This document shows, one piece after another, positions 1 through 64,000 of a stretch of DNA of 64,000 bases. The notes beneath the pieces were generated by a model. It saw only the letters and a program-made list of their open reading frames with translations. It searched no databases and was not told the origin of the DNA. Source of the DNA: Desulfurococcales archaeon (GTDB lineage: Archaea; Thermoproteota; Thermoprotei_A; Sulfolobales; Acidilobaceae); NCBI GenBank assembly GCA_015521705.1, contig WANR01000031.1:1-64000 (forward strand), read 5' to 3'. Numbering within the stretch: the stretch's first letter is position 1; every line of letters starts with the position of its first letter. The translations under genes were made by a program, and so were the position numbers.

Positions 1-262
1 ATTTCTTCTCTACCGTGAAAATGCTTGAACAGTCTATATAGCTTGGCTCCTTCTTTAAACGGCCAATAGCTAAGTCTGATTGCGTTATCGGCATTCTATG
101 CGGGCCAGGGGAGCTGGTTATCTTTGCCACTATCATATCGTCGCCCAAGTCTATTGCATTTAATACCAAGACTGGCCTTAGTTTAGAGCCTAGTAAGTCT
201 GTGAAAGGAAGCTCTAAGACTGCAATGTCTCCTTGTTTATATTTCGAAGAGTTCTTCGGCAT
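1..262 (-). CDS. PemK/MazF-family toxin, C-terminus cut by window edge
   Basis: Reading the minus strand from an ATG at 262, the frame stays open to the window edge and gives 87 residues. It contains the MazF-like opening GDIAVLELPFTDLLGSKLRP followed by VLVLNAIDLGDDMIVAKITS. Members of this family are ribosome-independent endoribonucleases, usually paired with a small antitoxin. The start overlaps the end of the upstream antitoxin gene by 26 bases, as expected for a translationally coupled toxin-antitoxin pair. The missing C-terminus (about 20-40 residues in the family) lies outside the window. The family call rests on these motifs; RNase activity is inferred. Confidence 0.8.
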   Translation of the reverse strand, partial: MPKNSSKYKQGDIAVLELPFTDLLGSKLRPVLVLNAIDLGDDMIVAKITSSPGPHRMPITQSDLAIGRLKKEPSYIDCSSIFTVEKK

Positions 263-422
263 CTTCGCCCTCCCTTAAGAGCCTAAGATATGAATAGAAT
301 TTCTCTGCATCGACGCCCTCAACACCTATTATCTTTATCTTGACCTTCTTACCCTCAAGCTCTGTCAAAGGTTTGAGTGGAATAATCACGCCACCCTTAA
401 CAATACCCTCTATCTCAGACAT
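237..422 (-). CDS. AF2212-like (DUF104) antitoxin
   Basis: A protein of about 61 residues beginning MSEIEGIVKGGVIIPL. The N-terminal hallmark I-x-G-x-V-x-x-G-x-I-x-P-L is typical of the AF2212/DUF104 family of archaeal antitoxins. The C-terminal half is acidic (DAEELFEI), as in many antitoxins whose tail wraps the toxin. The ATG at 422 is preferred over the TTG at 428. The gene overlaps the downstream MazF-like toxin by 26 bases. Binding and neutralisation of that toxin is inferred from family and position. Confidence 0.8.
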   Translation of the reverse strand: MSEIEGIVKGGVIIPLKPLTELEGKKVKIKIIGVEGVDAEKFYSYLRLLREGEDAEELFEI

Positions 423-528
423 CTTCAAAGCACCACGTGATACTACTGCCGTAGAAGGTAATCAAGTTACCCTCACACTGCCCCTTTATTCTTCGCAACA
501 TTGCAGGAGCTAATTTGATATACGTTTG

Positions 529-605
529 TGGTGGGCCCGCGGGGATTTGAACCCCGGACCTCCGCCGTGTGAGGGCGGCGTCCTCCCAGGCTAGACTACG
601 GGCCC
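529..605 (-). tRNA. tRNA-Val (anticodon CAC)
   Basis: The minus strand from 605 folds as a cloverleaf. The acceptor stem is GGGCCCG/CGGGCCC, the D stem GTCT/GGAC, the anticodon stem CCGCC/GGCGG around the loop CTCACAC, and the T stem CGGGG/CCCCG around TTCAAAT. The discriminator is A and the CCA end is encoded (529-531). The anticodon CAC reads GUG valine codons. No intron is present. An A/T-rich stretch at about 632-648 on the same strand is a likely TATA region. Confidence 0.95.
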
Positions 606-700
606 TCTGGGCCGAGGCTTGGCTCCATTTGGATATTTGGTTTTTAGGGACAAAAAGCTTTATTCGCTTTTAGCAGCGTTATTGCTTGTTGTGGCTGTTT

Positions 701-1858
701 TTAGGTTTCTATTAGCCTCGAATACGTTGTTAGTATTTTCCTGCCCCGCTCTGTTACTAGTACTAGGTCTTCTATCCTGATCCCGTAGAGCCCGGCTATG
801 TATATTCCGGGTTCTATAGTTATTACCATTCCCTTGTCGAGTTCTTCGCGGGATCCCGGCCTTAGGTATGGGGTTTCGTGTATTTCGAGGCCTACGCCGT
901 GCCCTAGCCCGTGTATGAAGTACTTGTCTAAGCCTTCCTTGGCTAGCCTCTGTCTTGCAGCCTTGTCGACTTCCCAAACTTTGACCCCGGGCCTTACCGT
1001 GTCTATGGCCTCTAGCATTGCTTCTAGAACAGTTTCGAGTTTTTCCTTGAAGCTCTTGGCAGCCCCGTCGCCGCGCCCCCACCATGTAGTCCTTGTCATG
1101 TCGCTGTGATAGCCCTTATAGATGGCTCCCAGATCTACAAGCACAGGCCCAGGCTTGGATAGGGCTATCTGCCCGCTAGTATGGTGTGGAAATGCTGTGT
1201 TCTCGTAGAAAGCTACTATGGGGGGGAAGGCTGTATCCCAGCCCCCCAGGGCAAGGACCTCTCTAACAATCTCCGAGACCCCCTCAGCCTCGCTGAAGCC
1301 CTCTCTCAGGCTACCCAGCACTCTTGACAGGGCTTTCTCAGCGATCCTTTGAGCCTCAACTATAGCATCGATCTCTTCCGGCGACTTGATGCTCCTAGCC
1401 TTCCTTAGAGTGTCGCTGAAATCCACATACTCGACGCCGGCGAGATCCCTGGTTACCTGGTGCGTTGTCCAGTCGAGATCCAGCCCAACCTTACTCGTGG
1501 AGCCTAGACACGACTTTAACAGGTCAAAGGCGGCTTTTAAGGGGCTTGCATGTACTATGCTATTCCTTGGCATGTCCGCCTTGATAGGTTCCTCGCCTCC
1601 TCGGTAAGCCGCCTTAACGTCGAACTCCTTAGGCGCGTGATAGGCTATTCTAGAGTAGTCCAGCAGTGGCGCTATTAGAGTGTTGCCACACTTATGTGAC
1701 AGCACTACGGCGCCTGAGGGCTCTCTGATCCCAGTCGCATAGACCATGTTAGGCTTGCCAGCCAGCACCAGGGCTTCCAGGCCAGCCTCTTCCATCAGGG
1801 CCTCTAGCTTTTTCCTGTTACTGGCAAAAGGCCCCGGGGGCTCGCCCGCCCGGGCCAA
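701..1858 (-). CDS. pepQ: Xaa-Pro aminopeptidase/dipeptidase (M24B)
   Basis: A 385-residue cytosolic metallopeptidase that should cleave X-Pro bonds, a late step in peptide recycling. The N-terminal creatinase-like domain covers about residues 15-150 and the pita-bread catalytic domain about 160-385. All five metal ligands are visible: D242 and D253 (VDLGAIYKGYHSDMTRT), H320 (GLGHGVG), E349 (ITIEPGIY) and E363 (RIEDLV). The TTG start at 1858 has GAGGGG just upstream and lies 14 bases after the L37e stop, so the gene is probably the last of an Lsm-L37e-peptidase operon. Whether it is an aminopeptidase or a prolidase cannot be decided from sequence alone. Confidence 0.93.
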   Translation of the reverse strand: MARAGEPPGPFASNRKKLEALMEEAGLEALVLAGKPNMVYATGIREPSGAVVLSHKCGNTLIAPLLDYSRIAYHAPKEFDVKAAYRGGEEPIKADMPRNSIVHASPLKAAFDLLKSCLGSTSKVGLDLDWTTHQVTRDLAGVEYVDFSDTLRKARSIKSPEEIDAIVEAQRIAEKALSRVLGSLREGFSEAEGVSEIVREVLALGGWDTAFPPIVAFYENTAFPHHTSGQIALSKPGPVLVDLGAIYKGYHSDMTRTTWWGRGDGAAKSFKEKLETVLEAMLEAIDTVRPGVKVWEVDKAARQRLAKEGLDKYFIHGLGHGVGLEIHETPYLRPGSREELDKGMVITIEPGIYIAGLYGIRIEDLVLVTERGRKILTTYSRLIET

Positions 1859-1872
1859 TACATACCCCTCTA

Positions 1873-2061
1873 CTACACTATCCTAATCCTGTTAAACTTC
1901 TTGTTCTGCCAACTGTACCTCCTGATCCTCCTACTCTTACCAAAGCCGCAGGCCGCGCAATAGCCTTTAGACACGTTGTATGATCTCCTGCCACACCTCC
2001 TGCAGACTATGTGGGTCTTGCTTCTTCCATGTTTTCCAAAGGACGCTGTTCCCTTGCCCAA
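1873..2061 (-). CDS. rpl37e: 50S ribosomal protein L37e
   Basis: A 62-residue basic protein with the family's zinc ribbon: CRRCG at about residues 20-24 and CAACG at 35-39, giving the four zinc-binding cysteines. The N-terminus ([17 protein letters not shown]) matches the rRNA-binding tail of archaeal and eukaryotic L37e. The start is TTG at 2061, 11 bases after the Lsm stop. The pairing of L37e behind an Lsm gene is a widely conserved archaeal arrangement. Confidence 0.96.
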
Positions 2062-2072
2062 GCCCGTGCACC

Positions 2073-2300
2073 CTACTTTGCCGGGCTAATCACTACGACG
2101 GTGTCTCCTCTTATCAAAACCATTCCTAGCCTCCGAGTCCTTTCCTCGTTCATTTCCTCCGTCTCGTTCAGTATGAGGTTTAAGTGTTGGTCATAGCTCT
2201 TTAGTACACCCTTAAGCTTCTTCCCGCTCTTCAGCTTGACCATTACAGACGTTTCCAGGTACTCCCCCAGTATGTCGAAAGTGGTTTCGCGCGCCAACAC
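2073..2300 (-). CDS. Sm-like (LSm/SmAP) RNA-binding protein
   Basis: A 75-residue Lsm protein with the Sm1 motif ([20 protein letters not shown]) and Sm2 motif ([15 protein letters not shown]). Archaeal Lsm proteins form heptameric rings that bind U-rich RNA and tRNA precursors. The length is normal and the start is GTG at 2300. It is the first gene of the operon with L37e and the M24 peptidase. The minus-strand TATA box at 2351-2359 lies about 50 bases upstream. Confidence 0.95.
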
Positions 2301-2340
2301 TCCTTCGCACCCTTTAATGTAACCAACAAGATTTCAGTAA

Positions 2341-2374
2341 CACCTAGGGAGTTAAATACTATCCGCTCTAGGTG
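2341..2374 (-). promoter_or_regulatory. Lsm-L37e promoter inside an inverted repeat
   Basis: A perfect 7-bp inverted repeat, CACCTAG (2341-2347) and CTAGGTG (2368-2374), encloses a TATA-like sequence. On the minus strand this reads GTATTTAAC (2351-2359). Transcription would start near 2326 and give a leader of about 25 nt before the Lsm GTG. The repeat is seen directly; a regulator binding there is inference. Confidence 0.45.
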
Positions 2375-2386
2375 CCATAAGACCTT

Positions 2387-2477
2387 ACGTTAAAAACGTT
2401 AAAGCAGGGCAGGCCCACGCTGAACTAGCATGTGAAGGCTTGTTCACGGTTCTAGCTGCTCCACAAGTTATCGGAGC
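2387..2477 (+). promoter_or_regulatory. ABC operon promoter and structured leader
   Basis: The TATA-like TTAAAAA sits in a short palindrome, ACGTT-AAA-AACGT (2387-2399). Transcription from it would leave a leader of about 110 nt before the first permease. Three small stem-loops fall in that leader: GGGC/GCCC (2407-2416), GTGAA/TTCAC (2432-2447) and GCTCC/GGAGC (2458-2477). No known riboswitch class is recognised. Confidence 0.35.
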
Positions 2478-2533
2478 CTGCTGGCATAGAGCTATTTGCC
2501 CGTAAGAAGCGCGTTGACGTTAATAGTGTTAGC

Positions 2534-3430
2534 GTGCCTAGTAGAAGACGCGGCTGGCGGGGAGTCTGGGTGAGTCGAAGAACAAGTCTTACACCCTACT
2601 TGCTAATAGCCCCTGCTCTGGGCTATATGTTGTTCATGGTAGGCTATCCTTTAGTGGAAGCCATTTATCTTTCCTTCTTCGAGGATGGAGGCCTCACCCT
2701 TAGGCACATAAACTACCTGCTCTATGACCCGCTCTCAAAGTTCGATGAAGCCGTCAGGAACACGTTTCTACTCATAGCAATAATTGTGCCTGCGGAGACG
2801 ATACTTGCCATAGTCGTAGCTGTTTTCCTCTACAAGTCTTTCCGTGGGAGGGACATGCTGGTATACATGGTAGCTATACCGCTTACTATAAGCGACGTGG
2901 CTTCCGGCCTCATTTGGTACTCCATCTTTGCAGGCAACGGGTTCCTAAACAAGACTCTGTACTCTCTGGGGCTTATAGATTCTCCAATACAGTTCCTGGG
3001 TTACGAGTATAAGTGGAGGGAGGTCATGGTTGTAGCCATAGCCGAGATATGGAGATCAATGGCTATTGTTTTCGTGATCCTCTTTGCAGGCCTCCAGCTC
3101 TTGGGCAAGGACCTTCTAGAAGCTGCTGAGGTCTTCGGCGCTAGTTGGTGGCAGAGAGTGAGACACATCATCCTGCCAATGCTCAAACCGAGTCTTCAGA
3201 GCGCGTTAATAATACGAACCCTTTTCGCCTTCCAGATCTTTGGCGTGGTTATGGTGCTTACAGGGAGAGATATACCAGTCCTGGCGGGGGAAGCCTACTG
3301 GGAATACGTGGAGCTCAGGAACAGAGAAGTCTCAGCGCTCTACGCGCTAATAATAGCTGGTCTTTCGCTGGCCTTCGGCTTCTTCTACATACGCATGCTT
3401 AGGGCCAAGTTCCTGGAGGTGGGAAGATGA
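2534..3430 (+). CDS. Sugar ABC transporter permease, MalF/UgpA type
   Basis: A 298-residue inner subunit of a CUT1-family importer with about six membrane segments, the first near residues 20-40 (LLIAPALGYMLFMVGYPLVE). The cytoplasmic EAA loop that contacts the ATPase is visible as LEAAEVFGASWWQRVRHIIL, about residues 195-215. The start is GTG at 2534; an alternative GTG at 2570 would remove an Arg-rich tail of 12 residues. It overlaps the next permease by 4 bases, so the three ABC genes form one operon. Substrate is probably a sugar or oligosaccharide; the sequence does not say which. Confidence 0.92.
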   Translation: MPSRRRGWRGVWVSRRTSLTPYLLIAPALGYMLFMVGYPLVEAIYLSFFEDGGLTLRHINYLLYDPLSKFDEAVRNTFLLIAIIVPAETILAIVVAVFLYKSFRGRDMLVYMVAIPLTISDVASGLIWYSIFAGNGFLNKTLYSLGLIDSPIQFLGYEYKWREVMVVAIAEIWRSMAIVFVILFAGLQLLGKDLLEAAEVFGASWWQRVRHIILPMLKPSLQSALIIRTLFAFQIFGVVMVLTGRDIPVLAGEAYWEYVELRNREVSALYALIIAGLSLAFGFFYIRMLRAKFLEVGR

Positions 3431-4239
3431 GAAGCCCCATAATGCAGGCCCTTACAGGTATAGCCAAGGCGTGGTTCATCCTGCTACTAGCGTCATGGAT
3501 AGGCCTGCCAATAGCCGTAGCAATGATCTATGCCGTCTCCGACAGGGACGCCATATATGAGCCCACCCCCATACCCCTGGAATACTCTCTTAGGCAGCTA
3601 CAGGAGCTATGGTATCTTGGGGCCGGGAGCGCCATTGTTAACAGCGTAATAGTGGCTCTATTAACTATTGCAATAAGCTTCGCGCTAGGAGTGCCTGCTG
3701 GCTACGCTTTTGCCCGGTACGTGTTTCCAGGAAAGGACTTTCTAAAGCTCCTAATAATAGGTCTTAGAATGTTCCCTATAATAGTGATAGCCGTCCCCCT
3801 GGCTACCCTTTATATAAGGCTTGGCCTGAGCGACTCCCTCCTGGGGCTGGCACTAGCCCACTCGGCCATGAGTATTCCGTTTGTAGTATTGATAACATCG
3901 GGCGTGTTTGCAGGCGTCTCGAGGGAACTAGAGGAGGCTGGCATGGTCTTCGGCTTGGATCCCCTGGGCGTGTTTCTGAGGATAACAATACCTCTGGCAC
4001 TGCCTGGATTGGCAGCGGCAGCCATGTTTACTTTCCTGATGTCGTGGAATGAAGTGTTCATAGCCTCAATACTGACAACTACCAATAGGCCCCTCTCAGC
4101 CTTCATACTATCGACGGCTCTGACAGCGCCTGACTACTACAAGTTTGCTGGAACCCTCATAATAATATTGCCAGCCCTTGTCTTCGTCTTTATTACGAGG
4201 CGTTATCTAATAGCTATATGGGGGATCACCGTACGTTAG
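3427..4239 (+). CDS. Sugar ABC transporter permease, MalG type
   Basis: A 270-residue second permease with about six membrane helices. Its EAA-type loop reads LEEAGMVFGLDPLGVFLRI, about residues 160-180. The start ATG overlaps the stop of the first permease (ATGA). In family structures the two permeases form the heterodimeric pore, and the EAA loops dock onto the MalK-type ATPase encoded next. The proposed partner binding protein is not in this operon. Confidence 0.92.
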   Translation: MRSPIMQALTGIAKAWFILLLASWIGLPIAVAMIYAVSDRDAIYEPTPIPLEYSLRQLQELWYLGAGSAIVNSVIVALLTIAISFALGVPAGYAFARYVFPGKDFLKLLIIGLRMFPIIVIAVPLATLYIRLGLSDSLLGLALAHSAMSIPFVVLITSGVFAGVSRELEEAGMVFGLDPLGVFLRITIPLALPGLAAAAMFTFLMSWNEVFIASILTTTNRPLSAFILSTALTAPDYYKFAGTLIIILPALVFVFITRRYLIAIWGITVR

Positions 4240-4251
4240 GGTGCCACCGGC

Positions 4252-5325
4252 TTGGTGGAGGTAAGGCTCGAAGGAATAGTTAAAATGTTCGGCAAAGTAA
4301 GGGCATTAGACGATGTCAACTTGGAGATAAACGATGGGGAATCCATGGTTCTCCTAGGCCCCAGCGGCTGCGGCAAGACAACAACGCTTAGAATAATAGC
4401 TGGACTCGAGAAGCCAGACAAGGGTAGAGTACTCTTTGGCGATAGAGACGTGACAATGCTACCCCCCAGGAGCAGGAACATCTCCATGGTTTTCCAGTCC
4501 TACGCTGTTTGGCCGCACATGAGTGTCTTCGATAATATAGCTTTCCCATTGAAAATAAAGAAATACCAGGAGAGCGAGATAAGGCGTAGAGTTAAGTGGG
4601 CAGCTGAGTTGCTACGCATAGAGGATCTCCTAGATAGGTACCCACACCAGTTGAGCGGCGGCCAAAGGCAAAGAGTCGCTGTAGCCAGGGCTATAGTAGT
4701 AGAGCCAGAAGTTCTTCTCATGGACGAGCCTCTTAGCAACCTGGATGCATTACTTAGGGTTAAAATGAGGAGCGAGATCAAGAAGCTCCAAAGAGCCGTC
4801 GGCGTCACTATGATCTACGTTACCCACGATCAAACCGAGGCAATGGTTATAGCCGATAGGATAGCGGTAATGGATAAGGGTAAGGTACTCCAAGTAGGGA
4901 CGCCCGAGGACGTCTATAACAGACCTGCTGACACATTTGTCGCCACATTCATAGGTTCGCCCCAAATGAACCTGGTTAAGTCAATGATCCGCGTAGCTAG
5001 TGGGGGACTGTATCTCGAAGTCGGGAGGTCTAAGGTAAAACTTGAAAGGCCAGAGCTCTACAGGTATGATGGAAGAGAGGTCTTGGTTGGTATAAGGCCT
5101 GAACACGTTAAACTAGCTGTTAACGGTGAAGGCGTGGAAGGTGTGGTAGACTTTGTAGAAAACCTGGGGTCAGATATTATAGTACATGTACGTATAAACG
5201 AGGACGAAACTATAGTGGCTAAAGTCCAGGAAGAACCCCCAGCCGTAGGTTCTAGGATAGTAGTTATGCTAGAAGAAGCCCGGATAAGGGTCTTCGACCC
5301 AGAAAGCGGAAAACTGATTTCGTGA
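4252..5325 (+). CDS. Sugar ABC transporter ATP-binding protein, MalK/UgpC type
   Basis: A 357-residue ATPase with Walker A GPSGCGKTT (about residue 36), Q-loop, signature LSGGQRQRVA (about 134), Walker B VLLMDEPLSNLD and the switch histidine in VTHDQ. The C-terminal 120 residues form the MOP/TOBE-type domain of the MalK family, ending VFDPESGKLIS. The start is TTG at 4252, 12 bases after the upstream stop. It resembles the ATPase at 43611-44723, so one ATPase could in principle serve both transporters; that is inference. Confidence 0.94.
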   Translation: MVEVRLEGIVKMFGKVRALDDVNLEINDGESMVLLGPSGCGKTTTLRIIAGLEKPDKGRVLFGDRDVTMLPPRSRNISMVFQSYAVWPHMSVFDNIAFPLKIKKYQESEIRRRVKWAAELLRIEDLLDRYPHQLSGGQRQRVAVARAIVVEPEVLLMDEPLSNLDALLRVKMRSEIKKLQRAVGVTMIYVTHDQTEAMVIADRIAVMDKGKVLQVGTPEDVYNRPADTFVATFIGSPQMNLVKSMIRVASGGLYLEVGRSKVKLERPELYRYDGREVLVGIRPEHVKLAVNGEGVEGVVDFVENLGSDIIVHVRINEDETIVAKVQEEPPAVGSRIVVMLEEARIRVFDPESGKLIS

Positions 5326-5342
5326 ATCAATTCTAAAATTCA

Positions 5343-5388
5343 CCACGAAAAGCGTGTTGGCTAGGGCGGTTCAACACGCTATTCGTGG
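5343..5388. repeat. 17-bp inverted repeat (stem-loop) after the ABC operon
   Basis: Arms 5343-5359 (CCACGAAAAGCGTGTTG) and 5372-5388 (CAACACGCTATTCGTGG) pair with a single mismatch around a 12-base loop. The element starts 17 bases after the ATPase stop. It could be a transcript-end structure, a regulatory site or a small mobile remnant. The sequence shows the repeat, not its role. Confidence 0.8.
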
Positions 5389-5464
5389 CGTTTTAAGGCT
5401 CATGGATAGGTTCTGGCTTTTCTTTATTCCTTGGGGTGAAGATAATTCCAGTAGCCAGAAATGC

Positions 5465-5491
5465 TTCTTAAACGGCTGGGTTTTTTAAGAA
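5465..5491 (+). terminator. Probable terminator of the ABC operon
   Basis: The inverted repeat TTCTTAAA (5465-5472) and TTTAAGAA (5484-5491) brackets a run of six T (5481-5486) on the plus strand. T-runs are the usual archaeal termination signal. It lies between the plus-strand ABC operon and the convergent serine hydrolase gene. Confidence 0.4.
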
Positions 5492-5515
5492 ACACTGGTT
5501 TGAGGCGTGGAGTAG

Positions 5516-6907
5516 TCAGCACTCATGTAATGGGCTAATTATGTCAGAAGTTTTGACCATCTTGTACCTCTCATAGAGCATTGTAACCTTATCGTCTTTA
5601 ATGAAGAATTCTGCCTCATAGACCCTCCCGTTAGCTCTGGTGTAGAACTTTGCGTAGTCCTCTTTAAGCTCTACGGGTGCCAAGACTGTGGTCGATCCCG
5701 TGTATTTGTCTTTGTAGATGACAGAAAGGAAGTCGCCTACTCTCTTGATACAGTACGTGTGGGTTCCTTTGTAGGCCTGGTAGATGCCCTCAAGCTTCTC
5801 TAGTAATCTTTCAGCGCGTATGAAGTCTAGGTGTTTTTCCGGTTCATATCCGAGAGCTAAGGCCAGGGCATACATACCTATACTTGACAGAGGGTAGCCT
5901 GCAGAGTTTGCTAGAACTATCACTGCCCATCCATCGCTGGGTAGATACCCGAAAAAGGCAGTGTATACAAGCACTGAACCGCTGTGGTGAACCAGTTTTC
6001 TGCCTAGGAACCTGTTAGTCACTATTAGCCCATAGCCGTATTTTTCGTCGCCAAAGAGTTTGAAGTGCGTGTCTATGTACCCCTTCTCCATGGACTCTAT
6101 TGTTTCTGGCTCAGCTACTACCGTCTCGCCTAGTCTACCCCTACCTATAAACATTCCAGCGTACCTAGCTAGATCCAGGGTATTGCTTAGCAGACCTCCA
6201 TCAGAAGTTACGCCATAAGGGAATCTACTTTCATGGTGTCTACCCTCCCTGTCTACTATGTAAGGCGTGGCTACATCCGGATCCTGGCCTACCTCCTCCT
6301 TGTTAAAATATGTTCTTTTCATGCCGAGCGGCTCCAATATTTCTCTTCTCACGTAATCCTCATATTTGAGCCCTGAAGCCTTTTCCACTATTGAGCCTAG
6401 TAGCACGTAGCCCTCATTCAAGTAGAAGAATCTATGGCCGGGTTTTGCAACAGCCCACTCGTTGGACTCTCTCATGAAAGCAACTATGTCTGCAGGGCTT
6501 GAGAGAGGTAGCCATTGCGAGTCCAAGCCTAGAACGCCTCTTATAAATGCCTCAGCATACGCAAGGGCCGGGATCCCGCTGCTGTGGGTAAGTAAGTGGT
6601 GGATCTTGACAGGTTCCCCGAAAGGCCTAAGCCTGACTCCTATGTGGTCTTCTACTTTATCCTCTAAGCTTAGCTTGCCCTCCTCTACGAGTTTAAGCAC
6701 AGCCAATGCGGTGAAAGACTTGGTGACAGAACCTATCCCATAGATTGTTCTCGGCGTAGCTCTCGAGCCTGAAGATAGGTCTCTCAGGCCGAAACCCCTG
6801 GCATAAACTACTTCATCTCTATCCACTACAGCCACAGATAAGCCGGGAATCCTCGTTTTTCTCATCTTTTCAATGATAAAGTTTTCTAGAAGAGAGAAAT
6901 CCCCCAT
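5516..6907 (-). CDS. Serine hydrolase, class C beta-lactamase/penicillin-binding fold
   Basis: A 463-residue protein of the beta-lactamase-related serine hydrolase superfamily (esterases, D-aminopeptidases and related enzymes). The catalytic motifs are all present: SVTK (S60, K63), YLN (Y162) and HHSG (H308, G310). Residues from about 370 on form a separate beta-rich C-terminal domain of the kind often fused to these enzymes. There is no signal peptide, so it is likely cytosolic. Archaea lack peptidoglycan, so a peptidase or esterase role is more likely than a beta-lactamase one. The gene stands alone on the minus strand with an ATG start. Confidence 0.88.
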   Translation of the reverse strand: MGDFSLLENFIIEKMRKTRIPGLSVAVVDRDEVVYARGFGLRDLSSGSRATPRTIYGIGSVTKSFTALAVLKLVEEGKLSLEDKVEDHIGVRLRPFGEPVKIHHLLTHSSGIPALAYAEAFIRGVLGLDSQWLPLSSPADIVAFMRESNEWAVAKPGHRFFYLNEGYVLLGSIVEKASGLKYEDYVRREILEPLGMKRTYFNKEEVGQDPDVATPYIVDREGRHHESRFPYGVTSDGGLLSNTLDLARYAGMFIGRGRLGETVVAEPETIESMEKGYIDTHFKLFGDEKYGYGLIVTNRFLGRKLVHHSGSVLVYTAFFGYLPSDGWAVIVLANSAGYPLSSIGMYALALALGYEPEKHLDFIRAERLLEKLEGIYQAYKGTHTYCIKRVGDFLSVIYKDKYTGSTTVLAPVELKEDYAKFYTRANGRVYEAEFFIKDDKVTMLYERYKMVKTSDIISPLHEC

Positions 6908-6972
6908 GCGACGTCACCGTACACCAGGCTTCCCTGGCTTCCTGGATCGGGATAGGCCGGGGCACGAATCTG

Positions 6973-6989
6973 GTTTTAAGTTTTTAAAG
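6973..6989. promoter_or_regulatory. Shared A/T-rich divergent promoter core
   Basis: GTTTTAAGTTTTTAAAG contains TATA-like sequences on both strands. On the plus strand it lies 60-75 bases before the PUA gene start at 7049. On the minus strand it lies 65-80 bases before the serine hydrolase start at 6907. The 141-base divergent gap holds no other candidate. Confidence 0.4.
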
Positions 6990-7048
6990 CTTGCACGCAT
7001 TTATGACTGGTTTTTCGGGAGCGACTACTCTGAAGAGGTTTCACTGGC

Positions 7049-7576
7049 TTGGATCAGATACGCATAACTAAGAGGCATAGGCTATCTAAGAAGGAGAAGC
7101 GCTTGTTAGGTTCCAAGATAGCCGAGAAGTATCCATCGTTCAAGTCTGAACTGGAGGACGTAGAAATAGCTTTTACTAGCACTGGCGAAAAGATATACAT
7201 AATAGACGGTGAACCCGTATTCGCTGAAACCAGTAAAGGTTTCATACCTCTCCTCCCCCACCTGCTAAGAAAAGGCTATGAGTGGCTCCCTTCCATAGAG
7301 GTTGATAGGGGCGCCTCAATAGCTGTCGGTAAAGGCGCTGATTTGATGATACCCGGCATAGTATCCATCAGGGGGGCGTTCTCGGAGAACGATATTGTAG
7401 CCGTGGTCGATGAGGTAGCCAAGGCTCCAGTGGCTGTTGGCAAAGCTTTACTGGGCTCCGACGAGCTAGCTGTAAAAGTTAAAGAGAAAAGTAGGGGCAG
7501 GGCTGTGAAAAACCTGCACAGGCCAGGCGACAGACTTTGGAGCCTGGCCCTGATGCTTGCAAGAAGAAAAAAGTGA
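7049..7576 (+). CDS. PUA-domain RNA-binding protein (MCT-1/Tma20-like)
   Basis: A 175-residue protein with an N-terminal pre-PUA region (about 1-80) and a C-terminal PUA domain (about 80-165). The PUA core is SIEVDRGASIAVGKGADLMI, then PGIVSI and a DIVAVVDE strand. The architecture and length resemble archaeal MCT-1/Tma20-type proteins, which act around ribosomes and tRNA in eukaryotes. The start TTG at 7049 is taken because the sequence is open and conserved-looking from there. It is followed by the RNase P RNA gene 92 bases downstream, which has its own TATA box. Confidence 0.82.
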   Translation: MDQIRITKRHRLSKKEKRLLGSKIAEKYPSFKSELEDVEIAFTSTGEKIYIIDGEPVFAETSKGFIPLLPHLLRKGYEWLPSIEVDRGASIAVGKGADLMIPGIVSIRGAFSENDIVAVVDEVAKAPVAVGKALLGSDELAVKVKEKSRGRAVKNLHRPGDRLWSLALMLARRKK

Positions 7577-7634
7577 AAGCGGCTCTTGGGAGCAAAACGG
7601 GTCCTTTAGGATTCTTTATGCAGTGATTAAGGGC

Positions 7635-7643
7635 AAATTTAAG
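7635..7643 (+). promoter_or_regulatory. TATA box of the RNase P RNA gene
   Basis: AAATTTAAG is centred about 30 bases before the predicted 5' end of the RNase P RNA at 7669. That spacing is normal for archaeal promoters. Confidence 0.55.
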
Positions 7644-7668
7644 CCTCGGAGCGCGGGGAATACTAGCA

Positions 7669-8002
7669 GGGACCGGCCGCGGCTGGCGGCCGACGGCCCC
7701 TAAAGGGGCTGAGGAAACACCGCCCTCCCCGCGGGAGCCGGGCCCCGGAAGGGGCACGGGTGATACCCGTGGCAATGGCACAGAAACGGCACGGCTCCAG
7801 GCGATGTCTATGATGCGGAGAGGTCCCCGAGGCAACTCGGGGGCAGGTAACCCGTTGAGGACAGCCTGGAGACGCGTTGAAACGGCCAGCCCCGGCGGAG
7901 CAAGGTCCTGGGGCTATGAGGCCCGCGCGAAGCCCTGGGAGGAGGCCGCTGAGTCAAATGCCGCCGTAGTACCGAAGGCGGGTTATAGCCGCGGCCGGCC
8001 CC
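7669..8002 (+). ncRNA. rnpB: RNase P RNA (archaeal)
   Basis: The catalytic RNA of RNase P, which removes tRNA 5' leaders. The ends pair as a long P1 helix: the 5' arm starts GGGACCGGCCGCGGCT and the 3' arm is AGCCGCGGCCGGCCCC. Conserved blocks are in order: GAGGAAAC near the 5' end, ACAGAAAC in the middle, GGAGCAAGG, and AGTACCGAAGGCGGGTTATA before the 3' arm of P1. The length of about 334 nt is normal. The 3' end touches the start codon of the next gene. Confidence 0.95.
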
Positions 8003-8359
8003 ATGGAATCATGGTGCTTGGCTGTGTATGTGCTCAGGTTTAGTGCCAGGGTGGAGGACCCGTTTTTCCTGCCCAGGATCCTCGAGTCTATATCTAGCAT
8101 CTTGGAGGAGATTAAATGTCGGAGCTATAAGAGGGGTTCATGGGTCCTCGGCCTCTGCGGGGATTCTGTCCTTGTAAAGGCTTACACCCCCCTGGGGGAT
8201 ACTTACTCGCCAAGCCCTGGGGGCATGCCTAGGGAGATCGTCCTGGTGCTTGAGTCGGAGAATCCAGGGAAGGCCTACAATACTGCAGTCTATGTAATAG
8301 AGGCCCTTACGAGGGATTACAAGGGTGTCGTGGGGATAGTTGTTAGGGAGCAAGGGTGA
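8003..8359 (+). CDS. Conserved-looking hypothetical protein abutting RNase P RNA
   Basis: A 118-residue protein that I do not recognise. It has alternating strand/helix character and no membrane segment: an N-terminal strand (LAVYVLRFSARVEDP), a helix (ILESISSILEEIK), a middle strand pair, and a C-terminal helix-strand (AYNTAVYVIEAL, GVVGIVVREQG). The first possible start (ATG at 8003) is the base after the RNase P RNA; later in-frame TTG/GTG codons at 8018-8030 are alternatives. With no room for a promoter it is probably co-transcribed with the RNA. The DUF411 gene follows three bases after its stop. A relation to an RNase P or KEOPS subunit was considered but not supported by motifs. Confidence 0.6.
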   Translation: MESWCLAVYVLRFSARVEDPFFLPRILESISSILEEIKCRSYKRGSWVLGLCGDSVLVKAYTPLGDTYSPSPGGMPREIVLVLESENPGKAYNTAVYVIEALTRDYKGVVGIVVREQG

Positions 8360-8362
8360 GAG

Positions 8363-8896
8363 GTGAGAGAGTTGAAAAGGCATGTGAAGCACAAAAAAGC
8401 TGGTAAAACAAGTAACAAGTTATGGAATAGAACGGTCGCCGCGATAGCACTAATACTCGTACTGGCAGCTTCATTGGCCACCTTCTACTATTCACCAAAG
8501 GCTCCGGGGAACAGTGCAAGTCTAGTGGTAAAACTTTACAAAACACCCGAGTGTGGTTGCTGCTTGTCTTATGTAAAGTACTTATCTAGCGAAGGTTACA
8601 GAGTAGAAGTCATAGACCTCAGCCAGAGCGAACTGGCCAAGTTAAAGCACGAACTTAGAGTGCCAAGGTATCTATGGTCATGCCACACTTCTCTAATTAA
8701 TGACTACGTGGTCGAAGGCCACGTCTCTGTAGAGGCTATAGAGAAACTCTTAGAAGAAAAGCCTAAAGTAAGGGGTATAGCGGTGCCCGGGATGCCTCCC
8801 GGAGCGCCTGGGATGCCCGGAGAAACTAGCAGGATAGTGGTTTACTACTACAATGATGATGGATCCCGTGGTATTTATCACGTGTATGGGCAGTAA
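8363..8896 (+). CDS. DUF411 metal-binding protein, membrane-anchored
   Basis: A 177-residue protein. Residues about 24-44 form one N-terminal hydrophobic segment (signal anchor). The DUF411 domain follows: LYKTPECGCCLSYVKYL, then RVEVIDLSQSELAKLKHEL, SCHTSLINDYVVEGHV and IAVPGMPPGAPGMP. The CGCC motif and the SCHT cysteine and histidine are likely metal (copper) ligands, and the fold is thioredoxin-like. Family members are linked to copper handling, but no enzymatic role is established. The start is GTG at 8363, or TTG at 8372. It forms an apparent transcription unit with the preceding hypothetical gene. Confidence 0.85.
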   Translation: MRELKRHVKHKKAGKTSNKLWNRTVAAIALILVLAASLATFYYSPKAPGNSASLVVKLYKTPECGCCLSYVKYLSSEGYRVEVIDLSQSELAKLKHELRVPRYLWSCHTSLINDYVVEGHVSVEAIEKLLEEKPKVRGIAVPGMPPGAPGMPGETSRIVVYYYNDDGSRGIYHVYGQ

Positions 8897-8999
8897 GGTG
8901 TTTGTTAGTTCTAAAAGATTGGGAAAAGGATAAGAGATGTCTTGTTGGTTTAAAAACCTTAGATATGTCGAGTGATTTGGCTTGCTTTCAACCAGTTCT

Positions 9000-10322
9000 T
9001 TACTCGTCAGGCGGCGGCAATGGGGTTCCAGCTTCTCTGAATATACTGTCGAGTCTTTGTTTGAGCTCTGGCAGTACAGTGCCTGGATCCTCGTTTTGTA
9101 GGACTATTCTCTCGAATGCTGTCCTATAGGTTTGCGAGAATTCTCCTCCTTTGCCTCCTAGGCTGGGTATGAGCGCGACTAGGGCGTCGCCGGCGTTTAG
9201 CTGTGCTGATACGCCGCTTGCTAGTATCTTTAGTGGGCCTTCAGGTATGGCTCCGGAGGCCTCGTTTACCGATGGGAAGAAGCCAACGTTCTCTAGAACC
9301 TTAACCTGGACTTCGGGCCTTGTCAGGTACTCTATAAGATTCCATGAAGCTTCCGGGTCTGGGGCTCCTTTAGGAATGGCTAATCCAGCTATTACTAGTA
9401 TGAAGCCCCTTCCCTTAGGCCCTGCTGGTGCCGGGACCACGACGAAGTCATCGGGTCTCTGAGTTATAGCATCTTTGATCCTAGCGGTATGATCCCATGC
9501 TATGAGGACTTCTCCCCTTAGCAGGGGATCTGCCATTGCATCATACGTAGTGCTGGCTGGGTTGACGTATTGCCATAGTTCTCTCAGATACTCCCACATA
9601 GCTATAGCGTCTTGGCTGTCGAAGTTCTTTACCTGGGCTCCCGTAAACGATGGGTATAGGTATCCGTGCAAGAATCTATGGAATAGCCCTTTAGCCCCTA
9701 CAGGGAATCCTAGCGCCCTCTTGCCAGTTTCCTCGTATATGTTCCTAGCCCACTCTAGCAGGGTTTCATAGGTCCACTTGTCCGTGCCTCTGATAACGTC
9801 GTCCATAGATAGTCCTGAAGGAAGGTAGTTGAACGCCTCCTTGTTAATCACGAAGACGTAAGTAGCGGTCATCCATGGGATATAGGCTTTTATCCCCCTG
9901 ATCGTGCTATACTCTTCTAGCGTCTGAGGGAAGCTTCTTCCAGGCAGAGCCCCGAACTGGGAGAGGTCCAAGAGCCACCCCTGGCTGGCATAGTAATCGA
10001 GGTTTCCGTGCAAGTCGCCTATAACAGAGATGGTTACTTGACCAGCTCTTATCTCGGCTTCGAGCCTGGTGACTAGTTCGTCGTAGCTTATTGGAAGGAA
10101 TGTGACACTAATGCCTGTATCTTCAGTGAATCCGGGAAGCAGCTGTTCCTTGACAAAAGCCTGCTCTGCTGGCGGGTTTAGCTGGGTAGACGCGAACACT
10201 AGCTCTGTGGGCCCACGCAAGGCTAGGAAATACACTGCTAGGAGGACAACTATTATGGCTACTATGACGGCTATCCTTGCAGGACTTATGCCGGCCATGA
10301 TTCTTGCAGAGAACCGATTCAT
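9000..10322 (-). CDS. ABC transporter solute-binding protein (family 1), class III signal
   Basis: A 440-residue extracellular binding protein. The N-terminus (MNRFSARIMAGISPARIAVI, then a run of I/V/L) looks like a pilin-type class III signal, processed just before ISPARIAVIV. Such signals are known on Sulfolobus sugar-binding proteins. The mature part has the family-1 fold: LLPGFTEDTGISVTFLPISY, GDLHGNLDYYASQGWLLDLS, a central IPWMTATYVFVINKEAF and a C-terminal IEYLTRPEVQVKVLENVGFF. The ATG at 10322 has a strong GAGGGTGG upstream. It stands alone; the transporter at 2534-5325 lacks a binding protein and is the natural partner, which is inference. Confidence 0.9.
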   Translation of the reverse strand: MNRFSARIMAGISPARIAVIVAIIVVLLAVYFLALRGPTELVFASTQLNPPAEQAFVKEQLLPGFTEDTGISVTFLPISYDELVTRLEAEIRAGQVTISVIGDLHGNLDYYASQGWLLDLSQFGALPGRSFPQTLEEYSTIRGIKAYIPWMTATYVFVINKEAFNYLPSGLSMDDVIRGTDKWTYETLLEWARNIYEETGKRALGFPVGAKGLFHRFLHGYLYPSFTGAQVKNFDSQDAIAMWEYLRELWQYVNPASTTYDAMADPLLRGEVLIAWDHTARIKDAITQRPDDFVVVPAPAGPKGRGFILVIAGLAIPKGAPDPEASWNLIEYLTRPEVQVKVLENVGFFPSVNEASGAIPEGPLKILASGVSAQLNAGDALVALIPSLGGKGGEFSQTYRTAFERIVLQNEDPGTVLPELKQRLDSIFREAGTPLPPPDE

Positions 10323-10359
10323 TGTTCCACCCTCAAGTAGTCTGTAGTTTTCTGTTTCA

Positions 10360-10446
10360 TATTTAAGTTTTATCTAGAAGTTACTATAATATGGCTGGCG
10401 AAAACTATGTGGGTGTAATTATTGTAGGAAATATGTAGCTATAAAT
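10360..10446. promoter_or_regulatory. Divergent promoters of the binding protein and the 10515 gene
   Basis: On the minus strand CTTAAATAT (10360-10368) lies 38-46 bases before the binding-protein ATG. On the plus strand CTATAAAT (10439-10446) lies about 70 bases before the TTG at 10515. The region between is A/T-rich and contains no gene. Confidence 0.45.
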
Positions 10447-10514
10447 GCCCAGACATCTGTATATGAGATGGCTAATACCCGGGAAAGATCGCTGATAAGA
10501 GGGGAGGTGGAGTA

Positions 10515-11576
10515 TTGCAGGGGGAACTCGTAGAGGTTATAAGGGACAGTGGCGATGGCTTTGCATTTGCTGAAATGAAGCAAGCCAACATAAGCCTAGG
10601 AACTGTGCCAGGCGCCAGAAAATACGGGCAAGCATCCCTCAGGATCCCGAGGCCTAGCAATGCCAGAGTCAAAGCATCATATTTATCAGTGGGCGTAATG
10701 GCCGGCGGAGACTATGCATGGGGGGCACCGGTAAGACTGAAGATTGACGGCTCTACTGTGGCTAGAGAGTACAAGCCACAGTTTAGCGTGGAGGTTGACG
10801 AGGGCTTTTATTACAAAGCCATTTACGACATAACGCCCCTTGTCTCCAAGAAATTACTGGAGAAAAGCGAGCACAAATTAGGTGCGTTCTATGAGCACTT
10901 GAGGCCTCTTAGGCTTTCAGATGCCTGCCTCCTAGCAGTATACGAGTCTGGCAAGGGATCCTATAGCATTTCATACCACACAGGGGCTGTGTCGCTCCAG
11001 CCCGGAGAAGTGCTTAAGGTTAACATGCGCCTTCCGAAGAGGCTTGAAGGCACCAGAAAGGCCCTTGTAGGTGTCTACCTTCCTTCATCGAGGTCCTATA
11101 TAAAGGTTGTAGCAGGTGGTTCAGACCCGTTAGTAATGTCCGGGCCAGGCTTCGCGACAGCCTCTATAGAAGTGCCTTATAGGGGGCTAGAAGTGCCAGT
11201 AGCCGTGATCTACGAGAAGCCCGAGACGAGTGTTTACCCTAAAACAGTGGTCGTAACCGATGTTATAGTCGTAGAATCCATATACCCTAAGCCCGATCCT
11301 CGTGTAATCATTGAAAGCAAGCATCTGAAAGGTGAAGAGGCGAGCATAGAAGGCACCATAGTGAATAATGGCGATGAAACCGCGCAGGATCTGAGAGTAT
11401 ATGTAACTAGCCTTGGCATAAAAATAGCTGAAAATAGTATAGGCGACCTAGAACCAGGGAAAAGCAGTAAATTCGTCCTTAAATTCAACAAAAAACAAGC
11501 ACCACACTTGGCGATAAGAGTTGAATGGACCTATCTGGGCTTGAAAAATTCCAGGACTGTGGATCTATCCTCCTAA
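10515..11576 (+). CDS. Hypothetical protein with C-terminal CARDB-like domain
   Basis: A 353-residue protein that I do not recognise as a whole. There is no signal peptide and no membrane helix, so it should be cytosolic. Residues about 1-250 are mostly beta-rich with repeated strand pairs. Residues about 255-350 look like an Ig-type CARDB domain: EASIEGTIVNNGDETAQDLR, then IGDLEPGKSSKFVLKF. CARDB domains are usually found on surface proteins, so a version without export signal is odd. The TTG start is supported by GGGGAGGTGG a few bases upstream. The flanking genes point to no pathway. Confidence 0.6.
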   Translation: MQGELVEVIRDSGDGFAFAEMKQANISLGTVPGARKYGQASLRIPRPSNARVKASYLSVGVMAGGDYAWGAPVRLKIDGSTVAREYKPQFSVEVDEGFYYKAIYDITPLVSKKLLEKSEHKLGAFYEHLRPLRLSDACLLAVYESGKGSYSISYHTGAVSLQPGEVLKVNMRLPKRLEGTRKALVGVYLPSSRSYIKVVAGGSDPLVMSGPGFATASIEVPYRGLEVPVAVIYEKPETSVYPKTVVVTDVIVVESIYPKPDPRVIIESKHLKGEEASIEGTIVNNGDETAQDLRVYVTSLGIKIAENSIGDLEPGKSSKFVLKFNKKQAPHLAIRVEWTYLGLKNSRTVDLSS

Positions 11577-11945
11577 ACCTAGCTGTGGGCTCCTTTAAAG
11601 TGCTACTTAGGGCCTGTCCGCGTGTCTAGAGGGCTGATGGGCTGATCGTTGAAACTACGGGGCAGGCATTCCTATGGCTGGTAAAGTTATTAAGCGTTGC
11701 CGTGCTTAGGCTAGAATAATTGGCGATGACTGGCGCTCGAGAGGTCCGACGCGCTTTAATGATGGGGAATAACGGGTCTGAGTAGCCGCTTCCCTTAAGC
11801 CTTTCGCCAAGACGGTTTGTCTAAGTCAGTGTTTTACTGGCGGGAATTATTGCTTTTAAATTCTCGGAAGCATCCATGTTTTAAATGAGCAAGTAGAAGC
11901 CTCTTTGAAGGCTTAATGATACGTAGGCTAGGGAGGTGCTAGAAG
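11577..11945. other. Gene-free stretch before dnaG
   Basis: These 369 bases hold no credible protein gene. They contain a C/D-box sRNA candidate (about 11716-11786) with its own TATA-like GTTATTAAG (11686-11694), and dnaG promoter candidates CTTTTAAAT (11853-11861) and TTTTAAATG (11879-11887). Confidence 0.5.
11716..11786 (+). ncRNA. Candidate C/D-box sRNA
   Basis: Archaeal C/D sRNAs guide 2'-O-methylation. Boxes seen: C GCGATGA (11723-11729), C' ATGATGG (11759-11765), then exactly 12 bases of guide (GGAATAACGGGT) and a perfect D box CTGA (11778-11781). The upstream D' is poor (CCGA at 11746-11749, spacing 16). GGC before and GCC after could form the terminal stem. A TATA-like sequence lies about 25-30 bases before the proposed 5' end. 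Target unknown. Confidence 0.45.
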
Positions 11946-13163
11946 TTGAAGTATCTCATTAAGGCTAGGCTCGAAGTTGACGGGAGAGTTGAAAGGCATG
12001 ATGTAATAGGTGCCATCTTCGGACAGACCGAGGGCCTCCTGGGTTCGGGGTTTAACTTAGAAGAGCTACAGGATAAGGACAAGATCGGCAGGGTTCACGT
12101 GGAACTAAAGTATCACGGAACCAAGACCTCTGGCATAGTACAGGTACCTAGCAACCTTGACAGGGTGGAGACAGCTATATTAGCGGCAATGCTTGAAACC
12201 GTTGACAAGATAGGGCCCTATAAGGCCCGGATTATGGTAGAGGAAATCAAGGATCTCAGAGTTGAGAGAATAAAGAAGATAATAGAGAGGAGCAGGGAGC
12301 TACTCAGGAACTTGAAGGAAAAAGAGCCCGACATTAAAGAGATCGTGAGAGAGGTTCTTCAGGAAGTTGACGCGAAGCAGAAAGTAGTCTCTTATGGGCC
12401 CGACAAACTACCCGCAGGCCCCGACGTTGATAAGTCTGACTCTGTAATAATAGTTGAGGGGAGAGCAGACGTAATAAACCTCCTCAGGTACGGATACACT
12501 AATGTTATAGCTATTGAAGGAGCCAGGGAGAAGATACCCGCGACAGTGATAGAGCTATCCAAGAAGAAGAAGGCTATAGCCTTCGTAGATGGTGACAGAG
12601 GAGGGGAACTAGTGCTTAGAACACTACTAGAGCAGGCTAACATAGACTACGTGGCACGGGCACCGCCCAACCAGGAGGTAGAAAACCTTACAGGTAAGGA
12701 AATAGCTCAAGCCCTAAGTGAAATGATACCCGCGAACGAGGTTAAGAAGGAGCTAGGGCTTGTGGAAGAAAAGAAAGAGAAAGAAAAAGAAGAGAAAAAA
12801 GTAGAAGAGGAGAAAGAGGAGAAACAGCCAGAGGAGAAACCTGCTCCTACAGTGACTACTGTGGCTGTCCCTAAAAAGATAATAGACACTATAAAAGACC
12901 TCAAGGGAACGCTAGAAGCTATCCTCTTTGATAAGGAGTGGAATGAGCTCGAGAGAGTAAAGGTGAAGGATCTTTATGAAAGACTTCAAAACGTGGAAGA
13001 AGGAAAAGTCCATGCAATAGTTTTTGACGGCATAATAACGCAGAGAATACTCGACATAGCCGGCAAGAAGAACATCAATATACTGATAGGGGCTAGGCTT
13101 GGAAGCAAACTGAAAACCAGGCCTGAAAACGTCCACTTCATGACATTCAACGATCTGACATAA
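11946..13163 (+). CDS. dnaG: Archaeal DnaG primase-like protein
   Basis: A 405-residue archaeal DnaG. The Toprim domain spans about residues 163-260, with the catalytic E171 in VEGRADVINLL and the metal-binding DGDRGG at about 215-220. A charged Lys/Glu-rich linker covers about 275-305, and a C-terminal domain follows. In archaea DnaG is a component of the RNA exosome and binds poly(A); a primase role is also reported in some species. The TTG start at 11946 has GGGAGGTG upstream. The gene is monocistronic. Confidence 0.95.
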   Translation: MKYLIKARLEVDGRVERHDVIGAIFGQTEGLLGSGFNLEELQDKDKIGRVHVELKYHGTKTSGIVQVPSNLDRVETAILAAMLETVDKIGPYKARIMVEEIKDLRVERIKKIIERSRELLRNLKEKEPDIKEIVREVLQEVDAKQKVVSYGPDKLPAGPDVDKSDSVIIVEGRADVINLLRYGYTNVIAIEGAREKIPATVIELSKKKKAIAFVDGDRGGELVLRTLLEQANIDYVARAPPNQEVENLTGKEIAQALSEMIPANEVKKELGLVEEKKEKEKEEKKVEEEKEEKQPEEKPAPTVTTVAVPKKIIDTIKDLKGTLEAILFDKEWNELERVKVKDLYERLQNVEEGKVHAIVFDGIITQRILDIAGKKNINILIGARLGSKLKTRPENVHFMTFNDLT

Positions 13164-13466
13164 ATGTCCTAACTCTAGTTGTTAAGTCGGCGTTAGCTCT
13201 CTTTATTTTGGTTCATTCTTGTAAAGAAACCACTAACACCCTCTCTTGGCAAACCGGTGAATGCAGCTATATAAAGAAATAATACAGGTAAGTATTGGGG
13301 GACGGAACCCCTGTTACGTTAATCTTACCGTTAGGCACAGTACCAAAGCCTAGTAACATTATTTTGGCTTGTCCGTTAGTCAAAGCGACGGTTATAGGCC
13401 GCTGCTCCAGGAGGTTTTTAATTAAACTGATCGACTCATTTTTACTGGGAGACGGGGGATGTATAG
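13164..13466. other. Gene-free stretch with two TATA boxes before the VKOR gene
   Basis: The strong TATA CTATATAAAG (13267-13276) would start transcription near 13298, about 170 bases before the VKOR start. A second TATA, TTTTTAATTAAA (13415-13426), is correctly placed for VKOR itself. Between them are short pairings (ACCGT/ACGGT, AAGCC/GGCTT), which may mark a small RNA or a long leader. No known RNA family is recognised. Confidence 0.35.
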
Positions 13467-13913
13467 TTGGACAAGCTCCACGCGACCTTGATATTTTTCT
13501 TGATTATAGGGCTTTTATCCTCCTTTTTGGGTTACATAGATTACCTGAGCCAGGGTAATTTCTGTGGGTATGTGGCTGGTTCTACTGGTGTCTTTAGTTG
13601 CGAGACAGTTTACTCGATAGACGAGGCTATGATAGTTGATGGGATCCATTTATCTGAGATAGCCCCCGTGTTCTTCATTATGGCAGTAATGGTTTATGGC
13701 CTTTACTTTGTTTTTGAAAGGAGGGTCTTCTTTGTTACGCTTACTTTATTGCTCGCTATAGGCTCAGCTATGGTGCCTTACCTCGTTTACTTAGAAGTCT
13801 CAGTGGCTAAAGCTTTCTGCTTGTTCTGTACCATAATGCATGTTTCCATAATAGGGTCCTTTACCTTGTCATCATACATTATATTCCGGGCGAGAGCTAT
13901 GGGTCCTCTCTAA
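13467..13913 (+). CDS. VKOR-family disulfide-forming membrane protein
   Basis: A 148-residue protein with four or five membrane helices. The VKOR signature is complete: the loop cysteines C33 and C45 (FCGYVAGST, FSCETVY) and the active-site pair C118-x-x-C121 (FCLFC). VKOR homologues oxidise a partner thioredoxin-like protein outside the membrane and pass electrons to a quinone. Many prokaryotic VKORs are fused to a thioredoxin domain; this one is not, and no obvious partner is adjacent. The start is TTG at 13467. Confidence 0.9.
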   Translation: MDKLHATLIFFLIIGLLSSFLGYIDYLSQGNFCGYVAGSTGVFSCETVYSIDEAMIVDGIHLSEIAPVFFIMAVMVYGLYFVFERRVFFVTLTLLLAIGSAMVPYLVYLEVSVAKAFCLFCTIMHVSIIGSFTLSSYIIFRARAMGPL

Positions 13914-13944
13914 ACTATGAATTAAACCTTTCAGAAAATATGCA

Positions 13945-15045
13945 TTAGTTCTCCCAGCGCTGTAGCAGGGTTGCGAGAAGTCTTGGGTTTTCTAGTGCTT
14001 CCTTGGGGAGCAGTGCGTCTACGTAGTTTAGAGCTATTTGTAGGCACGATGTTGCAGGGGCAAAACCGGGTTTCGAGGCATGTGGCGTAATCCATGCCAT
14101 GTGGCCTACTCTTCGTTTAATCTCTGCGAGGCTTTTTTCTAGTTTTTCAAGGTCTCCTAGATCCCATCCATCACTTACTATGAGAACTCCGGTTTTTTTC
14201 TTCAGGATCCCTGGATACTCCTTGACAAGAGTTTCTAGGGCTTCACCTATGCGTGTGCCTCCGCCCCAGTACATAAACTCGTTCATTATTACATGTAATG
14301 CTTCCTCGAGCCTGGTATGCGTTTCTAGGAGTTCTGTAGCTCTAAAGAGTCTTGTACTAAAGAGGAACACCTCGTAGCGCCCTGAGGGAAGCTTTTTAAC
14401 AGCTGCTAGCAACTCATAGAGCCATTCCCATTCATCGCTCATGGATCCGCTAACATCAGCCACGATCACTAGCCTAGCCTTTACCCGCTTCTTAGTTGTT
14501 CTGGCTATCTTTACTATCTCGCCGAACGTTTTAAGAGATCTTTTCATAGAATACCTTAGGCTCTCCTCGCCTTTTGCCCTTAGGATCCTCCTTCTGCTAG
14601 CCTCTAGGGCTAACAGTCTCAGGTAAGTTCTAACTGTCCTGCTTATTTCCCTTCTCTTCCCAGATCCTGTATCCATCCTAGCAATCCTATTCTTCCAGGA
14701 GACTTCGAGGGGGCTGTAAACGTTGAGAAACCTGGAGACAGGATCCAGGTCTCGCTCAGAAACTATTCTGACCATGAACCTTCTAGCCTGTAATCCTTGC
14801 CTGGGCTTCCCTCTACCTTCCCAGAAATATTCGAAGACTTCCTCAAATACCTTGTAGTGTTCTGGGTCTTTAACCAATGTCGAGCGTAGAGCCTCCCTTA
14901 GCTTCTCCAGGTCATTTAAACCCATGTATAATACAGCGTTGAAGGCGTCTATGACTTCAGGGATCGAGCACTTAACGCCGGCCTCTCTCAGGACTCTCGC
15001 GAAATCCACCACTAGCTCTGCTAGATTCTCACGATCCCCGGTCAT
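13945..15045 (-). CDS. coxE: CoxE-like VWA-domain protein
   Basis: A 366-residue protein with a C-terminal von Willebrand A domain. The MIDAS residues are visible as DVSGSM, the threonine in GGGTRIGEAL, and the aspartate in VSDGWD. In CO dehydrogenase clusters CoxE works with the AAA+ protein CoxD to insert the sulfur and copper or otherwise mature the molybdenum site. The frame is open upstream to 15111, but the ATG at 15045 overlaps the CoxD stop (ATGA), which fits a coupled start. It is convergent with VKOR. Confidence 0.9.
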   Translation of the reverse strand: MTGDRENLAELVVDFARVLREAGVKCSIPEVIDAFNAVLYMGLNDLEKLREALRSTLVKDPEHYKVFEEVFEYFWEGRGKPRQGLQARRFMVRIVSERDLDPVSRFLNVYSPLEVSWKNRIARMDTGSGKRREISRTVRTYLRLLALEASRRRILRAKGEESLRYSMKRSLKTFGEIVKIARTTKKRVKARLVIVADVSGSMSDEWEWLYELLAAVKKLPSGRYEVFLFSTRLFRATELLETHTRLEEALHVIMNEFMYWGGGTRIGEALETLVKEYPGILKKKTGVLIVSDGWDLGDLEKLEKSLAEIKRRVGHMAWITPHASKPGFAPATSCLQIALNYVDALLPKEALENPRLLATLLQRWEN

Positions 15046-15941
15046 TGCTTTTCTCCCAGCACGTAGTTGATGTCCAGCTTCTCTGCATCCTCCCTGGACT
15101 TGACTATGCACGACATTGTGGACTCCAAGTTCTCTCTGGTTATGCTCCTATGCCCCAGCTCGACGAGCGACCTAACCCAGTCAATGGTTTCAGAGATGCC
15201 TGGCTTCTTTACTATGCCTTTCTGGGATCTTATCCTGTTAACCACTTCTACAGCTTCCTCTACTAGCCTCCTAGGTGCTCCGTTTACCTTTGAAAGGACT
15301 ATTTCGACTTCTCTCTCCCTGTCTGGGTAAGACACGTATAGGTATAAGCATCTCCTCCTTAGCCCATCGCTTATTTCTCGTGTCCTGTTAGAGGTGATTA
15401 TGACTATAGGCCTTGTTTTAGCTCTGAAGGTGCCGAGCTCTGGGATAGTCACCTGGAACTCTCCTAGGAACTCTAGGAGAAAAGCTTCGAATTCCTCGTC
15501 AGCCCTATCTATTTCGTCTATAAGGAGAACAGGCGGTTTTTCACCCTCATGGGTCACAGCCTTTAGAAGAGGGCCTTTGATCAGGTACCTCTCAGAGTAG
15601 ATCGTCTTTTCTATGTTCTCCGCGTCTCTAGTGGACTCTAATAAACGTATAGTTATTAGCTGCCTTGCATAGTCCCAGTCATAAATAGCCTGGGAAGCTT
15701 CGATCCCTTCATAACATTGGAGCCTGATCAGTTCAGTATCCAGGGCTTTGGCCAGGGCTTTAGCTAGCTCTGTCTTGCCACAGCCAGGCTCTCCTTCGAG
15801 GAGAAGAGGCTTACCCAGTCTTATAGCTAGGTATAGTGTTACGACGAGTTTCCTATCAGGTATATACCCTACAGATCTAAGGGCTTTTTCTAGCTCTTCC
15901 ATGGTCAGGTCTTCTAGCTTACGTTTATAACCTCGACTCAA
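15042..15941 (-). CDS. coxD: CoxD/MoxR-type AAA+ ATPase
   Basis: A 299-residue AAA+ ATPase with Walker A GEPGCGKTELAKALA (about residue 52), Walker B PVLLIDEIDRAD, sensor 1 TSN in IVIITSNRTREI, and an arginine-rich GLRRRC segment. CoxD is a membrane-associated maturation chaperone of molybdenum hydroxylases. It partners CoxE, the next gene, with 4-bp overlap. The TTG start at 15941 is the first available; an ATG 13 codons in (MEELEKALRSVG) is an alternative. The hydroxylase it probably serves is encoded 3-7 kb away at 18831-22561. Confidence 0.9.
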   Translation of the reverse strand: MSRGYKRKLEDLTMEELEKALRSVGYIPDRKLVVTLYLAIRLGKPLLLEGEPGCGKTELAKALAKALDTELIRLQCYEGIEASQAIYDWDYARQLITIRLLESTRDAENIEKTIYSERYLIKGPLLKAVTHEGEKPPVLLIDEIDRADEEFEAFLLEFLGEFQVTIPELGTFRAKTRPIVIITSNRTREISDGLRRRCLYLYVSYPDREREVEIVLSKVNGAPRRLVEEAVEVVNRIRSQKGIVKKPGISETIDWVRSLVELGHRSITRENLESTMSCIVKSREDAEKLDINYVLGEKQ

Positions 15942-16148
15942 ATCTTGGCAGCCCTAATATAGTACTAAACAGAGAAGCCAATATTACTTATTGCATTAAC
16001 TTAACCTTACTATGGATACTGCTTATAGAGTAAAAGCCCTTTGGCTTGTAAGATCCCGTCTAGGTTGTTGGGAGTGTTTTCTACTATTCTTTCTAGCCAA
16101 GCTACTTTGGTGTTAGATACCTTGTTTTCAATGTAAACCATATTTATT

Positions 16149-16538
16149 TTGGTCCAAAAACAACTAGTTCTGGTGGCTTCTGTGTCAAGCGACAAATGCC
16201 CTCTCATGGCTGCTAGCAAGTTATTGTCGAGGAAGTGGGGCTTAGTAATAATATATTATTTACTGGAGGGTGAGAAGACTTTTTCCGAGCTCGAGAAGAA
16301 GATTAACGGGATCTCGTCTAAAACGCTTTCAGAGACCCTTGAGGATCTGGTAGAAATGGGCTTGGCTGAGAGAATAGTGGAGCCAGGGCCGCCCGTCAGG
16401 GTCAGGTATAGACTAACCGAAATGGGTAGGGATCTAGAAAGGGTTATAGTATATATGGCCGAGTGGGCATGCAAGTGGCTCTTGAAAGAAGATGAGTGCC
16501 CTAGACCCAAGATCCGAGAAGGGTCGGCACAAAGCTAG
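16149..16538 (+). CDS. HxlR-family winged-helix transcriptional regulator
   Basis: A 129-residue DNA-binding protein with the HxlR start CPLMAASKLLSRKWGLVIIY and the recognition helix in SSKTLSETLEDLVEMGLAER. The wing is RVRYRLTEMG. HxlR proteins often sense aldehydes or redox state through the N-terminal cysteine (here in SSDKCPLM). The first start is TTG at 16149; GTG at 16182, just before the cysteine, may be the true one. Its position between CoxDE and acetyl-CoA synthetase suggests it controls the hydroxylase or acs locus, which is inference. Confidence 0.88.
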   Translation: MVQKQLVLVASVSSDKCPLMAASKLLSRKWGLVIIYYLLEGEKTFSELEKKINGISSKTLSETLEDLVEMGLAERIVEPGPPVRVRYRLTEMGRDLERVIVYMAEWACKWLLKEDECPRPKIREGSAQS

Positions 16539-16587
16539 GAGAAAAGAGGAGTTCGTTTAGAGGGAAGCTAGTGAAAGAGAGCTGGGG

Positions 16588-18597
16588 TTACTTCTTTAAC
16601 TCCCGTGACAACTCTTCGTAGGCTTTTTTAGCTTCGTCGACTGCAGCTTCGTCTTCTAGCGTTGTTACGTCTCCAAGCGGCTTGTTAGAAAGTATAGCAA
16701 CTAGTAGTCTCCTCATTATCTTCCCACTACGCGTCTTGGGTAGCTTCGAGACGAAGAATACGTTCTGAGGCGTGGCTATGGGCCCGTACTTCTCTCTTAC
16801 CCATTTCTTGAGTTGCTCAGCCATTTCTGACGTTGGTGTTTGTCCTTCTTTTAGGACTACGTAAGCGACGGGAACTTCTCCCTTGACAGGATCCGGGGCT
16901 CCAACGACTGCCGCCTCAGATACTGCAGGATGTGACACGAGTACTGACTCCAGCTCATAAGTTCCTATCCTGTGGCCTGCAACTTTAAGCACTTCATCAG
17001 CCCTTCCTAAAACCCATATATAGCCGTCGCTGTCCTTGATAGCGTAGTCGCCTGTGTAGAAGAATCCTGGGATCCTGGACCAGTAGACTTTTTCATATCT
17101 CTCGGGATCGCCCCACATCCCGGTGGGTGGAGCGGGCATTCCAGGCCAGGGTCTCGTTATTACTAGGAAGCCCTTCATGCCAGGTTCTACGGGTTTCCCT
17201 TCATCGTCGACGACTTCAGCCTCTATTCCTGGTAGGGGGAGCCCGTTTGCTCCGGGCTTTATGGGTATGAGGGCTAGGCCGGGTGCTATGCTTATAAGTA
17301 TGCCCCCTGTTTCCGTCATCCACCACGTAGATCCGACGGGGCACCTGGATTCTCCTACTACCTCATAGAGCCATCTCCAGGCTGAGGGGTTAATTGGCTC
17401 TCCCACGCTGTGTATAAGTCTTAGGGTAGACCTATCGTGTTTTTTCACCCACATGTCTCCGAATCTCATGAGCATCCTAACAGCTGTTGGCGTGGTGTAG
17501 AGCACTGTGACCCCGTATCTTTCTACTATGGACCACCATCTATCAGGTCCAGGGTAATCGGGGGCGCCTTCATACATGACTATAGTGGCCCCCTCGATCA
17601 AGGGGCCGAAAACTATGTAGCTATGGCCAGTTACCCAGCCTATGTCTGCAGTACAATAATACACGTCGTCGTCTCTTATGTCGAAAACCCATTTCATGGT
17701 AGCGTGGAGTAGCACTGCATAGCCTCCATGGTCATGTATGATACCCTTGGGCTTCCCAGTGGTCCCCGACGTGTAGAGAACGTAGAGCGTGTGCTCACTT
17801 TCTACTGGGACAGGATCCACGTAGGCATTAGAGGGGACTCCCTCCATAAGCTCTTCGAGCCAGTAATCCCTGCCCTCCACCATGTTAACGTCTATACCCA
17901 GCCTTCTAACTACTATAACGTTTCTCACGCCAGGCGACATCTCTACAGCCTTATCGGCCACGTCTTTCAGCCTCACGATTTTTCCTCTCCTATAGAAGCC
18001 GTCTGCTGTTACCAGGAGTGTTGCTCCCAGGTCATTAATTCTGGTAGCTAAGTTCTCTGCGGTGAACCCTGCAAAGACTACTGTAAATATGACTCCCAGC
18101 CTTGCAGCCGCTAACATGAATATAGGCAACTCGGGTATCATGGGCAGGTAGATGGCTATCTTGTCTCCCTTCTTGAGGTTAAACATGCGTGAGAGAATAT
18201 AGGCTACTCTATTAACCTCTCTCCATAGATCGTAGTAGGTAAGTTTCCTGACTTCCCTCGGCGCTCCCTTCTCATCTACGGGCTCTCCCTCCCATATATA
18301 GGCTACCTTATTCTTCCTAGCGCCTTTGACATGCCTATCGAGTGCCAGGTAGGAGATATTGGTTAGCCCGCCAGGGAACCATCTATACACGTGGGGGTAG
18401 TCGCCTCTCTCGTATACTTTGCTGAATTCTCTGAGCCACTCAAGCTCTCTTGCAACACTCGCCCAAAACTCCTCGAACTTTTCCAGGCTTTCTCTGTGGA
18501 GCTTCTTATAGTCTTCTAGGGTACTATTCTTGGGCCACCCTTTAATGATTATTTTTTCCTCAAAGGGTAAGGGCTCTCCTAGGATGGAGGCTCCCAC
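16588..18597 (-). CDS. acs: Acetyl-CoA synthetase, AMP-forming
   Basis: A 669-residue enzyme of the ANL superfamily that makes acetyl-CoA from acetate, ATP and CoA. Motifs: phosphate loop YTSGTTGKPKG (about residue 285), WWMTETGG, the hinge YTGDYAIKDSDGYIWVLGRAD, and the catalytic lysine in PKTRSGKIMRR near the C-terminus. The length is typical. The start is GTG at 18597. Its divergent position with the molybdenum hydroxylase operon suggests joint use, for example in oxidising an aldehyde to an acid and then activating it; this is inference. Confidence 0.95.
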   Translation of the reverse strand: MGASILGEPLPFEEKIIIKGWPKNSTLEDYKKLHRESLEKFEEFWASVARELEWLREFSKVYERGDYPHVYRWFPGGLTNISYLALDRHVKGARKNKVAYIWEGEPVDEKGAPREVRKLTYYDLWREVNRVAYILSRMFNLKKGDKIAIYLPMIPELPIFMLAAARLGVIFTVVFAGFTAENLATRINDLGATLLVTADGFYRRGKIVRLKDVADKAVEMSPGVRNVIVVRRLGIDVNMVEGRDYWLEELMEGVPSNAYVDPVPVESEHTLYVLYTSGTTGKPKGIIHDHGGYAVLLHATMKWVFDIRDDDVYYCTADIGWVTGHSYIVFGPLIEGATIVMYEGAPDYPGPDRWWSIVERYGVTVLYTTPTAVRMLMRFGDMWVKKHDRSTLRLIHSVGEPINPSAWRWLYEVVGESRCPVGSTWWMTETGGILISIAPGLALIPIKPGANGLPLPGIEAEVVDDEGKPVEPGMKGFLVITRPWPGMPAPPTGMWGDPERYEKVYWSRIPGFFYTGDYAIKDSDGYIWVLGRADEVLKVAGHRIGTYELESVLVSHPAVSEAAVVGAPDPVKGEVPVAYVVLKEGQTPTSEMAEQLKKWVREKYGPIATPQNVFFVSKLPKTRSGKIMRRLLVAILSNKPLGDVTTLEDEAAVDEAKKAYEELSRELKK

Positions 18598-18719
18598 GCT
18601 TGGTACACCATTGACTTAGAATAACTATAAACAGTATATTTAAGCGTTAGCAATTACTATGACGCCTTCAAGCCAATAAACACTAGATTCTGCAGATAAG
18701 GGCTCCGGCCAGTGCTGCT

Positions 18720-18800
18720 CTTAAAAACAAATATATATCCCTCTGTAGGGACACGTTTTTAGCTATAACCAGGTGTGATTAAGGTTTTTATATCTCTGCG
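18720..18800 (+). promoter_or_regulatory. Promoter region of the first molybdenum hydroxylase operon
   Basis: Two TATA-like sequences occur before the TTG at 18831: AAATATATAT (about 18729-18738), and TTTTTATAT (18785-18793), which is better placed. Directly after the first is a short inverted repeat, TCCCT-CTGT-AGGGA (18738-18751), a possible operator. The nearby HxlR regulator is a candidate binder, without direct evidence. Confidence 0.35.
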
Positions 18801-18830
18801 GTAATTGATCTCTTATCTGACGGTGATAGC

Positions 18831-19325
18831 TTGTCTCAAGCCCCTGGTAATGGCGGAGAAGCCATTACTATAACTGTCAAGGTAAACGGTAAAACCTATA
18901 CCCACACAATCCCCCCGCGCATGCTCCTGGTCCACTATATAAGGGAGGTGCTAGGGCTAAAGGGCACTCATATCGGGTGCGACACTAGTAACTGTGGGGC
19001 TTGCACGGTTATACTGAACGGTAAGGCTGTTAAGTCTTGCACATTGTTCGCCTTCATGGCCGATGGCGGCGAGATACTAACCATAGAGGGCATCAGTGAA
19101 GACGGAAAACTACATCCAATACAGGAAGCCTTTTGGGAGAACCATGCATTACAATGCGGCTTTTGCACACCAGGGTTCATAATGAATCTATACGAATTCC
19201 TCTCGAAGAACAAGAAGCCGAGCGAAGAGGAGGTTAGAAGAGCAATAGAGGGGAACCTCTGCAGGTGCACGGGCTACGTCAACATAGTGAGGGCTGCAAT
19301 GGCTGCGGCCGAAAAGATGGGGTGA
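18831..19325 (+). CDS. Molybdenum hydroxylase small subunit, two [2Fe-2S] clusters
   Basis: A 164-residue iron-sulfur subunit of the CoxS/CutS family. The plant-ferredoxin-like cluster ligands are in [13 protein letters not shown], with a fourth cysteine in KSCTLF. The second cluster is bound by CGFCTPGF and CRCTGY. It passes electrons from the molybdenum site to the FAD subunit. The start is TTG at 18831. It is first in a small-large-medium operon, 6 bases before the large subunit. Confidence 0.95.
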
Positions 19326-19331
19326 GGCGGT

Positions 19332-21686
19332 GTGCCTGAGAGAAGGTATCTTGGTAAGAGGATTAAGAGGAGGGAGGATCTAAGACTACTCACCGGAAGA
19401 GGCCTATTTGTTGACGACCTGTCATTACCGGGAACAGTCTACGCGGCTTTCCTTAGGTCCTCATACGCACATGCTAGGATTAAGTCGATCGACACTACCA
19501 GGGCAGAAAAGATTTCAGGCGTCATAGGAGTATTCACGGGAGAGTATTTCAAGGACAAAGTTCAGCCACTCATGACGGCTTGGGCCCTGACCGGGGCCGA
19601 TCTGAAACCGATAAAGTGGCCTGTTGTGGTTCACGACAAGGCCCGCTTCATAGGGGATATTGTTGCAGTAGCAGTCGCGGAAGACCCCTATACAGCGTAT
19701 GATGCTCTTGAAGCTATAGAGGTCGAATACGAGCCTCTCCCTGTAGTTACTGACATGGAGGAAGCCGTCAAGCCAGGAGCCCCGGTGATCCACGATGAAG
19801 CTCCAAACAATGTCGCTTTCACCTGGAGGCTAACAGGAGGGGAGGACTTCGACTCTATAGCGGCTAAAGCCGATCACGTCATGAGGCAGAGATTAGTGAA
19901 CCATAGGCTTATACCAAGCGCTATGGAGACTAGGGGGGCCCTGGCTCACTACAACGCGTCCACGGGGGAGCTGACAGTATGGGTTACATCACAAAACCCC
20001 CATGTTCACAGGCTCATAATGTCTGCTTCTCTCGGCATACCTGAGCACAAGTTGAGAGTTATAGCGCCAGACGTTGGCGGGGGCTTTGGTAGCAAGATCC
20101 CAGTGTATCCCGGCGAGCTCATAGTTTCAAGGCTGGCCATGGATCTAGGCAGGCCTGTCAAGTGGATGGAGACTAGGAAGGAGAACTTCATGGGTACCCA
20201 CCATGGAAGGGATCACATAACAGACTTCGAAGTAGCGTATACCAGGAAAGGCGAGGTTCTAGGTTTAAGGGTCAGAACTCTAGCCAATTTAGGGGCTTAT
20301 CTAAGCACTGCCGCTCCAGGAGTACCCACGATTCTCTATGGAACCATGCTATCGGGCCCCTACAAGATCAAGTCCGTCGATGTCGAAGTAAAAGGGGTCC
20401 TGACAAACACCACTCCCGTCGACGCCTATAGGGGTGCTGGAAGGCCAGAGGCGACGTACCTACTCGAAAGAGTCATGGATCTGGTTGCCAGGGAGCTAGG
20501 CATGGATCCGGCCGATGTCAGGAGAGTCAACTTGGTAGAGAAGGCCCCATATAACGCGGTCACGGGCCTCATATACGATAGTGGTAGATACCGTGAAGTC
20601 TTCGAGGAGGCCCTGAAAAGAGCCGAGTACTCCAAGTGGAGGGAGATCCAGTCAAAAGCTAGAAAGGAGGGAAGACTGATAGGAATAGGTATATCGTCTT
20701 ATATAGAGATGTGTGGTCTAGCACCCTCTAGGATAGCTAGGGCTACAGGCTTCGGTCTAGGCCTATGGGAAAGCGCTGTCGTAAGGATCCACCCTTCAGG
20801 CAAGGTTACAGTATACACGGGGTCACACCCACACGGCCAAGGCGAGGAGACCACATTCGCGCAAATAGTTGCCGAGGAGCTGGGCGTCCCCATAGAGGAC
20901 GTCGAGATAGTGCATGGAGACACTGCTCAGACGCCTTTCGGTATGGGGACGTATGGGAGCAGAACCACGCCTGTTGGTGGAGGAGCCATAGCATTAGCTG
21001 CCAGGAGGGTTAAGGAGAAGGCTAGGAGAATAGCGGCTTCGCTTCTTGAAGCCAGGGTAGATGATGTAGAGTATTCTGAAGGAAAGTTCTATGTCCGCGG
21101 GCATCCCGAGAAGCAAGTTACAATACAGGAAGTGGCTCTAGCCAGCTATACTGCTGACAAACTGCCTGAAGGCGAGGAACCTGGACTAGAGGCTACGGTG
21201 TTCTACGATCCAGAAAACTTCACTTTCCCCTATGGTACCCACGTCTGCGTCGTTGAGATAGATAAGGAAACCTTCAAGCCCAAGATATTGAGGTATGTTG
21301 CAGTAGACGATATAGGCGTTGTAGTCAACCCGTTGATAGCTGAAGGACAAGTCCACGGCGGGGTGATCCAGGGCCTAGCCCAGGCCCTCTACGAGTACGC
21401 AGTGTTCGACGAAGCCGGAAACCTATTAACGGCGGGCTTCAACGATTACATGATACCCACAGCTATCGATACCCCTAACGTAGAGTCGTACTTCGTGGAG
21501 ACGCCATCGCCTCACAACCCTCTAGGCGTAAAAGGCGTAGGGGAAACAGGAACCATAGCTTCAACAGCAGCCGTAGTCAATGCAGTGTTGGACGCTCTCT
21601 CGCACCTGGGCATAAAACATGCAGACATGCCGCTGACGCCGTACAAGATATGGGAGATACTTAAGGAGAAGGGGGTGAAGGCGTAA
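19332..21686 (+). CDS. Molybdenum hydroxylase large subunit (CoxL form II / glyceraldehyde oxidoreductase type)
   Basis: A 784-residue molybdopterin-binding catalytic subunit. It has the N-terminal Ald_Xan_dh_C domain and the C-terminal MoCo-binding half. Key motifs: VGGGFGSK (about 248-255), AYRGAGR (365-371) and the catalytic glutamate in KGVGETGT near residue 740. AYRGAGR marks the form II group rather than true form I CO dehydrogenases (AYxCSFR), so the substrate is more likely an aldehyde such as glyceraldehyde. The start is GTG at 19332. It overlaps the medium subunit start by one base. Confidence 0.93.
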   Translation: MPERRYLGKRIKRREDLRLLTGRGLFVDDLSLPGTVYAAFLRSSYAHARIKSIDTTRAEKISGVIGVFTGEYFKDKVQPLMTAWALTGADLKPIKWPVVVHDKARFIGDIVAVAVAEDPYTAYDALEAIEVEYEPLPVVTDMEEAVKPGAPVIHDEAPNNVAFTWRLTGGEDFDSIAAKADHVMRQRLVNHRLIPSAMETRGALAHYNASTGELTVWVTSQNPHVHRLIMSASLGIPEHKLRVIAPDVGGGFGSKIPVYPGELIVSRLAMDLGRPVKWMETRKENFMGTHHGRDHITDFEVAYTRKGEVLGLRVRTLANLGAYLSTAAPGVPTILYGTMLSGPYKIKSVDVEVKGVLTNTTPVDAYRGAGRPEATYLLERVMDLVARELGMDPADVRRVNLVEKAPYNAVTGLIYDSGRYREVFEEALKRAEYSKWREIQSKARKEGRLIGIGISSYIEMCGLAPSRIARATGFGLGLWESAVVRIHPSGKVTVYTGSHPHGQGEETTFAQIVAEELGVPIEDVEIVHGDTAQTPFGMGTYGSRTTPVGGGAIALAARRVKEKARRIAASLLEARVDDVEYSEGKFYVRGHPEKQVTIQEVALASYTADKLPEGEEPGLEATVFYDPENFTFPYGTHVCVVEIDKETFKPKILRYVAVDDIGVVVNPLIAEGQVHGGVIQGLAQALYEYAVFDEAGNLLTAGFNDYMIPTAIDTPNVESYFVETPSPHNPLGVKGVGETGTIASTAAVVNAVLDALSHLGIKHADMPLTPYKIWEILKEKGVKA

Positions 21687-22561
21687 TGTATCCACCCTCT
21701 TTCAAGCTACTCGTGCCCCAAAGCCTTGATGAAGCCCTTAAGATGCTAGCAGAGCATGGAGGCGAGGCTAAGCTACTAGCTGGAGGGCATAGCTTAATAC
21801 CCCTAATGAAGCTCAGACTTGCCAGGCCCGCCTATGTGATTTACCTAGGAAAGCTCAAGGAACTCTCCTATATAAGAGAGGAAGGAGACACCATAAGGGT
21901 GGGGGCACTAACCACCCACTCCGAGATAGAATCCTCGGAACTACTTAGAGAGAGATGCCCGCTACTGGCAGAAACAGCGTCCAAAATAGGTGACAGGCAG
22001 GTAAGAAACATGGGAACCATAGGTGGAAGCATTGCACACGCAGATCCGGCAGCAGACTATCCAGCAGCATTAGTAGCACTAGAGGCAGAGGTCGTGCTGA
22101 AGAGCGTCAATGGAGAGAGAGCAGTTAAGGTCTCAGACTTCATAAAAGGGCCCTATATAACAGACATAGATCCCCAGGAGCTAATTACAGAGATAAGAAT
22201 ACCAGTGGTCAACGGTGCTGTGGGATCATCCTATGAAAAACTAGTATTCAGAGCCTCCGACTTTGCCATAGTAGGAGTGGCAGCACTGATCGTTCTAGGA
22301 AAAGACGGGACAGCGGAAAGGGTACGGGTGGGAATGACAGGCGTTGCTGAGGGCCCCGTAAGGGCTCAAGGAGTGGAGGAAGAGCTTGAAGGCAAGAAGA
22401 TAACAGAAGAAGATATAGATAAGGCGTCCAAAAAAGCGTCAGAAGGCCTAAATCCTCCAAGTGATATAAGAGCGTCGAGCGAGTATAGAAAAGCGATGGC
22501 CGAGGCATTAACCAGAAGAGCCCTTATTAAGGCTTTATCGGAGGCTAAAAAGAAGGCCTAG
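21686..22561 (+). CDS. Molybdenum hydroxylase medium subunit, FAD-binding
   Basis: A 291-residue CoxM/CutM-type subunit that carries FAD and delivers electrons to the external acceptor. The FAD motifs are AGGHSLIPLMKLR (about 32-44) and TIGGSIAHADPAADY (about 112-126). The C-terminal CO_deh_flav_C domain follows from about residue 175. The ATG overlaps the stop of the large subunit (TAATG), showing tight coupling. It closes the operon. Confidence 0.94.
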   Translation: MYPPSFKLLVPQSLDEALKMLAEHGGEAKLLAGGHSLIPLMKLRLARPAYVIYLGKLKELSYIREEGDTIRVGALTTHSEIESSELLRERCPLLAETASKIGDRQVRNMGTIGGSIAHADPAADYPAALVALEAEVVLKSVNGERAVKVSDFIKGPYITDIDPQELITEIRIPVVNGAVGSSYEKLVFRASDFAIVGVAALIVLGKDGTAERVRVGMTGVAEGPVRAQGVEEELEGKKITEEDIDKASKKASEGLNPPSDIRASSEYRKAMAEALTRRALIKALSEAKKKA

Positions 22562-22625
22562 TTTTAATCCCATAAAATCGTAAAGGTTTTTCTCCTGGCT
22601 CAGCATATCGCTTCGTTCTCTTCCT

Positions 22626-23903
22626 CTATCCCCACAGGAACCATATTATCATCCGTAATAGCCCTTCTATTCTAGAATACAATATTTCCAGGCGGATCCA
22701 TAGATTATTGCCGCTGAGTAGAAACGAGCCTAGAGGGTCGTTCCTTAAACTTTGGGTCTCGTCTAGCCCCACGACTCCCTTCATAAGAGACAGGGTTTCC
22801 CCTCCCAGCGTGGCGTAGAGGTAAATTATTGTGATAATTGTTAGTGAAGCGTAGAAGAGCGTCCATCTCCTCCCTGCTAGTCCTCTAGCCGTTGTCAGGT
22901 TAGTTACCAGCCTTCTCGCTGTCCAGAGTACTATCATTAATGCTGCTAGTCCCGCAGCGTAGGTCAGCCATCTAGGAACTATCGTTTCCCCAAGTAATCT
23001 ACTAAGTGGTTCCGATAATTGGGCATAGTTCGCGTATATAATTGGGTAAATGAGCAGGGCTCCTATGCTGCTAAGTATCCAGGCGTTGATCTTGTCTTCT
23101 CTGCTGTTAAACCTGCTGAGCTCTGCATACTCTTTCAATGCTTGGTTCCTGGCAAGGTCTAGTGCCTGGACGCGTCTCAGGGTCGCGATCATTATTATTG
23201 TTTCAAAGACGTTGTTGGTGACCCATATAGAGAACCATATAACTGCCAGTAGTGCTAGAAAGACTCCTATCCTAGTTGACTTGAACAAGTCCCAAATATC
23301 TGGCAGAGGCGGGGGTAATCCTAGCTCTAGGGCCTCTAGGGCGCTAGCCGCAGACAATACTAGTAGTGAGGCGCCTATGGCTATCAAGAGTGGGGCTAGC
23401 GTTGTCAGGGTCATGTATAGTATTGAGCCTGGAAGGCTTCCTTTTGACACAGAGTACTTGACTGTCCAATCCCTGCCTGTGACTATAAAGTGTAGGACCC
23501 TCCTATAGCTCATGGAGAGAAGCGACAATATGGTAGCTACTACGGCTGCTAGCAAGGCTCTAGGAGTTAGCAGGTCGGGGCCTAACCCTACGGCCAAGGC
23601 TAGCAGTATATAGTAGGTGGCTATGGCCCAGTGGAGGCCTTTAAGCCTAAGGGACTGGTAGAAAATGAAGGCAACTAGTAGTAGAGCTATAACATCTATT
23701 ACTCGGGGAACCCAAGAGTCTCCTGGCTCTAGCAGCTTCCAGAAACTAGTAAGGGGTGTTGAGGCAATGCCAGTCCCTGCCTCTCTAACGATTATATAGA
23801 AGGAAATACTGGTATACATGAGGGGAGCATTTAATGCAAGCACAGCTAAAGCATAGACTCGGGCCCTTTTATTGGCTAGCGCCTTAGCGATCTCGAAGAC
23901 CAT
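22626..23903 (-). CDS. Multi-pass membrane protein of the MoxR/DUF58 cluster
   Basis: A 425-residue integral membrane protein with about nine or ten hydrophobic segments, for example ALAVLALNAPLMYTSISFYI at the N-terminus and LMIVLWTARRLV. No family is recognised. Its ATG overlaps the stop of the DUF58 gene (TAATG), so it is the last gene of the five-gene cluster and presumably acts with it in the membrane. No catalytic motif is visible. Confidence 0.7.
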   Translation of the reverse strand: MVFEIAKALANKRARVYALAVLALNAPLMYTSISFYIIVREAGTGIASTPLTSFWKLLEPGDSWVPRVIDVIALLLVAFIFYQSLRLKGLHWAIATYYILLALAVGLGPDLLTPRALLAAVVATILSLLSMSYRRVLHFIVTGRDWTVKYSVSKGSLPGSILYMTLTTLAPLLIAIGASLLVLSAASALEALELGLPPPLPDIWDLFKSTRIGVFLALLAVIWFSIWVTNNVFETIIMIATLRRVQALDLARNQALKEYAELSRFNSREDKINAWILSSIGALLIYPIIYANYAQLSEPLSRLLGETIVPRWLTYAAGLAALMIVLWTARRLVTNLTTARGLAGRRWTLFYASLTIITIIYLYATLGGETLSLMKGVVGLDETQSLRNDPLGSFLLSGNNLWIRLEILYSRIEGLLRMIIWFLWG

Positions 23904-25294
23904 TATAGAAGCACCTGCCTTAGCAGCTCTATTCTTCTAAGTGCGTGAGCCGCTAGGTCATCCGGCCCCACGCTGACTATAGGTATGCCGCGTGACAAGA
24001 ATAGTTTAGCTATAGCCTTTCTCCTTGCTATCTCATCTAAAGCCCTTATCCTGTAGAGGCCTGCTTGGAGCCCCGACAATGCTTTAGCCTCGAAGAAGGG
24101 CGTTGAGGGGGATAATACGAGAACCTCATGACCCAAGCCACGCATTTTTGATAGCAAGTCTAGCACCTTAGAAACTTCTTTCTCTCCCATCTCGAGATCT
24201 GTAAAAATGATGAAAACGGTTTTCCCTCGTTTCCTAACAGCGCCTATAACTCCTGAAAGGGTACCCAGTAACCTGTAACTATCGGGGCCTGCATGTTTTT
24301 CGGGTGAGGGCCAGTATAGGGATGATAGGGCTTTCATGTAGGCTTTAAGGTGGCCATAGCCTCTCCCGGGGGGTATCACTATTAGGCCCTCTCCTGGGTT
24401 TTCGAAAGCCAGACCTATGTAGTCGCCCCTCCTCGTGAGGTACTCTCCTATTGTGGCAGCTGCTCTTACCGAGTATTCTAGTTTCGTGTAGCCCACTCTG
24501 CCGTAAACCATTGATGGCGACGTGTCAATGACAACTATGACTTCCATGCTGGACTCTTGCTCAAACTCTTTCACCATTAGCTTTAACAGGCGTGCCGTCG
24601 ACTTCCACTCTATTCTCCTAACCTCGTCTCCCTGCTGGTACTCTCTTACCTCGAAGATTTGAGTTCCTACACCTTTTCTTCTAGTAGCCGAGAGGCCCCC
24701 AGGCTTCGTGGAGGGTATCACCAACAATTTCTGGCTGGGTATCCTCTCGTATCTCGGCAACACTGATACTTCAGTCTCGCTGCCAATCCTCAGAGTCTTC
24801 GAAAACAGTCCTAGAGGATCCCTCACAATTACTAGAGGTTTCGGGAACCTATGCTTACCCATGGCCGTCCTTAGCGTGTACTCGAAGCTTGCGGAGCCTT
24901 TTGGCCGCACCAGTATTATTCTCATGTTGGAGGCGTTTTCCAGCCTAAAGATGCTCGGATAATAGTCGTGTACCTCGATGTTTTCCAACGGCACTATGGT
25001 GGGGTTTTCAAGCAATAGTCTGACTCTTATCTTTGACCCCTCGACCAGGCTACCCTCGATAACCCTCTTGACAATAAGCCTGCCTGCAGCGTAGAGTCTT
25101 AGCTCTAGGGAGAGCTTTGAAATGTAGAGCAATAATAGCATGAAGGTTCCACTGGCTATCAAAGACTTTGAGATGGGCCCCTGGGAGAGAAATCCGAGGG
25201 CCAGTAGAATGCTAGATCCAAACAGCACTGACTTGCCTCTCGGCGTTAAAACAGCCAGCAGGGGCTCTTTCTCGAGCTTAGTCCCTGCATCCAA
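23903..25294 (-). CDS. DUF58 (VWA-like) membrane-anchored protein
   Basis: A 463-residue protein with two N-terminal hydrophobic segments (about 23-60) and a large soluble part. The DUF58 core reads GVGTQIFEVREYQQGDEVRR then IEWKSTARL (about residues 207-235). It is followed by a VWA fold with the MIDAS-like DTSPSM and a later TDLEMGEKEV. DUF58 proteins always travel with MoxR AAA+ ATPases, as here (14 bases between them). They are thought to act in assembly or quality control of surface or metal-containing complexes. Function unproven. Confidence 0.88.
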   Translation of the reverse strand: MDAGTKLEKEPLLAVLTPRGKSVLFGSSILLALGFLSQGPISKSLIASGTFMLLLLYISKLSLELRLYAAGRLIVKRVIEGSLVEGSKIRVRLLLENPTIVPLENIEVHDYYPSIFRLENASNMRIILVRPKGSASFEYTLRTAMGKHRFPKPLVIVRDPLGLFSKTLRIGSETEVSVLPRYERIPSQKLLVIPSTKPGGLSATRRKGVGTQIFEVREYQQGDEVRRIEWKSTARLLKLMVKEFEQESSMEVIVVIDTSPSMVYGRVGYTKLEYSVRAAATIGEYLTRRGDYIGLAFENPGEGLIVIPPGRGYGHLKAYMKALSSLYWPSPEKHAGPDSYRLLGTLSGVIGAVRKRGKTVFIIFTDLEMGEKEVSKVLDLLSKMRGLGHEVLVLSPSTPFFEAKALSGLQAGLYRIRALDEIARRKAIAKLFLSRGIPIVSVGPDDLAAHALRRIELLRQVLL

Positions 25295-25307
25295 CCCTTA
25301 TCACTCT

Positions 25308-26288
25308 TTAAGGCACTGGGACCCTTTTAAGGACGTCGCTTATGATGTCCTCCACGTTTACCCCCTCTATCTCTGCTTCAGGCTTCAAGATAACCCTATG
25401 CCTAAGAACAGGCTTGGCCACACTCTTGACATCGTCTGGCACTACATAGTTTCTCCCGGATAATAAAGCCATGGTCTTCGACATGAGGACTAAGGCTACG
25501 GCTGCTCTAGGCGAGGCTCCAAGGCTTACGGCTTCATGTTTTCTAGTGGCCTCCACTATGTCGACTATGTATGAAAGGACTGCCTCGTCGACATAGATGT
25601 CCCATGCCATTCTCCTGGCCTTCATAATATCGGAGGCGGATGCCACTTTCCTGATTGGCCATTCCTCTATCCTTCTAAGCCTTCTTAGAACCTCTATCAT
25701 TTCATCCTTGCTAGGATACCCTATGTTAAGCTTAACTAGGAATCTATCAAGCTGAGCCTCTGGCAGGGGAAATGTCCCCTCCATCTCTATCGGGTTCTGT
25801 GTAGCAATGACTGTGAAAGGCTCTGGGAGCTTCATCGTAACACCTTCTATGGTAACCTGTTTCTCCTGCATAGCCTCTAGTAGCGCCGACTGTGTTCTAG
25901 GGCTGGCCCTGTTTATCTCGTCTGCCAGCACTATGTTAGCGAAAATAGGGCCCTTGCGCACCTTAAAGTCCCCCGCCTTCTGGTCGAAAATCATTGCGCC
26001 GACAATGTCTGCGGGTAGAAGGTCTGGAGTGAACTGGATCCTGCTGAATGAGAGGTCAAGCGCCGAAGCTATGGCTTTAGCCATAGTAGTCTTAGCCACT
26101 CCAGGCACTCCTTCCAACAGGATGTGTCCCCCCAATATTATGGAGGACAGTATTATCTTGACATCATCCTCCTTGCCCACGACAACCTTCGATACTTCGG
26201 ATAAAACTTTGTCGGCAAGCTCTCTCATTTCTGCCACGGGAGAGCCCATAGCGTCTACACCTCTGTTTTCATAGTTCCCGTAACCCAT
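25308..26288 (-). CDS. moxR: MoxR-family AAA+ ATPase
   Basis: A 326-residue AAA+ ATPase of the MoxR proper type. Walker A is EGVPGVAKTTMAKAIA (about residue 58), Walker B LADEINRASPRTQSALLEAM, sensor 1 in VIATQNPIEMEG, and the GTFPLPEAQLDRFL arginine-finger region. It is distinct from the CoxD-type ATPase at 15042-15941. Its first ATG overlaps the upstream DUF4350 gene by 20 bases; an ATG 13 codons later (MGSPVAEMREL) is an alternative. It likely acts as a chaperone with the DUF58 protein. Confidence 0.93.
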   Translation of the reverse strand: MGYGNYENRGVDAMGSPVAEMRELADKVLSEVSKVVVGKEDDVKIILSSIILGGHILLEGVPGVAKTTMAKAIASALDLSFSRIQFTPDLLPADIVGAMIFDQKAGDFKVRKGPIFANIVLADEINRASPRTQSALLEAMQEKQVTIEGVTMKLPEPFTVIATQNPIEMEGTFPLPEAQLDRFLVKLNIGYPSKDEMIEVLRRLRRIEEWPIRKVASASDIMKARRMAWDIYVDEAVLSYIVDIVEATRKHEAVSLGASPRAAVALVLMSKTMALLSGRNYVVPDDVKSVAKPVLRHRVILKPEAEIEGVNVEDIISDVLKRVPVP

Positions 26289-27753
26289 ACTCGACTCCTC
26301 TCAGCCTTTCTTTGCCCACAAGAGTATATCCCATCCTCAATAATATCGTTTCAGAGAACTTGAGCATACTTCTAAACTTCCTGTCCCAGCTAATAACGAT
26401 GGGAGTGAGCTTCCTCTTACCCTCATACCTCTCGTTAATAGCCACAAGATCCCTAATGAACTTCTCAAGCTTTACTGCATCAACCTCTAACCTCCTTGCC
26501 ACATGCTCTATTTCTTTCCTGTCTTTGTAAAGGCTCCAGATTGAGGTGCCCATGTGTTTTGAGAGAAGTGAGTCAAGGATCAAGTAAAGATTGTGCGTTA
26601 GCTCTAGTGCCTCTCTCTTTTCGAGCTTGGTTACAGACACTATTCTCCTCCTCAGCGGGGTCTCGGCCATCATGTCGATCTCAGGGATTACGGTGTCGAT
26701 GTTGTCGTCTATTGCACTACCAAGGTTACCCTTAACCCTTCTATATAGGAGAATCCCTATAAGGAGAGAGGCCAGGAAAACAGTTATCGGGTAGCTAGAA
26801 GCTAGCCCGAAAAACAGCGTCTCCAGAGTCTTTGCTAGGTAGAGTCCGAGAAACACGAAAATGGCAGGGTGAAGCACTATAGGAATACTGAAGCCGCCTA
26901 AATTTCTAGACTCCTCTAGCAGGCTGCCTAGCAAGTCGCCGGGAGCCTCGCTTTCTTCCCTTAAAGGCTTCAGCGAGTCATTGTAGTGAGAAAGATCATA
27001 CACCACTAGGACTTCACTAGGATCCAAGCCACTGCTCAAATACCTGAAAACCGATAGTGCAAACTCTTCATAGTCTCCTACCTGGGAAGCGTTTTCCGAG
27101 AAGGCAGTGTTCAGAAAAATGGTTCCATCGCTTATGACAAAGAACCTCCCACCGCCGGCCTCGCCTGCCACGGCGACTAGCTCGTTTGTGGCGCTTCTGG
27201 ATAACGCTTCATAGCTTACGTTTACTGGCAGCCCTGCAAGTAATCCTATATCAGAGGCCACGCTCAGCAAGAGCCTGTAAGATCCTCTGCCCGGCACCTC
27301 GATTACAGCTGGAACGTAGGGTAGCCCGGCGAAACCCTCCAGCGGCTTGCCACTAATTTGCAGGCCTATCCCTTCCAGGATCGTGTTGGAGTTTTGGCTT
27401 TCATCTGCCACCAGTACCGACAATCTACCTTCAATCATCGCCTCTAGGATTAGTCTTGCCTCTGAGGGTTCAATGCGTGACTCTGGCGATATAATAGTCA
27501 ACACTACAACTCGCTTCCCCGGGCTTTTCTCCATCAACTTGTTGAGGTCTTCTAGGGAGAAAATGACGGAGAAGTTGTAGCCCTCTTCTTCCAGAAGGCT
27601 TGCAAGCCTGCTGGTGCCATACCACTCATCTGTGAAAGGTGTGGGGGACTTGGAGAAGACCAGGGAGACTAGTAAGCTCTTAGGAGCAGAGTAGAGGGAG
27701 GCTACGATCCCTATTACTAGAAGGCCCAGAAGAAACGCCTTGTAACTGTTCAA
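26269..27753 (-). CDS. DUF4350-type membrane protein
   Basis: A 494-residue protein with an N-terminal membrane segment (AFLLGLLVIGIVASLY), an extracellular-type domain (about 35-275), two further helices near residues 292-345 and a soluble C-terminal domain. The N-terminal domain has the DUF4350 pattern: FTDEWYGTSRLASLLEEEGY, and a glutamine amidotransferase-like VVVLTIISPESRIEPSEARL. It sits between DUF4129 (4-bp overlap) and MoxR genes. Its role is unknown; the context suggests a membrane scaffold. Confidence 0.75.
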   Translation of the reverse strand: MNSYKAFLLGLLVIGIVASLYSAPKSLLVSLVFSKSPTPFTDEWYGTSRLASLLEEEGYNFSVIFSLEDLNKLMEKSPGKRVVVLTIISPESRIEPSEARLILEAMIEGRLSVLVADESQNSNTILEGIGLQISGKPLEGFAGLPYVPAVIEVPGRGSYRLLLSVASDIGLLAGLPVNVSYEALSRSATNELVAVAGEAGGGRFFVISDGTIFLNTAFSENASQVGDYEEFALSVFRYLSSGLDPSEVLVVYDLSHYNDSLKPLREESEAPGDLLGSLLEESRNLGGFSIPIVLHPAIFVFLGLYLAKTLETLFFGLASSYPITVFLASLLIGILLYRRVKGNLGSAIDDNIDTVIPEIDMMAETPLRRRIVSVTKLEKREALELTHNLYLILDSLLSKHMGTSIWSLYKDRKEIEHVARRLEVDAVKLEKFIRDLVAINERYEGKRKLTPIVISWDRKFRSMLKFSETILLRMGYTLVGKERLRGVEYGLREL

Positions 27754-28874
27754 CTCTTTCCAACCTCCCTAGCTAGCCTCGAGCATTTAAGTGCGTCGTC
27801 CCACGTCGCTTTTTCAGGGGAGAAGACAGCCTTTTCGTAGATAAATGTTATCTCGCCAACCGTCTTGGACCATGGCACACGCTTTAGCTTATCATAGTAT
27901 TCCCTGTGAGTCTCCCAACCCATTTTGGGGTAGCCAATTCTTGCCAACGCTGCTGTAACAGTTTTATAGCAGGCTACAATGGCTTCTCTGGGGTTTCTCG
28001 AGGATGGCACTGTGCGCCCCATACTTCTTAAGGCCAGAAACCTCGTTATCGAGGTTCTCGCTGCTTCTACCCCCCTAAATATGTGAAACCTGGCCCTGTA
28101 GCCTGCATAGATTAGCCCTATGGAAGCTGCCAGTAATATAAGTGGCACTATGGTATCTCTTGCAGGGCTTTCAGTGCCCCCTCCCCCTTCATAGATACTG
28201 GGGATTAGGTCTCTGGGAGGCCTTGGAAGCTCTTCTAGGTCTTTTAATGCTTCTCGCACCGATCCACTCTCCACGTATATTGATTGGGAGTATCGTGGAA
28301 ACTCTTTCTCCGGGTACCCCCTTGTGAGATCCGACAGGTACTCTTCTAGCCCCTCGTAAATTCTAGGATCAACTAGACCTATCAACCCCTCATTAGTACT
28401 CGTGACGTTTATCGAGGCTAATAGAAGAAGCTGTCTTAGCGTGTATTCGTCCAACTCTACTAATATGCTTGGATCCTCGCTTATCAATGTTTTAAGCCGC
28501 TCCTGGTCCTCTGAGAAACCAGAAGCGTTCCCGGCTTCTATAGACTGCTTCATTGACTGAAGAGCCTCGACAAGCTCCGTAGTGTTGGACTCTCCAATGC
28601 TTCTTATAAGATTGTCTAGGATCCTCATGATTGATGACTCGTTGAGGCCAGCTACTATGGGTAGGTGCCTTGATAACGTCTCTCCCCCACCGATCCCAAC
28701 ATCTTGGGCCTCGGCTATGACTGTTGAATTGGAGAGGCTAGCGCCAGCTAGAATCGTTACTAAAAGCAATAGTGCCGGGGAGAGCATTAAAGAAAGTTTT
28801 CGCCCCCGCTTCCAGCCTTTAGCCGGGTTTCTCTCAGAGGCGCCACGCATCGTTGATACTGTCATCCCTCCCAT
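27750..28874 (-). CDS. DUF4129-domain membrane protein
   Basis: A 374-residue protein, first in the MoxR/DUF58 cluster. An N-terminal hydrophobic segment (about 28-45) looks like a signal or anchor. A helical, probably extracellular region with many Ser/Leu/Glu runs to about residue 225. One membrane helix follows (VPLILLAASIGLIYAGYRA), then a cytosolic DUF4129-like tail with MGWETHREYYDKL and FIYEKAVFSPEKATWD. Possible starts are the ATG at 28874 and a later ATG (MTVSTMRGASE). Confidence 0.75.
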   Translation of the reverse strand: MGGMTVSTMRGASERNPAKGWKRGRKLSLMLSPALLLLVTILAGASLSNSTVIAEAQDVGIGGGETLSRHLPIVAGLNESSIMRILDNLIRSIGESNTTELVEALQSMKQSIEAGNASGFSEDQERLKTLISEDPSILVELDEYTLRQLLLLASINVTSTNEGLIGLVDPRIYEGLEEYLSDLTRGYPEKEFPRYSQSIYVESGSVREALKDLEELPRPPRDLIPSIYEGGGGTESPARDTIVPLILLAASIGLIYAGYRARFHIFRGVEAARTSITRFLALRSMGRTVPSSRNPREAIVACYKTVTAALARIGYPKMGWETHREYYDKLKRVPWSKTVGEITFIYEKAVFSPEKATWDDALKCSRLAREVGKS

Positions 28875-28965
28875 AGGGATAACTTGCGTGTTAGGCTTTT
28901 AATAAGATTTTACCCTCTGCAGCCAGTATTATACTATCTACAAGGATGTATATCCCAGGGCTAAG

Positions 28966-31356
28966 GTGTGTGGTTTGGAGGCGTCTTTCCAGCTCCTAGA
29001 CGCCACGTACGAGGTATCTGGCAGGGAAACAAGGATCCTTATATATGCCCGCATGGAGGATGGCAGCAGGGCTCTCCTGGTAGTTAAAGGGTTTAGGCCG
29101 TACTTCTACGCTATACCGGAGCAAGGGTCGGATCTGGCTAGTATCAAGGCTTCCATAGCTCGGCTCTCCTCTCCATCAAGCCCCATAGTGGGTATAGACA
29201 TTGTCGAGAAGAAGTATTATGGGAGAGAAGTTAGAGCCCTTAGAATAGAGACTATGATCCCTCAAGAGGTGAGAAGGTACAGGGAGGAAGTGGCGAAGCT
29301 CAGAGGAATAAGTGAGGTCCTAGAGGCTGATATAAGATTTACCATGAGATACCTCATAGATAAGAACCTTTACCCAATGAGATGGTATACTGCGAAGTTG
29401 AGAGAGCTCCCAAAGCTCCCATCATACAGGGTAGATTCTGTCTACGAGGTTCAGGGCGAGCTGGAAGAGGACCCTGGGAGGGTTAACGTGGATCCTTTAA
29501 AAGGGCTTCGCGTAATGGCGTTCGATATAGAGGCGTACAACCCAGGTAGGAGCCCTGAGCCCACGCGTGACCCTGTCATAATTATCGGCTACTGGCTGAA
29601 GCCCGGCATGGCTAAGCCTGAACTGCTAGAAGCGGAAGGTATGAGAGATAAGCGCCTCATCTCGGAATTTGTTTCTAGGGTAAACGAGCTGGATCCCGAC
29701 ATAATAGTCGGTTACAACCAGAACAGGTTCGACTGGCCCTATCTAGTGAGAAGAGCCAAGGTTAACAGTGTCGCACTAGATGTTGGTAGAAGGGTTGGCA
29801 GCACACCGCAGACAAGCACTTATGGACACATATCCATTAACGGTAGGCTGAATGTAGACCTCTTCGATTTCGCGCAGGAAATGCCAGGTGTAAAGGTGAA
29901 AAGCCTTGAGGAGGTAGCTGACTACTTAGGTGTCATGCCTAAGAGCAAAAGATCCACCCTCGAGTGGTGGCAGATAGCAGATTACTGGAAAAAAGGCAAC
30001 AAGGATCCTCTTCTCAGATACGCTTTCGACGACGTCTACTCTACCATGCTGCTGGCAGAGAAGCTGTTACCCTTCGGGACACAGCTCAGCCTAGTCAGCG
30101 GCCTACCCCTAGACCAGGTTATGGCTGCCAGTGTAGGGTTTAGGCTCGAGTGGAGGCTCATGAGGGAAGCCTTCAAGCTGGGAGAGCTTGTGCCCAACAG
30201 GACTGAAAGAGTTGAGGAGAGCTACACGGGAGCAGTTGTTTTGAAGCCTAAGCCCGGGCTCCATGACAACATAGCCGTCCTTGACTTCGCCAGCATGTAT
30301 CCTAACATAATGGTTAAGTACAACGTGGGCCCTGACACCCTCGTGAGGCCAGGCGAGGCTGTAGACGAATACTATGAAGCACCAGAGGTGGGTCATAGAT
30401 ACAGGAAGAACCCCCCAGGCTTCTTCAAGCTCGTTCTTGAAAAGCTGCTAAACATGAGGAAAAGGCTGAGGGAGGAGGCCAGGAAGTACCCGTATGATAG
30501 TATCGAGTACAGGCTACTTGACGAAAGGCAGAAAGCCGTTAAGCTGCTAGCCAACGCTTCCTACGGCTATATGGGCTGGGTGCATGCTAGGTGGTACTGT
30601 AGGGAATGCGCGGAATCCGTGACTTCATGGGGTAGGTCGCTCATCCTTAGATCCATAGGGATTGCTAAGGAGCTAGGCCTAGGCGTTATATATGGTGACA
30701 CTGATAGCCTCTTCGTTACATACGACGAGGACAAGGTTAGAAGGCTTGTGGAGAGGGTGGAAAAGGAGCTGGGGTTCGACATAAAGCTGGAGAAAGTATA
30801 CCTCAAGGTATTCTTCACAGAGGCAAAGAAGCGGTATATAGGGCTGACAACGGATGGCAAAATAGACGTTGTAGGTTTTGAGGCTGTTAGAGGCGACTGG
30901 AGCGAGCTGGCTAAAGAAGCGCAACTCGTGGCCGCAGAGATAATACTCAAGACTGGAGACGTGGAAAAGGCTGTCGAGTACATAAGGGGCATAATAGAGG
31001 ATCTCAGGGCCCGTAAGATAGCTATAGACAAGCTCGTTATATGGAAGACTCTCACGCGGAGACCCGAAGAATACGAGGCGGAGCAGCCACATGTTTCTGC
31101 CGCTAGAATAATGGAGAGAAAGGGGTATAGAATAGAGCCTGGCATGAAGATAGGTTACATAATAGTGAGGGGGCCTGGCCCCCTTCACCGGAGAGCAAAA
31201 CCCTATTTCATGGTATCTCCAGAAGAGATAGACGTCAACTATTACATCGAGAAGCAGATCATACCGTCAGCGCTTAGAATACTAGGCTACTTCGGCATCT
31301 CGGAGAAGAGACTACGAGGCGGGGGACAGGCTTCGCTACTAGACTTCATGAAATAA
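28966..31356 (+). CDS. polB: Family B DNA polymerase (PolB3-like)
   Basis: A 796-residue replicative-type polymerase with active 3'-5' exonuclease and polymerase sites. Exo I is DIEAYN (about residue 187), Exo II YNQNRFDWP, and Exo III YAFDDVYSTM. Polymerase motif A is DFASMYPNIM, motif B KLLANASYGYMGW, and motif C YGDTDSLF. All catalytic aspartates are intact. The motif A variant SMYPNIM and the length fit the crenarchaeal PolB3 group better than PolB1; a phylogeny would settle this. The GTG start is at 28966. It stands alone. Confidence 0.93.
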   Translation: MCGLEASFQLLDATYEVSGRETRILIYARMEDGSRALLVVKGFRPYFYAIPEQGSDLASIKASIARLSSPSSPIVGIDIVEKKYYGREVRALRIETMIPQEVRRYREEVAKLRGISEVLEADIRFTMRYLIDKNLYPMRWYTAKLRELPKLPSYRVDSVYEVQGELEEDPGRVNVDPLKGLRVMAFDIEAYNPGRSPEPTRDPVIIIGYWLKPGMAKPELLEAEGMRDKRLISEFVSRVNELDPDIIVGYNQNRFDWPYLVRRAKVNSVALDVGRRVGSTPQTSTYGHISINGRLNVDLFDFAQEMPGVKVKSLEEVADYLGVMPKSKRSTLEWWQIADYWKKGNKDPLLRYAFDDVYSTMLLAEKLLPFGTQLSLVSGLPLDQVMAASVGFRLEWRLMREAFKLGELVPNRTERVEESYTGAVVLKPKPGLHDNIAVLDFASMYPNIMVKYNVGPDTLVRPGEAVDEYYEAPEVGHRYRKNPPGFFKLVLEKLLNMRKRLREEARKYPYDSIEYRLLDERQKAVKLLANASYGYMGWVHARWYCRECAESVTSWGRSLILRSIGIAKELGLGVIYGDTDSLFVTYDEDKVRRLVERVEKELGFDIKLEKVYLKVFFTEAKKRYIGLTTDGKIDVVGFEAVRGDWSELAKEAQLVAAEIILKTGDVEKAVEYIRGIIEDLRARKIAIDKLVIWKTLTRRPEEYEAEQPHVSAARIMERKGYRIEPGMKIGYIIVRGPGPLHRRAKPYFMVSPEEIDVNYYIEKQIIPSALRILGYFGISEKRLRGGGQASLLDFMK

Positions 31357-31462
31357 CATGGAGAACGCGCAGGCTAAGGCTACTATGTTGCCCAAACCAC
31401 TAATTAAGACAGGAAACGGCTTAAGATATTTTGGATTACCTGTAACTCTGCAGGGCTAGGCC

Positions 31463-32431
31463 ATGAGGGCTGGTTCTGAGGGGACCTTTCTAGCGGTTGA
31501 TGTAGGCGCTACCAATCTTAGAGTAGCACTGTTTAGGGGAAATGAGCTTCAAGCCAAAAGCGTTGTGAGAACTCCCACTACTGGGGGCCCCTATGCTGTG
31601 GCTCGAAAAATCTTGAGAGAGGCTGAAAGGTTAGGGGCTGACAGGGTAGATGCTGTAGGTGTCGCCACTATCGGGCCTCTAGACATCAAGAAGGGTATGG
31701 TGATCGATACCCCAAACAACCCCCTAAGGACTTTTTACTTAAGGGAGCCTCTCGAGAAAGAGTTTAAGGCCAAGGTTGTTGTAGCTAATGATTGCGTCGC
31801 TGCCGTGTGGGGCGAGAAAGTCCTTGGCAGGGGCAGAGATGTAGAGGACCTTGCTTATGTAACCATAAGTAGCGGCATTGGGGGAGGCTTCATAGTCGAT
31901 GGCAATCTTATAGTAGGGTGGAGGGGGAACGCGCACGAGGTAGGACACCTAGTAGTGGATTACAAGGCAGAGATCAGATGTGGCTGTGGCGGGCTAGGCC
32001 ATTGGGAGGCTCTAGCTTCAGGTGCTGGGATCCCTAGGATGGCATATATCAAAGCTAAAACGTGGAGAGGGGTACCCACTGAAGCCTACAAGCTAGCGTC
32101 CCAAATGAAGCTCGACGCCCCTGGCTTGTATAGGCTGGCCAGGAATGGAGACTATTTTGCTAGAGAGCTAGTCAGAGAACTTAACAAGATCCATGCCGCC
32201 GGAATAGCGTCCATAGCCTCTGCTTTTGATCCTAAAATAGTCTTCTTGGGCGGCTCTATTTTTCTCAACAACACGGACCTAATGCTAGACGAAATAAAGG
32301 GTTTCCTGGGAGAATACACCCTATTAGAGCCTCCTAGAATAGAAGTTGCTACTTTCAGGGAAGATGCTCCTCTAATGGGGGCCTTAGCCCTGGTACTAAA
32401 AACGCCTGAAGTCATCAAAAAGCCCTGGTAG
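31463..32431 (+). CDS. ROK-family sugar kinase (glucokinase/hexokinase)
   Basis: A 322-residue kinase that should phosphorylate glucose or a related hexose with ATP in the cytosol. Motifs: phosphate-binding DVGATNLRVAL near the N-terminus, catalytic NDCVAAVWGE, GIGGGFIVDG, EVGHLVVD, and the ROK zinc-type CGCGGLGHWEALAS. In crenarchaea, ROK kinases are ATP-dependent broad-specificity hexokinases. It fits downstream of the two sugar importers in the window. The ATG lies about 25 bases after a TATA-like CTTAAGATA. Confidence 0.9.
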   Translation: MRAGSEGTFLAVDVGATNLRVALFRGNELQAKSVVRTPTTGGPYAVARKILREAERLGADRVDAVGVATIGPLDIKKGMVIDTPNNPLRTFYLREPLEKEFKAKVVVANDCVAAVWGEKVLGRGRDVEDLAYVTISSGIGGGFIVDGNLIVGWRGNAHEVGHLVVDYKAEIRCGCGGLGHWEALASGAGIPRMAYIKAKTWRGVPTEAYKLASQMKLDAPGLYRLARNGDYFARELVRELNKIHAAGIASIASAFDPKIVFLGGSIFLNNTDLMLDEIKGFLGEYTLLEPPRIEVATFREDAPLMGALALVLKTPEVIKKPW

Positions 32432-32579
32432 AGAGGCCCTGACCTTATTTACCTCCCCTTTGCTTAGTTGCTGGATGCTTCTGGGTTTTAGGATAAATAT
32501 CCCTTAGAAATGGGTTTGTGGAAAGAGCGGTTAAAAACCGGAGCTAGTAGTGAGGGAGAACGCAGTTAACTGGCTTGGC

Positions 32580-33323
32580 TTACAGTTCTATTTCTAGTTT
32601 TTCGGGTGGTTCCAGCTTCTTTGAGATCTCTAGGAGGTTCTCTTCTACGGGTCTTTGGCCTAGGTATTCCTTAAACTTGGGTTTCAGAAGGCTCTCCCAG
32701 ATGTCTTTCGTCACGTAGAACACTATGCTACCTCCTAGTTCGTGCTGATACTGGGGGTATGGTTTTGTTAGGTGGCGCAGGTAGAACCCCATTCTAAAAC
32801 CGAATGGGCTCTCGAACGTTGCCCACCATTCCTTGGCTCCTAGATACTCGAAGGCGTGTTCCATTTTGGCAATGTAGCCTACCAATCCTACTCTTCTTTT
32901 TCTCCTAAAAGTTATACTGTGCAGGCTTATTGTGAGGTTTTCATCCCACATCCTGGCATTCCAGATGCCTACCAGCTCTCCTTTACCCCTGGTAACGTCG
33001 ACACCCACTATGACATACTGGTCCTTGTACCTGTGTTGTTTCCAGGCGAGAATTTCTGCGTATGTCCTAGCAGCTACTAGATGGTAGAGATCCTTATCGA
33101 ACCCCATGTCTATTATTTGCTTTAGCGGTTTAAGGAGAATGTCGGCCTCGTCTCTGGAAGCCTGCCGGAACACGATTTTGTCGCCGTCTGGTGTTACGAA
33201 GAGTTTGGGAGGATACTCAGCTTTAGACACTATGGCTTCACTGCTGTGTAGATAGTACTCTATGTCATTGATACTGAACCTTAGGTGATCCACAGATATG
33301 GGTACAGGAGGTTTTACACTCAC
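32580..33323 (-). CDS. Hypothetical protein, possibly GNAT-like
   Basis: A 247-residue soluble protein that I do not recognise. The middle has alternating strands and helices reminiscent of an acetyltransferase fold: VFRQASRDEADILL, VGIWNARMWDENLTISLHSI, a basic turn FRRKRRVGLVGYI in the place of an acyl-CoA-binding loop, and a helix KMEHAFEYLGAKEWWATFE. The aromatic content is high. The neighbours do not suggest a function. The GNAT suggestion is weak and would need structure prediction. Confidence 0.65.
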   Translation of the reverse strand: MSVKPPVPISVDHLRFSINDIEYYLHSSEAIVSKAEYPPKLFVTPDGDKIVFRQASRDEADILLKPLKQIIDMGFDKDLYHLVAARTYAEILAWKQHRYKDQYVIVGVDVTRGKGELVGIWNARMWDENLTISLHSITFRRKRRVGLVGYIAKMEHAFEYLGAKEWWATFESPFGFRMGFYLRHLTKPYPQYQHELGGSIVFYVTKDIWESLLKPKFKEYLGQRPVEENLLEISKKLEPPEKLEIEL

Positions 33324-33529
33324 GAGTCTACCACCTCTACAGCTAACATTAATGATAACCGTGACTAACCCCTAAAAATACTTAACCAGGCAAATAATAG
33401 GGCAGAGCGCCTTAGCTACTTAGCCATTAGTGCTCGTAGGGCCTAGCCTTGGCTTATTTGCGGCATTCTTGGGATTAATACTTACTAATAAATGCTGTCT
33501 CCTGTCACCGGATCCTAGTGTGATAGGAG

Positions 33530-33763
33530 ATGAAGATAGTTAGGCTAAAGATTGAAGGGATGCATTGTGACGGTTGTGCTTCAACGGTTAAACTTGGCCT
33601 TAAAGAGGTGAAGGGGGTTAGGGAAGCTGAGGTGGATCTAAGTACAGGTATAGCGACTGTGGTTATAGATGACAGTCTTCAGCCCGAAAAACTGTTAGAA
33701 GCTGAAGTGTTTAAGCCGCCATACACTTACAAGGCTAAAATACTAGGTGTTAAAGCAGGCTGA
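33530..33763 (+). CDS. Heavy-metal-associated (HMA) domain protein, CopZ-like
   Basis: A 77-residue single HMA domain. The metal-binding loop is GMHCDGCAST, the classical MxCxxC, followed by VKGVREAEVDLSTGIATV. Such proteins shuttle copper(I) or other soft metals to P-type ATPases or regulators. The ATG at 33530 follows GATAGGAG, a good ribosome-binding site. It is a single gene; no P-type ATPase is present in the window. The last residues after about 62 run past the usual HMA end. Confidence 0.9.
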   Translation: MKIVRLKIEGMHCDGCASTVKLGLKEVKGVREAEVDLSTGIATVVIDDSLQPEKLLEAEVFKPPYTYKAKILGVKAG

Positions 33764-33774
33764 CGGTTTCCTAG

Positions 33775-34692
33775 TCAAATCACTGCTGAGGCTAGTATTG
33801 AAGCTATGTATAGTATTCCGAAGAGTAGAGTGGCCTGTGCAGTTCTGGGATCAGCGTCTACAGGTATCTCTTCCCTCATCCTCCTATAGAGGGCTACTAG
33901 GGGGTAGAGGGAGATGATAGTTATTGCTGATAGTGGTGGAACTACCCTGAGGCCTATGAGAACTATTATAGATATTATGGGGATCACTATGGTTAAGGCT
34001 GCATAGAGCTTTAATCCCCGCTCTTTGCCGAGGATTATTGCTAACGTTCTAATACCGGCCTCATTGTCATACCTTATGTCTCTCAGGTTATTGGCTAAGA
34101 GGACGGATGTGACAAGAGATCCTATGGGTATGCTTGCAAGGGCTGGCTCTAGAAAACCAGTGCTACCCGTAGCTACGTAGTAGCCTCCAATAGCCATTAG
34201 AGGGCCCCAGGCCACGAACACTGTAGCCTCTCCGAGCGCTCTGTACTTCAGGTTGAAGGGAGGCCCCGTGTAGCCATAGGCAAGTAGAAAGCCTAGGATC
34301 CCTAGTAGTGGGGCTAGTATTCTGCCTTCTAGGGCTAGTATGAAGGCTAGAGCTAGGCCTGTGGAACCCAGAGCTAGTCCAAAAGTGAGAGTAGCCCGTG
34401 GGCTTAGTATTCCATGGACTATTGGATGTGGCCTGTATATCGTAGTTCCTGCTCCCGGTTTATCGACGCCCCTAGTATAGTCGAAATAGTCGTTTGTAAC
34501 GTTAACTAGGGCGTGTAGCAAGATGCTGCCTATTATGGCTATCAGAGATAGGGGGACATCTATGTATCCCTCACTCCAGTAGCCATACGTGATGCCGAAG
34601 CCTACAGCTACTATAGTCATTGGGAAGCTCCATGGCCTCGTGGCTAAGAAAACCTCCCTTAACGTGGGGTTGCTACCCATAGGGTTTTCCAC
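33775..34692 (-). CDS. UbiA-family prenyltransferase (MenA-like)
   Basis: A 305-residue membrane prenyltransferase with eight or nine helices. The two Asp-rich motifs are NVTNDYFDYTRGVDK (about residue 65) and NNLRDIRYDNEAGIRTLA (about 200). Overall it resembles MenA, which prenylates 1,4-dihydroxy-2-naphthoate for menaquinone; in archaea lacking menaquinone, relatives make other quinones or lipids. The VKOR protein in this window also needs a quinone. Substrate assignment is uncertain. Confidence 0.87.
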   Translation of the reverse strand: MENPMGSNPTLREVFLATRPWSFPMTIVAVGFGITYGYWSEGYIDVPLSLIAIIGSILLHALVNVTNDYFDYTRGVDKPGAGTTIYRPHPIVHGILSPRATLTFGLALGSTGLALAFILALEGRILAPLLGILGFLLAYGYTGPPFNLKYRALGEATVFVAWGPLMAIGGYYVATGSTGFLEPALASIPIGSLVTSVLLANNLRDIRYDNEAGIRTLAIILGKERGLKLYAALTIVIPIISIIVLIGLRVVPPLSAITIISLYPLVALYRRMREEIPVDADPRTAQATLLFGILYIASILASAVI

Positions 34693-34785
34693 CTCAAAGG
34701 GGATCTCAGCGATTAGAACCTAAATCGTTTAGCATAGTTAGATCTGGTTAAAATTAGTGTTTGCTTCTGTTGTTCTCCTATGGAT

Positions 34786-35127
34786 CTACACGGGATCCCT
34801 GTTGTCTCGCACTTCGATGCTGGAGATCTCTTCTATCTCTCTTGCTAGGCTTCTGAGGAAACTGATAGCCTTTGCAAGGGCTATTTTCCCCCTGTCTGTG
34901 ATGCTATATAGACCCTTGTCTTTCTTTATGAGGCCTTCTCTTTCTAGCCTGTAAAACGTCGTGTAAAGGGTTACTATGGGTGGCTCGAAGCCGAATACTT
35001 CCCTTATCATCTTTCTCACGTCGTAGGGGTAGCTCGGCTTTGACGCTATTATAGCTAAGACGTAGATCCATAAACTGCCTACTGTGACGCCCTTGAGCAA
35101 CTTTAGAGGTATGCCATCCGGGATCAT
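34786..35127 (-). CDS. PadR-family transcriptional regulator
   Basis: A 113-residue winged-helix protein with the PadR pattern LWIYVLAIIASKPSYPYDVR, PIVTLYTTFYRLEREGLI as recognition helix region, and the wing YSITDRGK. The C-terminal helix for dimerisation is short. It lies downstream of a small membrane protein (35265-35504) but has its own A/T-rich promoter region in the 137-base gap, so it may control that gene or itself. Confidence 0.88.
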   Translation of the reverse strand: MIPDGIPLKLLKGVTVGSLWIYVLAIIASKPSYPYDVRKMIREVFGFEPPIVTLYTTFYRLEREGLIKKDKGLYSITDRGKIALAKAISFLRSLAREIEEISSIEVRDNRDPV

Positions 35128-35237
35128 TAACTTTCCACCTTTAAGGCCTCAGCTTCCGGCGCACTCCACACAGGAATTCTCTCGGGGACGAGGTTGGTCT
35201 TCATCGGCACCCCGCCTTATGAGGACTATATATGGGG

Positions 35238-35245
35238 ATTTAAAT
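35238..35245 (-). promoter_or_regulatory. Probable TATA box upstream of the PadR gene
   Basis: ATTTAAAT, with TATATA about 8 bases away, lies about 110 bases before the PadR start. A very short inverted repeat TTCC-AGCA-GGAA (35249-35260) is next to it and could be part of an operator, though four base pairs is weak evidence. Confidence 0.35.
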
Positions 35246-35264
35246 AGTTTCCAGCAGGAACGGT

Positions 35265-35504
35265 TCAAGCCCCCTCCTCTCCCTTCCTATAGTAGGCCTT
35301 GGCCAGGAGCCAGGTTCTCAGGAGCGTTATAGAGGCTGATAGAAGCGCTAGCCCTATAACTGCAGCCATTAGACTGGCCGCTACTCTCGGGGGATCCTCT
35401 GTTATGAGTATGAAACTATTGTTCAAAAAATAGAGTGAAACCATGAGCAATAGGATCGACACCAATAAGCCTACATCAGGCCTAAGCTTGCCCCTAAACG
35501 ACAA
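35265..35504 (-). CDS. Small two-helix membrane protein
   Basis: A 79-residue protein with two membrane helices: VGLLVSILLLMVSLYFL (about 11-27) and VAASLMAAVIGLALLSASIT (about 41-60). A charged tail KAYYRKGEEGA follows. The TTG start at 35504 has GGAGATGG about 10 bases upstream. No family is recognised. PadR regulators often control adjacent small membrane or transporter genes, and the next gene on this strand is a PadR. Confidence 0.6.
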   Translation of the reverse strand: MSFRGKLRPDVGLLVSILLLMVSLYFLNNSFILITEDPPRVAASLMAAVIGLALLSASITLLRTWLLAKAYYRKGEEGA

Positions 35505-35629
35505 CTTGTACCATCTCCTAGACCATCTATAAGGGCAACTATTCTGCCAGTCCTCTTTAGCCTGCCTCTATCCAGGATCCTTGTGCTAGAGGAAATAAAA
35601 ATAATTGGTGATGGGAGCTATAATTCCTG

Positions 35630-35695
35630 GATAACCGATGATGCGGTCTGCCGCTCCTGAAGCAGTATGAAGAGCGAACTCCTGGCTGAGGCGGG
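35630..35695 (+). ncRNA. Candidate C/D-box sRNA with two perfect CUGA boxes
   Basis: Boxes in order: C ATGATGC (35638-35644), 12-base guide GGTCTGCCGCTC, D' CTGA (35657-35660), six-base spacer, C' ATGAAGA (35667-35673), 12-base guide GCGAACTCCTGG, D CTGA (35686-35689). CCG before C and CGG after D can form the terminal stem. A TATA-like AAATAAAAAT (35593-35602) lies about 30 bases before the proposed 5' end. A further module just upstream (GTGATGG, 12 bases, CTGG) also fits. The 301-base gap 35505-35805 holds nothing else. Confidence 0.6.
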
Positions 35696-35805
35696 CCCCC
35701 TTCTCATTTATAGTTATTGGCTGGTATAGTTGGCTCCATGCAAAAGTGGTGCTGCAGAAATGAACCAGGTCTCTTGCCCAAAATGGATATTTAGAGTTTA
35801 TCCTT

Positions 35806-36867
35806 TCATGGCATCACGTCTGGATCGTATTCGTCGTATTCGCCGGGAAGTTCTGGCTCTGGGGTTTTTAAGCCTAGAGGACACCCTTTGCCTAGTCTTA
35901 TGGGTTCTGGTATTCTGCTTAGTAGGACGACTCTGCTGGTTTTGCTCTCGCCTATAATGGGGTATCCTGTTAGTTCTGAGAGTCGCTCAGTGAATCTTTT
36001 GACCTCGTAGTGCTTAGCCATGTTTGTTTTGGAGAGTCTTTCACGGCTAGCCCCTACCCACATGTAGGATTTGACCTCAACGTAGGTGGGTTCTGCTAGT
36101 TCTACTAGCTTGGCAAATCCTCTAACGGCTTCCTCGTGGTCGTTGAATCCTCTTACTAGGGTTATCCTGATTACCGTGGGGCTCGAGAAGCTGGGCATCA
36201 ACTCCAGAGTCTCGTATGTGAGCTCCCAGGCCCGTGGCACTAGTGGCCTGGTAAAGTAGTTATAGCTCTTCTTGTCCCAAGCCTCCAGGCTGACATAGAG
36301 CTGGCTAGGCTCTTCGTCGAGGCCGGCTAGCACGTCCGGCCTAACCCCCCTAGTTACGAGGAAGGTCGTCATTCCCCTCCTGTGGACCTCCTTTATTAGA
36401 TCGCCAAGCATCTCGTAAAGCGTGGGTTCTCCCGTCAGACTCATTGTCACATGGACAGGCTTCATGGCCTCCTCGACCATTTTGGGGTCTACCTTGGGGT
36501 GGCCTTTGTAGCCGCTCATAAGCTTTACATGAACCTTGATCATCTCGTCCACGAGAAGTCTGGGATCGTCGAAGAACGGCATCTTGGTCTCGTCCAGCTC
36601 GACGCCTACATCCTCAGGCCTTATCCTCCAGCAGTGAAGGCAGGCGTTCCAACACCAGAAGGCGGCGGGGCTCATTTGTATGTCTCTATGGCTTTCTATG
36701 CCGTAGAACTTGCACTTGTAGCAGTGCCTGCCCTCCACTAGGGCTTTATGGGTCCAGTAACACTTTTTGACGACTGTATGCCTTCCCACGAAGTGGTACT
36801 TCTGCTTTATCATTACCTGGTAGAGTGGGTAGTACTTGTCGGGTATGCCTTCAGGCAACCTGATCAT
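35806..36867 (-). CDS. taw1: 4-demethylwyosine synthase Taw1 (TYW1)
   Basis: A 353-residue radical SAM enzyme that makes the tricyclic base 4-demethylwyosine at G37 of tRNA-Phe from N1-methylguanosine and pyruvate. The radical SAM cluster is in CWNACLHC (CxxxCxxC). An N-terminal second cluster is likely bound by cysteines in KKCYWTH and RHCYKCKF. Other matches are SLTGEPTLYEML, VTRGVRPDVL, SLEAWDKKSYNYFTRPL and EVKSYMWVGAS. The length is normal for archaeal Taw1. Confidence 0.96.
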   Translation of the reverse strand: MIRLPEGIPDKYYPLYQVMIKQKYHFVGRHTVVKKCYWTHKALVEGRHCYKCKFYGIESHRDIQMSPAAFWCWNACLHCWRIRPEDVGVELDETKMPFFDDPRLLVDEMIKVHVKLMSGYKGHPKVDPKMVEEAMKPVHVTMSLTGEPTLYEMLGDLIKEVHRRGMTTFLVTRGVRPDVLAGLDEEPSQLYVSLEAWDKKSYNYFTRPLVPRAWELTYETLELMPSFSSPTVIRITLVRGFNDHEEAVRGFAKLVELAEPTYVEVKSYMWVGASRERLSKTNMAKHYEVKRFTERLSELTGYPIIGESKTSRVVLLSRIPEPIRLGKGCPLGLKTPEPELPGEYDEYDPDVMP

Positions 36868-36887
36868 TTCGGGTCACCCATGAAGCG

Positions 36888-37913
36888 TTACCTCGTTAAT
36901 AGCTCTACCTTCGGCTGGTATAAACCTTTCTCAGATAGGTAATTATAGGCGCTATAAGCCGCCACCGCCCCCATAGCGGCAGCCGTCACTACTTGCCTGA
37001 AACCTATCCAAGCGCTGGTGCAATCTCCCGCCGCGAAAATACCCTCAATATTGGTTCTCATCCACTCATCAACCTTGATGTAGCCCCTCTCGTCGACTTC
37101 TAGCCCCAGCTTCTCGAACCACTCCCTCATAGGCTCGAAACCTATCTCAATGAATATTCCGTCGACGCTTAGGGGGATCCTTTCCCCTGTTATCTTGTTC
37201 CTTACGATGACCCTTTCGACTGTTTCACTACCCTCTATCCTCTCCACCACGCTGTTCAGCACTAGCTCTATATTGCTCCTAGCCCTGACCTGTTCCACGT
37301 AGTAGGGTTTTGCTCTAAACTTGTCCCTTCTATGTATCAAGTAGACCTTACCTACATAGCCGCTGAGAAGCAGGGCTCCCTCAAGCGCGGAATCGCCGCC
37401 TCCCACAACTGCAACGCTTTTCCTGCCCTTAAAGAGGGGGCCATCGCATATACTGCAGTAGCTAACACCCCTGCCCTGGAACTCTTCTTCTCCGGGGACT
37501 CTCAGTTTCCTCCTTTCAGACCCTACAGCTATTATAACGGCCTTAGCCTTGACATCGAATCCTTGGGACCCAGTTATCCTAAAGATACCGTCTTCTCTGC
37601 GTATGTCGCTAACCCTGACTCCAGTAAGTACCTTGGCCTTGAACTCCTCGGCGTGCGACTTGAAACGGGCCACCAAGTCAGAAGCGCTTATCCTGCCTAG
37701 GCCGGGATAGTCCTCTACCAGGTTCGTTAGGTTAAGCTGGCCCCCAACATCTTGGGATACGACTAGCGTTTTTAAGAGAAACCTTGCAGAGTACATGGCA
37801 GCCGATAGGCCTGCCGGCCCGGCTCCGACTATGACGACGTCAAACGTTTCTCCTCGGGCTACACCCTCCCTCTTACCCATTCTGAGGCGTAGGCCCATTC
37901 TGGCCACCTCCAT
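36888..37913 (-). CDS. trxB: Thioredoxin reductase (FAD/NAD(P)H)
   Basis: A 341-residue flavoprotein that reduces thioredoxin or a protein disulfide partner. The FAD motif is VIVGAGPAGLSAAMYSARF (about residue 27), the redox pair CSICDGPLF (CxxC), the NAD(P)H motif VAVVGGGDSALEGALLL, and the C-terminal FAD motif GIFAAGDCTSAW. The first 20 residues extend beyond typical family members; later starts (MGLRLRMGK or MGKREG) are possible. It ends 20 bases before the Taw1 start, so the two may be co-transcribed. Confidence 0.93.
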   Translation of the reverse strand: MEVARMGLRLRMGKREGVARGETFDVVIVGAGPAGLSAAMYSARFLLKTLVVSQDVGGQLNLTNLVEDYPGLGRISASDLVARFKSHAEEFKAKVLTGVRVSDIRREDGIFRITGSQGFDVKAKAVIIAVGSERRKLRVPGEEEFQGRGVSYCSICDGPLFKGRKSVAVVGGGDSALEGALLLSGYVGKVYLIHRRDKFRAKPYYVEQVRARSNIELVLNSVVERIEGSETVERVIVRNKITGERIPLSVDGIFIEIGFEPMREWFEKLGLEVDERGYIKVDEWMRTNIEGIFAAGDCTSAWIGFRQVVTAAAMGAVAAYSAYNYLSEKGLYQPKVELLTR

Positions 37914-38039
37914 TGTTTTATAGTTGCAAAACTAATATTCACAAACAAGGAAGAAGCAAGAGAAGCGGTCTTGGAGAGTATTATCGCCATTATAGTCCAG
38001 ATCCCTGGACTCTATCAGGTGGAGTCGGCCGGGAAGGAG

Positions 38040-38048
38040 CTATAAAAT
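38040..38048 (+). promoter_or_regulatory. TATA box of the metallophosphoesterase gene
   Basis: CTATAAAAT is centred about 34 bases before the ATG at 38078. This predicts a very short leader, as is common for first genes in crenarchaea. Confidence 0.5.
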
Positions 38049-38077
38049 TAAAGCTCTAGGGGGCACGCGGTAAATAC

Positions 38078-40312
38078 ATGAAGTGGGCGGATTCCTTAGA
38101 GGGTGATGCTATTTTGAGGTTCAGCATACGGCAGTCCAGGCATAGAACCGCCTATATAGCAGTCTTTATTTCCCTACTATTCGTTTCCGTTATCGGCCAG
38201 GTACCTAGCAGTGCTGGCTTGGAGAAGTACGTTACTCGGAGTGAATACATAATCGCCCCCTTCCACTCCCTACCTGCAGTAGTCGCGCCCGGCGGTACTA
38301 TAGACGCTATAATAAGGGTTAAAGAGCCACTAGAGGTTTCTAGGGCTTATCTTCAAGGCTTGAATGTTACAGTGGAGCTGGAATTAGGGAATGTCAGCGG
38401 GCTAATGAACTACACGGTAGATGAGGGCGAGAAGCTTGTATACGAGGTTCAGAGGGTAAGCCTTGTGTTGCCAGAGACTGCTCCCGACGGCTTGTACACT
38501 CTTGTCATTGAAACAAATGTTGGGAAGCTCGTGTCACCCCGCTCCGTACTCATTGATAGTAGCGGCGGGCCCAAGGGCCACATAAGAATAGCCCATTTAT
38601 CAGACATACATGTCGGGGCGTCAGACGAGGGAATACCAAACGACTTAAAGAATACCAGGTACATAGCCCTCTTGAACACGTTCTACTTCAACTTTGGGCT
38701 AGACCTGGCTGTCGCTACTGGTGACAACATAGATATAGGGACTAGCAGGGCCTCCGACATAATACTGTATAACCATGTGAACCAACTGCTCCTACCGATG
38801 CTCATAGTACCTGGCAACCATGACTGGGCCCAGGTCTCTGGCATAAACGCCTTGATGAAGTCGTTCTATGGAAGGTTCCTTAACACTCACAGGTACTGGT
38901 ACTGGGTCTACGGCGACTTCCTCATTATAGGGCTCGATACTAAGTGGAACGGCGTCCCTAACGAGTACCAGCTCGATTTTCTCGAGAGAGCGCTCTCCGC
39001 CTATGAGGACAAGACCGCCATTATAATAATGCACCACCCCTTATTCTATAGATCTGGCCTCTACTCTGGAAGCCCAGAGGAGCTCAGAGACTCCCTATAC
39101 AGGAGCTGGGAGCAGAAGTTTGACATAGCGAAAAGATTCCTAGAAATAGTAGAAGAGTACAAGAACATAGCTGCCGTGCTAGCAGGCCACGTGCACAGAG
39201 ACGCAGACGTCGTCTATAAGAGAAGTGACGGGTCTCTGGTATACTTCATGACGACAACAACGGCTAATCATGGCCACCCAGACGAGGCCTACTGGGGGTT
39301 CAAGGTCATAGATGTCTACACCAACGGGACTGTTAGCGTGTTCCTACCATCGGGACGTCCATACTTTAGGGACTCAGGCAGTATTAACACCGAGAACTTT
39401 ATGGCATTCCAGTATGTCGACAAGGAGTTTAAGGCAGTTACTTGGGTAATAAACACTACTGGGTTTGAGGAGTTTACTCCAGAGAATATAACTCTGGTGT
39501 TCTACCTTAACAAGACGCTGCCGCTCAGCTCGTACAAGTTCTACGGGGATGTGGGCAAGATTCTCTCAACCAAGTACTATGATACAGGCGAGTTCCACCT
39601 AGTCATAGCCTTCGTCAACGCCACGACACCGGGCAAGATAACCCTGGCCTCGTATAGAGACACTGTGGAGCCGGCGGTCAAAATATCCAGTATTCAGCCA
39701 GCCAAGCCTAGAATGGGCAAAGCCGTGACTGTCTTCGTTAGGGCGAGCGATGGAGAGTGGGGTATAGACAGGGTTGTTGTCAGAGTGACTACTCCAAGCA
39801 TGGAAGAGTTCAGTGTAAAGGCTATACAGTTGCCCCTGAGTAACCAGTACATAGCTGTATTCACAGCAGCTGAGCCTGGGGAGTACAGCATAGTAGCAGA
39901 AGCCATAGACCAGGCTGGTAATATAGGTTCCAGCGAGCAAGTAAAGGTGAGTGTCGCAGGAGAGAGGAAAGCGGAAACGACTACGCCGCCAGCAACTACT
40001 ACTCCGGAGACAATGCCCGAGGAAACAACCGGCACGCCTGAACCTGTGGAAGAGACTACTCCAGGCGAGACTGTAACAAGGCAGCCACAAGAAACCGTTG
40101 CAAGAGAGCCAGAAACTGTGACGACTCCAGAAAGAGAACCCACCGAAGCAAGGACAGCAACTGATGAACCTGAAACGACTACAGAGGCCCCAGAAGCTAC
40201 AGAAACTGTGGAACGTGGAGAAACACCCGTTTGGGCCGTGGCTTCAATACTATTGATTACTGTGATAGTACTAGGTCTAGCCTTCATGGCGAGGCTTAAA
40301 AGAGCTTCATAG
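38078..40312 (+). CDS. Surface-anchored calcineurin-like metallophosphoesterase
   Basis: A 744-residue exported protein. An N-terminal hydrophobic segment (AVFISLLFVSVIGQV, about 27-41) is the signal. The catalytic domain covers about 165-420, with all metal motifs: HLSDIHVG, ATGDNID, PGNHDW, IMHHPLF and GHVHRDAD. Ig-like domains follow (about 530-625), then a Thr/Pro/Glu-rich linker of about 80 residues that is probably glycosylated. The C-terminal anchor is ASILLITVIVLGLAFMARLK. The active site therefore faces outside. Substrate unknown; phosphate or nucleotide scavenging is a guess. Confidence 0.88.
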   Translation: MKWADSLEGDAILRFSIRQSRHRTAYIAVFISLLFVSVIGQVPSSAGLEKYVTRSEYIIAPFHSLPAVVAPGGTIDAIIRVKEPLEVSRAYLQGLNVTVELELGNVSGLMNYTVDEGEKLVYEVQRVSLVLPETAPDGLYTLVIETNVGKLVSPRSVLIDSSGGPKGHIRIAHLSDIHVGASDEGIPNDLKNTRYIALLNTFYFNFGLDLAVATGDNIDIGTSRASDIILYNHVNQLLLPMLIVPGNHDWAQVSGINALMKSFYGRFLNTHRYWYWVYGDFLIIGLDTKWNGVPNEYQLDFLERALSAYEDKTAIIIMHHPLFYRSGLYSGSPEELRDSLYRSWEQKFDIAKRFLEIVEEYKNIAAVLAGHVHRDADVVYKRSDGSLVYFMTTTTANHGHPDEAYWGFKVIDVYTNGTVSVFLPSGRPYFRDSGSINTENFMAFQYVDKEFKAVTWVINTTGFEEFTPENITLVFYLNKTLPLSSYKFYGDVGKILSTKYYDTGEFHLVIAFVNATTPGKITLASYRDTVEPAVKISSIQPAKPRMGKAVTVFVRASDGEWGIDRVVVRVTTPSMEEFSVKAIQLPLSNQYIAVFTAAEPGEYSIVAEAIDQAGNIGSSEQVKVSVAGERKAETTTPPATTTPETMPEETTGTPEPVEETTPGETVTRQPQETVAREPETVTTPEREPTEARTATDEPETTTEAPEATETVERGETPVWAVASILLITVIVLGLAFMARLKRAS

Positions 40313-41050
40313 AGCATGGCCGTGCAGGGACGAGGCCCAGTCGTCACATAAAGGCAGTTCAGGTTTTTCCAGGTATATAGAGCCTCTGCTATCCATGTAG
40401 AACGAGGCGGCTTTCAAAGGAAGCCCGTTTAAGACCCATTTACTCAGTAGCTCGTGCATGACGGGATCCCCCTGTCTAGAGGGTTTGAAGCATCTGGCCC
40501 TCTTGAATCCAGCTATCATGACTATCAAGGGTCTTGGCAGTGATCTCTCTCTAGCTAGTCTCATTAGAGAAGACACTTGTCTTCTGCCTCTTTCAGTGGG
40601 ACAGTCAGGATACATGGCTTCCCATCCGCTGCCTATCATGACAGCGCTTTTAAGCTCAACAATGTAAGCTAGCTCGCCGCATTCAATGAGATAGTCAAAA
40701 ACGGAGTCACCGATTCTTGGGGCTCTTTTAGAGATTCTACAACCGCGTAGTAAGGGGAATAACTGGTTATGCACGGTTCTCTCAAAAGCCTTTGCCTGGA
40801 GTATAGTGTCTATGAGTGCATAGTCATCATCGATTTTGACGCCAACAAGTCTGTACTGCATCTTCCTTCCACTAATGACTTGCAGTAGGCACTTCCTACC
40901 GCTAACTAATATGTCAGTTAGGCGGCCCGTGTTTGTTAAGTGCGCCTTTTCCTCGTGATCCCCAACGAGGACTTTGACAGTAAACCTGTTTACTCTCTCA
41001 AGAAATACGCACTCGACAGGTTCCACGTCCAGAAGATGCTTGGGCCCCAA
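40307..41050 (-). CDS. sfsA: SfsA-family DNA-binding/nuclease-like protein
   Basis: A 247-residue protein. The N-terminal OB-like part carries the SfsA signature [12 protein letters not shown]. The C-terminal nuclease-like domain has D-x-n-ExK residues ([20 protein letters not shown]) and the family's [15 protein letters not shown]. SfsA was named for sugar fermentation stimulation in E. coli, but its fold suggests a PD-(D/E)xK nuclease. It converges with the metallophosphoesterase (6-base overlap) and diverges from the Xer gene 13 bases away. Confidence 0.88.
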
Positions 41051-41063
41051 GGGTATTCACCCG

Positions 41064-42134
41064 GTGTCACTGGCCTCCCGTCTTAACGGTCTATGCCTGG
41101 GCCTAGAGTTAAATGGGGGGCTGGTATTGGCTGAGCTCAGAATATCGAGGCCGCCGAGGAACATCGCCTCCTACAGGGTTAGGGAAGCCGCCAATCTATT
41201 CCTGTCATACATGGAGTCCAGCGGTGCCAGCGAAAAAACCGTGAAAGCTTACAGAGCTGCCCTCAAACTCTTCGTGGCCCACGTTGGAGGTGACACCAAG
41301 GTCGCAGATCTAGGAGCCGAGCAGTACCTGGACTGGCTGTCAAGCATTAGGAAGGGGTCGAGGCGGAAGAGCCAGGCAACGGTCCACTATTACTCGATAT
41401 TCGTGAGAAGGTTCCTCAAGTGGGTGGGTGTGGTGGATGATGCGCCAGCAGTGCCTAGGGAGAAGGGCAGGCTTGTCGAGGCCCTCTCGTGGGACGAAGT
41501 GGAGAGGTTAATATCATCTGCACGCGACCTAGTGGATGCCCTAATAGTCAGCCTGCTGGGAGAAACTGGTATGAGAGTGGGAGAACTCTTAAGTATTAGG
41601 GCCGAGGACGTGAGCCCGGACTTCACTGAAATAAGGGTGAGGGGCAAGTACGGCAAGGAGCGTATAGTATTCACGGGAGCTACCAGTAGGCTCCTCCTAG
41701 CCGAATATTTTAGAAGGTTCAGACCAAGAAGAAGACAGCGCATCATAGATATAACTTACCAGGCCGTTTATAAGAGGCTTAAAGCACTAGCCAAGAGAGC
41801 GGGAATAGATCCCCGAAGGGTTAGACCACACGTTCTAAGACACACGTTCGCCACAGAGGCCTTAAGGAGAGGGATGAGCCTAGCCTCTCTCCAGAAACTG
41901 CTAGGCCACAGCGACATCAAAATTACTCAGGTCTACCTACACCTGACAATGGAAGATGCCAGGCGTGAATACCAGAGAGCCTTCATGGAACATGCTAATG
42001 CGCCGCCTATTGAGGCTCCACTACAGCCCTTGCCACAGTATTGGGGTCATATAGGGCCCTGGCAGAACCAGGGAGAGGCACCTACTAGTTTCCGGGTCGA
42101 GTACTTGAGAAGACTAGCAAGGACTGGGTATTAG
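41064..42134 (+). CDS. xerA: Tyrosine recombinase XerA/XerC-D-like
   Basis: A site-specific recombinase of 356 residues from GTG 41064 (335 from TTG 41127, which has a G-rich stretch upstream). The N-terminal SAM-like core-binding domain covers about 45-140. The catalytic residues are all visible: Arg in TGMRVGEL, Lys in [20 protein letters not shown] (H-x-x-R), His in LLGHSD and the nucleophile Tyr in TQVYLHLT. Archaeal XerA resolves chromosome dimers at dif. The C-terminal tail of about 60 residues past the tyrosine is longer than usual. No dif-like site is obvious nearby. Confidence 0.92.
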
Positions 42135-42328
42135 CTGCTGAAGAAGCAGAAGTATCCCCAGGGCCCACTAGTATTTCCTCTTAATCCTCCTACATTATGA
42201 GGAAACTAAGGCTCTTGTCATAAGAATTATCTGGCATGCTAACGTTGGGTAGCACCTTCTACGAGGTATGCAGGTAGGTAGCTAGTGGGGCTAGCGTCTG
42301 CGGGCTATTACTTCAATTCAATGAGTTA

Positions 42329-43480
42329 TCATAGGTTTTCTGTTCCCCTTACCATGCTTCTGAGCCTCATTAACATGGCTGTCTTTTCCTTAGAGCTTAT
42401 CTTGGCGTTGAGAACTACTTCTTCGAGGATGGAGGCCACTTTCACGGCAGTTTTCCTGTTATAAGGATACGGTACTCTATCCTTGCCTCCCACGGCATAG
42501 GAGTATAAGAAGGGATCTAGGGGGTGTGTTACAGGATCCTCGCGGCTGGGAGGCGTTGAATATATTAGGTCAGCTACTAGCGCCAAGGCCCTGATTACCT
42601 GAGGCCCTGCTCCAGGAGCTAATAATAAGTCCAAGTCGCTGGACGGCTGGAATCGTGCCAGATCCTCGATGTTGCGCAGTAGTTGCCTAGAAGGCTTAAC
42701 CGGTGTATAATATGAAGCTAAAGCCCTGGCATCAGGCGCCTTCCAGGAGTGCTGGGCTGGGGAAAGGAATGATGTCAGCGGTTTGGCACCTCTCAAGACC
42801 CTATACGCTTCATAGAACCTCTTTAAAGCCTTGCGGGGCCCTTCGGAGAGCACCTCCAGCATTACTCTTCGCACCTCCCTGCTCTTGCTAGAAGACAGGT
42901 CTAGGGCTGTCCTCTTAACACCGGCTATACCACTGTGCGGCTCTTCTGGTCTAGGATACCTTACATGATACCTTCTGGCTAGGCCACGTCCTGGATCCAT
43001 GCCTTGTTGCACCACTAGCAAGGAATTACTAGTTACTATAACTACGTGGTGATAGAGATCATAGCCATCCTGCAAGAAGGAGGAATCCACTCTTGCTGCT
43101 ATCTTACTGAACAAAGCTATATTTTCCGCGTTAACATCCAGGTCTTTCCTTTTAGATGCAACTTCTGCCTCAGCGGGGACTTCTCTCATTCTAGAGCCTT
43201 TACCGCCTAGGACAACGAATCCTAGGCTATCGTCGTCCCAGGATATTTTCTTCAGAATAGCCGTCAGGACTGTCGTGCTTCCACTACTGTCCCAGTCCAT
43301 TCCTATAATGTTGTTAAACGCCTGAAACCAGACAGGATTGCTGAGTCCCTCTATTAGGGCCTCGTGTCCTCTCAACTCTATTAGAGCCTTGACTATGCTC
43401 CTAGCCATTCTTTCCATGCTTCTCAGCATCCACAAGGGTACTTTTCCGTCATGTAGTGGGAGGTCTGCTATTCCGCGCAA
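42329..43480 (-). CDS. DUF763 family protein
   Basis: A 383-residue soluble protein of the archaeal/bacterial DUF763 family. Recognisable segments are the start RGIADLPLHDGKVPLWML, IGMDWDSSGSTTVLTAILK, VVIVTSNSLLVVQQGMDP, RYHVRYPRPEEPHSGI and PVKPSRQLLRNIEDLA. The biochemical function of the family is unknown; conserved Asp, His and Gln suggest an enzyme, possibly nuclease-related. It lies alone between Xer and the second ABC transporter, with 194 empty bases on its 3' side. Confidence 0.88.
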   Translation of the reverse strand: MRGIADLPLHDGKVPLWMLRSMERMARSIVKALIELRGHEALIEGLSNPVWFQAFNNIIGMDWDSSGSTTVLTAILKKISWDDDSLGFVVLGGKGSRMREVPAEAEVASKRKDLDVNAENIALFSKIAARVDSSFLQDGYDLYHHVVIVTSNSLLVVQQGMDPGRGLARRYHVRYPRPEEPHSGIAGVKRTALDLSSSKSREVRRVMLEVLSEGPRKALKRFYEAYRVLRGAKPLTSFLSPAQHSWKAPDARALASYYTPVKPSRQLLRNIEDLARFQPSSDLDLLLAPGAGPQVIRALALVADLIYSTPPSREDPVTHPLDPFLYSYAVGGKDRVPYPYNRKTAVKVASILEEVVLNAKISSKEKTAMLMRLRSMVRGTENL

Positions 43481-43610
43481 AGCCTACACCAGCTATACCA
43501 GCTTTAAACTCTAGGGTTTTTGGTATACTCTCAGCTCCAGGATTATTTAAGAAAGGGTAAAAACTAATATTGTTGCGTGTAATGGATCCCCTAGTACTTT
43601 TAGTAGATCG

Positions 43611-44723
43611 CTAGCTTTTCCCTGGCCTTGCAACCTCTATGTTTAGCTCGGTTATGGGGTCAAAGAGCATAAGCTTGTCTGGCTGGATCTGGATATAAAC
43701 GCTCTCTCCTGGCTTGAACTCAGCCTCAGGGGGCATCAGTACTTTGACGCTTGATCCTCCTACCATAGCTGTTACTATGGACTCTCTGCCCAGGGGTTCT
43801 GTGACGAATACTTCTGCAGGTATTGAAATATACCCTTCCTCGGGTTCCTTGACTATGGAGGCGTGTTCCGGTCTAAAGGCTACGATCACGTCGTCTAGCT
43901 CGGACTCTCTCAGTAGCTCGACCATTCTTTCGGGCGGCTTAACCATAGAGCCTCCCACGTCGATCCAGATCCCGTTTTCCCTAACTATACGTCCTGGAAG
44001 CACGTTTGAGGGAGGTGATCCCATGAATGTTGCCACGAAGAGGTTCCTGGGCTTATTGTAGACCTCCCATGGAGACCCTACTTGTTGTACGCTTCCCCTA
44101 TCTATGACAGCTATGTAGTCGGCCATGCTCATGGCTTCAGCCTGATCGTGAGTTACATGTATGGCTGTTATTTCAAGCTTCTGCTGTAGCCTCTTTATCT
44201 CAGCCCTTATAGTGAGTCTTAGCAGGGCGTCCAGGTTGCTCAGAGGCTCGTCTAGTAGTAGAACCTCTGGCTCCTTGACTAGAGCCCTTGCGAGGGCCAC
44301 TCTTTGTTGCTGCCCCCCGCTGAGCTGGTGTGGGTATCTTTCCAGCAGGTCTTGTATTCTTAGTAGCTTAGAGACGTTGTTAACCTTGTCGTTTATAGCA
44401 TTTTCATCTATCTTCTTGAGCCTTAGCGGAAATGCTATGTTATCGTAGACTGTCATGTGAGGGTATAGTGCGTAATTCTGGAAAACTAGGCCAACATTCC
44501 TATCCTTGGGGGGGAGTTCTGTGACGTCCCTGTCTCCGAACAATATTTTGCCTAGGGTCGGCTTATAGATCCCCGCTATAAGGTAGAGTATGGTGCTTTT
44601 GCCAGACCCGCTAGGCCCCAAGAGTGCCGAGAACTTTCCATCGGGGAACTGTAGGTTAACATTATTTACCGCAACAACCCTGCCAAATCTCTTGGAAACC
44701 CTCTCAAGCCTTACTTCTACCAT
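43611..44723 (-). CDS. Sugar ABC transporter ATP-binding protein, MalK/UgpC type (second system)
   Basis: A 370-residue ATPase. Walker A is GPSGSGKST, the signature LSGGQQQRVALA, Walker B VLLLDEPLSNLD and the H-loop VTHDQAEAMS. The C-terminal MalK-type regulatory domain (about 240-370) ends in TELNIEVARPGKS. It is the last gene of a binding protein-permease-permease-ATPase operon; its ATG abuts the stop of the MalG-type permease by one base (TAATG-like overlap). Confidence 0.94.
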   Translation of the reverse strand: MVEVRLERVSKRFGRVVAVNNVNLQFPDGKFSALLGPSGSGKSTILYLIAGIYKPTLGKILFGDRDVTELPPKDRNVGLVFQNYALYPHMTVYDNIAFPLRLKKIDENAINDKVNNVSKLLRIQDLLERYPHQLSGGQQQRVALARALVKEPEVLLLDEPLSNLDALLRLTIRAEIKRLQQKLEITAIHVTHDQAEAMSMADYIAVIDRGSVQQVGSPWEVYNKPRNLFVATFMGSPPSNVLPGRIVRENGIWIDVGGSMVKPPERMVELLRESELDDVIVAFRPEHASIVKEPEEGYISIPAEVFVTEPLGRESIVTAMVGGSSVKVLMPPEAEFKPGESVYIQIQPDKLMLFDPITELNIEVARPGKS

Positions 44724-45682
44724 TAGGCCTTAACACCCCCACTCATGGCTTCTAGGAGGAGCTTCTGGGTCAGTACGAAGAAAACTATAGTAGGGATCAG
44801 GTAAAGGGTTCCGGCGGCGGCTGCTATTGGTAGATAAGTAGTTTCAATGTTACCTATGACTTCTTCTAGGAAGGTGGCCAAAGTCTTGATCCCCCCAGTA
44901 TATAGGAACACGTGTACGTATATAAGATCCTCCCAGCCCGCCAGAAAAGCGAAGATAGATATAGCGGCTATTCCAGGCTTGATCTGGGGGAGGACTATCT
45001 GTCTCCAAACTCTGATCCTGGAAGCGCCGTCAACCATGGCGCTCCACTCGACCTCCCATGGTATTCTGTCAAAGAAGCCCTTCATTAGCCAGATGCTCAT
45101 AGGTATCTCGAGTGATGCCCTGGCCAGTATAGTATATAGGAACCTGTACTCTGTCAACACGTCTTTGGGCACAGCTCCTAGTGACCAGACGTATATAGCG
45201 TAGACAGCTATTATTAGGGCAACACCGGGGAATGCGTGGAGCAGTATTATGAACTCCATTAGCCCTACTCTGCCCCGGAATTTCATCCTGGAGAAGGCAT
45301 ATCCCGCCATGACGCTTATCAAAACAACTGCTACCGTCACGCCTAGAGCCACTATGAACGTGTTCACTATTATCATTATGAGTTCTCTCAAGTCGTAAAG
45401 CCTACCAGCCGCCGGTTCCAGTTTGCCCTGGAAGAGGAGCTTCCAGTTTGTCGTGCTGTACTCTGCCTCTATAATGTCTGGGCCAGTCACTATCCTGTCA
45501 GCGAAACTTGAGAGCGCCAGCAGTAGGTAGAGGGCAACCAGGGGGAGCGTGGCCAAGCCTACCGCTATACCTATTACGGCGTTCAATCTTCTCCTTTTAA
45601 TGGTCTCAACGTCCCTCAGCTGCTCTACTTTGGGCTTAGCCTTTCTCCTAAACATTCTAGACAGGATGGAAGATGCCATCAC
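44723..45682 (-). CDS. Sugar ABC transporter permease, MalG type (second system)
   Basis: A 319-residue permease with six membrane helices after a longer, charged cytosolic N-terminus (about 35 residues, RMFRRKAKPKVEQ). The EAA-like loop is EWSAMVDGASRIRVWRQIVL followed by PQIKPG. It overlaps the MalF-type gene by 4 bases. It forms the pore with that protein. Confidence 0.92.
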   Translation of the reverse strand: MMASSILSRMFRRKAKPKVEQLRDVETIKRRRLNAVIGIAVGLATLPLVALYLLLALSSFADRIVTGPDIIEAEYSTTNWKLLFQGKLEPAAGRLYDLRELIMIIVNTFIVALGVTVAVVLISVMAGYAFSRMKFRGRVGLMEFIILLHAFPGVALIIAVYAIYVWSLGAVPKDVLTEYRFLYTILARASLEIPMSIWLMKGFFDRIPWEVEWSAMVDGASRIRVWRQIVLPQIKPGIAAISIFAFLAGWEDLIYVHVFLYTGGIKTLATFLEEVIGNIETTYLPIAAAAGTLYLIPTIVFFVLTQKLLLEAMSGGVKA

Positions 45683-46617
45683 AGCTCACCCTTGGGTTCT
45701 TGCATGAGCTTCTTGAACCCCATCAGCCTAAGCACTAGTATCCCTAGGATGCCTCCTATCACTACTAGGATGACTGCTGCAGCAGCCGCGAATCCTTGAT
45801 CGCTTGTTGTGAATGCTGTATTGAACACGTATAGAGCCCAGGGGCTCCCCCACCACTTGTCTATAGCGCCCCATTGTACTAGGAGGAATATGTGGGCGTA
45901 CGTGGTTATCAGGCTTAGCAGCTGCCACACTGTAACGTAGATTATGTGCCATTTCAGCTGTGGCACTAGCACGTAGCGTGTCATCTGGAATGCCGAGGCG
46001 CCCTCGACTCTGGCTGCTATAACGTGCTCTCTGGGCAGGCTACGCAGCGCACTATAGAATACAACCATCCCGAAACTGACGCCTACAAGGCCGTTTACCA
46101 GGATTATTATAGCCCATGCAGATTCGGGGAGTAGTTCAGGACTGTTGCCCCATGCAAGAGGCTTCTCTATCACACCTAGCCGTAGTAGAAGGCTATTGAG
46201 GGTGCCTGATTCGTCTCCTAGGAAGAAGTAGTACCAGATTAGAGAGTAAACTGCTATAGGGGTCATTCTGGGCAGGATCCAAATAAGCCTATAGGGTAGA
46301 GACAAGGATTCGTCCATAAAGAACATTGAGAGGGCCAGGATAAGCCCCCCTAGAACGTTGAATATAAGGGTTATTGTGACAAAGACTATGGTGGTTTTCA
46401 CTACTTTAGTGACGTCTGGATCATTCATGGCCATGTAGAATAGTCTCTCATAGTTCTCCAGGCTTATCTGGTCTAGGTAGCGTGCAAGGTTCCAGTTCTG
46501 CAGCGGCGTGAAGCTAATATATATGGAGAAGAATAGCGGGACCACGTAGAAGACTATTATCAGGAAGAGGGCCGGGGACAGAAAAAACCATATAGGGTTG
46601 GGTTTTGGGATCCTCAA
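45679..46617 (-). CDS. Sugar ABC transporter permease, MalF type (second system)
   Basis: A 312-residue permease with six or seven membrane segments, the first at about 10-30 (FFLSPALFLIIVFYVVPLFF). The EAA-like loop is AARVEGASAFQMTRYVLVPQ. The start at 46617 is 13 bases after the binding-protein stop. Together with the MalG-type protein it completes the transmembrane part. Confidence 0.92.
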   Translation of the reverse strand: MRIPKPNPIWFFLSPALFLIIVFYVVPLFFSIYISFTPLQNWNLARYLDQISLENYERLFYMAMNDPDVTKVVKTTIVFVTITLIFNVLGGLILALSMFFMDESLSLPYRLIWILPRMTPIAVYSLIWYYFFLGDESGTLNSLLLRLGVIEKPLAWGNSPELLPESAWAIIILVNGLVGVSFGMVVFYSALRSLPREHVIAARVEGASAFQMTRYVLVPQLKWHIIYVTVWQLLSLITTYAHIFLLVQWGAIDKWWGSPWALYVFNTAFTTSDQGFAAAAAVILVVIGGILGILVLRLMGFKKLMQEPKGEL

Positions 46618-46630
46618 TTCTCACACCTTG

Positions 46631-48406
46631 CTATGGGAAGCTCCACCCAGAGGGTATCTCTCCACGTATCTCGGTAGCATCTCTTAGCTCGGGGTCGGCA
46701 TTCACCTTGCTCTTGATGAAGTCTATAGCCTCTTCTGGTGTCATCTCTCCGCGTAGCACCTTGTCTACAGCATCTCTGTAAATATCAGCTAGTCTCGGGT
46801 AGAGCGGGTGTATAGGGGTTAGCTTCGTGTATTCTAGCATGTAGCTCGCGTCGCCCAGGAACCTGACGTTGATGTCGTTGACAGTAGCTTTGACGATGTC
46901 TCTTATGCCCTCCTTCACCCTGTCGGAGAGCTCTATTTCAAGGTTAGCTAGCTTTCTGACCCATCCGGGGTCGTTTATAAGGTCGGCAGAAGCCTTCCTG
47001 ACTGGCAGGTGTGCGCTTATGATGCTGTGTATAGCGTTCAGGTCAGGATCGCTAGCCTTAACTACCAGCAGGAAGGCTAGCATGTGGTACACATCCTTTA
47101 ACTCGTCATACTTGGGGTTGTCCTTGCCCGCGTTGCTAGCTATTACCCATACGAACGGCTGGCTTAGCGTTACTGGGCTTAATCCCTCTTCTCCGGCTGG
47201 GAATAGGGTATAGTAGAACAGTTTCTGGACCTCTTCAGCGGTCAAAGGCCTTGTCTCGCCAGTGTTGGGGTCCTTAAAGTAAGGCTTTGTCTGCCACTCT
47301 GTCCAGTGCCAGGTCCCTCCTATCCATACTAGGGTGTTCCCGCTGACGACGCTCGGGTGGATCTGCTTGCCCCAGTCCCAGGCCATCATGTCTTCGGGTA
47401 TAATGCCGTCCCTGGCCATCTTCCACTCTACGTAGAGCCACTTATATACTGCTGGAACGTCGACCACTAGCTTGCCAGTGTTGGGGTCCTCCAGCACTCC
47501 TCCGAAGGCGAATATAAACTGGATCAGGTCTGGGTGGGCGGAGCCCTTTCTGTGGAGGACTCCCCACTCAGTGCAGCCGGTGTCTACTGATGTTTTGGCA
47601 TAATTGTAAACGGTCTTCCAGGTGACTAGGCCTTTCTCTACGGCTTCTTTCAGTTCCATGCCTCTAACGTTTAATATGTCGCCTTTCCCAGCGTCCCTGA
47701 GGCAGGCTATGACGTCTGTCCTCCAATATAGGGGTCTGGCTTCAGTGTCCTGAGGTATACCGTAGAACCTTCCCTTGTATTTTACAGCGTCTAGCAGGCT
47801 TGTGTAGAAGTCTGATATAAACCCGCTGTAGGCATTAACGAAGTCCGTTATATCCAGGAGGTAGCCCTCCTCGGCGAACCTTGCTATGTGCTTGTAGCTG
47901 TTAGCCATTATGTCAGGGTTGGTGGCACTGGCGAAGGCTGTGGCGAAGTCCTCTGCAAGCTGGTCTCCCCCGCCTCTCCTAAAGTTGTCCTCGATAGTTA
48001 TCTTGAAGTCCACGTTGTTCTCTGCCAGTATCTTGTTGAGCCTTTCGGCAGCCTCTACTACTGCCAATGTTCTGAGGACACTGTTGGGGTCTCCCGCTCC
48101 AGCTACGGTGAACTTGGCCTCCTTAACCCCGTTAGCTGATAAGTACTTTCCAATGGCTACTATGTCTTTTTCAATATCACCTGTCAATGTAGGTTTAGCT
48201 GGGGTTGTTTCTGTTGGGGTTTGAGTGGGTGTTTCTGTCGGTGTTGTAGCTGCTGGGGGCGTTGTTTTAGTAGGCGTCTCCTCAGGAGCTTGCTCTCTCA
48301 TAGCGATGATAGCTGCCGCCGCTATTATTATGATAACTACTGCGATGCCTGCTATGAGTGCCCTAGAAGCCCCCCTTCTATATAGAGTATTCCCTGAGAA
48401 CTTCAT
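46631..48406 (-). CDS. Sugar ABC transporter solute-binding protein, Thr-rich linker
   Basis: A 591-residue binding protein. The N-terminus YRRGASRALIAGIAVV plus a run of I/A is a pilin-like class III signal. A Thr/Pro linker (about 45-75) follows, as in glycosylated crenarchaeal binding proteins that assemble on the cell surface. The mature part is a family-1 binding protein with ITDFVNAYSGFISDFY, YGIPQDTEARPLYWRTD and IWIGGTWHWTEW-like segments. The ATG at 48406 with GGAGAGG upstream is preferred over TTG at 48427. It is the first gene of the operon, with a TATA region near 48450. Oligosaccharide is the likely ligand. Confidence 0.92.
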   Translation of the reverse strand: MKFSGNTLYRRGASRALIAGIAVVIIIIAAAAIIAMREQAPEETPTKTTPPAATTPTETPTQTPTETTPAKPTLTGDIEKDIVAIGKYLSANGVKEAKFTVAGAGDPNSVLRTLAVVEAAERLNKILAENNVDFKITIEDNFRRGGGDQLAEDFATAFASATNPDIMANSYKHIARFAEEGYLLDITDFVNAYSGFISDFYTSLLDAVKYKGRFYGIPQDTEARPLYWRTDVIACLRDAGKGDILNVRGMELKEAVEKGLVTWKTVYNYAKTSVDTGCTEWGVLHRKGSAHPDLIQFIFAFGGVLEDPNTGKLVVDVPAVYKWLYVEWKMARDGIIPEDMMAWDWGKQIHPSVVSGNTLVWIGGTWHWTEWQTKPYFKDPNTGETRPLTAEEVQKLFYYTLFPAGEEGLSPVTLSQPFVWVIASNAGKDNPKYDELKDVYHMLAFLLVVKASDPDLNAIHSIISAHLPVRKASADLINDPGWVRKLANLEIELSDRVKEGIRDIVKATVNDINVRFLGDASYMLEYTKLTPIHPLYPRLADIYRDAVDKVLRGEMTPEEAIDFIKSKVNADPELRDATEIRGEIPSGWSFP

Positions 48407-48544
48407 GATGCCTCTCCTCTTCTTCAATTGTATGGTAAACCCTCCATGTATTATAAATATTTTTCTCTTAAACTATATAGGGTAAAAACAGATTGTTTAT
48501 TAGAAAAGATTACACGCCGCGCCGCAAGCCTAGAATGCTCCTTA

Positions 48545-48563
48545 GTATATACCGGGTATATAC
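48545..48563. promoter_or_regulatory. 19-bp palindrome over the hemA TATA box
   Basis: GTATATACC-G-GGTATATAC is a perfect 9-bp inverted repeat around one central base. The right arm contains the most likely TATA box (GGTATATAC) for the tetrapyrrole operon, whose first ATG is at 48599. A protein bound here would block TBP, so it looks like an operator. The regulator is not identified. Confidence 0.6.
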
Positions 48564-48598
48564 GTGTCACCCTTGTTATTGTGGTTTAGTACCTATTA

Positions 48599-49870
48599 AT
48601 GCCAACCCGCTTAATCGGCCCTTTTAATGTAGTCATTATAGGGATTAGGGTGGCCGCCACGCTCGGCGAGGCTAAGCTATCCCGCCTTCTAGCCTACTCC
48701 CTCGATTACAGGAAAGCAGGTAAGGATGCTGCAAAGAGGCTGCTAGAGCCCAAGGAAGCCTATAGGAGGCTCTACAGCTTGGTGGAGGGTATTGTTGTGC
48801 TTTCTACTTGTGCCCGGTACGAGATTTACATGGATATAGCCGATAGAAGTGCTGGTTTGGACGATGCTGTTAGAGAAGTTTATGGCGATTACTATGGCCT
48901 GGCCTCCAGGCTCGAGGGCATAGACGCTGTTAGGCACCTATTTAGGGTAGCTGCCGGCCTAGAATCACCTATAATAGGTGAACCAGAGATCCTGGGCCAG
49001 GTGAAGAATGCATGGCTTCACGCCAAGGAGAACCTCTATACAAGCAGGCTCATAGACATGGTGTTCCACAGGGCCATAGTCGCAGGTAAGAGGGCTAGAT
49101 CCGAGACGGGCATAAGTAGGGGAGTTATAGGCTATCCTCAAGCTGCTGTTATAACAGCCTCGCGGATCATAGGCGACTTGAACGGGAAGAAAATAGCCGT
49201 TATAGGTGCAGGCCAAGCAGCATCGTCCATAGTATCGTTTCTGTGTTCCAGGTGGGAACCAGGGCTTCTGGTAGTTTATAACAGAACCCCAGGGAAGGCT
49301 AAGAGCCTTGCTTCCAAGTGTCCTAATGGGCTACATAGGTCGTTAAAAGAGATGGATAACATGGTGGATTATGATGCAGTTTTTGTGGCCGTTAGCGGGT
49401 TTAATGGTGGACTTAGGGGCCTGGAGAAGGCTGGAGTCATAGTTGACATCTCCATTCCACCCGTTATAGGCAAGGGCGGGGGCCTGAGGGTTTTGCATTT
49501 AGAGGATGTTAAGAGGGTCTCGATGGAGGGTATTGCCTCTAGAAATAGAGAGGCTTCAAAGGTGGAGCTCATAGTGATTGAGGAGGTTAGGAAACTCATT
49601 GATGCCGTTAAAGCGGAAGAGGCTAATGCTGCGGTGGCGGCTATTTTTGAGTATGTGCGTGCATCAGCGACGGCAGAACGCCAGCTAACGCTTAAATCTC
49701 TGAGCAGAGGAGAGGACGTTGAAAGGGTTCTAGAGATAGCTTTTGACAGCTTCTCCAGAAAGATCCTCAGACCCCTAGTATTAGCTCTTAGAAAGATAGC
49801 TAGGGAGGGCGATATGAGAGCCATCGACATTATTCGAGAGGCCTACAGGAGGGAGCTCGGGGGCGAGTAG
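48599..49870 (+). CDS. hemA: Glutamyl-tRNA reductase
   Basis: A 423-residue enzyme that reduces Glu-tRNA to glutamate-1-semialdehyde, the first committed step of C5 tetrapyrrole synthesis. The catalytic cysteine is in LSTCARYEIY. The GluTR-specific segment is GLESPIIGEPEILGQVKNAW, the NADPH site KIAVIGAGQAASSIV, and the C-terminal dimerisation helices start near residue 320. It opens the hem operon; hemB starts 2 bases after its stop. Confidence 0.96.
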   Translation: MPTRLIGPFNVVIIGIRVAATLGEAKLSRLLAYSLDYRKAGKDAAKRLLEPKEAYRRLYSLVEGIVVLSTCARYEIYMDIADRSAGLDDAVREVYGDYYGLASRLEGIDAVRHLFRVAAGLESPIIGEPEILGQVKNAWLHAKENLYTSRLIDMVFHRAIVAGKRARSETGISRGVIGYPQAAVITASRIIGDLNGKKIAVIGAGQAASSIVSFLCSRWEPGLLVVYNRTPGKAKSLASKCPNGLHRSLKEMDNMVDYDAVFVAVSGFNGGLRGLEKAGVIVDISIPPVIGKGGGLRVLHLEDVKRVSMEGIASRNREASKVELIVIEEVRKLIDAVKAEEANAAVAAIFEYVRASATAERQLTLKSLSRGEDVERVLEIAFDSFSRKILRPLVLALRKIAREGDMRAIDIIREAYRRELGGE

Positions 49871-49871
49871 C

Positions 49872-50885
49872 ATGAGTCCTTTCAGAGACAGGCCAAGGAG
49901 GCTTAGACTATCCAAGGCAGTTAGGGATCTTGTAGCTGAGACGTCTATCGAAGCCTCCTCCCTGATGCTCCCAATTTTCGTTAAGGAGGGAATAAAGGAT
50001 AGAGAGCCTGCCCAGGGCCTTGAGGGCCACTACTACTATCCGCCGGCCTCGAAGAGTCTCCTTAACGTCATTAGTGGTGCTCTGGATCTTGGCGTTAAGT
50101 CCTTCTTATTGTTCGGGGTTACAAGTAGGAAGGACAGCAGGGGCTCTACAGCTTTTGACCAGAAGGGGCCCGTCCAAGCGGCTCTAAGATTTATCAGGAG
50201 AGAGCTCGGGTGGGAGCCTCTAATATTTACCGATGTCTGCGTTTGTGGCTACACGGACCATGGCCACTGTGGCATAGTGAGGGAAACCAGGAGAGGCCTG
50301 GTCGTGGATAATGACTCTACTCTAGAAGTTTACGCTAAAATAGCTGTCAGCCATGCAGAGGCAGGCACGGATTTCGTGGCTCCCTCTGGGATGATGGACG
50401 GCCAGGTTTCAGCTATAAGGGAAGCCTTGGACAAGGCTGGCTACGCTGATGTCGGCATAATGGCTTACTCGGCAAAGTATGCCAGCTCCTTCTATGGGCC
50501 CTTTAGGATAGTTGCTGGGTCTGCCCCCAGGTTCGGCGATAGGAGGAGCTACCAAATGGATCCACGTAACTCTAGAGAGGCCGTGAAGGAAGCCTTAAAG
50601 GACGTAAGTGAGGGGGCTGACATTGTCATGGTTAAACCAGCCCTGGCTTATCTCGACGTGATTTCGTTGTTAAAGGAGAAGCTCTCTGGGATCCCCTTAG
50701 CGGCGTATAATGTTAGCGGCGAGTATATGCTAGTGAAGCTGGGAGCTAAGGCAGGGCTTATAGATGGTGAAGTAGCCATGATGGAGGTGTTGACTGCTAT
50801 GAAGAGGGCTGGAGCCGACATTATAATTACTTATCATGCCCTTGAGGCGGCTGAGATGCTTAGGAGAGGCTATAGCCCCTTCTAG
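49872..50885 (+). CDS. hemB: Porphobilinogen synthase (ALA dehydratase)
   Basis: A 337-residue enzyme that condenses two 5-aminolevulinates to porphobilinogen. The Zn-binding cysteines are in CVCGYTDHGHCG, so this is the zinc type. The catalytic lysines lie in YSAKYASSFYGPFR and in MVKPALAYLD. PSGMMDGQVSAIREAL is the family's central signature. Starts at the ATG two bases after hemA. Confidence 0.96.
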   Translation: MSPFRDRPRRLRLSKAVRDLVAETSIEASSLMLPIFVKEGIKDREPAQGLEGHYYYPPASKSLLNVISGALDLGVKSFLLFGVTSRKDSRGSTAFDQKGPVQAALRFIRRELGWEPLIFTDVCVCGYTDHGHCGIVRETRRGLVVDNDSTLEVYAKIAVSHAEAGTDFVAPSGMMDGQVSAIREALDKAGYADVGIMAYSAKYASSFYGPFRIVAGSAPRFGDRRSYQMDPRNSREAVKEALKDVSEGADIVMVKPALAYLDVISLLKEKLSGIPLAAYNVSGEYMLVKLGAKAGLIDGEVAMMEVLTAMKRAGADIIITYHALEAAEMLRRGYSPF

Positions 50886-50897
50886 CCTGGAGGTCAG

Positions 50898-52214
50898 GTG
50901 GCCGTGAGCAGATCCAGCGAGGAATTGTTAGTCGAAGCGTCTAAAGTGTTTCCGGGCGGCGTTAATAGTCCTGTAAGAGCGCTTGTGAAGCCTTATCCCT
51001 TCTATGTAGCTAGCGCTGAGGGGCCTTTCGTGTACACGGTTGAAGGGAGGAGGCTACTGGATCTTGTCATGGCTTATGGCCCCCTAATACTGGGCCACAG
51101 AGACAAGCGGGTATTGGATGCTATTAGAGAGCAGCTAGAGAAAGGATGGCTCTACGGGGCGCCATACGAGGCTGAAATAGAGCTGGCAAAAGCAATACTC
51201 AGACACTACAAGCCTGGAGGCATGGTAAGGTTTGTCAATAGTGGCACGGAGGCCACTATGACTGCTATAAGACTGGCTAGGGGGGCCACGGGGAGAAAGT
51301 ATATAGTTAAATTCGATGGCTGCTATCATGGAGCCCACGACTACGTACTTGTAGCCGCTGGGAGCGCTATGGGAGAGTACGGCCTCCCATCTAGCGAAGG
51401 CGTCCTCAGCGACTCCGCACGGTACACCCTTGTGGCGGAGTTCAACGATGAACCTGGCATAGAGAGGCTTGTAGCGCGCATGGGCGGTGAAATAGCTGCT
51501 ATAATAGTTGAGCCTGTTATTGGGAACTCTGGCGTGATACCAGCTAGGCCCTCTTTTCTAAGAACACTGAGACAGCTGGCCGACGAGTGGGGTTTTCTCC
51601 TAATATTCGACGAGGTTATAACCGGGTTTAGGCTAGGTCTCGGCGGAGCCCAGGAGTACTATGGTGTCGAGGCAGATATAGTAGTTCTGGGCAAGATTGT
51701 TGGAGGAGGTTTCCCCATAGGTGTTGTCGTTGGTTCCAGGGATCTCATGGAGAACCTGGCACCCTTGGGTAGAGTGTTTAACGCTGGAACATTCAACGCT
51801 CACCCGGTTTCTATGGTTGCTGGGCTGGCTACCATAAGGATACTAGAGTCGACGGACGCGCTAGAGATTGCCTCCAGGGCCATGAAGCTAGTGACTGACA
51901 TACTAGGAGAGAGCGTTGTGGAGTCAGGCCTGCCCCACGCAATTAACAGGGTGGAGAGCATGGCTCAAATATTCTTCGTCGACGGTGTTGTTGACAGTGC
52001 TTCCAAGGCTAGGAGGAGCGATAAGAGGATCTATACTAGGCTCCACGAAGAATTGCTGAGAAGAGGGGTTTTCATAGCACCAAGCCAAATGGAGGCTCTC
52101 TTCACTTCCTCAAGCCACACACGCAGCCATCTCGGGATCCTAGAAGAGGCATTACCTGAGGCCGTTCGCGAGGTAGTGAAGGATGCCAGGTTTAAAGGTC
52201 AGGGTAGCAACTAG
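50898..52214 (+). CDS. hemL: Glutamate-1-semialdehyde 2,1-aminomutase
   Basis: A 438-residue PLP enzyme that converts glutamate-1-semialdehyde to 5-aminolevulinate. Motifs: FPGGVNSPVRA, GPLILGHRDKRVLDAI, FVNSGTEATMTAIRLARG, IFDEVITGFRLGLGGAQ, and the PLP lysine in VLGKIVGGGFPIG. The GTG start is at 50898, 12 bases after hemB. Its end overlaps the hemC start by 32 bases. Confidence 0.96.
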   Translation: MAVSRSSEELLVEASKVFPGGVNSPVRALVKPYPFYVASAEGPFVYTVEGRRLLDLVMAYGPLILGHRDKRVLDAIREQLEKGWLYGAPYEAEIELAKAILRHYKPGGMVRFVNSGTEATMTAIRLARGATGRKYIVKFDGCYHGAHDYVLVAAGSAMGEYGLPSSEGVLSDSARYTLVAEFNDEPGIERLVARMGGEIAAIIVEPVIGNSGVIPARPSFLRTLRQLADEWGFLLIFDEVITGFRLGLGGAQEYYGVEADIVVLGKIVGGGFPIGVVVGSRDLMENLAPLGRVFNAGTFNAHPVSMVAGLATIRILESTDALEIASRAMKLVTDILGESVVESGLPHAINRVESMAQIFFVDGVVDSASKARRSDKRIYTRLHEELLRRGVFIAPSQMEALFTSSSHTRSHLGILEEALPEAVREVVKDARFKGQGSN

Positions 52215-53091
52215 AGGGAGCAAGCTTAGCATAGAGCAGGTAAAGATAGCGCTATCTCATATAAGTAGGGTGCTAGGGAAGGTAGAATACGAGCTTGTAA
52301 TAGTTAAAACGCGTGGAGACATTGTAACAGATAAGCCCATCAGAGATATAGGGTTCAAGGGTGTCTTCGAAAAGGAAGTAAATCAGGCCGTACTTGATGG
52401 GAGAGCGGATATCGCGATCCACAGCATGAAGGATCTCCCGGCACGAATAGACGAGAGACTGGATATAGTAGTCGTGCCTCCCCGCGGAGATCCCAGAGAC
52501 GCTATAGTGCCTCCGCCTCCAGGCCCCACACTGAGATCGCTACCGGAGAGAGCGGTCGTCGGGACCTCTAGTGCTAGGAGAGAGGCTCTACTGTTATACC
52601 ATAATGATGGGATAACGGTGAAGCCTCTTAGGGGGAACCTAGACACGCGCCTAGGGAAGCTCTCTGCAGGCGAGTATGATTATATAGTGGTTTCAGAAGC
52701 TGGCCTCCAAAGACTAGGCGTCAGGGTTGAAAGGCTAGTGTTGCCTATATACGATTTCCCTCCGGCCCCTGGACAGGGATTAATAGCTGTTGTAGGGCTT
52801 AAGGGGGACCCTCTTGCATCGAAGCTTAGGAAAGCTGATGACAAGCTTTCAAGGATAATGGCCGAGGCTGAAAGAGCTTTTCTCGAGAAAGCCGGTGGAG
52901 GGTGCAGGATACCGGTAGGCGGTGTGGCTGTAGTCAGGGGGGACAAAATACTGTTTACAGCGGCTGTCGTGTCTCCTGACGGCTCGCGCGCCTTTTGGGT
53001 GCGAAGCAAGGGGGATATAAGAGACCCCAGAAGGGTCGGCTTGGAGGCAGGCGAGGCTATTAGTGCTGGAATAGAAAAGGTGCTGGAGTGA
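52183..53091 (+). CDS. hemC: Hydroxymethylbilane synthase (porphobilinogen deaminase)
   Basis: A 302-residue enzyme that joins four porphobilinogens. The N-terminus is VRVATRGSKLSIEQVKIAL, the arginine-rich binding site is in VGTSSARREALL and KPLRGNLDTRLGKL, and the cofactor-holding cysteine is in GGGCRIPVG. The ATG at 52183 overlaps the end of hemL by 32 bases, suggesting coupled translation. Confidence 0.96.
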   Translation: MPGLKVRVATRGSKLSIEQVKIALSHISRVLGKVEYELVIVKTRGDIVTDKPIRDIGFKGVFEKEVNQAVLDGRADIAIHSMKDLPARIDERLDIVVVPPRGDPRDAIVPPPPGPTLRSLPERAVVGTSSARREALLLYHNDGITVKPLRGNLDTRLGKLSAGEYDYIVVSEAGLQRLGVRVERLVLPIYDFPPAPGQGLIAVVGLKGDPLASKLRKADDKLSRIMAEAERAFLEKAGGGCRIPVGGVAVVRGDKILFTAAVVSPDGSRAFWVRSKGDIRDPRRVGLEAGEAISAGIEKVLE

Positions 53092-53107
53092 TGCAGGTGA
53101 TCTAGCT

Positions 53108-53902
53108 TTGCGCGAGGACTCTGGAGCCTGCCCTAGTAAGCCAGGGGACAGCGGCAAGGGTGTAGTCTATGTAGTAGGCGCGGGTCCCGGCGACCCCGAG
53201 CTCATAACGATTAAAGGGTTGAGGCTTATCGAAATAGCTGATGTCATAGTCTATGACAGGCTAGCGCCCAGGGAACTCCTGAGGCATGCAAAGAAAGGAG
53301 CCGAGCTAGTGTATGCTGGTAAAGAACCGGGATTCCATGCCATGAGCCAGGATGATATAAACAAGTTATTACTCGACAGGGCTACTAGGGGGCTCACGGT
53401 TGTTAGGCTAAAGGGAGGGGATCCTCTGGTTTTTGGCCGTGGAGAAGAGGAATGCCTATTCCTGGCTCGCCACGGAGTAGAGTGCATAATAGTACCCGGG
53501 ATCCCTAGTTTCATAGGAGCAGCAGCATACGCTATGATCCCTCTGACCTCACGCGGTTATTCATCTAGTTTTGCCGTAGTGACTGGCAAAGAGGCTCCAG
53601 AGAAGGGCTTCACGTCGGTCAGGCTCGGGGATATTGCTAGGGCCGTAGACACTATAATAGTGTTGATGGGCGCCTCTAGATCGCCAGAGATATTCGAAGA
53701 ACTCATCAAGGTTTTAGGCAGTAACGCTCTAGGGGCTGTCGTGATCAACGCCACGCGCGGAGACCAGGTCGTTATAGAGGGGACGTTGGGCGAGCTTCTA
53801 CACCTTGCCAGGAAAGGCAGGATCAGGAACCCGGCGGTTATAATTGTGGGCAAGACTGTGGGTTTGAGGGAGAAGCTTTGCGCAGAAAGTGTAGAGTCCT
53901 AG
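53108..53902 (+). CDS. cobA: Uroporphyrinogen-III C-methyltransferase (SUMT)
   Basis: A 264-residue SAM-dependent enzyme that methylates C2 and C7 of uroporphyrinogen III to give precorrin-2. Motifs: VGAGPGDPELITIKGLRLI, VVRLKGGDPLVFGRGEEE, VVPGIPSFIGAAAYAMIPLT and INATRGDQVVIEGTL. The start is TTG at 53108. The upstream extension of about 15 residues before VVYVVGAGPGDP is not part of the fold. This places the operon on the siroheme/cobalamin branch. Confidence 0.94.
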   Translation: MREDSGACPSKPGDSGKGVVYVVGAGPGDPELITIKGLRLIEIADVIVYDRLAPRELLRHAKKGAELVYAGKEPGFHAMSQDDINKLLLDRATRGLTVVRLKGGDPLVFGRGEEECLFLARHGVECIIVPGIPSFIGAAAYAMIPLTSRGYSSSFAVVTGKEAPEKGFTSVRLGDIARAVDTIIVLMGASRSPEIFEELIKVLGSNALGAVVINATRGDQVVIEGTLGELLHLARKGRIRNPAVIIVGKTVGLREKLCAESVES

Positions 53903-54618
53903 TTATGGGGCCAGAGCCTCCTAGACACGGCAATCCCATGGTGGAGGTTCTATGGATACCTGTTATAAAGGTTAGGCGCGTTGGTGGATCATCCCTGAGA
54001 GTCGTTTCGCTGCTCGAGAGCGCCGACACCGTAGCCTTCACGAGTCCGCGCGGCCCACGGCTCCTTAAAGAGGATTCAGAGATCTATTCCGTTTATAACA
54101 TGCTAAGAGCCTCTCTCCAAGAGAGGCTCAAAGCCGTTATTGGGCCAGAGACCGGCAGGGCTTTTTACGAGAGTTTCAGGTTACACTGGGACATAATGCC
54201 AGAAGAATACCGGGGAGAAGCTTTAGGCCTGGTCCTGGCTAGAAGCGGTTCTAGACGGGTTGTCATAGCTAGGTCTAGGAACGGCGGTAGAGACATCCTG
54301 GAGGTTCTCGAGAGTAACGGCGTTGAATTCTACGATATTCCAGTCTATGATGTAGACGTCGACATGGAGAGAGTTTCTATCGTAGCTTCTATCATCATGG
54401 AGGGCCGGGTTGATGTTGTAGCTTTCACGAGTGGCAATATAGCTTCAGCCCTGTGCCGCGTATTGAAGGGATGGGAGGGTCTCCCTCACATAGTTTCTAT
54501 CGGCCCCACAACGGCTGGTGTCATAAGGAAGGAGTGTGGGGTCGAACCAAGGATCTCTGAGAAGTCTAGCTACGAGCACCTAATAAAAAAGGCTGTAAGC
54601 TTGTGTGGGGGCTTTTAG
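53878..54618 (+). CDS. hemD: Uroporphyrinogen-III synthase
   Basis: A 246-residue enzyme that cyclises hydroxymethylbilane with inversion of ring D. HemD sequences are poorly conserved; support comes from the two-lobed pattern DTVAFTSPRGPRLL and DVVAFTSGNIASALCRVL, the segment GPETGRAFYE, and IVSIGPTTAGVIRKE near the end. The first start is TTG at 53878, overlapping SUMT by 25 bases. It is convergent with the second hydroxylase operon. Confidence 0.9.
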   Translation: MRRKCRVLVMGPEPPRHGNPMVEVLWIPVIKVRRVGGSSLRVVSLLESADTVAFTSPRGPRLLKEDSEIYSVYNMLRASLQERLKAVIGPETGRAFYESFRLHWDIMPEEYRGEALGLVLARSGSRRVVIARSRNGGRDILEVLESNGVEFYDIPVYDVDVDMERVSIVASIIMEGRVDVVAFTSGNIASALCRVLKGWEGLPHIVSIGPTTAGVIRKECGVEPRISEKSSYEHLIKKAVSLCGGF

Positions 54619-54620
54619 GC

Positions 54621-55088
54621 CTACTCTTTTCTGTACTCTTGGTGGGCCTCCAGCACGGCATCTACTATTTGCTTATAGCCAGTACACCTGCAAATGGTTC
54701 CTGAGAGGGCGTACTTTACTTCCTCCTTGGAGATCCTAGGCTTTCTCGCAAGATACTCGCCAACAACTATGAATCCTGGCGTGCAGAACCCGCATTGTAG
54801 GCCTGCGTTCCTTATAAAGGACTCTTGTAGGGGGGAAGGCCTGCCGTCCTCGGAGAAGCCCTCGACAGTGTAGATCTCTGAGCCGTCAGCCTCGACGGCC
54901 AGTATTATGCATGACTTCACAGGCTCGCCGTCCATAAGTATTGTGCAGAGGCCGCATTCGCCGCGCCAGCAGCCTTTCTTTAGAGCTTTAAGCCCCAGCC
55001 TCTCCCTTAAGACGTCTGCAAGCAACTCGTAGGGTTCAACCTCTATTTCCCTCTCAACGCCGTTAACCTTGAACCTAACCTTCACCAC
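54621..55088 (-). CDS. Second molybdenum hydroxylase small subunit, [2Fe-2S]
   Basis: A 155-residue subunit with cluster ligands [33 protein letters not shown] and ICRCTGYKQIV. It is the last gene in a large-medium-small operon on the minus strand, the reverse of the order in the first locus. It is convergent with hemD, only 2 bases apart. Confidence 0.94.
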   Translation of the reverse strand: MVKVRFKVNGVEREIEVEPYELLADVLRERLGLKALKKGCWRGECGLCTILMDGEPVKSCIILAVEADGSEIYTVEGFSEDGRPSPLQESFIRNAGLQCGFCTPGFIVVGEYLARKPRISKEEVKYALSGTICRCTGYKQIVDAVLEAHQEYRKE

Positions 55089-55091
55089 TAG

Positions 55092-56012
55092 TCACCCCCT
55101 TTCCTGGAGGAACGAGTCCAGGAGCCTCTTGAAGAGTATGTAGGCTTGCACCTTCAACATTTCAAGTCTATACTCTGCCGAGGCGTATGGATCCTCTATA
55201 ACCAGCTCCTTTATTGCACTGGTCATTCTATCCAGGGCCGCATCCAGTAGATCCACTATATCGCCTTCTCTCCGGAAGACCTCTTCAGCCTCTCGAACCC
55301 TGATGGGGGCCGGAGTAGCCGCCGAGACAGCTATTCTAACCTCCCTGCTCCTGGGATCAACCGGGTTAGCCACCAGCATGGCTACACTAGCGACGGAGTA
55401 CTCTATAGCCGGGACTATCTTCGAGAAGCCGCTACGCGACTCTCGCGGGGGATCAGGGAGCTCTATGGAGACTAGCAGCTCGTTGGGGGCTAGGTCTAGG
55501 AAGCCGGGGCCTTTGACGAAGTCTGTTATAGTTGTTTCTCTTTCTCCTTCAACGCTTGCTATCCTCAGTTTAGCGTCAAAGAGTGCCAGCGGAGCATAGC
55601 TGTCCATGAATGGCAGTGCCTCGCAAATGTTCCCGCCTATTGTTGCTCTATTTCTTATCTGTAGATCTGCTATTCTGCTCAGCGCCTCGTAGAGGGCCCT
55701 ATACTTCTCTCTGACCCTAGGGTTGGAGTCCATGTACCTGGTGATCTCGCTAATCCTCGCGGCAGCGCCCAGTACTAGCCCCTTCCCCTCCGTGTACTCG
55801 ATTCTCCTCAGCTCTGGTATCTTCTTTATGTCAATAACGATCCTCGGCGACACGAGTCTTTCAAGCATGAAAGTGATCAGGCCCACTCCGCCTGCTAGTA
55901 CTTTAGCCTCTTCCCCGTACTTTGCTAGCAACTTTAAAGCCTCCTCCAGTGTGGAGGGCCTTGCATACTCGAACTCTGGGAGTGTAGCGTAGGGCGAAGA
56001 CATGCTGCTCAC
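55092..56012 (-). CDS. Second molybdenum hydroxylase medium subunit, FAD-binding
   Basis: A 306-residue FAD subunit. FAD motifs are AGGVGLITFMLERL (about 40-53) and TIGGNICEALPFMDSYAPL (about 129-147). The GTG start at 56012 overlaps the large-subunit stop (GTGA). The small subunit follows 3 bases after its stop. Confidence 0.93.
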   Translation of the reverse strand: MSSMSSPYATLPEFEYARPSTLEEALKLLAKYGEEAKVLAGGVGLITFMLERLVSPRIVIDIKKIPELRRIEYTEGKGLVLGAAARISEITRYMDSNPRVREKYRALYEALSRIADLQIRNRATIGGNICEALPFMDSYAPLALFDAKLRIASVEGERETTITDFVKGPGFLDLAPNELLVSIELPDPPRESRSGFSKIVPAIEYSVASVAMLVANPVDPRSREVRIAVSAATPAPIRVREAEEVFRREGDIVDLLDAALDRMTSAIKELVIEDPYASAEYRLEMLKVQAYILFKRLLDSFLQERG

Positions 56013-58456
56013 CTCGCTACGACCAGGGCTTCTCTCAGCTTCTTGTAGGATTCTCTGATGGATCTCTTGACCGCTTCAAGTGCTTCCTTATAGAGCTTAG
56101 GGTTCTGTTCTCTAATAGCTCTCCAAACCCTTTCAGCCTTTAACGGTAAGCTCCTAACGTCAACGCTGAGCCCGTGGTAGAGCGCATTACCTATAGCCGG
56201 GGCCACTGCTATCATGACGTTCTCTCCGATACCCCTGGCGCCGTAGGGCCCGTCGCTCTGCGGCGTTTCTATTATCTTCAGAACCCATTCGTCGGGCATG
56301 TCCTTGGCCCTGGCCACATAGTAGAAGGATAGGTTGGGGTTGGCTACCGACCCCATCTCGTCGAATATCAGCTCCTCGTACAGGGCCCTGCTTTGCCCCA
56401 TAACGAAGCCTCCGATCATTTGTCCCTCTACGAGTAGGGGGTTGATCGCTTTACCTATGTCGAATACTTGCACCGCTTTGACCACCTTTATCTCCCCCGT
56501 CAGAACGTTAACCTCCACCTCAACCCCTGTCCCGCCAAACGTGTAGAAGATTGTGGGAGTACCCTGGCCAGTCTCTGGATCCAGGAACGTGTTTAGCTCT
56601 GCTATGTGCCTCCCCGCACCTATTATGGGGCCGCCTATAGCGTTCCCGTTCTCGTATAGATAACCCATGACTATCCTCTCCAAGGGGATATAGTGCCACG
56701 GCTTCCCCTTGACGTAGACCTTACCATCACCTATCTCTAAGTGATCTTCGCTGACCCTCAGGACCGCTGAAGCTACTCTCTTGATCTTAGACTTCGCGTC
56801 CTTGATAGCCTCGAGCAGGGCTGAACCGTCTGTAAAGAGGCCTCTACTCCCAACGGTTTGCCACGTATAGGCTGAATCGTTCGTGCTCCGCATTTCATGC
56901 ACGTGAACCTTGTCTAGAGGAATGCCAAACTCTTCAGCAACTATCATAGCCAGCGACGTGACTGTTCCCTGGCCGAAGTTACCCGTACCGACCATCACGT
57001 CTACAGAGCCGTCTTCGTTAAACTTTATTATAGCGGAGGAAGAAGCGTCGGGGGGCTGGGAGGGCCCTTTGACTGAAAGAGCGAAACCCTTGGCTCTAAT
57101 CTTCCAGGGCTTGTCTGTACTGCTTGGCTCCCTGCCCCAGCCAAGAGATCCAATAACCTCCTCGAGAACCCTCTGGGGATCACCAGCGTCTTCTCTGAGT
57201 CTAGCCCCTGTGCTTGTCTTCGACTTTCCTGGTTTGAGCAGGTTTATGCTTCTGACCTTAGCTGGATCCATTCCCAGCTTCTTGGCTGCCATGTCTATGA
57301 GTCTCTCTAGAACCCAGTGGTTCTCCGGGTAGCCGAAGCCCCTGAGAGCGGTTGTCGGTATCTTGTTTGTGTACACCGCGTAGCTGAGGCACTCAACGTT
57401 ATCCACCTCATACGAGCCCGTGCAGGCGTACCCGGCTGTTCTAGAGACGTTGACCGTGTAGTCTCCAAACGCTCCCGAGTCGAAGATGAATCTTGCCTGA
57501 TAGGCCACTATTCTCCCTTCCTTGTCTAGCCCTAGCTTGCCCCACGCTTTTACGCCAGCAACTACCGGGGCCAGCCTCATCTGCTCGGATCTAGTGAAGA
57601 GGAGCTTCACGGGCCTGTAGCCGGCCTTCTTAGACAGCATTACTGCTAGGGGCTCCCATCCAAGGCCTGCCTTGCCGCCGAAGCCTCCCCCAACGTAGGG
57701 GACGTGGATCCTTATCCTCCCCACAGGCATGCCTAAAGACATGGCCAGCAGGTATCTGGCAGAGAAGGGTGACTGCGCGCTAGACCATATATCAACATAC
57801 CCGTTGGGCTTGTAGTGTGCTATGACTGCTTGGGTCTCCATGTAGACATGGCTCATGAAGGGTATAGAGAACTCTCCCTCTACGACAACACTGGCTTTGG
57901 AGAACCCTTTATCTACATCACCCTTGGATAGCCTGAACTCGTTTGCAATGTTTGTTCCAGGCCTTGGCTTGAACGCCGGCGAGATCCTATACTTCCCTAG
58001 GTCAGGGTGTAGCAGGGGGGCTCCCGGCTTCATAGCCTCTATAGGGTCGAAAACTGGCTGCAACGGTTCGTAGTCGACCTCTATCAGGTCAAGCGCCTTC
58101 TCGGCGGCTCTGGGGCTTTCCGCTATAACCGCTGCTACTGGGTGGCCTACCCATAGAGCCTTCTCTATAGCTAGTAGGTCCCTATCACCCACGTATATTC
58201 CTATCCTGAAGGGGAAGTCTCTGCCTGTTGCTACGGCGACGACTCCGGACACGCTTAAAGCCTTGCTATAGTCTATACCCTTGATCCTAGCGTGTGGCTG
58301 GGTGCTTTGGAGGAGCTTGACATACAGCATGCCTGGCAATTCCATGTCGTAAACGTAGGGAGCTATGCCAGTGACCTTGTCGAAGGCGTCCCTTGGGGGT
58401 ATTCTCTTCCCTATATACCTGTACTCTCTAACCACAGCGCCGCCCACACTAATCAC
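56009..58456 (-). CDS. Second molybdenum hydroxylase large subunit (xanthine dehydrogenase/4-HBCR-like)
   Basis: An 815-residue catalytic subunit. Motifs: VGGGFGGK (about residue 258), TALRGFGYPENHWVLERL (about 373) and GARGIGENVMIAVAPA with the catalytic Glu near 770. ALRGFG differs from the AYRGAGR of the 19332-21686 paralogue and is nearer the xanthine dehydrogenase and hydroxybenzoyl-CoA reductase groups, so the substrate probably differs. The GTG start at 58456 is the first of several. A minus-strand TATA-like CTTTTTAATC lies near 58530. Confidence 0.92.
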   Translation of the reverse strand: MISVGGAVVREYRYIGKRIPPRDAFDKVTGIAPYVYDMELPGMLYVKLLQSTQPHARIKGIDYSKALSVSGVVAVATGRDFPFRIGIYVGDRDLLAIEKALWVGHPVAAVIAESPRAAEKALDLIEVDYEPLQPVFDPIEAMKPGAPLLHPDLGKYRISPAFKPRPGTNIANEFRLSKGDVDKGFSKASVVVEGEFSIPFMSHVYMETQAVIAHYKPNGYVDIWSSAQSPFSARYLLAMSLGMPVGRIRIHVPYVGGGFGGKAGLGWEPLAVMLSKKAGYRPVKLLFTRSEQMRLAPVVAGVKAWGKLGLDKEGRIVAYQARFIFDSGAFGDYTVNVSRTAGYACTGSYEVDNVECLSYAVYTNKIPTTALRGFGYPENHWVLERLIDMAAKKLGMDPAKVRSINLLKPGKSKTSTGARLREDAGDPQRVLEEVIGSLGWGREPSSTDKPWKIRAKGFALSVKGPSQPPDASSSAIIKFNEDGSVDVMVGTGNFGQGTVTSLAMIVAEEFGIPLDKVHVHEMRSTNDSAYTWQTVGSRGLFTDGSALLEAIKDAKSKIKRVASAVLRVSEDHLEIGDGKVYVKGKPWHYIPLERIVMGYLYENGNAIGGPIIGAGRHIAELNTFLDPETGQGTPTIFYTFGGTGVEVEVNVLTGEIKVVKAVQVFDIGKAINPLLVEGQMIGGFVMGQSRALYEELIFDEMGSVANPNLSFYYVARAKDMPDEWVLKIIETPQSDGPYGARGIGENVMIAVAPAIGNALYHGLSVDVRSLPLKAERVWRAIREQNPKLYKEALEAVKRSIRESYKKLREALVVAR

Positions 58457-58587
58457 CCTATCGCACGTGTAGAGTCCTGGGGTTGCTAGGAAACATGTAG
58501 ATCATTATTAAAAGGGGGGAAGATTAAAAAGCTTAGTTAGTAAAGCTTCGAGAGGACCAAAGCTGGAAAAGCCGCTCTATCCGGTCA

Positions 58588-59046
58588 TTATGACTTCATC
58601 CTCTGGGACACGCACGCGAATAGGTCTTTCACAATGTTCTCCACGACACCCTTAATCACGATACTGCCTAAAGCCGCAAGTATGCCTCCAAGAGCCACGT
58701 CGAAGGAGTACTCTATGGTAGAGGCCGAGCCGCTGCCAGACACCTCTAGTATCCCCGAAGCCTTAAACGTGGACCCAGCGGCACCGCTACCCTCCATGAC
58801 CAGTTTGTACCTATCATTCTCCCTCTCTAGCCTTCCCCTGACATTGAACCTCCCACTTATATAGCCAATTTTGGCAACAACAGTTGCTTGAAACTCTTGG
58901 CCCCTAACCACGTATCCCGGCTGTATACCTGGTATGCAGTCTGCAATAGTCTCTGGCCTTTCCAGCAGTTCTCTGACACGGGTTTCCGGGAGCCTCACTT
59001 CCACGGATCCCTCAAGCCTTGGCAAGATCCTGCACCACGGATCCAT
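58588..59046 (-). CDS. coxG: CoxG-like SRPBCC protein
   Basis: A 152-residue protein of the START/SRPBCC fold: GSVEVRLPETRVRELLERPE, ADCIPGIQPGYVVRGQEF, and a C-terminal helix IKGVVENIVKDLFACVSQRM. CoxG is encoded with CO dehydrogenases and other molybdenum hydroxylases and helps anchor them at the membrane. Here it is directly upstream of the second hydroxylase operon, separated by 131 bases that contain a promoter. The ATG at 59046 is nearly leaderless after the TATA-like GATTATAGC near 59080. Confidence 0.9.
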   Translation of the reverse strand: MDPWCRILPRLEGSVEVRLPETRVRELLERPETIADCIPGIQPGYVVRGQEFQATVVAKIGYISGRFNVRGRLERENDRYKLVMEGSGAAGSTFKASGILEVSGSGSASTIEYSFDVALGGILAALGSIVIKGVVENIVKDLFACVSQRMKS

Positions 59047-59102
59047 AGAAGCCGGGAATGGGGCTAATTAACGGTGCGCTATAATCTTTGGGTGCGAGCC
59101 CT

Positions 59103-59951
59103 TCAGGAACCCTGGGCAGGACAGGCTTTCGATATTACTAGTTCTATATCGCTGGGATCCAAGTCTCTGACTCTCTTCTCGCCTAGCTCTACGGAAACAG
59201 CTCTGCCGAGAACCCTCTCGCTGCACTCCCTGATAGCCTTTGAGGCCCTTTTATTTCTTTGGGCGAAGAGGCATGCTGTTAGTTTTTCAAAGACCTCGTC
59301 GCCCTTCTCCCAAGGCTTAATTCTCTCCATTTCTACTATAGCTCCATCTACCTTAGGCCTGGGATAGTAGTGGCTCTTTGGTATGACCATTTTAATCTCG
59401 GCCCTAAAATAGCGTTTCGTGAGCAGCGTTAGCCTGCCATACTCCGTAGAGCCCGGTTCCGCTATCATCCTACGTGCCACGTCAAGTTGCACCCCGAGAA
59501 CAGCGTTCCTAACGTTATTATTCCTAGCCATGGCTGCTATGATCCTGGAGGAGGCGCTATAAGGTGTATTAGAGACTACTGCAGAGACTCTAACGGACTC
59601 GAGGAGCTCCGGCCCGTCACCAGCCACTATTACTACGTTTGGGGACCCGCAAGAGTTTACTAGTCTTTCAAGGAATAAAGCCAGGCGCCTGTCTAGTTCT
59701 ATAGCTACTAGGCGCTTCGACATCGTAGAGAGGGGGATTGTGAGGGATCCCAGGCCAGGGCCCACCTCTGCTACATCGCCGCCATTGGCTATTCGAGAGG
59801 CTATCTTAGCAAACTCTGCTATGGAGTACCCGTTGACCAGGAAGACCTGATCCATCCATTCCACTGGTACATGGCCTAGGGATCTGAGAACGCTCTTAGT
59901 CCAAAAATAGAGGGAGCGTGGGGGAGGTGGGGGGCACTCCATAGGCTTCAT
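59103..59951 (-). CDS. ksgA: 16S rRNA dimethyladenosine transferase (KsgA/Dim1)
   Basis: A 282-residue SAM methyltransferase that dimethylates two adenines at the 3' end of 16S rRNA. Motifs: DQVFLVNGYSIAEFAKIA, motif I EVGPGLGSLTIPL, motif II VAIELDRRLALFLE and SNTPYSASSRII, where the family normally has NLPY. The C-terminal helical domain has VPKSHYYPRPKVDGAIVEM-like residues (here VIPKSHYYPRPKVDGA). The ATG overlaps the DUF655 stop by one base, in the conserved archaeal gene string. Confidence 0.92.
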   Translation of the reverse strand: MKPMECPPPPPRSLYFWTKSVLRSLGHVPVEWMDQVFLVNGYSIAEFAKIASRIANGGDVAEVGPGLGSLTIPLSTMSKRLVAIELDRRLALFLERLVNSCGSPNVVIVAGDGPELLESVRVSAVVSNTPYSASSRIIAAMARNNNVRNAVLGVQLDVARRMIAEPGSTEYGRLTLLTKRYFRAEIKMVIPKSHYYPRPKVDGAIVEMERIKPWEKGDEVFEKLTACLFAQRNKRASKAIRECSERVLGRAVSVELGEKRVRDLDPSDIELVISKACPAQGS

Positions 59952-60862
59952 TACTGGTAGCGCCCACCGGCTCTAGCGGCTCTTTTCTTCATCTTAGACA
60001 AGTAGTCGAAGAAGGGGATGCCTGGGTCTTGGGGTGGTATGAATAGGTTATACTTGCTCTCGCCAGTGATCTCCTCGACTATCTTTTCAACGAGGCCTTC
60101 CAAGGGGTCAACCTTTATAACCTTCTTGACTTCTTCAAAGCTTGTGAACGGCCTTCTTGATCTCTCTGCTACTAGTTGTTTGACGGTTTTCTTCCCTATT
60201 CCTCGTATGAGTTCCAGCGAGTGTTGCCTAATATTTATGGGCTCGGCTATGTTGAAGAACTCTACATAGAATGGCTCGTTGCTTACTATTATCTTCCTGA
60301 CTGCTTCGTGTAAGTTGTTCCTAGCTATGTCAGTCAAGGTATCCAGGGATATAGGTAGGCGCGGGACTACGAGGAGCTTCTCTGGCAACCCTTTATCGCG
60401 GGCTATCTTCTTGAGCTCGTCAAGGCTGTTAACCAGGTCGAACCTTCCCTCCTGCTTAACCTCTTCCATGAGCGTGTTGAAAGCGTCTTCCTCCAGCTGA
60501 CTTACCGGGTAGCACGCTAATCTCTTCTCTCCGCTAGGTAGGCATCCCAGCGTGACCTCAAGCTTCTTAACCCTTCTGAGTCTCTCCTGTTCCATGACTA
60601 CAATTCTGTCGACCTGCCTGGCCAGGGTAACCCTCTCTAGTATCTCTACTGGCTCCAGGGGAATACCGTCTAGTAGTGTGAATCTTCTAACACCAATAGC
60701 CTGGGCTACTGTTGTATTCCTATGCTCTCTGTGGGGGTCGGCGTAGTAGCCTCCATGTATAACGTCTAAGACTACGGCCTCTACTTCAAGCGCTGCTATA
60801 TGCGGTTGTTCGTGCTTCTCGAATCTCCGCGGCCCTCTAAACTTCTCCATAAATGCCCACAT
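59951..60862 (-). CDS. DUF655 family nucleic-acid-binding protein with insertion
   Basis: A 303-residue protein of the archaeal DUF655 family. The N-terminal OB-like part is VVLDVIHGGYYADPHREHRN and VAQAIGVRRFTLLDGIPLE. The C-terminal helix-hairpin-helix part is FVEFF-like (FYVEFFNIAEPINIRQHSLE) and LIRGIGKKTVKQLVAERS. Most family members I know are about 190-200 residues; here about 80 extra residues (about 105-185) separate the halves. It sits between rpoF and ksgA as in many archaea. A role in ribosome or transcription coupling is inferred only from context. Confidence 0.88.
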   Translation of the reverse strand: MWAFMEKFRGPRRFEKHEQPHIAALEVEAVVLDVIHGGYYADPHREHRNTTVAQAIGVRRFTLLDGIPLEPVEILERVTLARQVDRIVVMEQERLRRVKKLEVTLGCLPSGEKRLACYPVSQLEEDAFNTLMEEVKQEGRFDLVNSLDELKKIARDKGLPEKLLVVPRLPISLDTLTDIARNNLHEAVRKIIVSNEPFYVEFFNIAEPINIRQHSLELIRGIGKKTVKQLVAERSRRPFTSFEEVKKVIKVDPLEGLVEKIVEEITGESKYNLFIPPQDPGIPFFDYLSKMKKRAARAGGRYQ

Positions 60863-61060
60863 CCGGCTGGTTGGGGGGCCCTATAGTTCTTATAGTTGCA
60901 ACGAGATTTAAAAATCGTGTAGACCGTAGAGTGCATGCCCTTAAGCGGGCAAGCCGTAAGGCAAGAGGTGTCTGGTCTATAGGCCTTGCAGTATTTAGTG
61001 GCTTCTACGCGTTTCTGGCTGAAACGACTTTCAGGGCTCTAGCCTGACTTAATACTTGTA

Positions 61061-61420
61061 TCAGCTTCCGCAGTAGTCTCTAACTATTTCAAGGATCTTT
61101 GACACCAGCTCTTCATTGTATGTAAGCTCTTTTCTCATAGCCAAGATTAGTCTTACTTCGCCTGGTGTCGAAGGGCACATGTTTACAATGTTCACTGAAA
61201 GGACTTCATCCAGGCCAATTCCTTGCAGGTTCTCTATAGCTTTTCTCGCCTTCTCGGGGTCTCCCTTACCGAACGTTTTAAGGTAGTCCCAGGTTCTCTC
61301 TTGCTCGGTTATTGGCGGAGGTTCTTCTTTCATCCTCTTTTCAAGCAAGTCCCGTGCCTCTGCCAGGCTCAAATACCTCTTTGATATGACTCTCCGGTTC
61401 AAGGCCCGTGCCCCTTGCAC
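61061..61420 (-). CDS. rpoF: RNA polymerase subunit F (Rpb4)
   Basis: A 119-residue Rpb4-like subunit: ISKRYLSLAEARDLLEKRMK, then TWDYLKTFGKGDPEKARKAI and ENLQGIGLDEVLSVNIVNMC. It forms the stalk of archaeal RNA polymerase with subunit E (Rpb7). The start is GTG at 61420, 18 bases after the L21e stop. 198 bases without a clear gene separate it from DUF655. Confidence 0.93.
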   Translation of the reverse strand: MQGARALNRRVISKRYLSLAEARDLLEKRMKEEPPPITEQERTWDYLKTFGKGDPEKARKAIENLQGIGLDEVLSVNIVNMCPSTPGEVRLILAMRKELTYNEELVSKILEIVRDYCGS

Positions 61421-61438
61421 TATTTGCCGCGGTCTTGG

Positions 61439-61771
61439 CTATTTTACTGGTCTAAGGTGTTCCGGTGTGACGAAAAGTGTCTTCTCCTTACGGCCCAACA
61501 TAACTCTTACGATATAGGCTCGTCCCCTCTTGCCGATGATTTCTCCTGTTAATCCATGATACCTCCTATGAGGCATGGCTTTGTGGAAAGAGGGGTCAAT
61601 TTTAATGGCGACCCGCTCGCCCATATTGTACTCTCTTAGAAGAATGCTGAGCTTTGGAACTGCCCCCTTCTCTCTAACATTCTTCCTCAACAACTTCCTG
61701 GTCCTATGCCTATAGCCTCTCGGGGCTTTAACCAATCTCTTATCCCTTGAGAGCACTGTCAGTTCAGGCAT
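61439..61771 (-). CDS. rpl21e: 50S ribosomal protein L21e
   Basis: A 110-residue ribosomal protein with the family's APRGYRHRTRKLLRKNVREK near the start and GERVAIKIDPSFHKAMPHRR, YHGLTGEIIGKRGRAYIV. It leads the conserved rpl21e-rpoF-DUF655-ksgA string. The ATG follows AGTTAAAA directly. Confidence 0.96.
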   Translation of the reverse strand: MPELTVLSRDKRLVKAPRGYRHRTRKLLRKNVREKGAVPKLSILLREYNMGERVAIKIDPSFHKAMPHRRYHGLTGEIIGKRGRAYIVRVMLGRKEKTLFVTPEHLRPVK

Positions 61772-61951
61772 TTTTAACTCTTACCTACACAACGATCGAC
61801 CGCTATGGTCACAGCTCCCTTAATGGATCAGCATCTACTGCCATGCAGAAAGGTTGCCTGCCATATTCTATGGAGCAAGTCCATGGATCTGTAGAGATTG
61901 TAGTATATGTATACGGCTACCAACCTTCCTCTTGGGAAGAGCTCGCAGCTT

Positions 61952-62926
61952 TCACACGCCTTGCCTCTCAACGTATATGCGGGCTATAATGTAAGCTGCG
62001 GCAGTAAATAGTGCTGCCGAGATTGCCGAGGCTAACGATAGATTTAGGCCCTCCTCGCCAGTCTCTCTATTGTTTCTGGGTAATTGGAGTAAAGGGCTAG
62101 CACCACCATGCTGGTTGTTTCAACATTTGCGTCGCCTGAAGGCACTATATAGCCGTCAGGGACGATGTAGTCGGTCACCATGCTGCCATCGCTTCTCTGG
62201 AGCTTGGACAGAGATTCACAGATCTCAGACATGGAATCCCTGCACTCATATACCATGTCTGAGCCAGCTACCTCCAATGCACGGTAAAGGTAAACAGCCA
62301 ATGCTAGCTTATAAGTAGCGTAGGTGCTTTTGAAGGCGGCGTCTTTGAGCCCGTAGCTACCCCACATAGACATAAGCTCCCTGAATAACTCTTCTGCGCG
62401 GAGCCTGGAGCCCTTCAGCAAGCTGTCTAGCGCCCTGTATACTAGTAGGTCCGCGTATCTCTGCCACCCGTTCATCGCTTCACCTTCATGGCGCTCATAT
62501 TTAATGACAATCGTGCTATTAAACTTGGCAGAGTAAATAGTGCTTATGGCCTCTCTGGAGGGAGCATAAAACTAGCTGGGTGGGTCTATCCCCAATAGTA
62601 CTTCGTACTGCACGTTAATACCACCACCGTACTTGTCCTTCAGCTGAGAACTAACTATACGACTGTAAGGGGAGCCTAGCACTGCTAAGGCTTCAGCGGC
62701 TAGAAGATCATCACTAGCAATCCAGATGGTCACATTGTCTGGGTATGCCACTATAGCAGCCATCAACAGCCCTGCTTCAGGCACATACTGTGCCTCAAGG
62801 AAGCTCAGTAGGCAGTCATCATCAACACGGCACTCGGCGACACCAGGCCTAGCTGTAGTTGCATACAACACTATTGGACAGTAAAAACACAAACGTCAGC
62901 AATGCGTAAACACGCATAGGGCCCAT
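61952..62926 (-). pseudogene. Broken gene for a secreted, membrane-anchored protein (two frameshifts and an amber stop)
   Basis: Four pieces line up on the minus strand. From the ATG at 62926, with GGGAGGAG 7 bases upstream, a signal peptide reads MGPMRVYALLTFVFLLSNS. One frame over, a mature part (about 62895-62575) begins ATTARPGVAECRVDDD and contains AAIVAYPDNVTIWIASDD. It meets a TAG at 62572-62574 and continues in the same frame to 62047, including QRSDGSMVTDY and GDANVETTSMVVLALY. After a second shift, the C-terminal anchor ETGEEGLNLSLASAISAALF and TAAAYIIARIY ends at TGA 61952. The repeats resemble alpha/alpha-toroid proteins. Sequencing error is the alternative. Confidence 0.8.
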
Positions 62927-63117
62927 AGAGGCTCCTCCCATTAATAACGTGGAGACACAGAGTAGAATAGTAGTACTGTTGCCAGTAAGTTACGGATACT
63001 TAGCCCCACTCTTATTTAGAGGCATTAGTGACTTAAAGCAGCATTAGCCATGGCTAGAAGTGTTTAAAAGCGCTGTTAAAGCTGGAAGAGTCTTGGATTG
63101 AAATACGTATAGTTTTT

Positions 63118-63537
63118 GTGGTAAGCTTGTCTCAAAGGTGGAGTGTTGAAGTGTCTTTCGAGGAAGCCGAGGTTCTAAGAAGGAGAGCTCAAGCGTTCTT
63201 GCGTAATGCTGAGAGACTGATTGAGGAAGGCGAATACGATCTTGCCGTCTTCAACCTTGAACAGTACTGCCAGTTGATACTCAAGTACAGGCTACTTGTT
63301 GCAAAGGGCTCGTATCCCAGGGCTCACTTTCTCAGGAGACTTATCAGGGAGCTCGGCGAGGCTGATAGGCGTGCGCTGGTTCTCGTTGATGATGTCAGGA
63401 ACCTGCATTACATCGCGAGGCTCGAAGAGGCATATATAGCGTCACGCTATCATCCTATCTCCTACGAGGATGCTGAGGCTAGGGATTTGATGAAATTTGT
63501 CAAGGAGGTGTTTAAACGTGTCATCGAGGGAGTATGA
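63118..63537 (+). CDS. HEPN-domain protein
   Basis: A 139-residue helical HEPN protein: LRRRAQAFLRNAERLIEEGE, YDLAVFNLEQYCQLILKYRL, and a later ADRRALVLVDDVRNLHYIAR. HEPN proteins of this type pair with an MNT nucleotidyltransferase, where one acts as toxin and the other as antitoxin. The classic RNase R-x4-6-H motif is approximated by RNLHYIARLEEAYIASRYHP. The GTG start is at 63118, with TTTAAAAG near 63062 as TATA. It overlaps the MNT gene by 20 bases. Confidence 0.9.
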   Translation: MVSLSQRWSVEVSFEEAEVLRRRAQAFLRNAERLIEEGEYDLAVFNLEQYCQLILKYRLLVAKGSYPRAHFLRRLIRELGEADRRALVLVDDVRNLHYIARLEEAYIASRYHPISYEDAEARDLMKFVKEVFKRVIEGV

Positions 63538-63826
63538 GGCTTTAAGGAATTATAGGGAAGTCGCCAGAAAGGTTAAGGAAATAGTTATAGAGGAGGATCC
63601 ACGAGCTGAAGTCTACGTGTTTGGCTCAGTAGTCCGAGGCACATACACGGCTGCAAGCGATATAGATCTCCTGGTAGTTACAACCAACATTAACAAAAAA
63701 CACGAAATAATGGTTAAAGTCTATAAAACCATAGACGCGCCAATAGAACTACACATAATAACCCCAGAACTTTACGAAAAATGGTATAAAAGATTCATAA
63801 GCAGTAATGAGCTAGTAAAAGTATAG
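63518..63826 (+). CDS. MNT-type nucleotidyltransferase (HEPN partner)
   Basis: A 102-residue minimal nucleotidyltransferase. The catalytic motif is FGSVVRGTYTAASDIDLLVV, with the GS-x10-DxD residues intact; the third carboxylate is probably in IELHII. Members AMPylate their HEPN partner and neutralise it. The GTG at 63518 has AAGGAGGTG just upstream and is preferred over the TTG at 63497. Downstream 63827-64000 is gene-free and A/T-rich. Confidence 0.9.
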   Translation: MSSREYEALRNYREVARKVKEIVIEEDPRAEVYVFGSVVRGTYTAASDIDLLVVTTNINKKHEIMVKVYKTIDAPIELHIITPELYEKWYKRFISSNELVKV

Positions 63827-64000
63827 AGAGTCCCTGATCGACGCAATATACCCTTTTATAGGCTTAAACACGTTTCCCTTTCACACCCTAAACTTAACCT
63901 TTAAATGGTAACAACAACAATTAATGTGGCTATACTTAAGACTCTTCACCATAAATCCTAGTATGTCATAACCTCCCGCCTGTTAAGATTAAGATTTAAA

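What the first reader, a model, noticed from the sequence alone, without database searches (positions are those of the whole stretch)
35608..35689. C/D-box sRNA candidate with three consecutive modules, each with an exact 12-base guide
Three box pairs occur in series: GTGATGG-12-CTGG, ATGATGC-12-CTGA and ATGAAGA-12-CTGA, with 7- and 6-base spacers. Archaeal C/D sRNAs normally have two modules with 12-base guides. The last two modules with the TATA-like AAATAAAAAT at 35593 form a textbook sRNA. The extra upstream module may be chance, a relic, or a longer triple-guide RNA.
Basis: partly seen in the sequence, partly recalled or inferred. Interest (0 to 1): 0.62.

Follow-up and report, generated by a model that had tools for sequence, protein, structure and literature searches.

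The report
Ordinary archaeal C/D-box methylation guide RNA

Summary
The three box pairs are in the sequence exactly as described. The last two modules (35638-35689) form a canonical archaeal C/D-box sRNA. The double module occurs once in 64 kb and never in 40 simulated windows. Rfam C/D-sRNA models match 35634-35691 end to end, below their curated cut-offs (best sR1, 24.3 bits, E 1.5e-4). A homologue sits in another genus of the family beside the homologous 79-aa gene. Two more, with a degenerate D box, lie at the 5' end of a gene whose homologue flanks the second copy.

The upstream module (35608-35630) is absent from all three homologues, has D box CTGG, no better-than-chance target, and its C box lies upstream of the start site implied by the A-rich promoter element. 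A triple-guide RNA is not supported.

Targets: the D' guide fits tRNA better than shuffled guides. In the homologue it matches the D-arm of tRNA-Tyr and tRNA-Thr(CGU), predicted at G18; in the window it pairs best with pre-tRNA-Trp, predicted at G26. The D guide has no significant target; this assembly lacks 16S, most of 23S and tRNA-Tyr. New member of a known kind.

The parts
35634..35691 (+). Box C/D sRNA, probable mature extent (ends approximate)
   Evidence: Full-length sub-threshold matches to Rfam C/D sRNA models; homologues in three other genomes
35638..35644 (+). Box C, ATGATGC
   Evidence: Sequence; GTGATGC in G011
35645..35656 (+). D' guide GGTCTGCCGCTC; probable tRNA target
   Evidence: 9-nt core TCTGCCGCT identical in G011; tRNA pairing against shuffled guides P=0.009-0.036 for the G011 guide and 0.019 (12 nt) or 0.19 (10-nt core) for the window guide
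35657..35660 (+). Box D', CTGA
   Evidence: Sequence; CCGT or CCGA in homologues
35667..35673 (+). Box C', ATGAAGA
   Evidence: Sequence; GTGAGGA in homologues
35674..35685 (+). D guide GCGAACTCCTGG; target unresolved
   Evidence: 11 of 12 identical in G011; no rRNA or tRNA pairing better than shuffled guides
35686..35689 (+). Box D, CTGA
   Evidence: Sequence; identical in G011, degenerate in L296 and L298
35593..35605 (+). A-rich TATA-like element, likely promoter of the sRNA
   Evidence: Sequence; spacing inference only, no transcript data
35608..35630 (+). Upstream look-alike module (GTGATGG-12-CTGG); judged not part of the sRNA
   Evidence: Absent in G011, L296 and L298; no target

Best explanation
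35634-35691 (+) encodes an archaeal box C/D sRNA of about 55-60 nt with two guide modules (C-guide-D', C'-guide-D). From knowledge of the family, L7Ae binds the C/D and C'/D' kink-turns and recruits Nop5 and fibrillarin, which 2'-O-methylates the target nucleotide paired with the fifth guide base upstream of D or D'. The D' guide most likely acts on tRNA: G18 in the D-loop of tRNA-Tyr/Thr in the homologue, and in the window species either that site or G26 of tRNA-Trp/Lys. The D guide is either an orphan or acts on rRNA missing from this assembly. The upstream third module is not transcribed as part of it. Shown: box anatomy, conservation in other genera, absence of module 1 in homologues. Inferred: protein partners, targets, transcript ends. 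The stated confidence is for the two-module sRNA; for a tRNA target it is about 0.45, and lower for any one nucleotide.
For: Exact boxes and 12-nt guides. Double module seen once, none in 40 simulated windows. Rfam sR1, snoPyro_CD and sR10 match 35634-35691/2 end to end. Homologue in another genus with both guides and the C and D boxes kept and the D'-C' spacer diverged, beside the homologous 79-aa gene. Two further homologous loci, at the 5' end of a gene whose homologue flanks the G011 copy. D' guide pairs with tRNAs better than shuffled guides. Precedent: S. acidocaldarius sRNA-guided methylation at tRNA-Gln G18 and U34 (PMC7668247); tRNA-directed sRNAs often carry one guide without a target (PMC7994747).
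Against: All Rfam scores are below gathering cut-offs. No transcript data. Found in few genomes by strict patterns. L296 and L298 have no CTGA D box and may also be read as coding. The predicted tRNA site differs between the window species (G26) and G011 (G18), and no target could be fixed for the D guide.
Confidence: 0.87

Rival explanations
1. A triple-guide C/D RNA (35608-35689), or two overlapping sRNAs sharing the middle module, all three guides being used.
For: The third box pair is at the right spacing; RTGATGN-12-CTGR modules are rare by chance (0.375 expected per window).
Against: Module 1 is absent from three homologues. Its D box is CTGG. Its guide has no target better than shuffles. 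Its C box lies upstream of the start site implied by the A-rich element (inference).
Confidence: 0.03
2. A canonical C/D sRNA whose two guides both act on this species' own rRNA (double guide), at sites not seen because its 16S and most of its 23S are missing from the assembly; the tRNA matches are incidental.
For: Many archaeal C/D sRNAs are rRNA double guides (PMC4644070). The D guide has a candidate 23S site in relatives with one constant mismatch.
Against: In relatives' rRNA neither guide scores better than its shuffles and the D' guide finds nothing near the D-guide candidate site.
Confidence: 0.3
3. Chance arrangement of box-like words, not a gene.
For: No transcript evidence; no Rfam match above cut-off.
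Against: None in 40 simulations; guides and boxes conserved in another genus beside a shared gene.
Confidence: 0.04

Closest known systems
Archaeal box C/D sRNAs (Rfam sR1 RF01152, snoPyro_CD RF00095, sR10 RF01149)
   Same: Box order C-D'-C'-D, 12-nt guides, total length, end-to-end alignment at 35634-35691
   Different: Guide sequences differ and scores are below each family's cut-off, so it is a different guide family of the same class
S. acidocaldarius C/D sRNA for tRNA-Gln(UUG) G18 and U34 (described in PMC7668247)
   Same: Guide complementary to a tRNA D-arm, with predicted site G18 in the homologue
   Different: Different tRNAs (Tyr, Thr; possibly Trp/Lys at G26 in the window species); no U34 guide seen; not tested experimentally

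Membership tests
Archaeal box C/D sRNA | Boxes C (RTGATGA-like), D', C', D (CTGA) in order, on one strand | tested here: met
   ATGATGC, CTGA, ATGAAGA, CTGA
Archaeal box C/D sRNA | Guides of about 10-12 nt between C and D' and between C' and D; total about 50-65 nt | tested here: met
   Two 12-nt guides, 52 nt from box C to box D; range from PMC7994747
Archaeal box C/D sRNA | Conserved boxes and guides in relatives | tested here: met
   G011 homologue; degenerate copies L296, L298
Archaeal box C/D sRNA | Guide complementary to rRNA or tRNA across the fifth base upstream of D or D' | tested here: inconclusive
   D' guide fits tRNAs (P 0.009-0.036 in G011, 0.019-0.19 in the window), D guide unresolved; own rRNA mostly missing
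Archaeal box C/D sRNA | Expressed and bound by L7Ae, Nop5 and fibrillarin | not testable with these tools
   Needs RNA and protein experiments
Rfam sR1 family (RF01152) | Score above the gathering cut-off (45 bits) | tested here: not met
   24.3 bits
Triple-guide C/D RNA | Third module conserved with the other two | tested here: not met
   Absent in all three homologues

The most novel reading that the evidence does not exclude
The D' guide directs 2'-O-methylation of G26 in tRNA-Trp and tRNA-Lys (12/12 pairing with two or three G-U). That would make it a guide for the ribose methyl of N2,N2,2'-O-trimethylguanosine-26, whose ribose methyltransferase was listed as unknown in a 2018 review (PMC6313347).
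Probability: 0.12. Interest if true: 0.5.

Novelty: new member of a known kind. Interest (0 to 1): 0.22.

Why it matters
It adds an unannotated C/D-guide gene to a little-studied family of heat-loving archaea and gives a concrete, checkable tRNA methylation prediction (G18, or G26 in the window species). If G26 were right, it would point to how hyperthermophiles make a tRNA modification whose ribose methyltransferase was listed as unknown. Otherwise it is an ordinary guide RNA.

Tried and rejected
Rfam at gathering cut-off: only RNase P RNA and a tRNA. First rRNA scans mixed in antisense strands, because genome-search loci are not reoriented; dropped and redone in sense orientation. The 23S site GGGAGTTCAC as D-guide target: rejected, because of a near-invariant mismatch and incompatibility with the G011 guide. 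Initiator tRNA as D-guide target: its D-loop does not match. RNase P RNA as target: at most 10 of 12 paired. Patterns for D-guide relatives: nothing beyond the two genomes. Most of the 43 pattern hits are bacterial and probably chance; the Thermoplasmata hit L294 lacks the flanking boxes. The Pyrobaculum sRNA paper (10.1093/nar/gky284) is not held.

Full report
What is there. The three box pairs are exactly as described, at the stated coordinates and spacings. They lie on the + strand between a 79-aa membrane-like protein gene (35265-35504, minus; no Pfam match) and a wyosine-forming radical-SAM protein gene (35806-36867, minus; Pfam Wyosine_form). No ORF of 60 aa or more is listed across the element. 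The host is an archaeon: an archaeal RNase P RNA lies at 7674-7997. It belongs to the same family as G011, whose contig has the same length as, and the same sRNA sequence as, JALWEI010000036, titled Acidilobaceae archaeon.

More than chance. In first-order Markov simulations of the window (both strands), the double module 35638-35689 was never seen in 40 replicates and is seen once in the real sequence. Single modules RTGATGN-12-CTGA are expected 0.2 times per 64 kb and RTGATGN-12-CTGR 0.375 times. Rfam C/D models align end to end with 35634-35691 (sR1 24.3 bits, E 1.5e-4; snoPyro_CD 23.6 bits, to 35692; sR10 20.6 bits), all below their gathering scores. These matches cover modules 2 and 3 and leave module 1 out.

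Conservation. BLAST of the region against 40 relatives found a homologue in G011, another genus of the same family: GTGATGC-C-GCTCTGCCGCTA-CCGT-spacer-GTGAGGA-C-GCGAACCCCTGG-CTGA. Guides and the C and D boxes are kept while the D'-C' spacer diverges. The homologous 79-aa gene is adjacent in both genomes, on opposite sides. A scan of one genome per species gave two more archaeal hits, L296 and L298: ATGACGA or ATGACAG, then GCTCTGCCGCTC, CCGA, spacer, GTGAGGA, GCGAACTCCCAA. The cores TCTGCCGCT and GCGAAC were part of that search pattern, so their presence there is by construction. What argues for homology is the neighbourhood: the element sits at the 5' end of a 214-aa gene whose homologue (43-44% identity) flanks the G011 sRNA. 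In L296 and L298 the element can also be read as the start of that gene. Identical codons there are somewhat in excess (19 of 20 same-amino-acid codons, against 103 of 146 in the rest of the gene), which is only modest evidence for an RNA constraint. These two lack a CTGA D box but have a possible closing stem GAGAGCG/CGCTCTC (seen by eye; not the predicted minimum-energy fold). Strict patterns found no other copies among 98 and 117 relatives.

The upstream module. None of the three homologues has it. Its D box is CTGG. Its guide pairs with nothing better than shuffled guides do. The A-rich element 35593-35605, at normal archaeal TATA-to-start spacing (about 26 nt, general knowledge), puts the start site at about 35624-35630, so its C box would lie upstream of the transcript. 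I regard it as chance or a relic.

Targets. This assembly has no 16S rRNA found, only the 3' end of 23S and no recognisable tRNA-Tyr, so target prediction is handicapped. Against sense-strand rRNA of relatives, no guide scored clearly better than its own shuffles (P 0.09-0.64 for guides of modules 2 and 3). Against tRNAs the D' guide does better. In G011 its 10-nt core matches the D-arm of tRNA-Tyr and tRNA-Thr(CGU) exactly, P=0.009 (0.036 with all 12 nt). The fifth-base rule then gives G18. In the window species the guide pairs 12/12 (two G-U) with pre-tRNA-Trp and 12/12 (three G-U) with tRNA-Lys, which gives G26, P=0.019 (0.19 with the 10-nt core). The naming of tRNA-Trp, tRNA-Lys and tRNA-Thr(CGU) is my own reading of intron-containing genes that ARAGORN partly mislabels. 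The D-arm of most relatives' tRNA-Tyr reads AGCGGCAGAGC, so the G18 reading may hold in the window species too, with one mismatch inside the core. Guided methylation at tRNA G18 has a precedent in Sulfolobus acidocaldarius (PMC7668247), and tRNA-directed sRNAs often have one guide without a target (PMC7994747). The ribose methyltransferase for m2,2Gm26 was listed as unknown in PMC6313347. The D guide's best rRNA candidate is the 23S site TCAGCCGGGGGTTAGC of relatives, with one constant mismatch; not significant.

Verdict. A standard two-guide archaeal C/D-box sRNA, new as an individual but of a known kind. The triple-guide reading is not supported. Confidence that it is a C/D sRNA is about 0.87, and that the D' guide acts on tRNA about 0.45.

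Noticed in passing
L234 (G000:C3:361-380, minus); also L231, L232, L233, L236, L238, L239: The initiator tRNA-Met gene looks split: the 5' half runs to the anticodon loop (...GCTCATA) and is followed by unrelated GC-rich sequence, with no 3' half in the 120 bases read, while other relatives (e.g. L235, L237, L216, L228) have an intact gene. It may be a trans-spliced split tRNA.
   Followed up: partly
window 11700-11785, +: A second, weaker C/D-like element in the intergenic region upstream of a 405-aa gene: CGATGAC ... CCGA ... ATGATGG-12-CTGA. No Rfam match up to E=1 and no convincing rRNA target.
   Followed up: partly
L301:5027-5700, L296, L298: The sRNA-like element is inverted relative to the neighbouring 208-214-aa gene in G011 compared with L296/L298, where it lies in the same sense at the gene's 5' end.
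   Followed up: partly
L123 (G000:C25:67928-68019) and L171 (G011): A probable tRNA-Trp gene appears to carry an 18-nt intron at an unusual place in the anticodon stem (between about positions 30 and 31), which ARAGORN mislabels as Ser or Cys.
   Followed up: no
G000:C54:1-1564 and relatives' 23S genes: The 23S matches of many relatives are interrupted at the same places (query about 2216 and about 2821-2833), which suggests shared rRNA intron sites.
   Followed up: no
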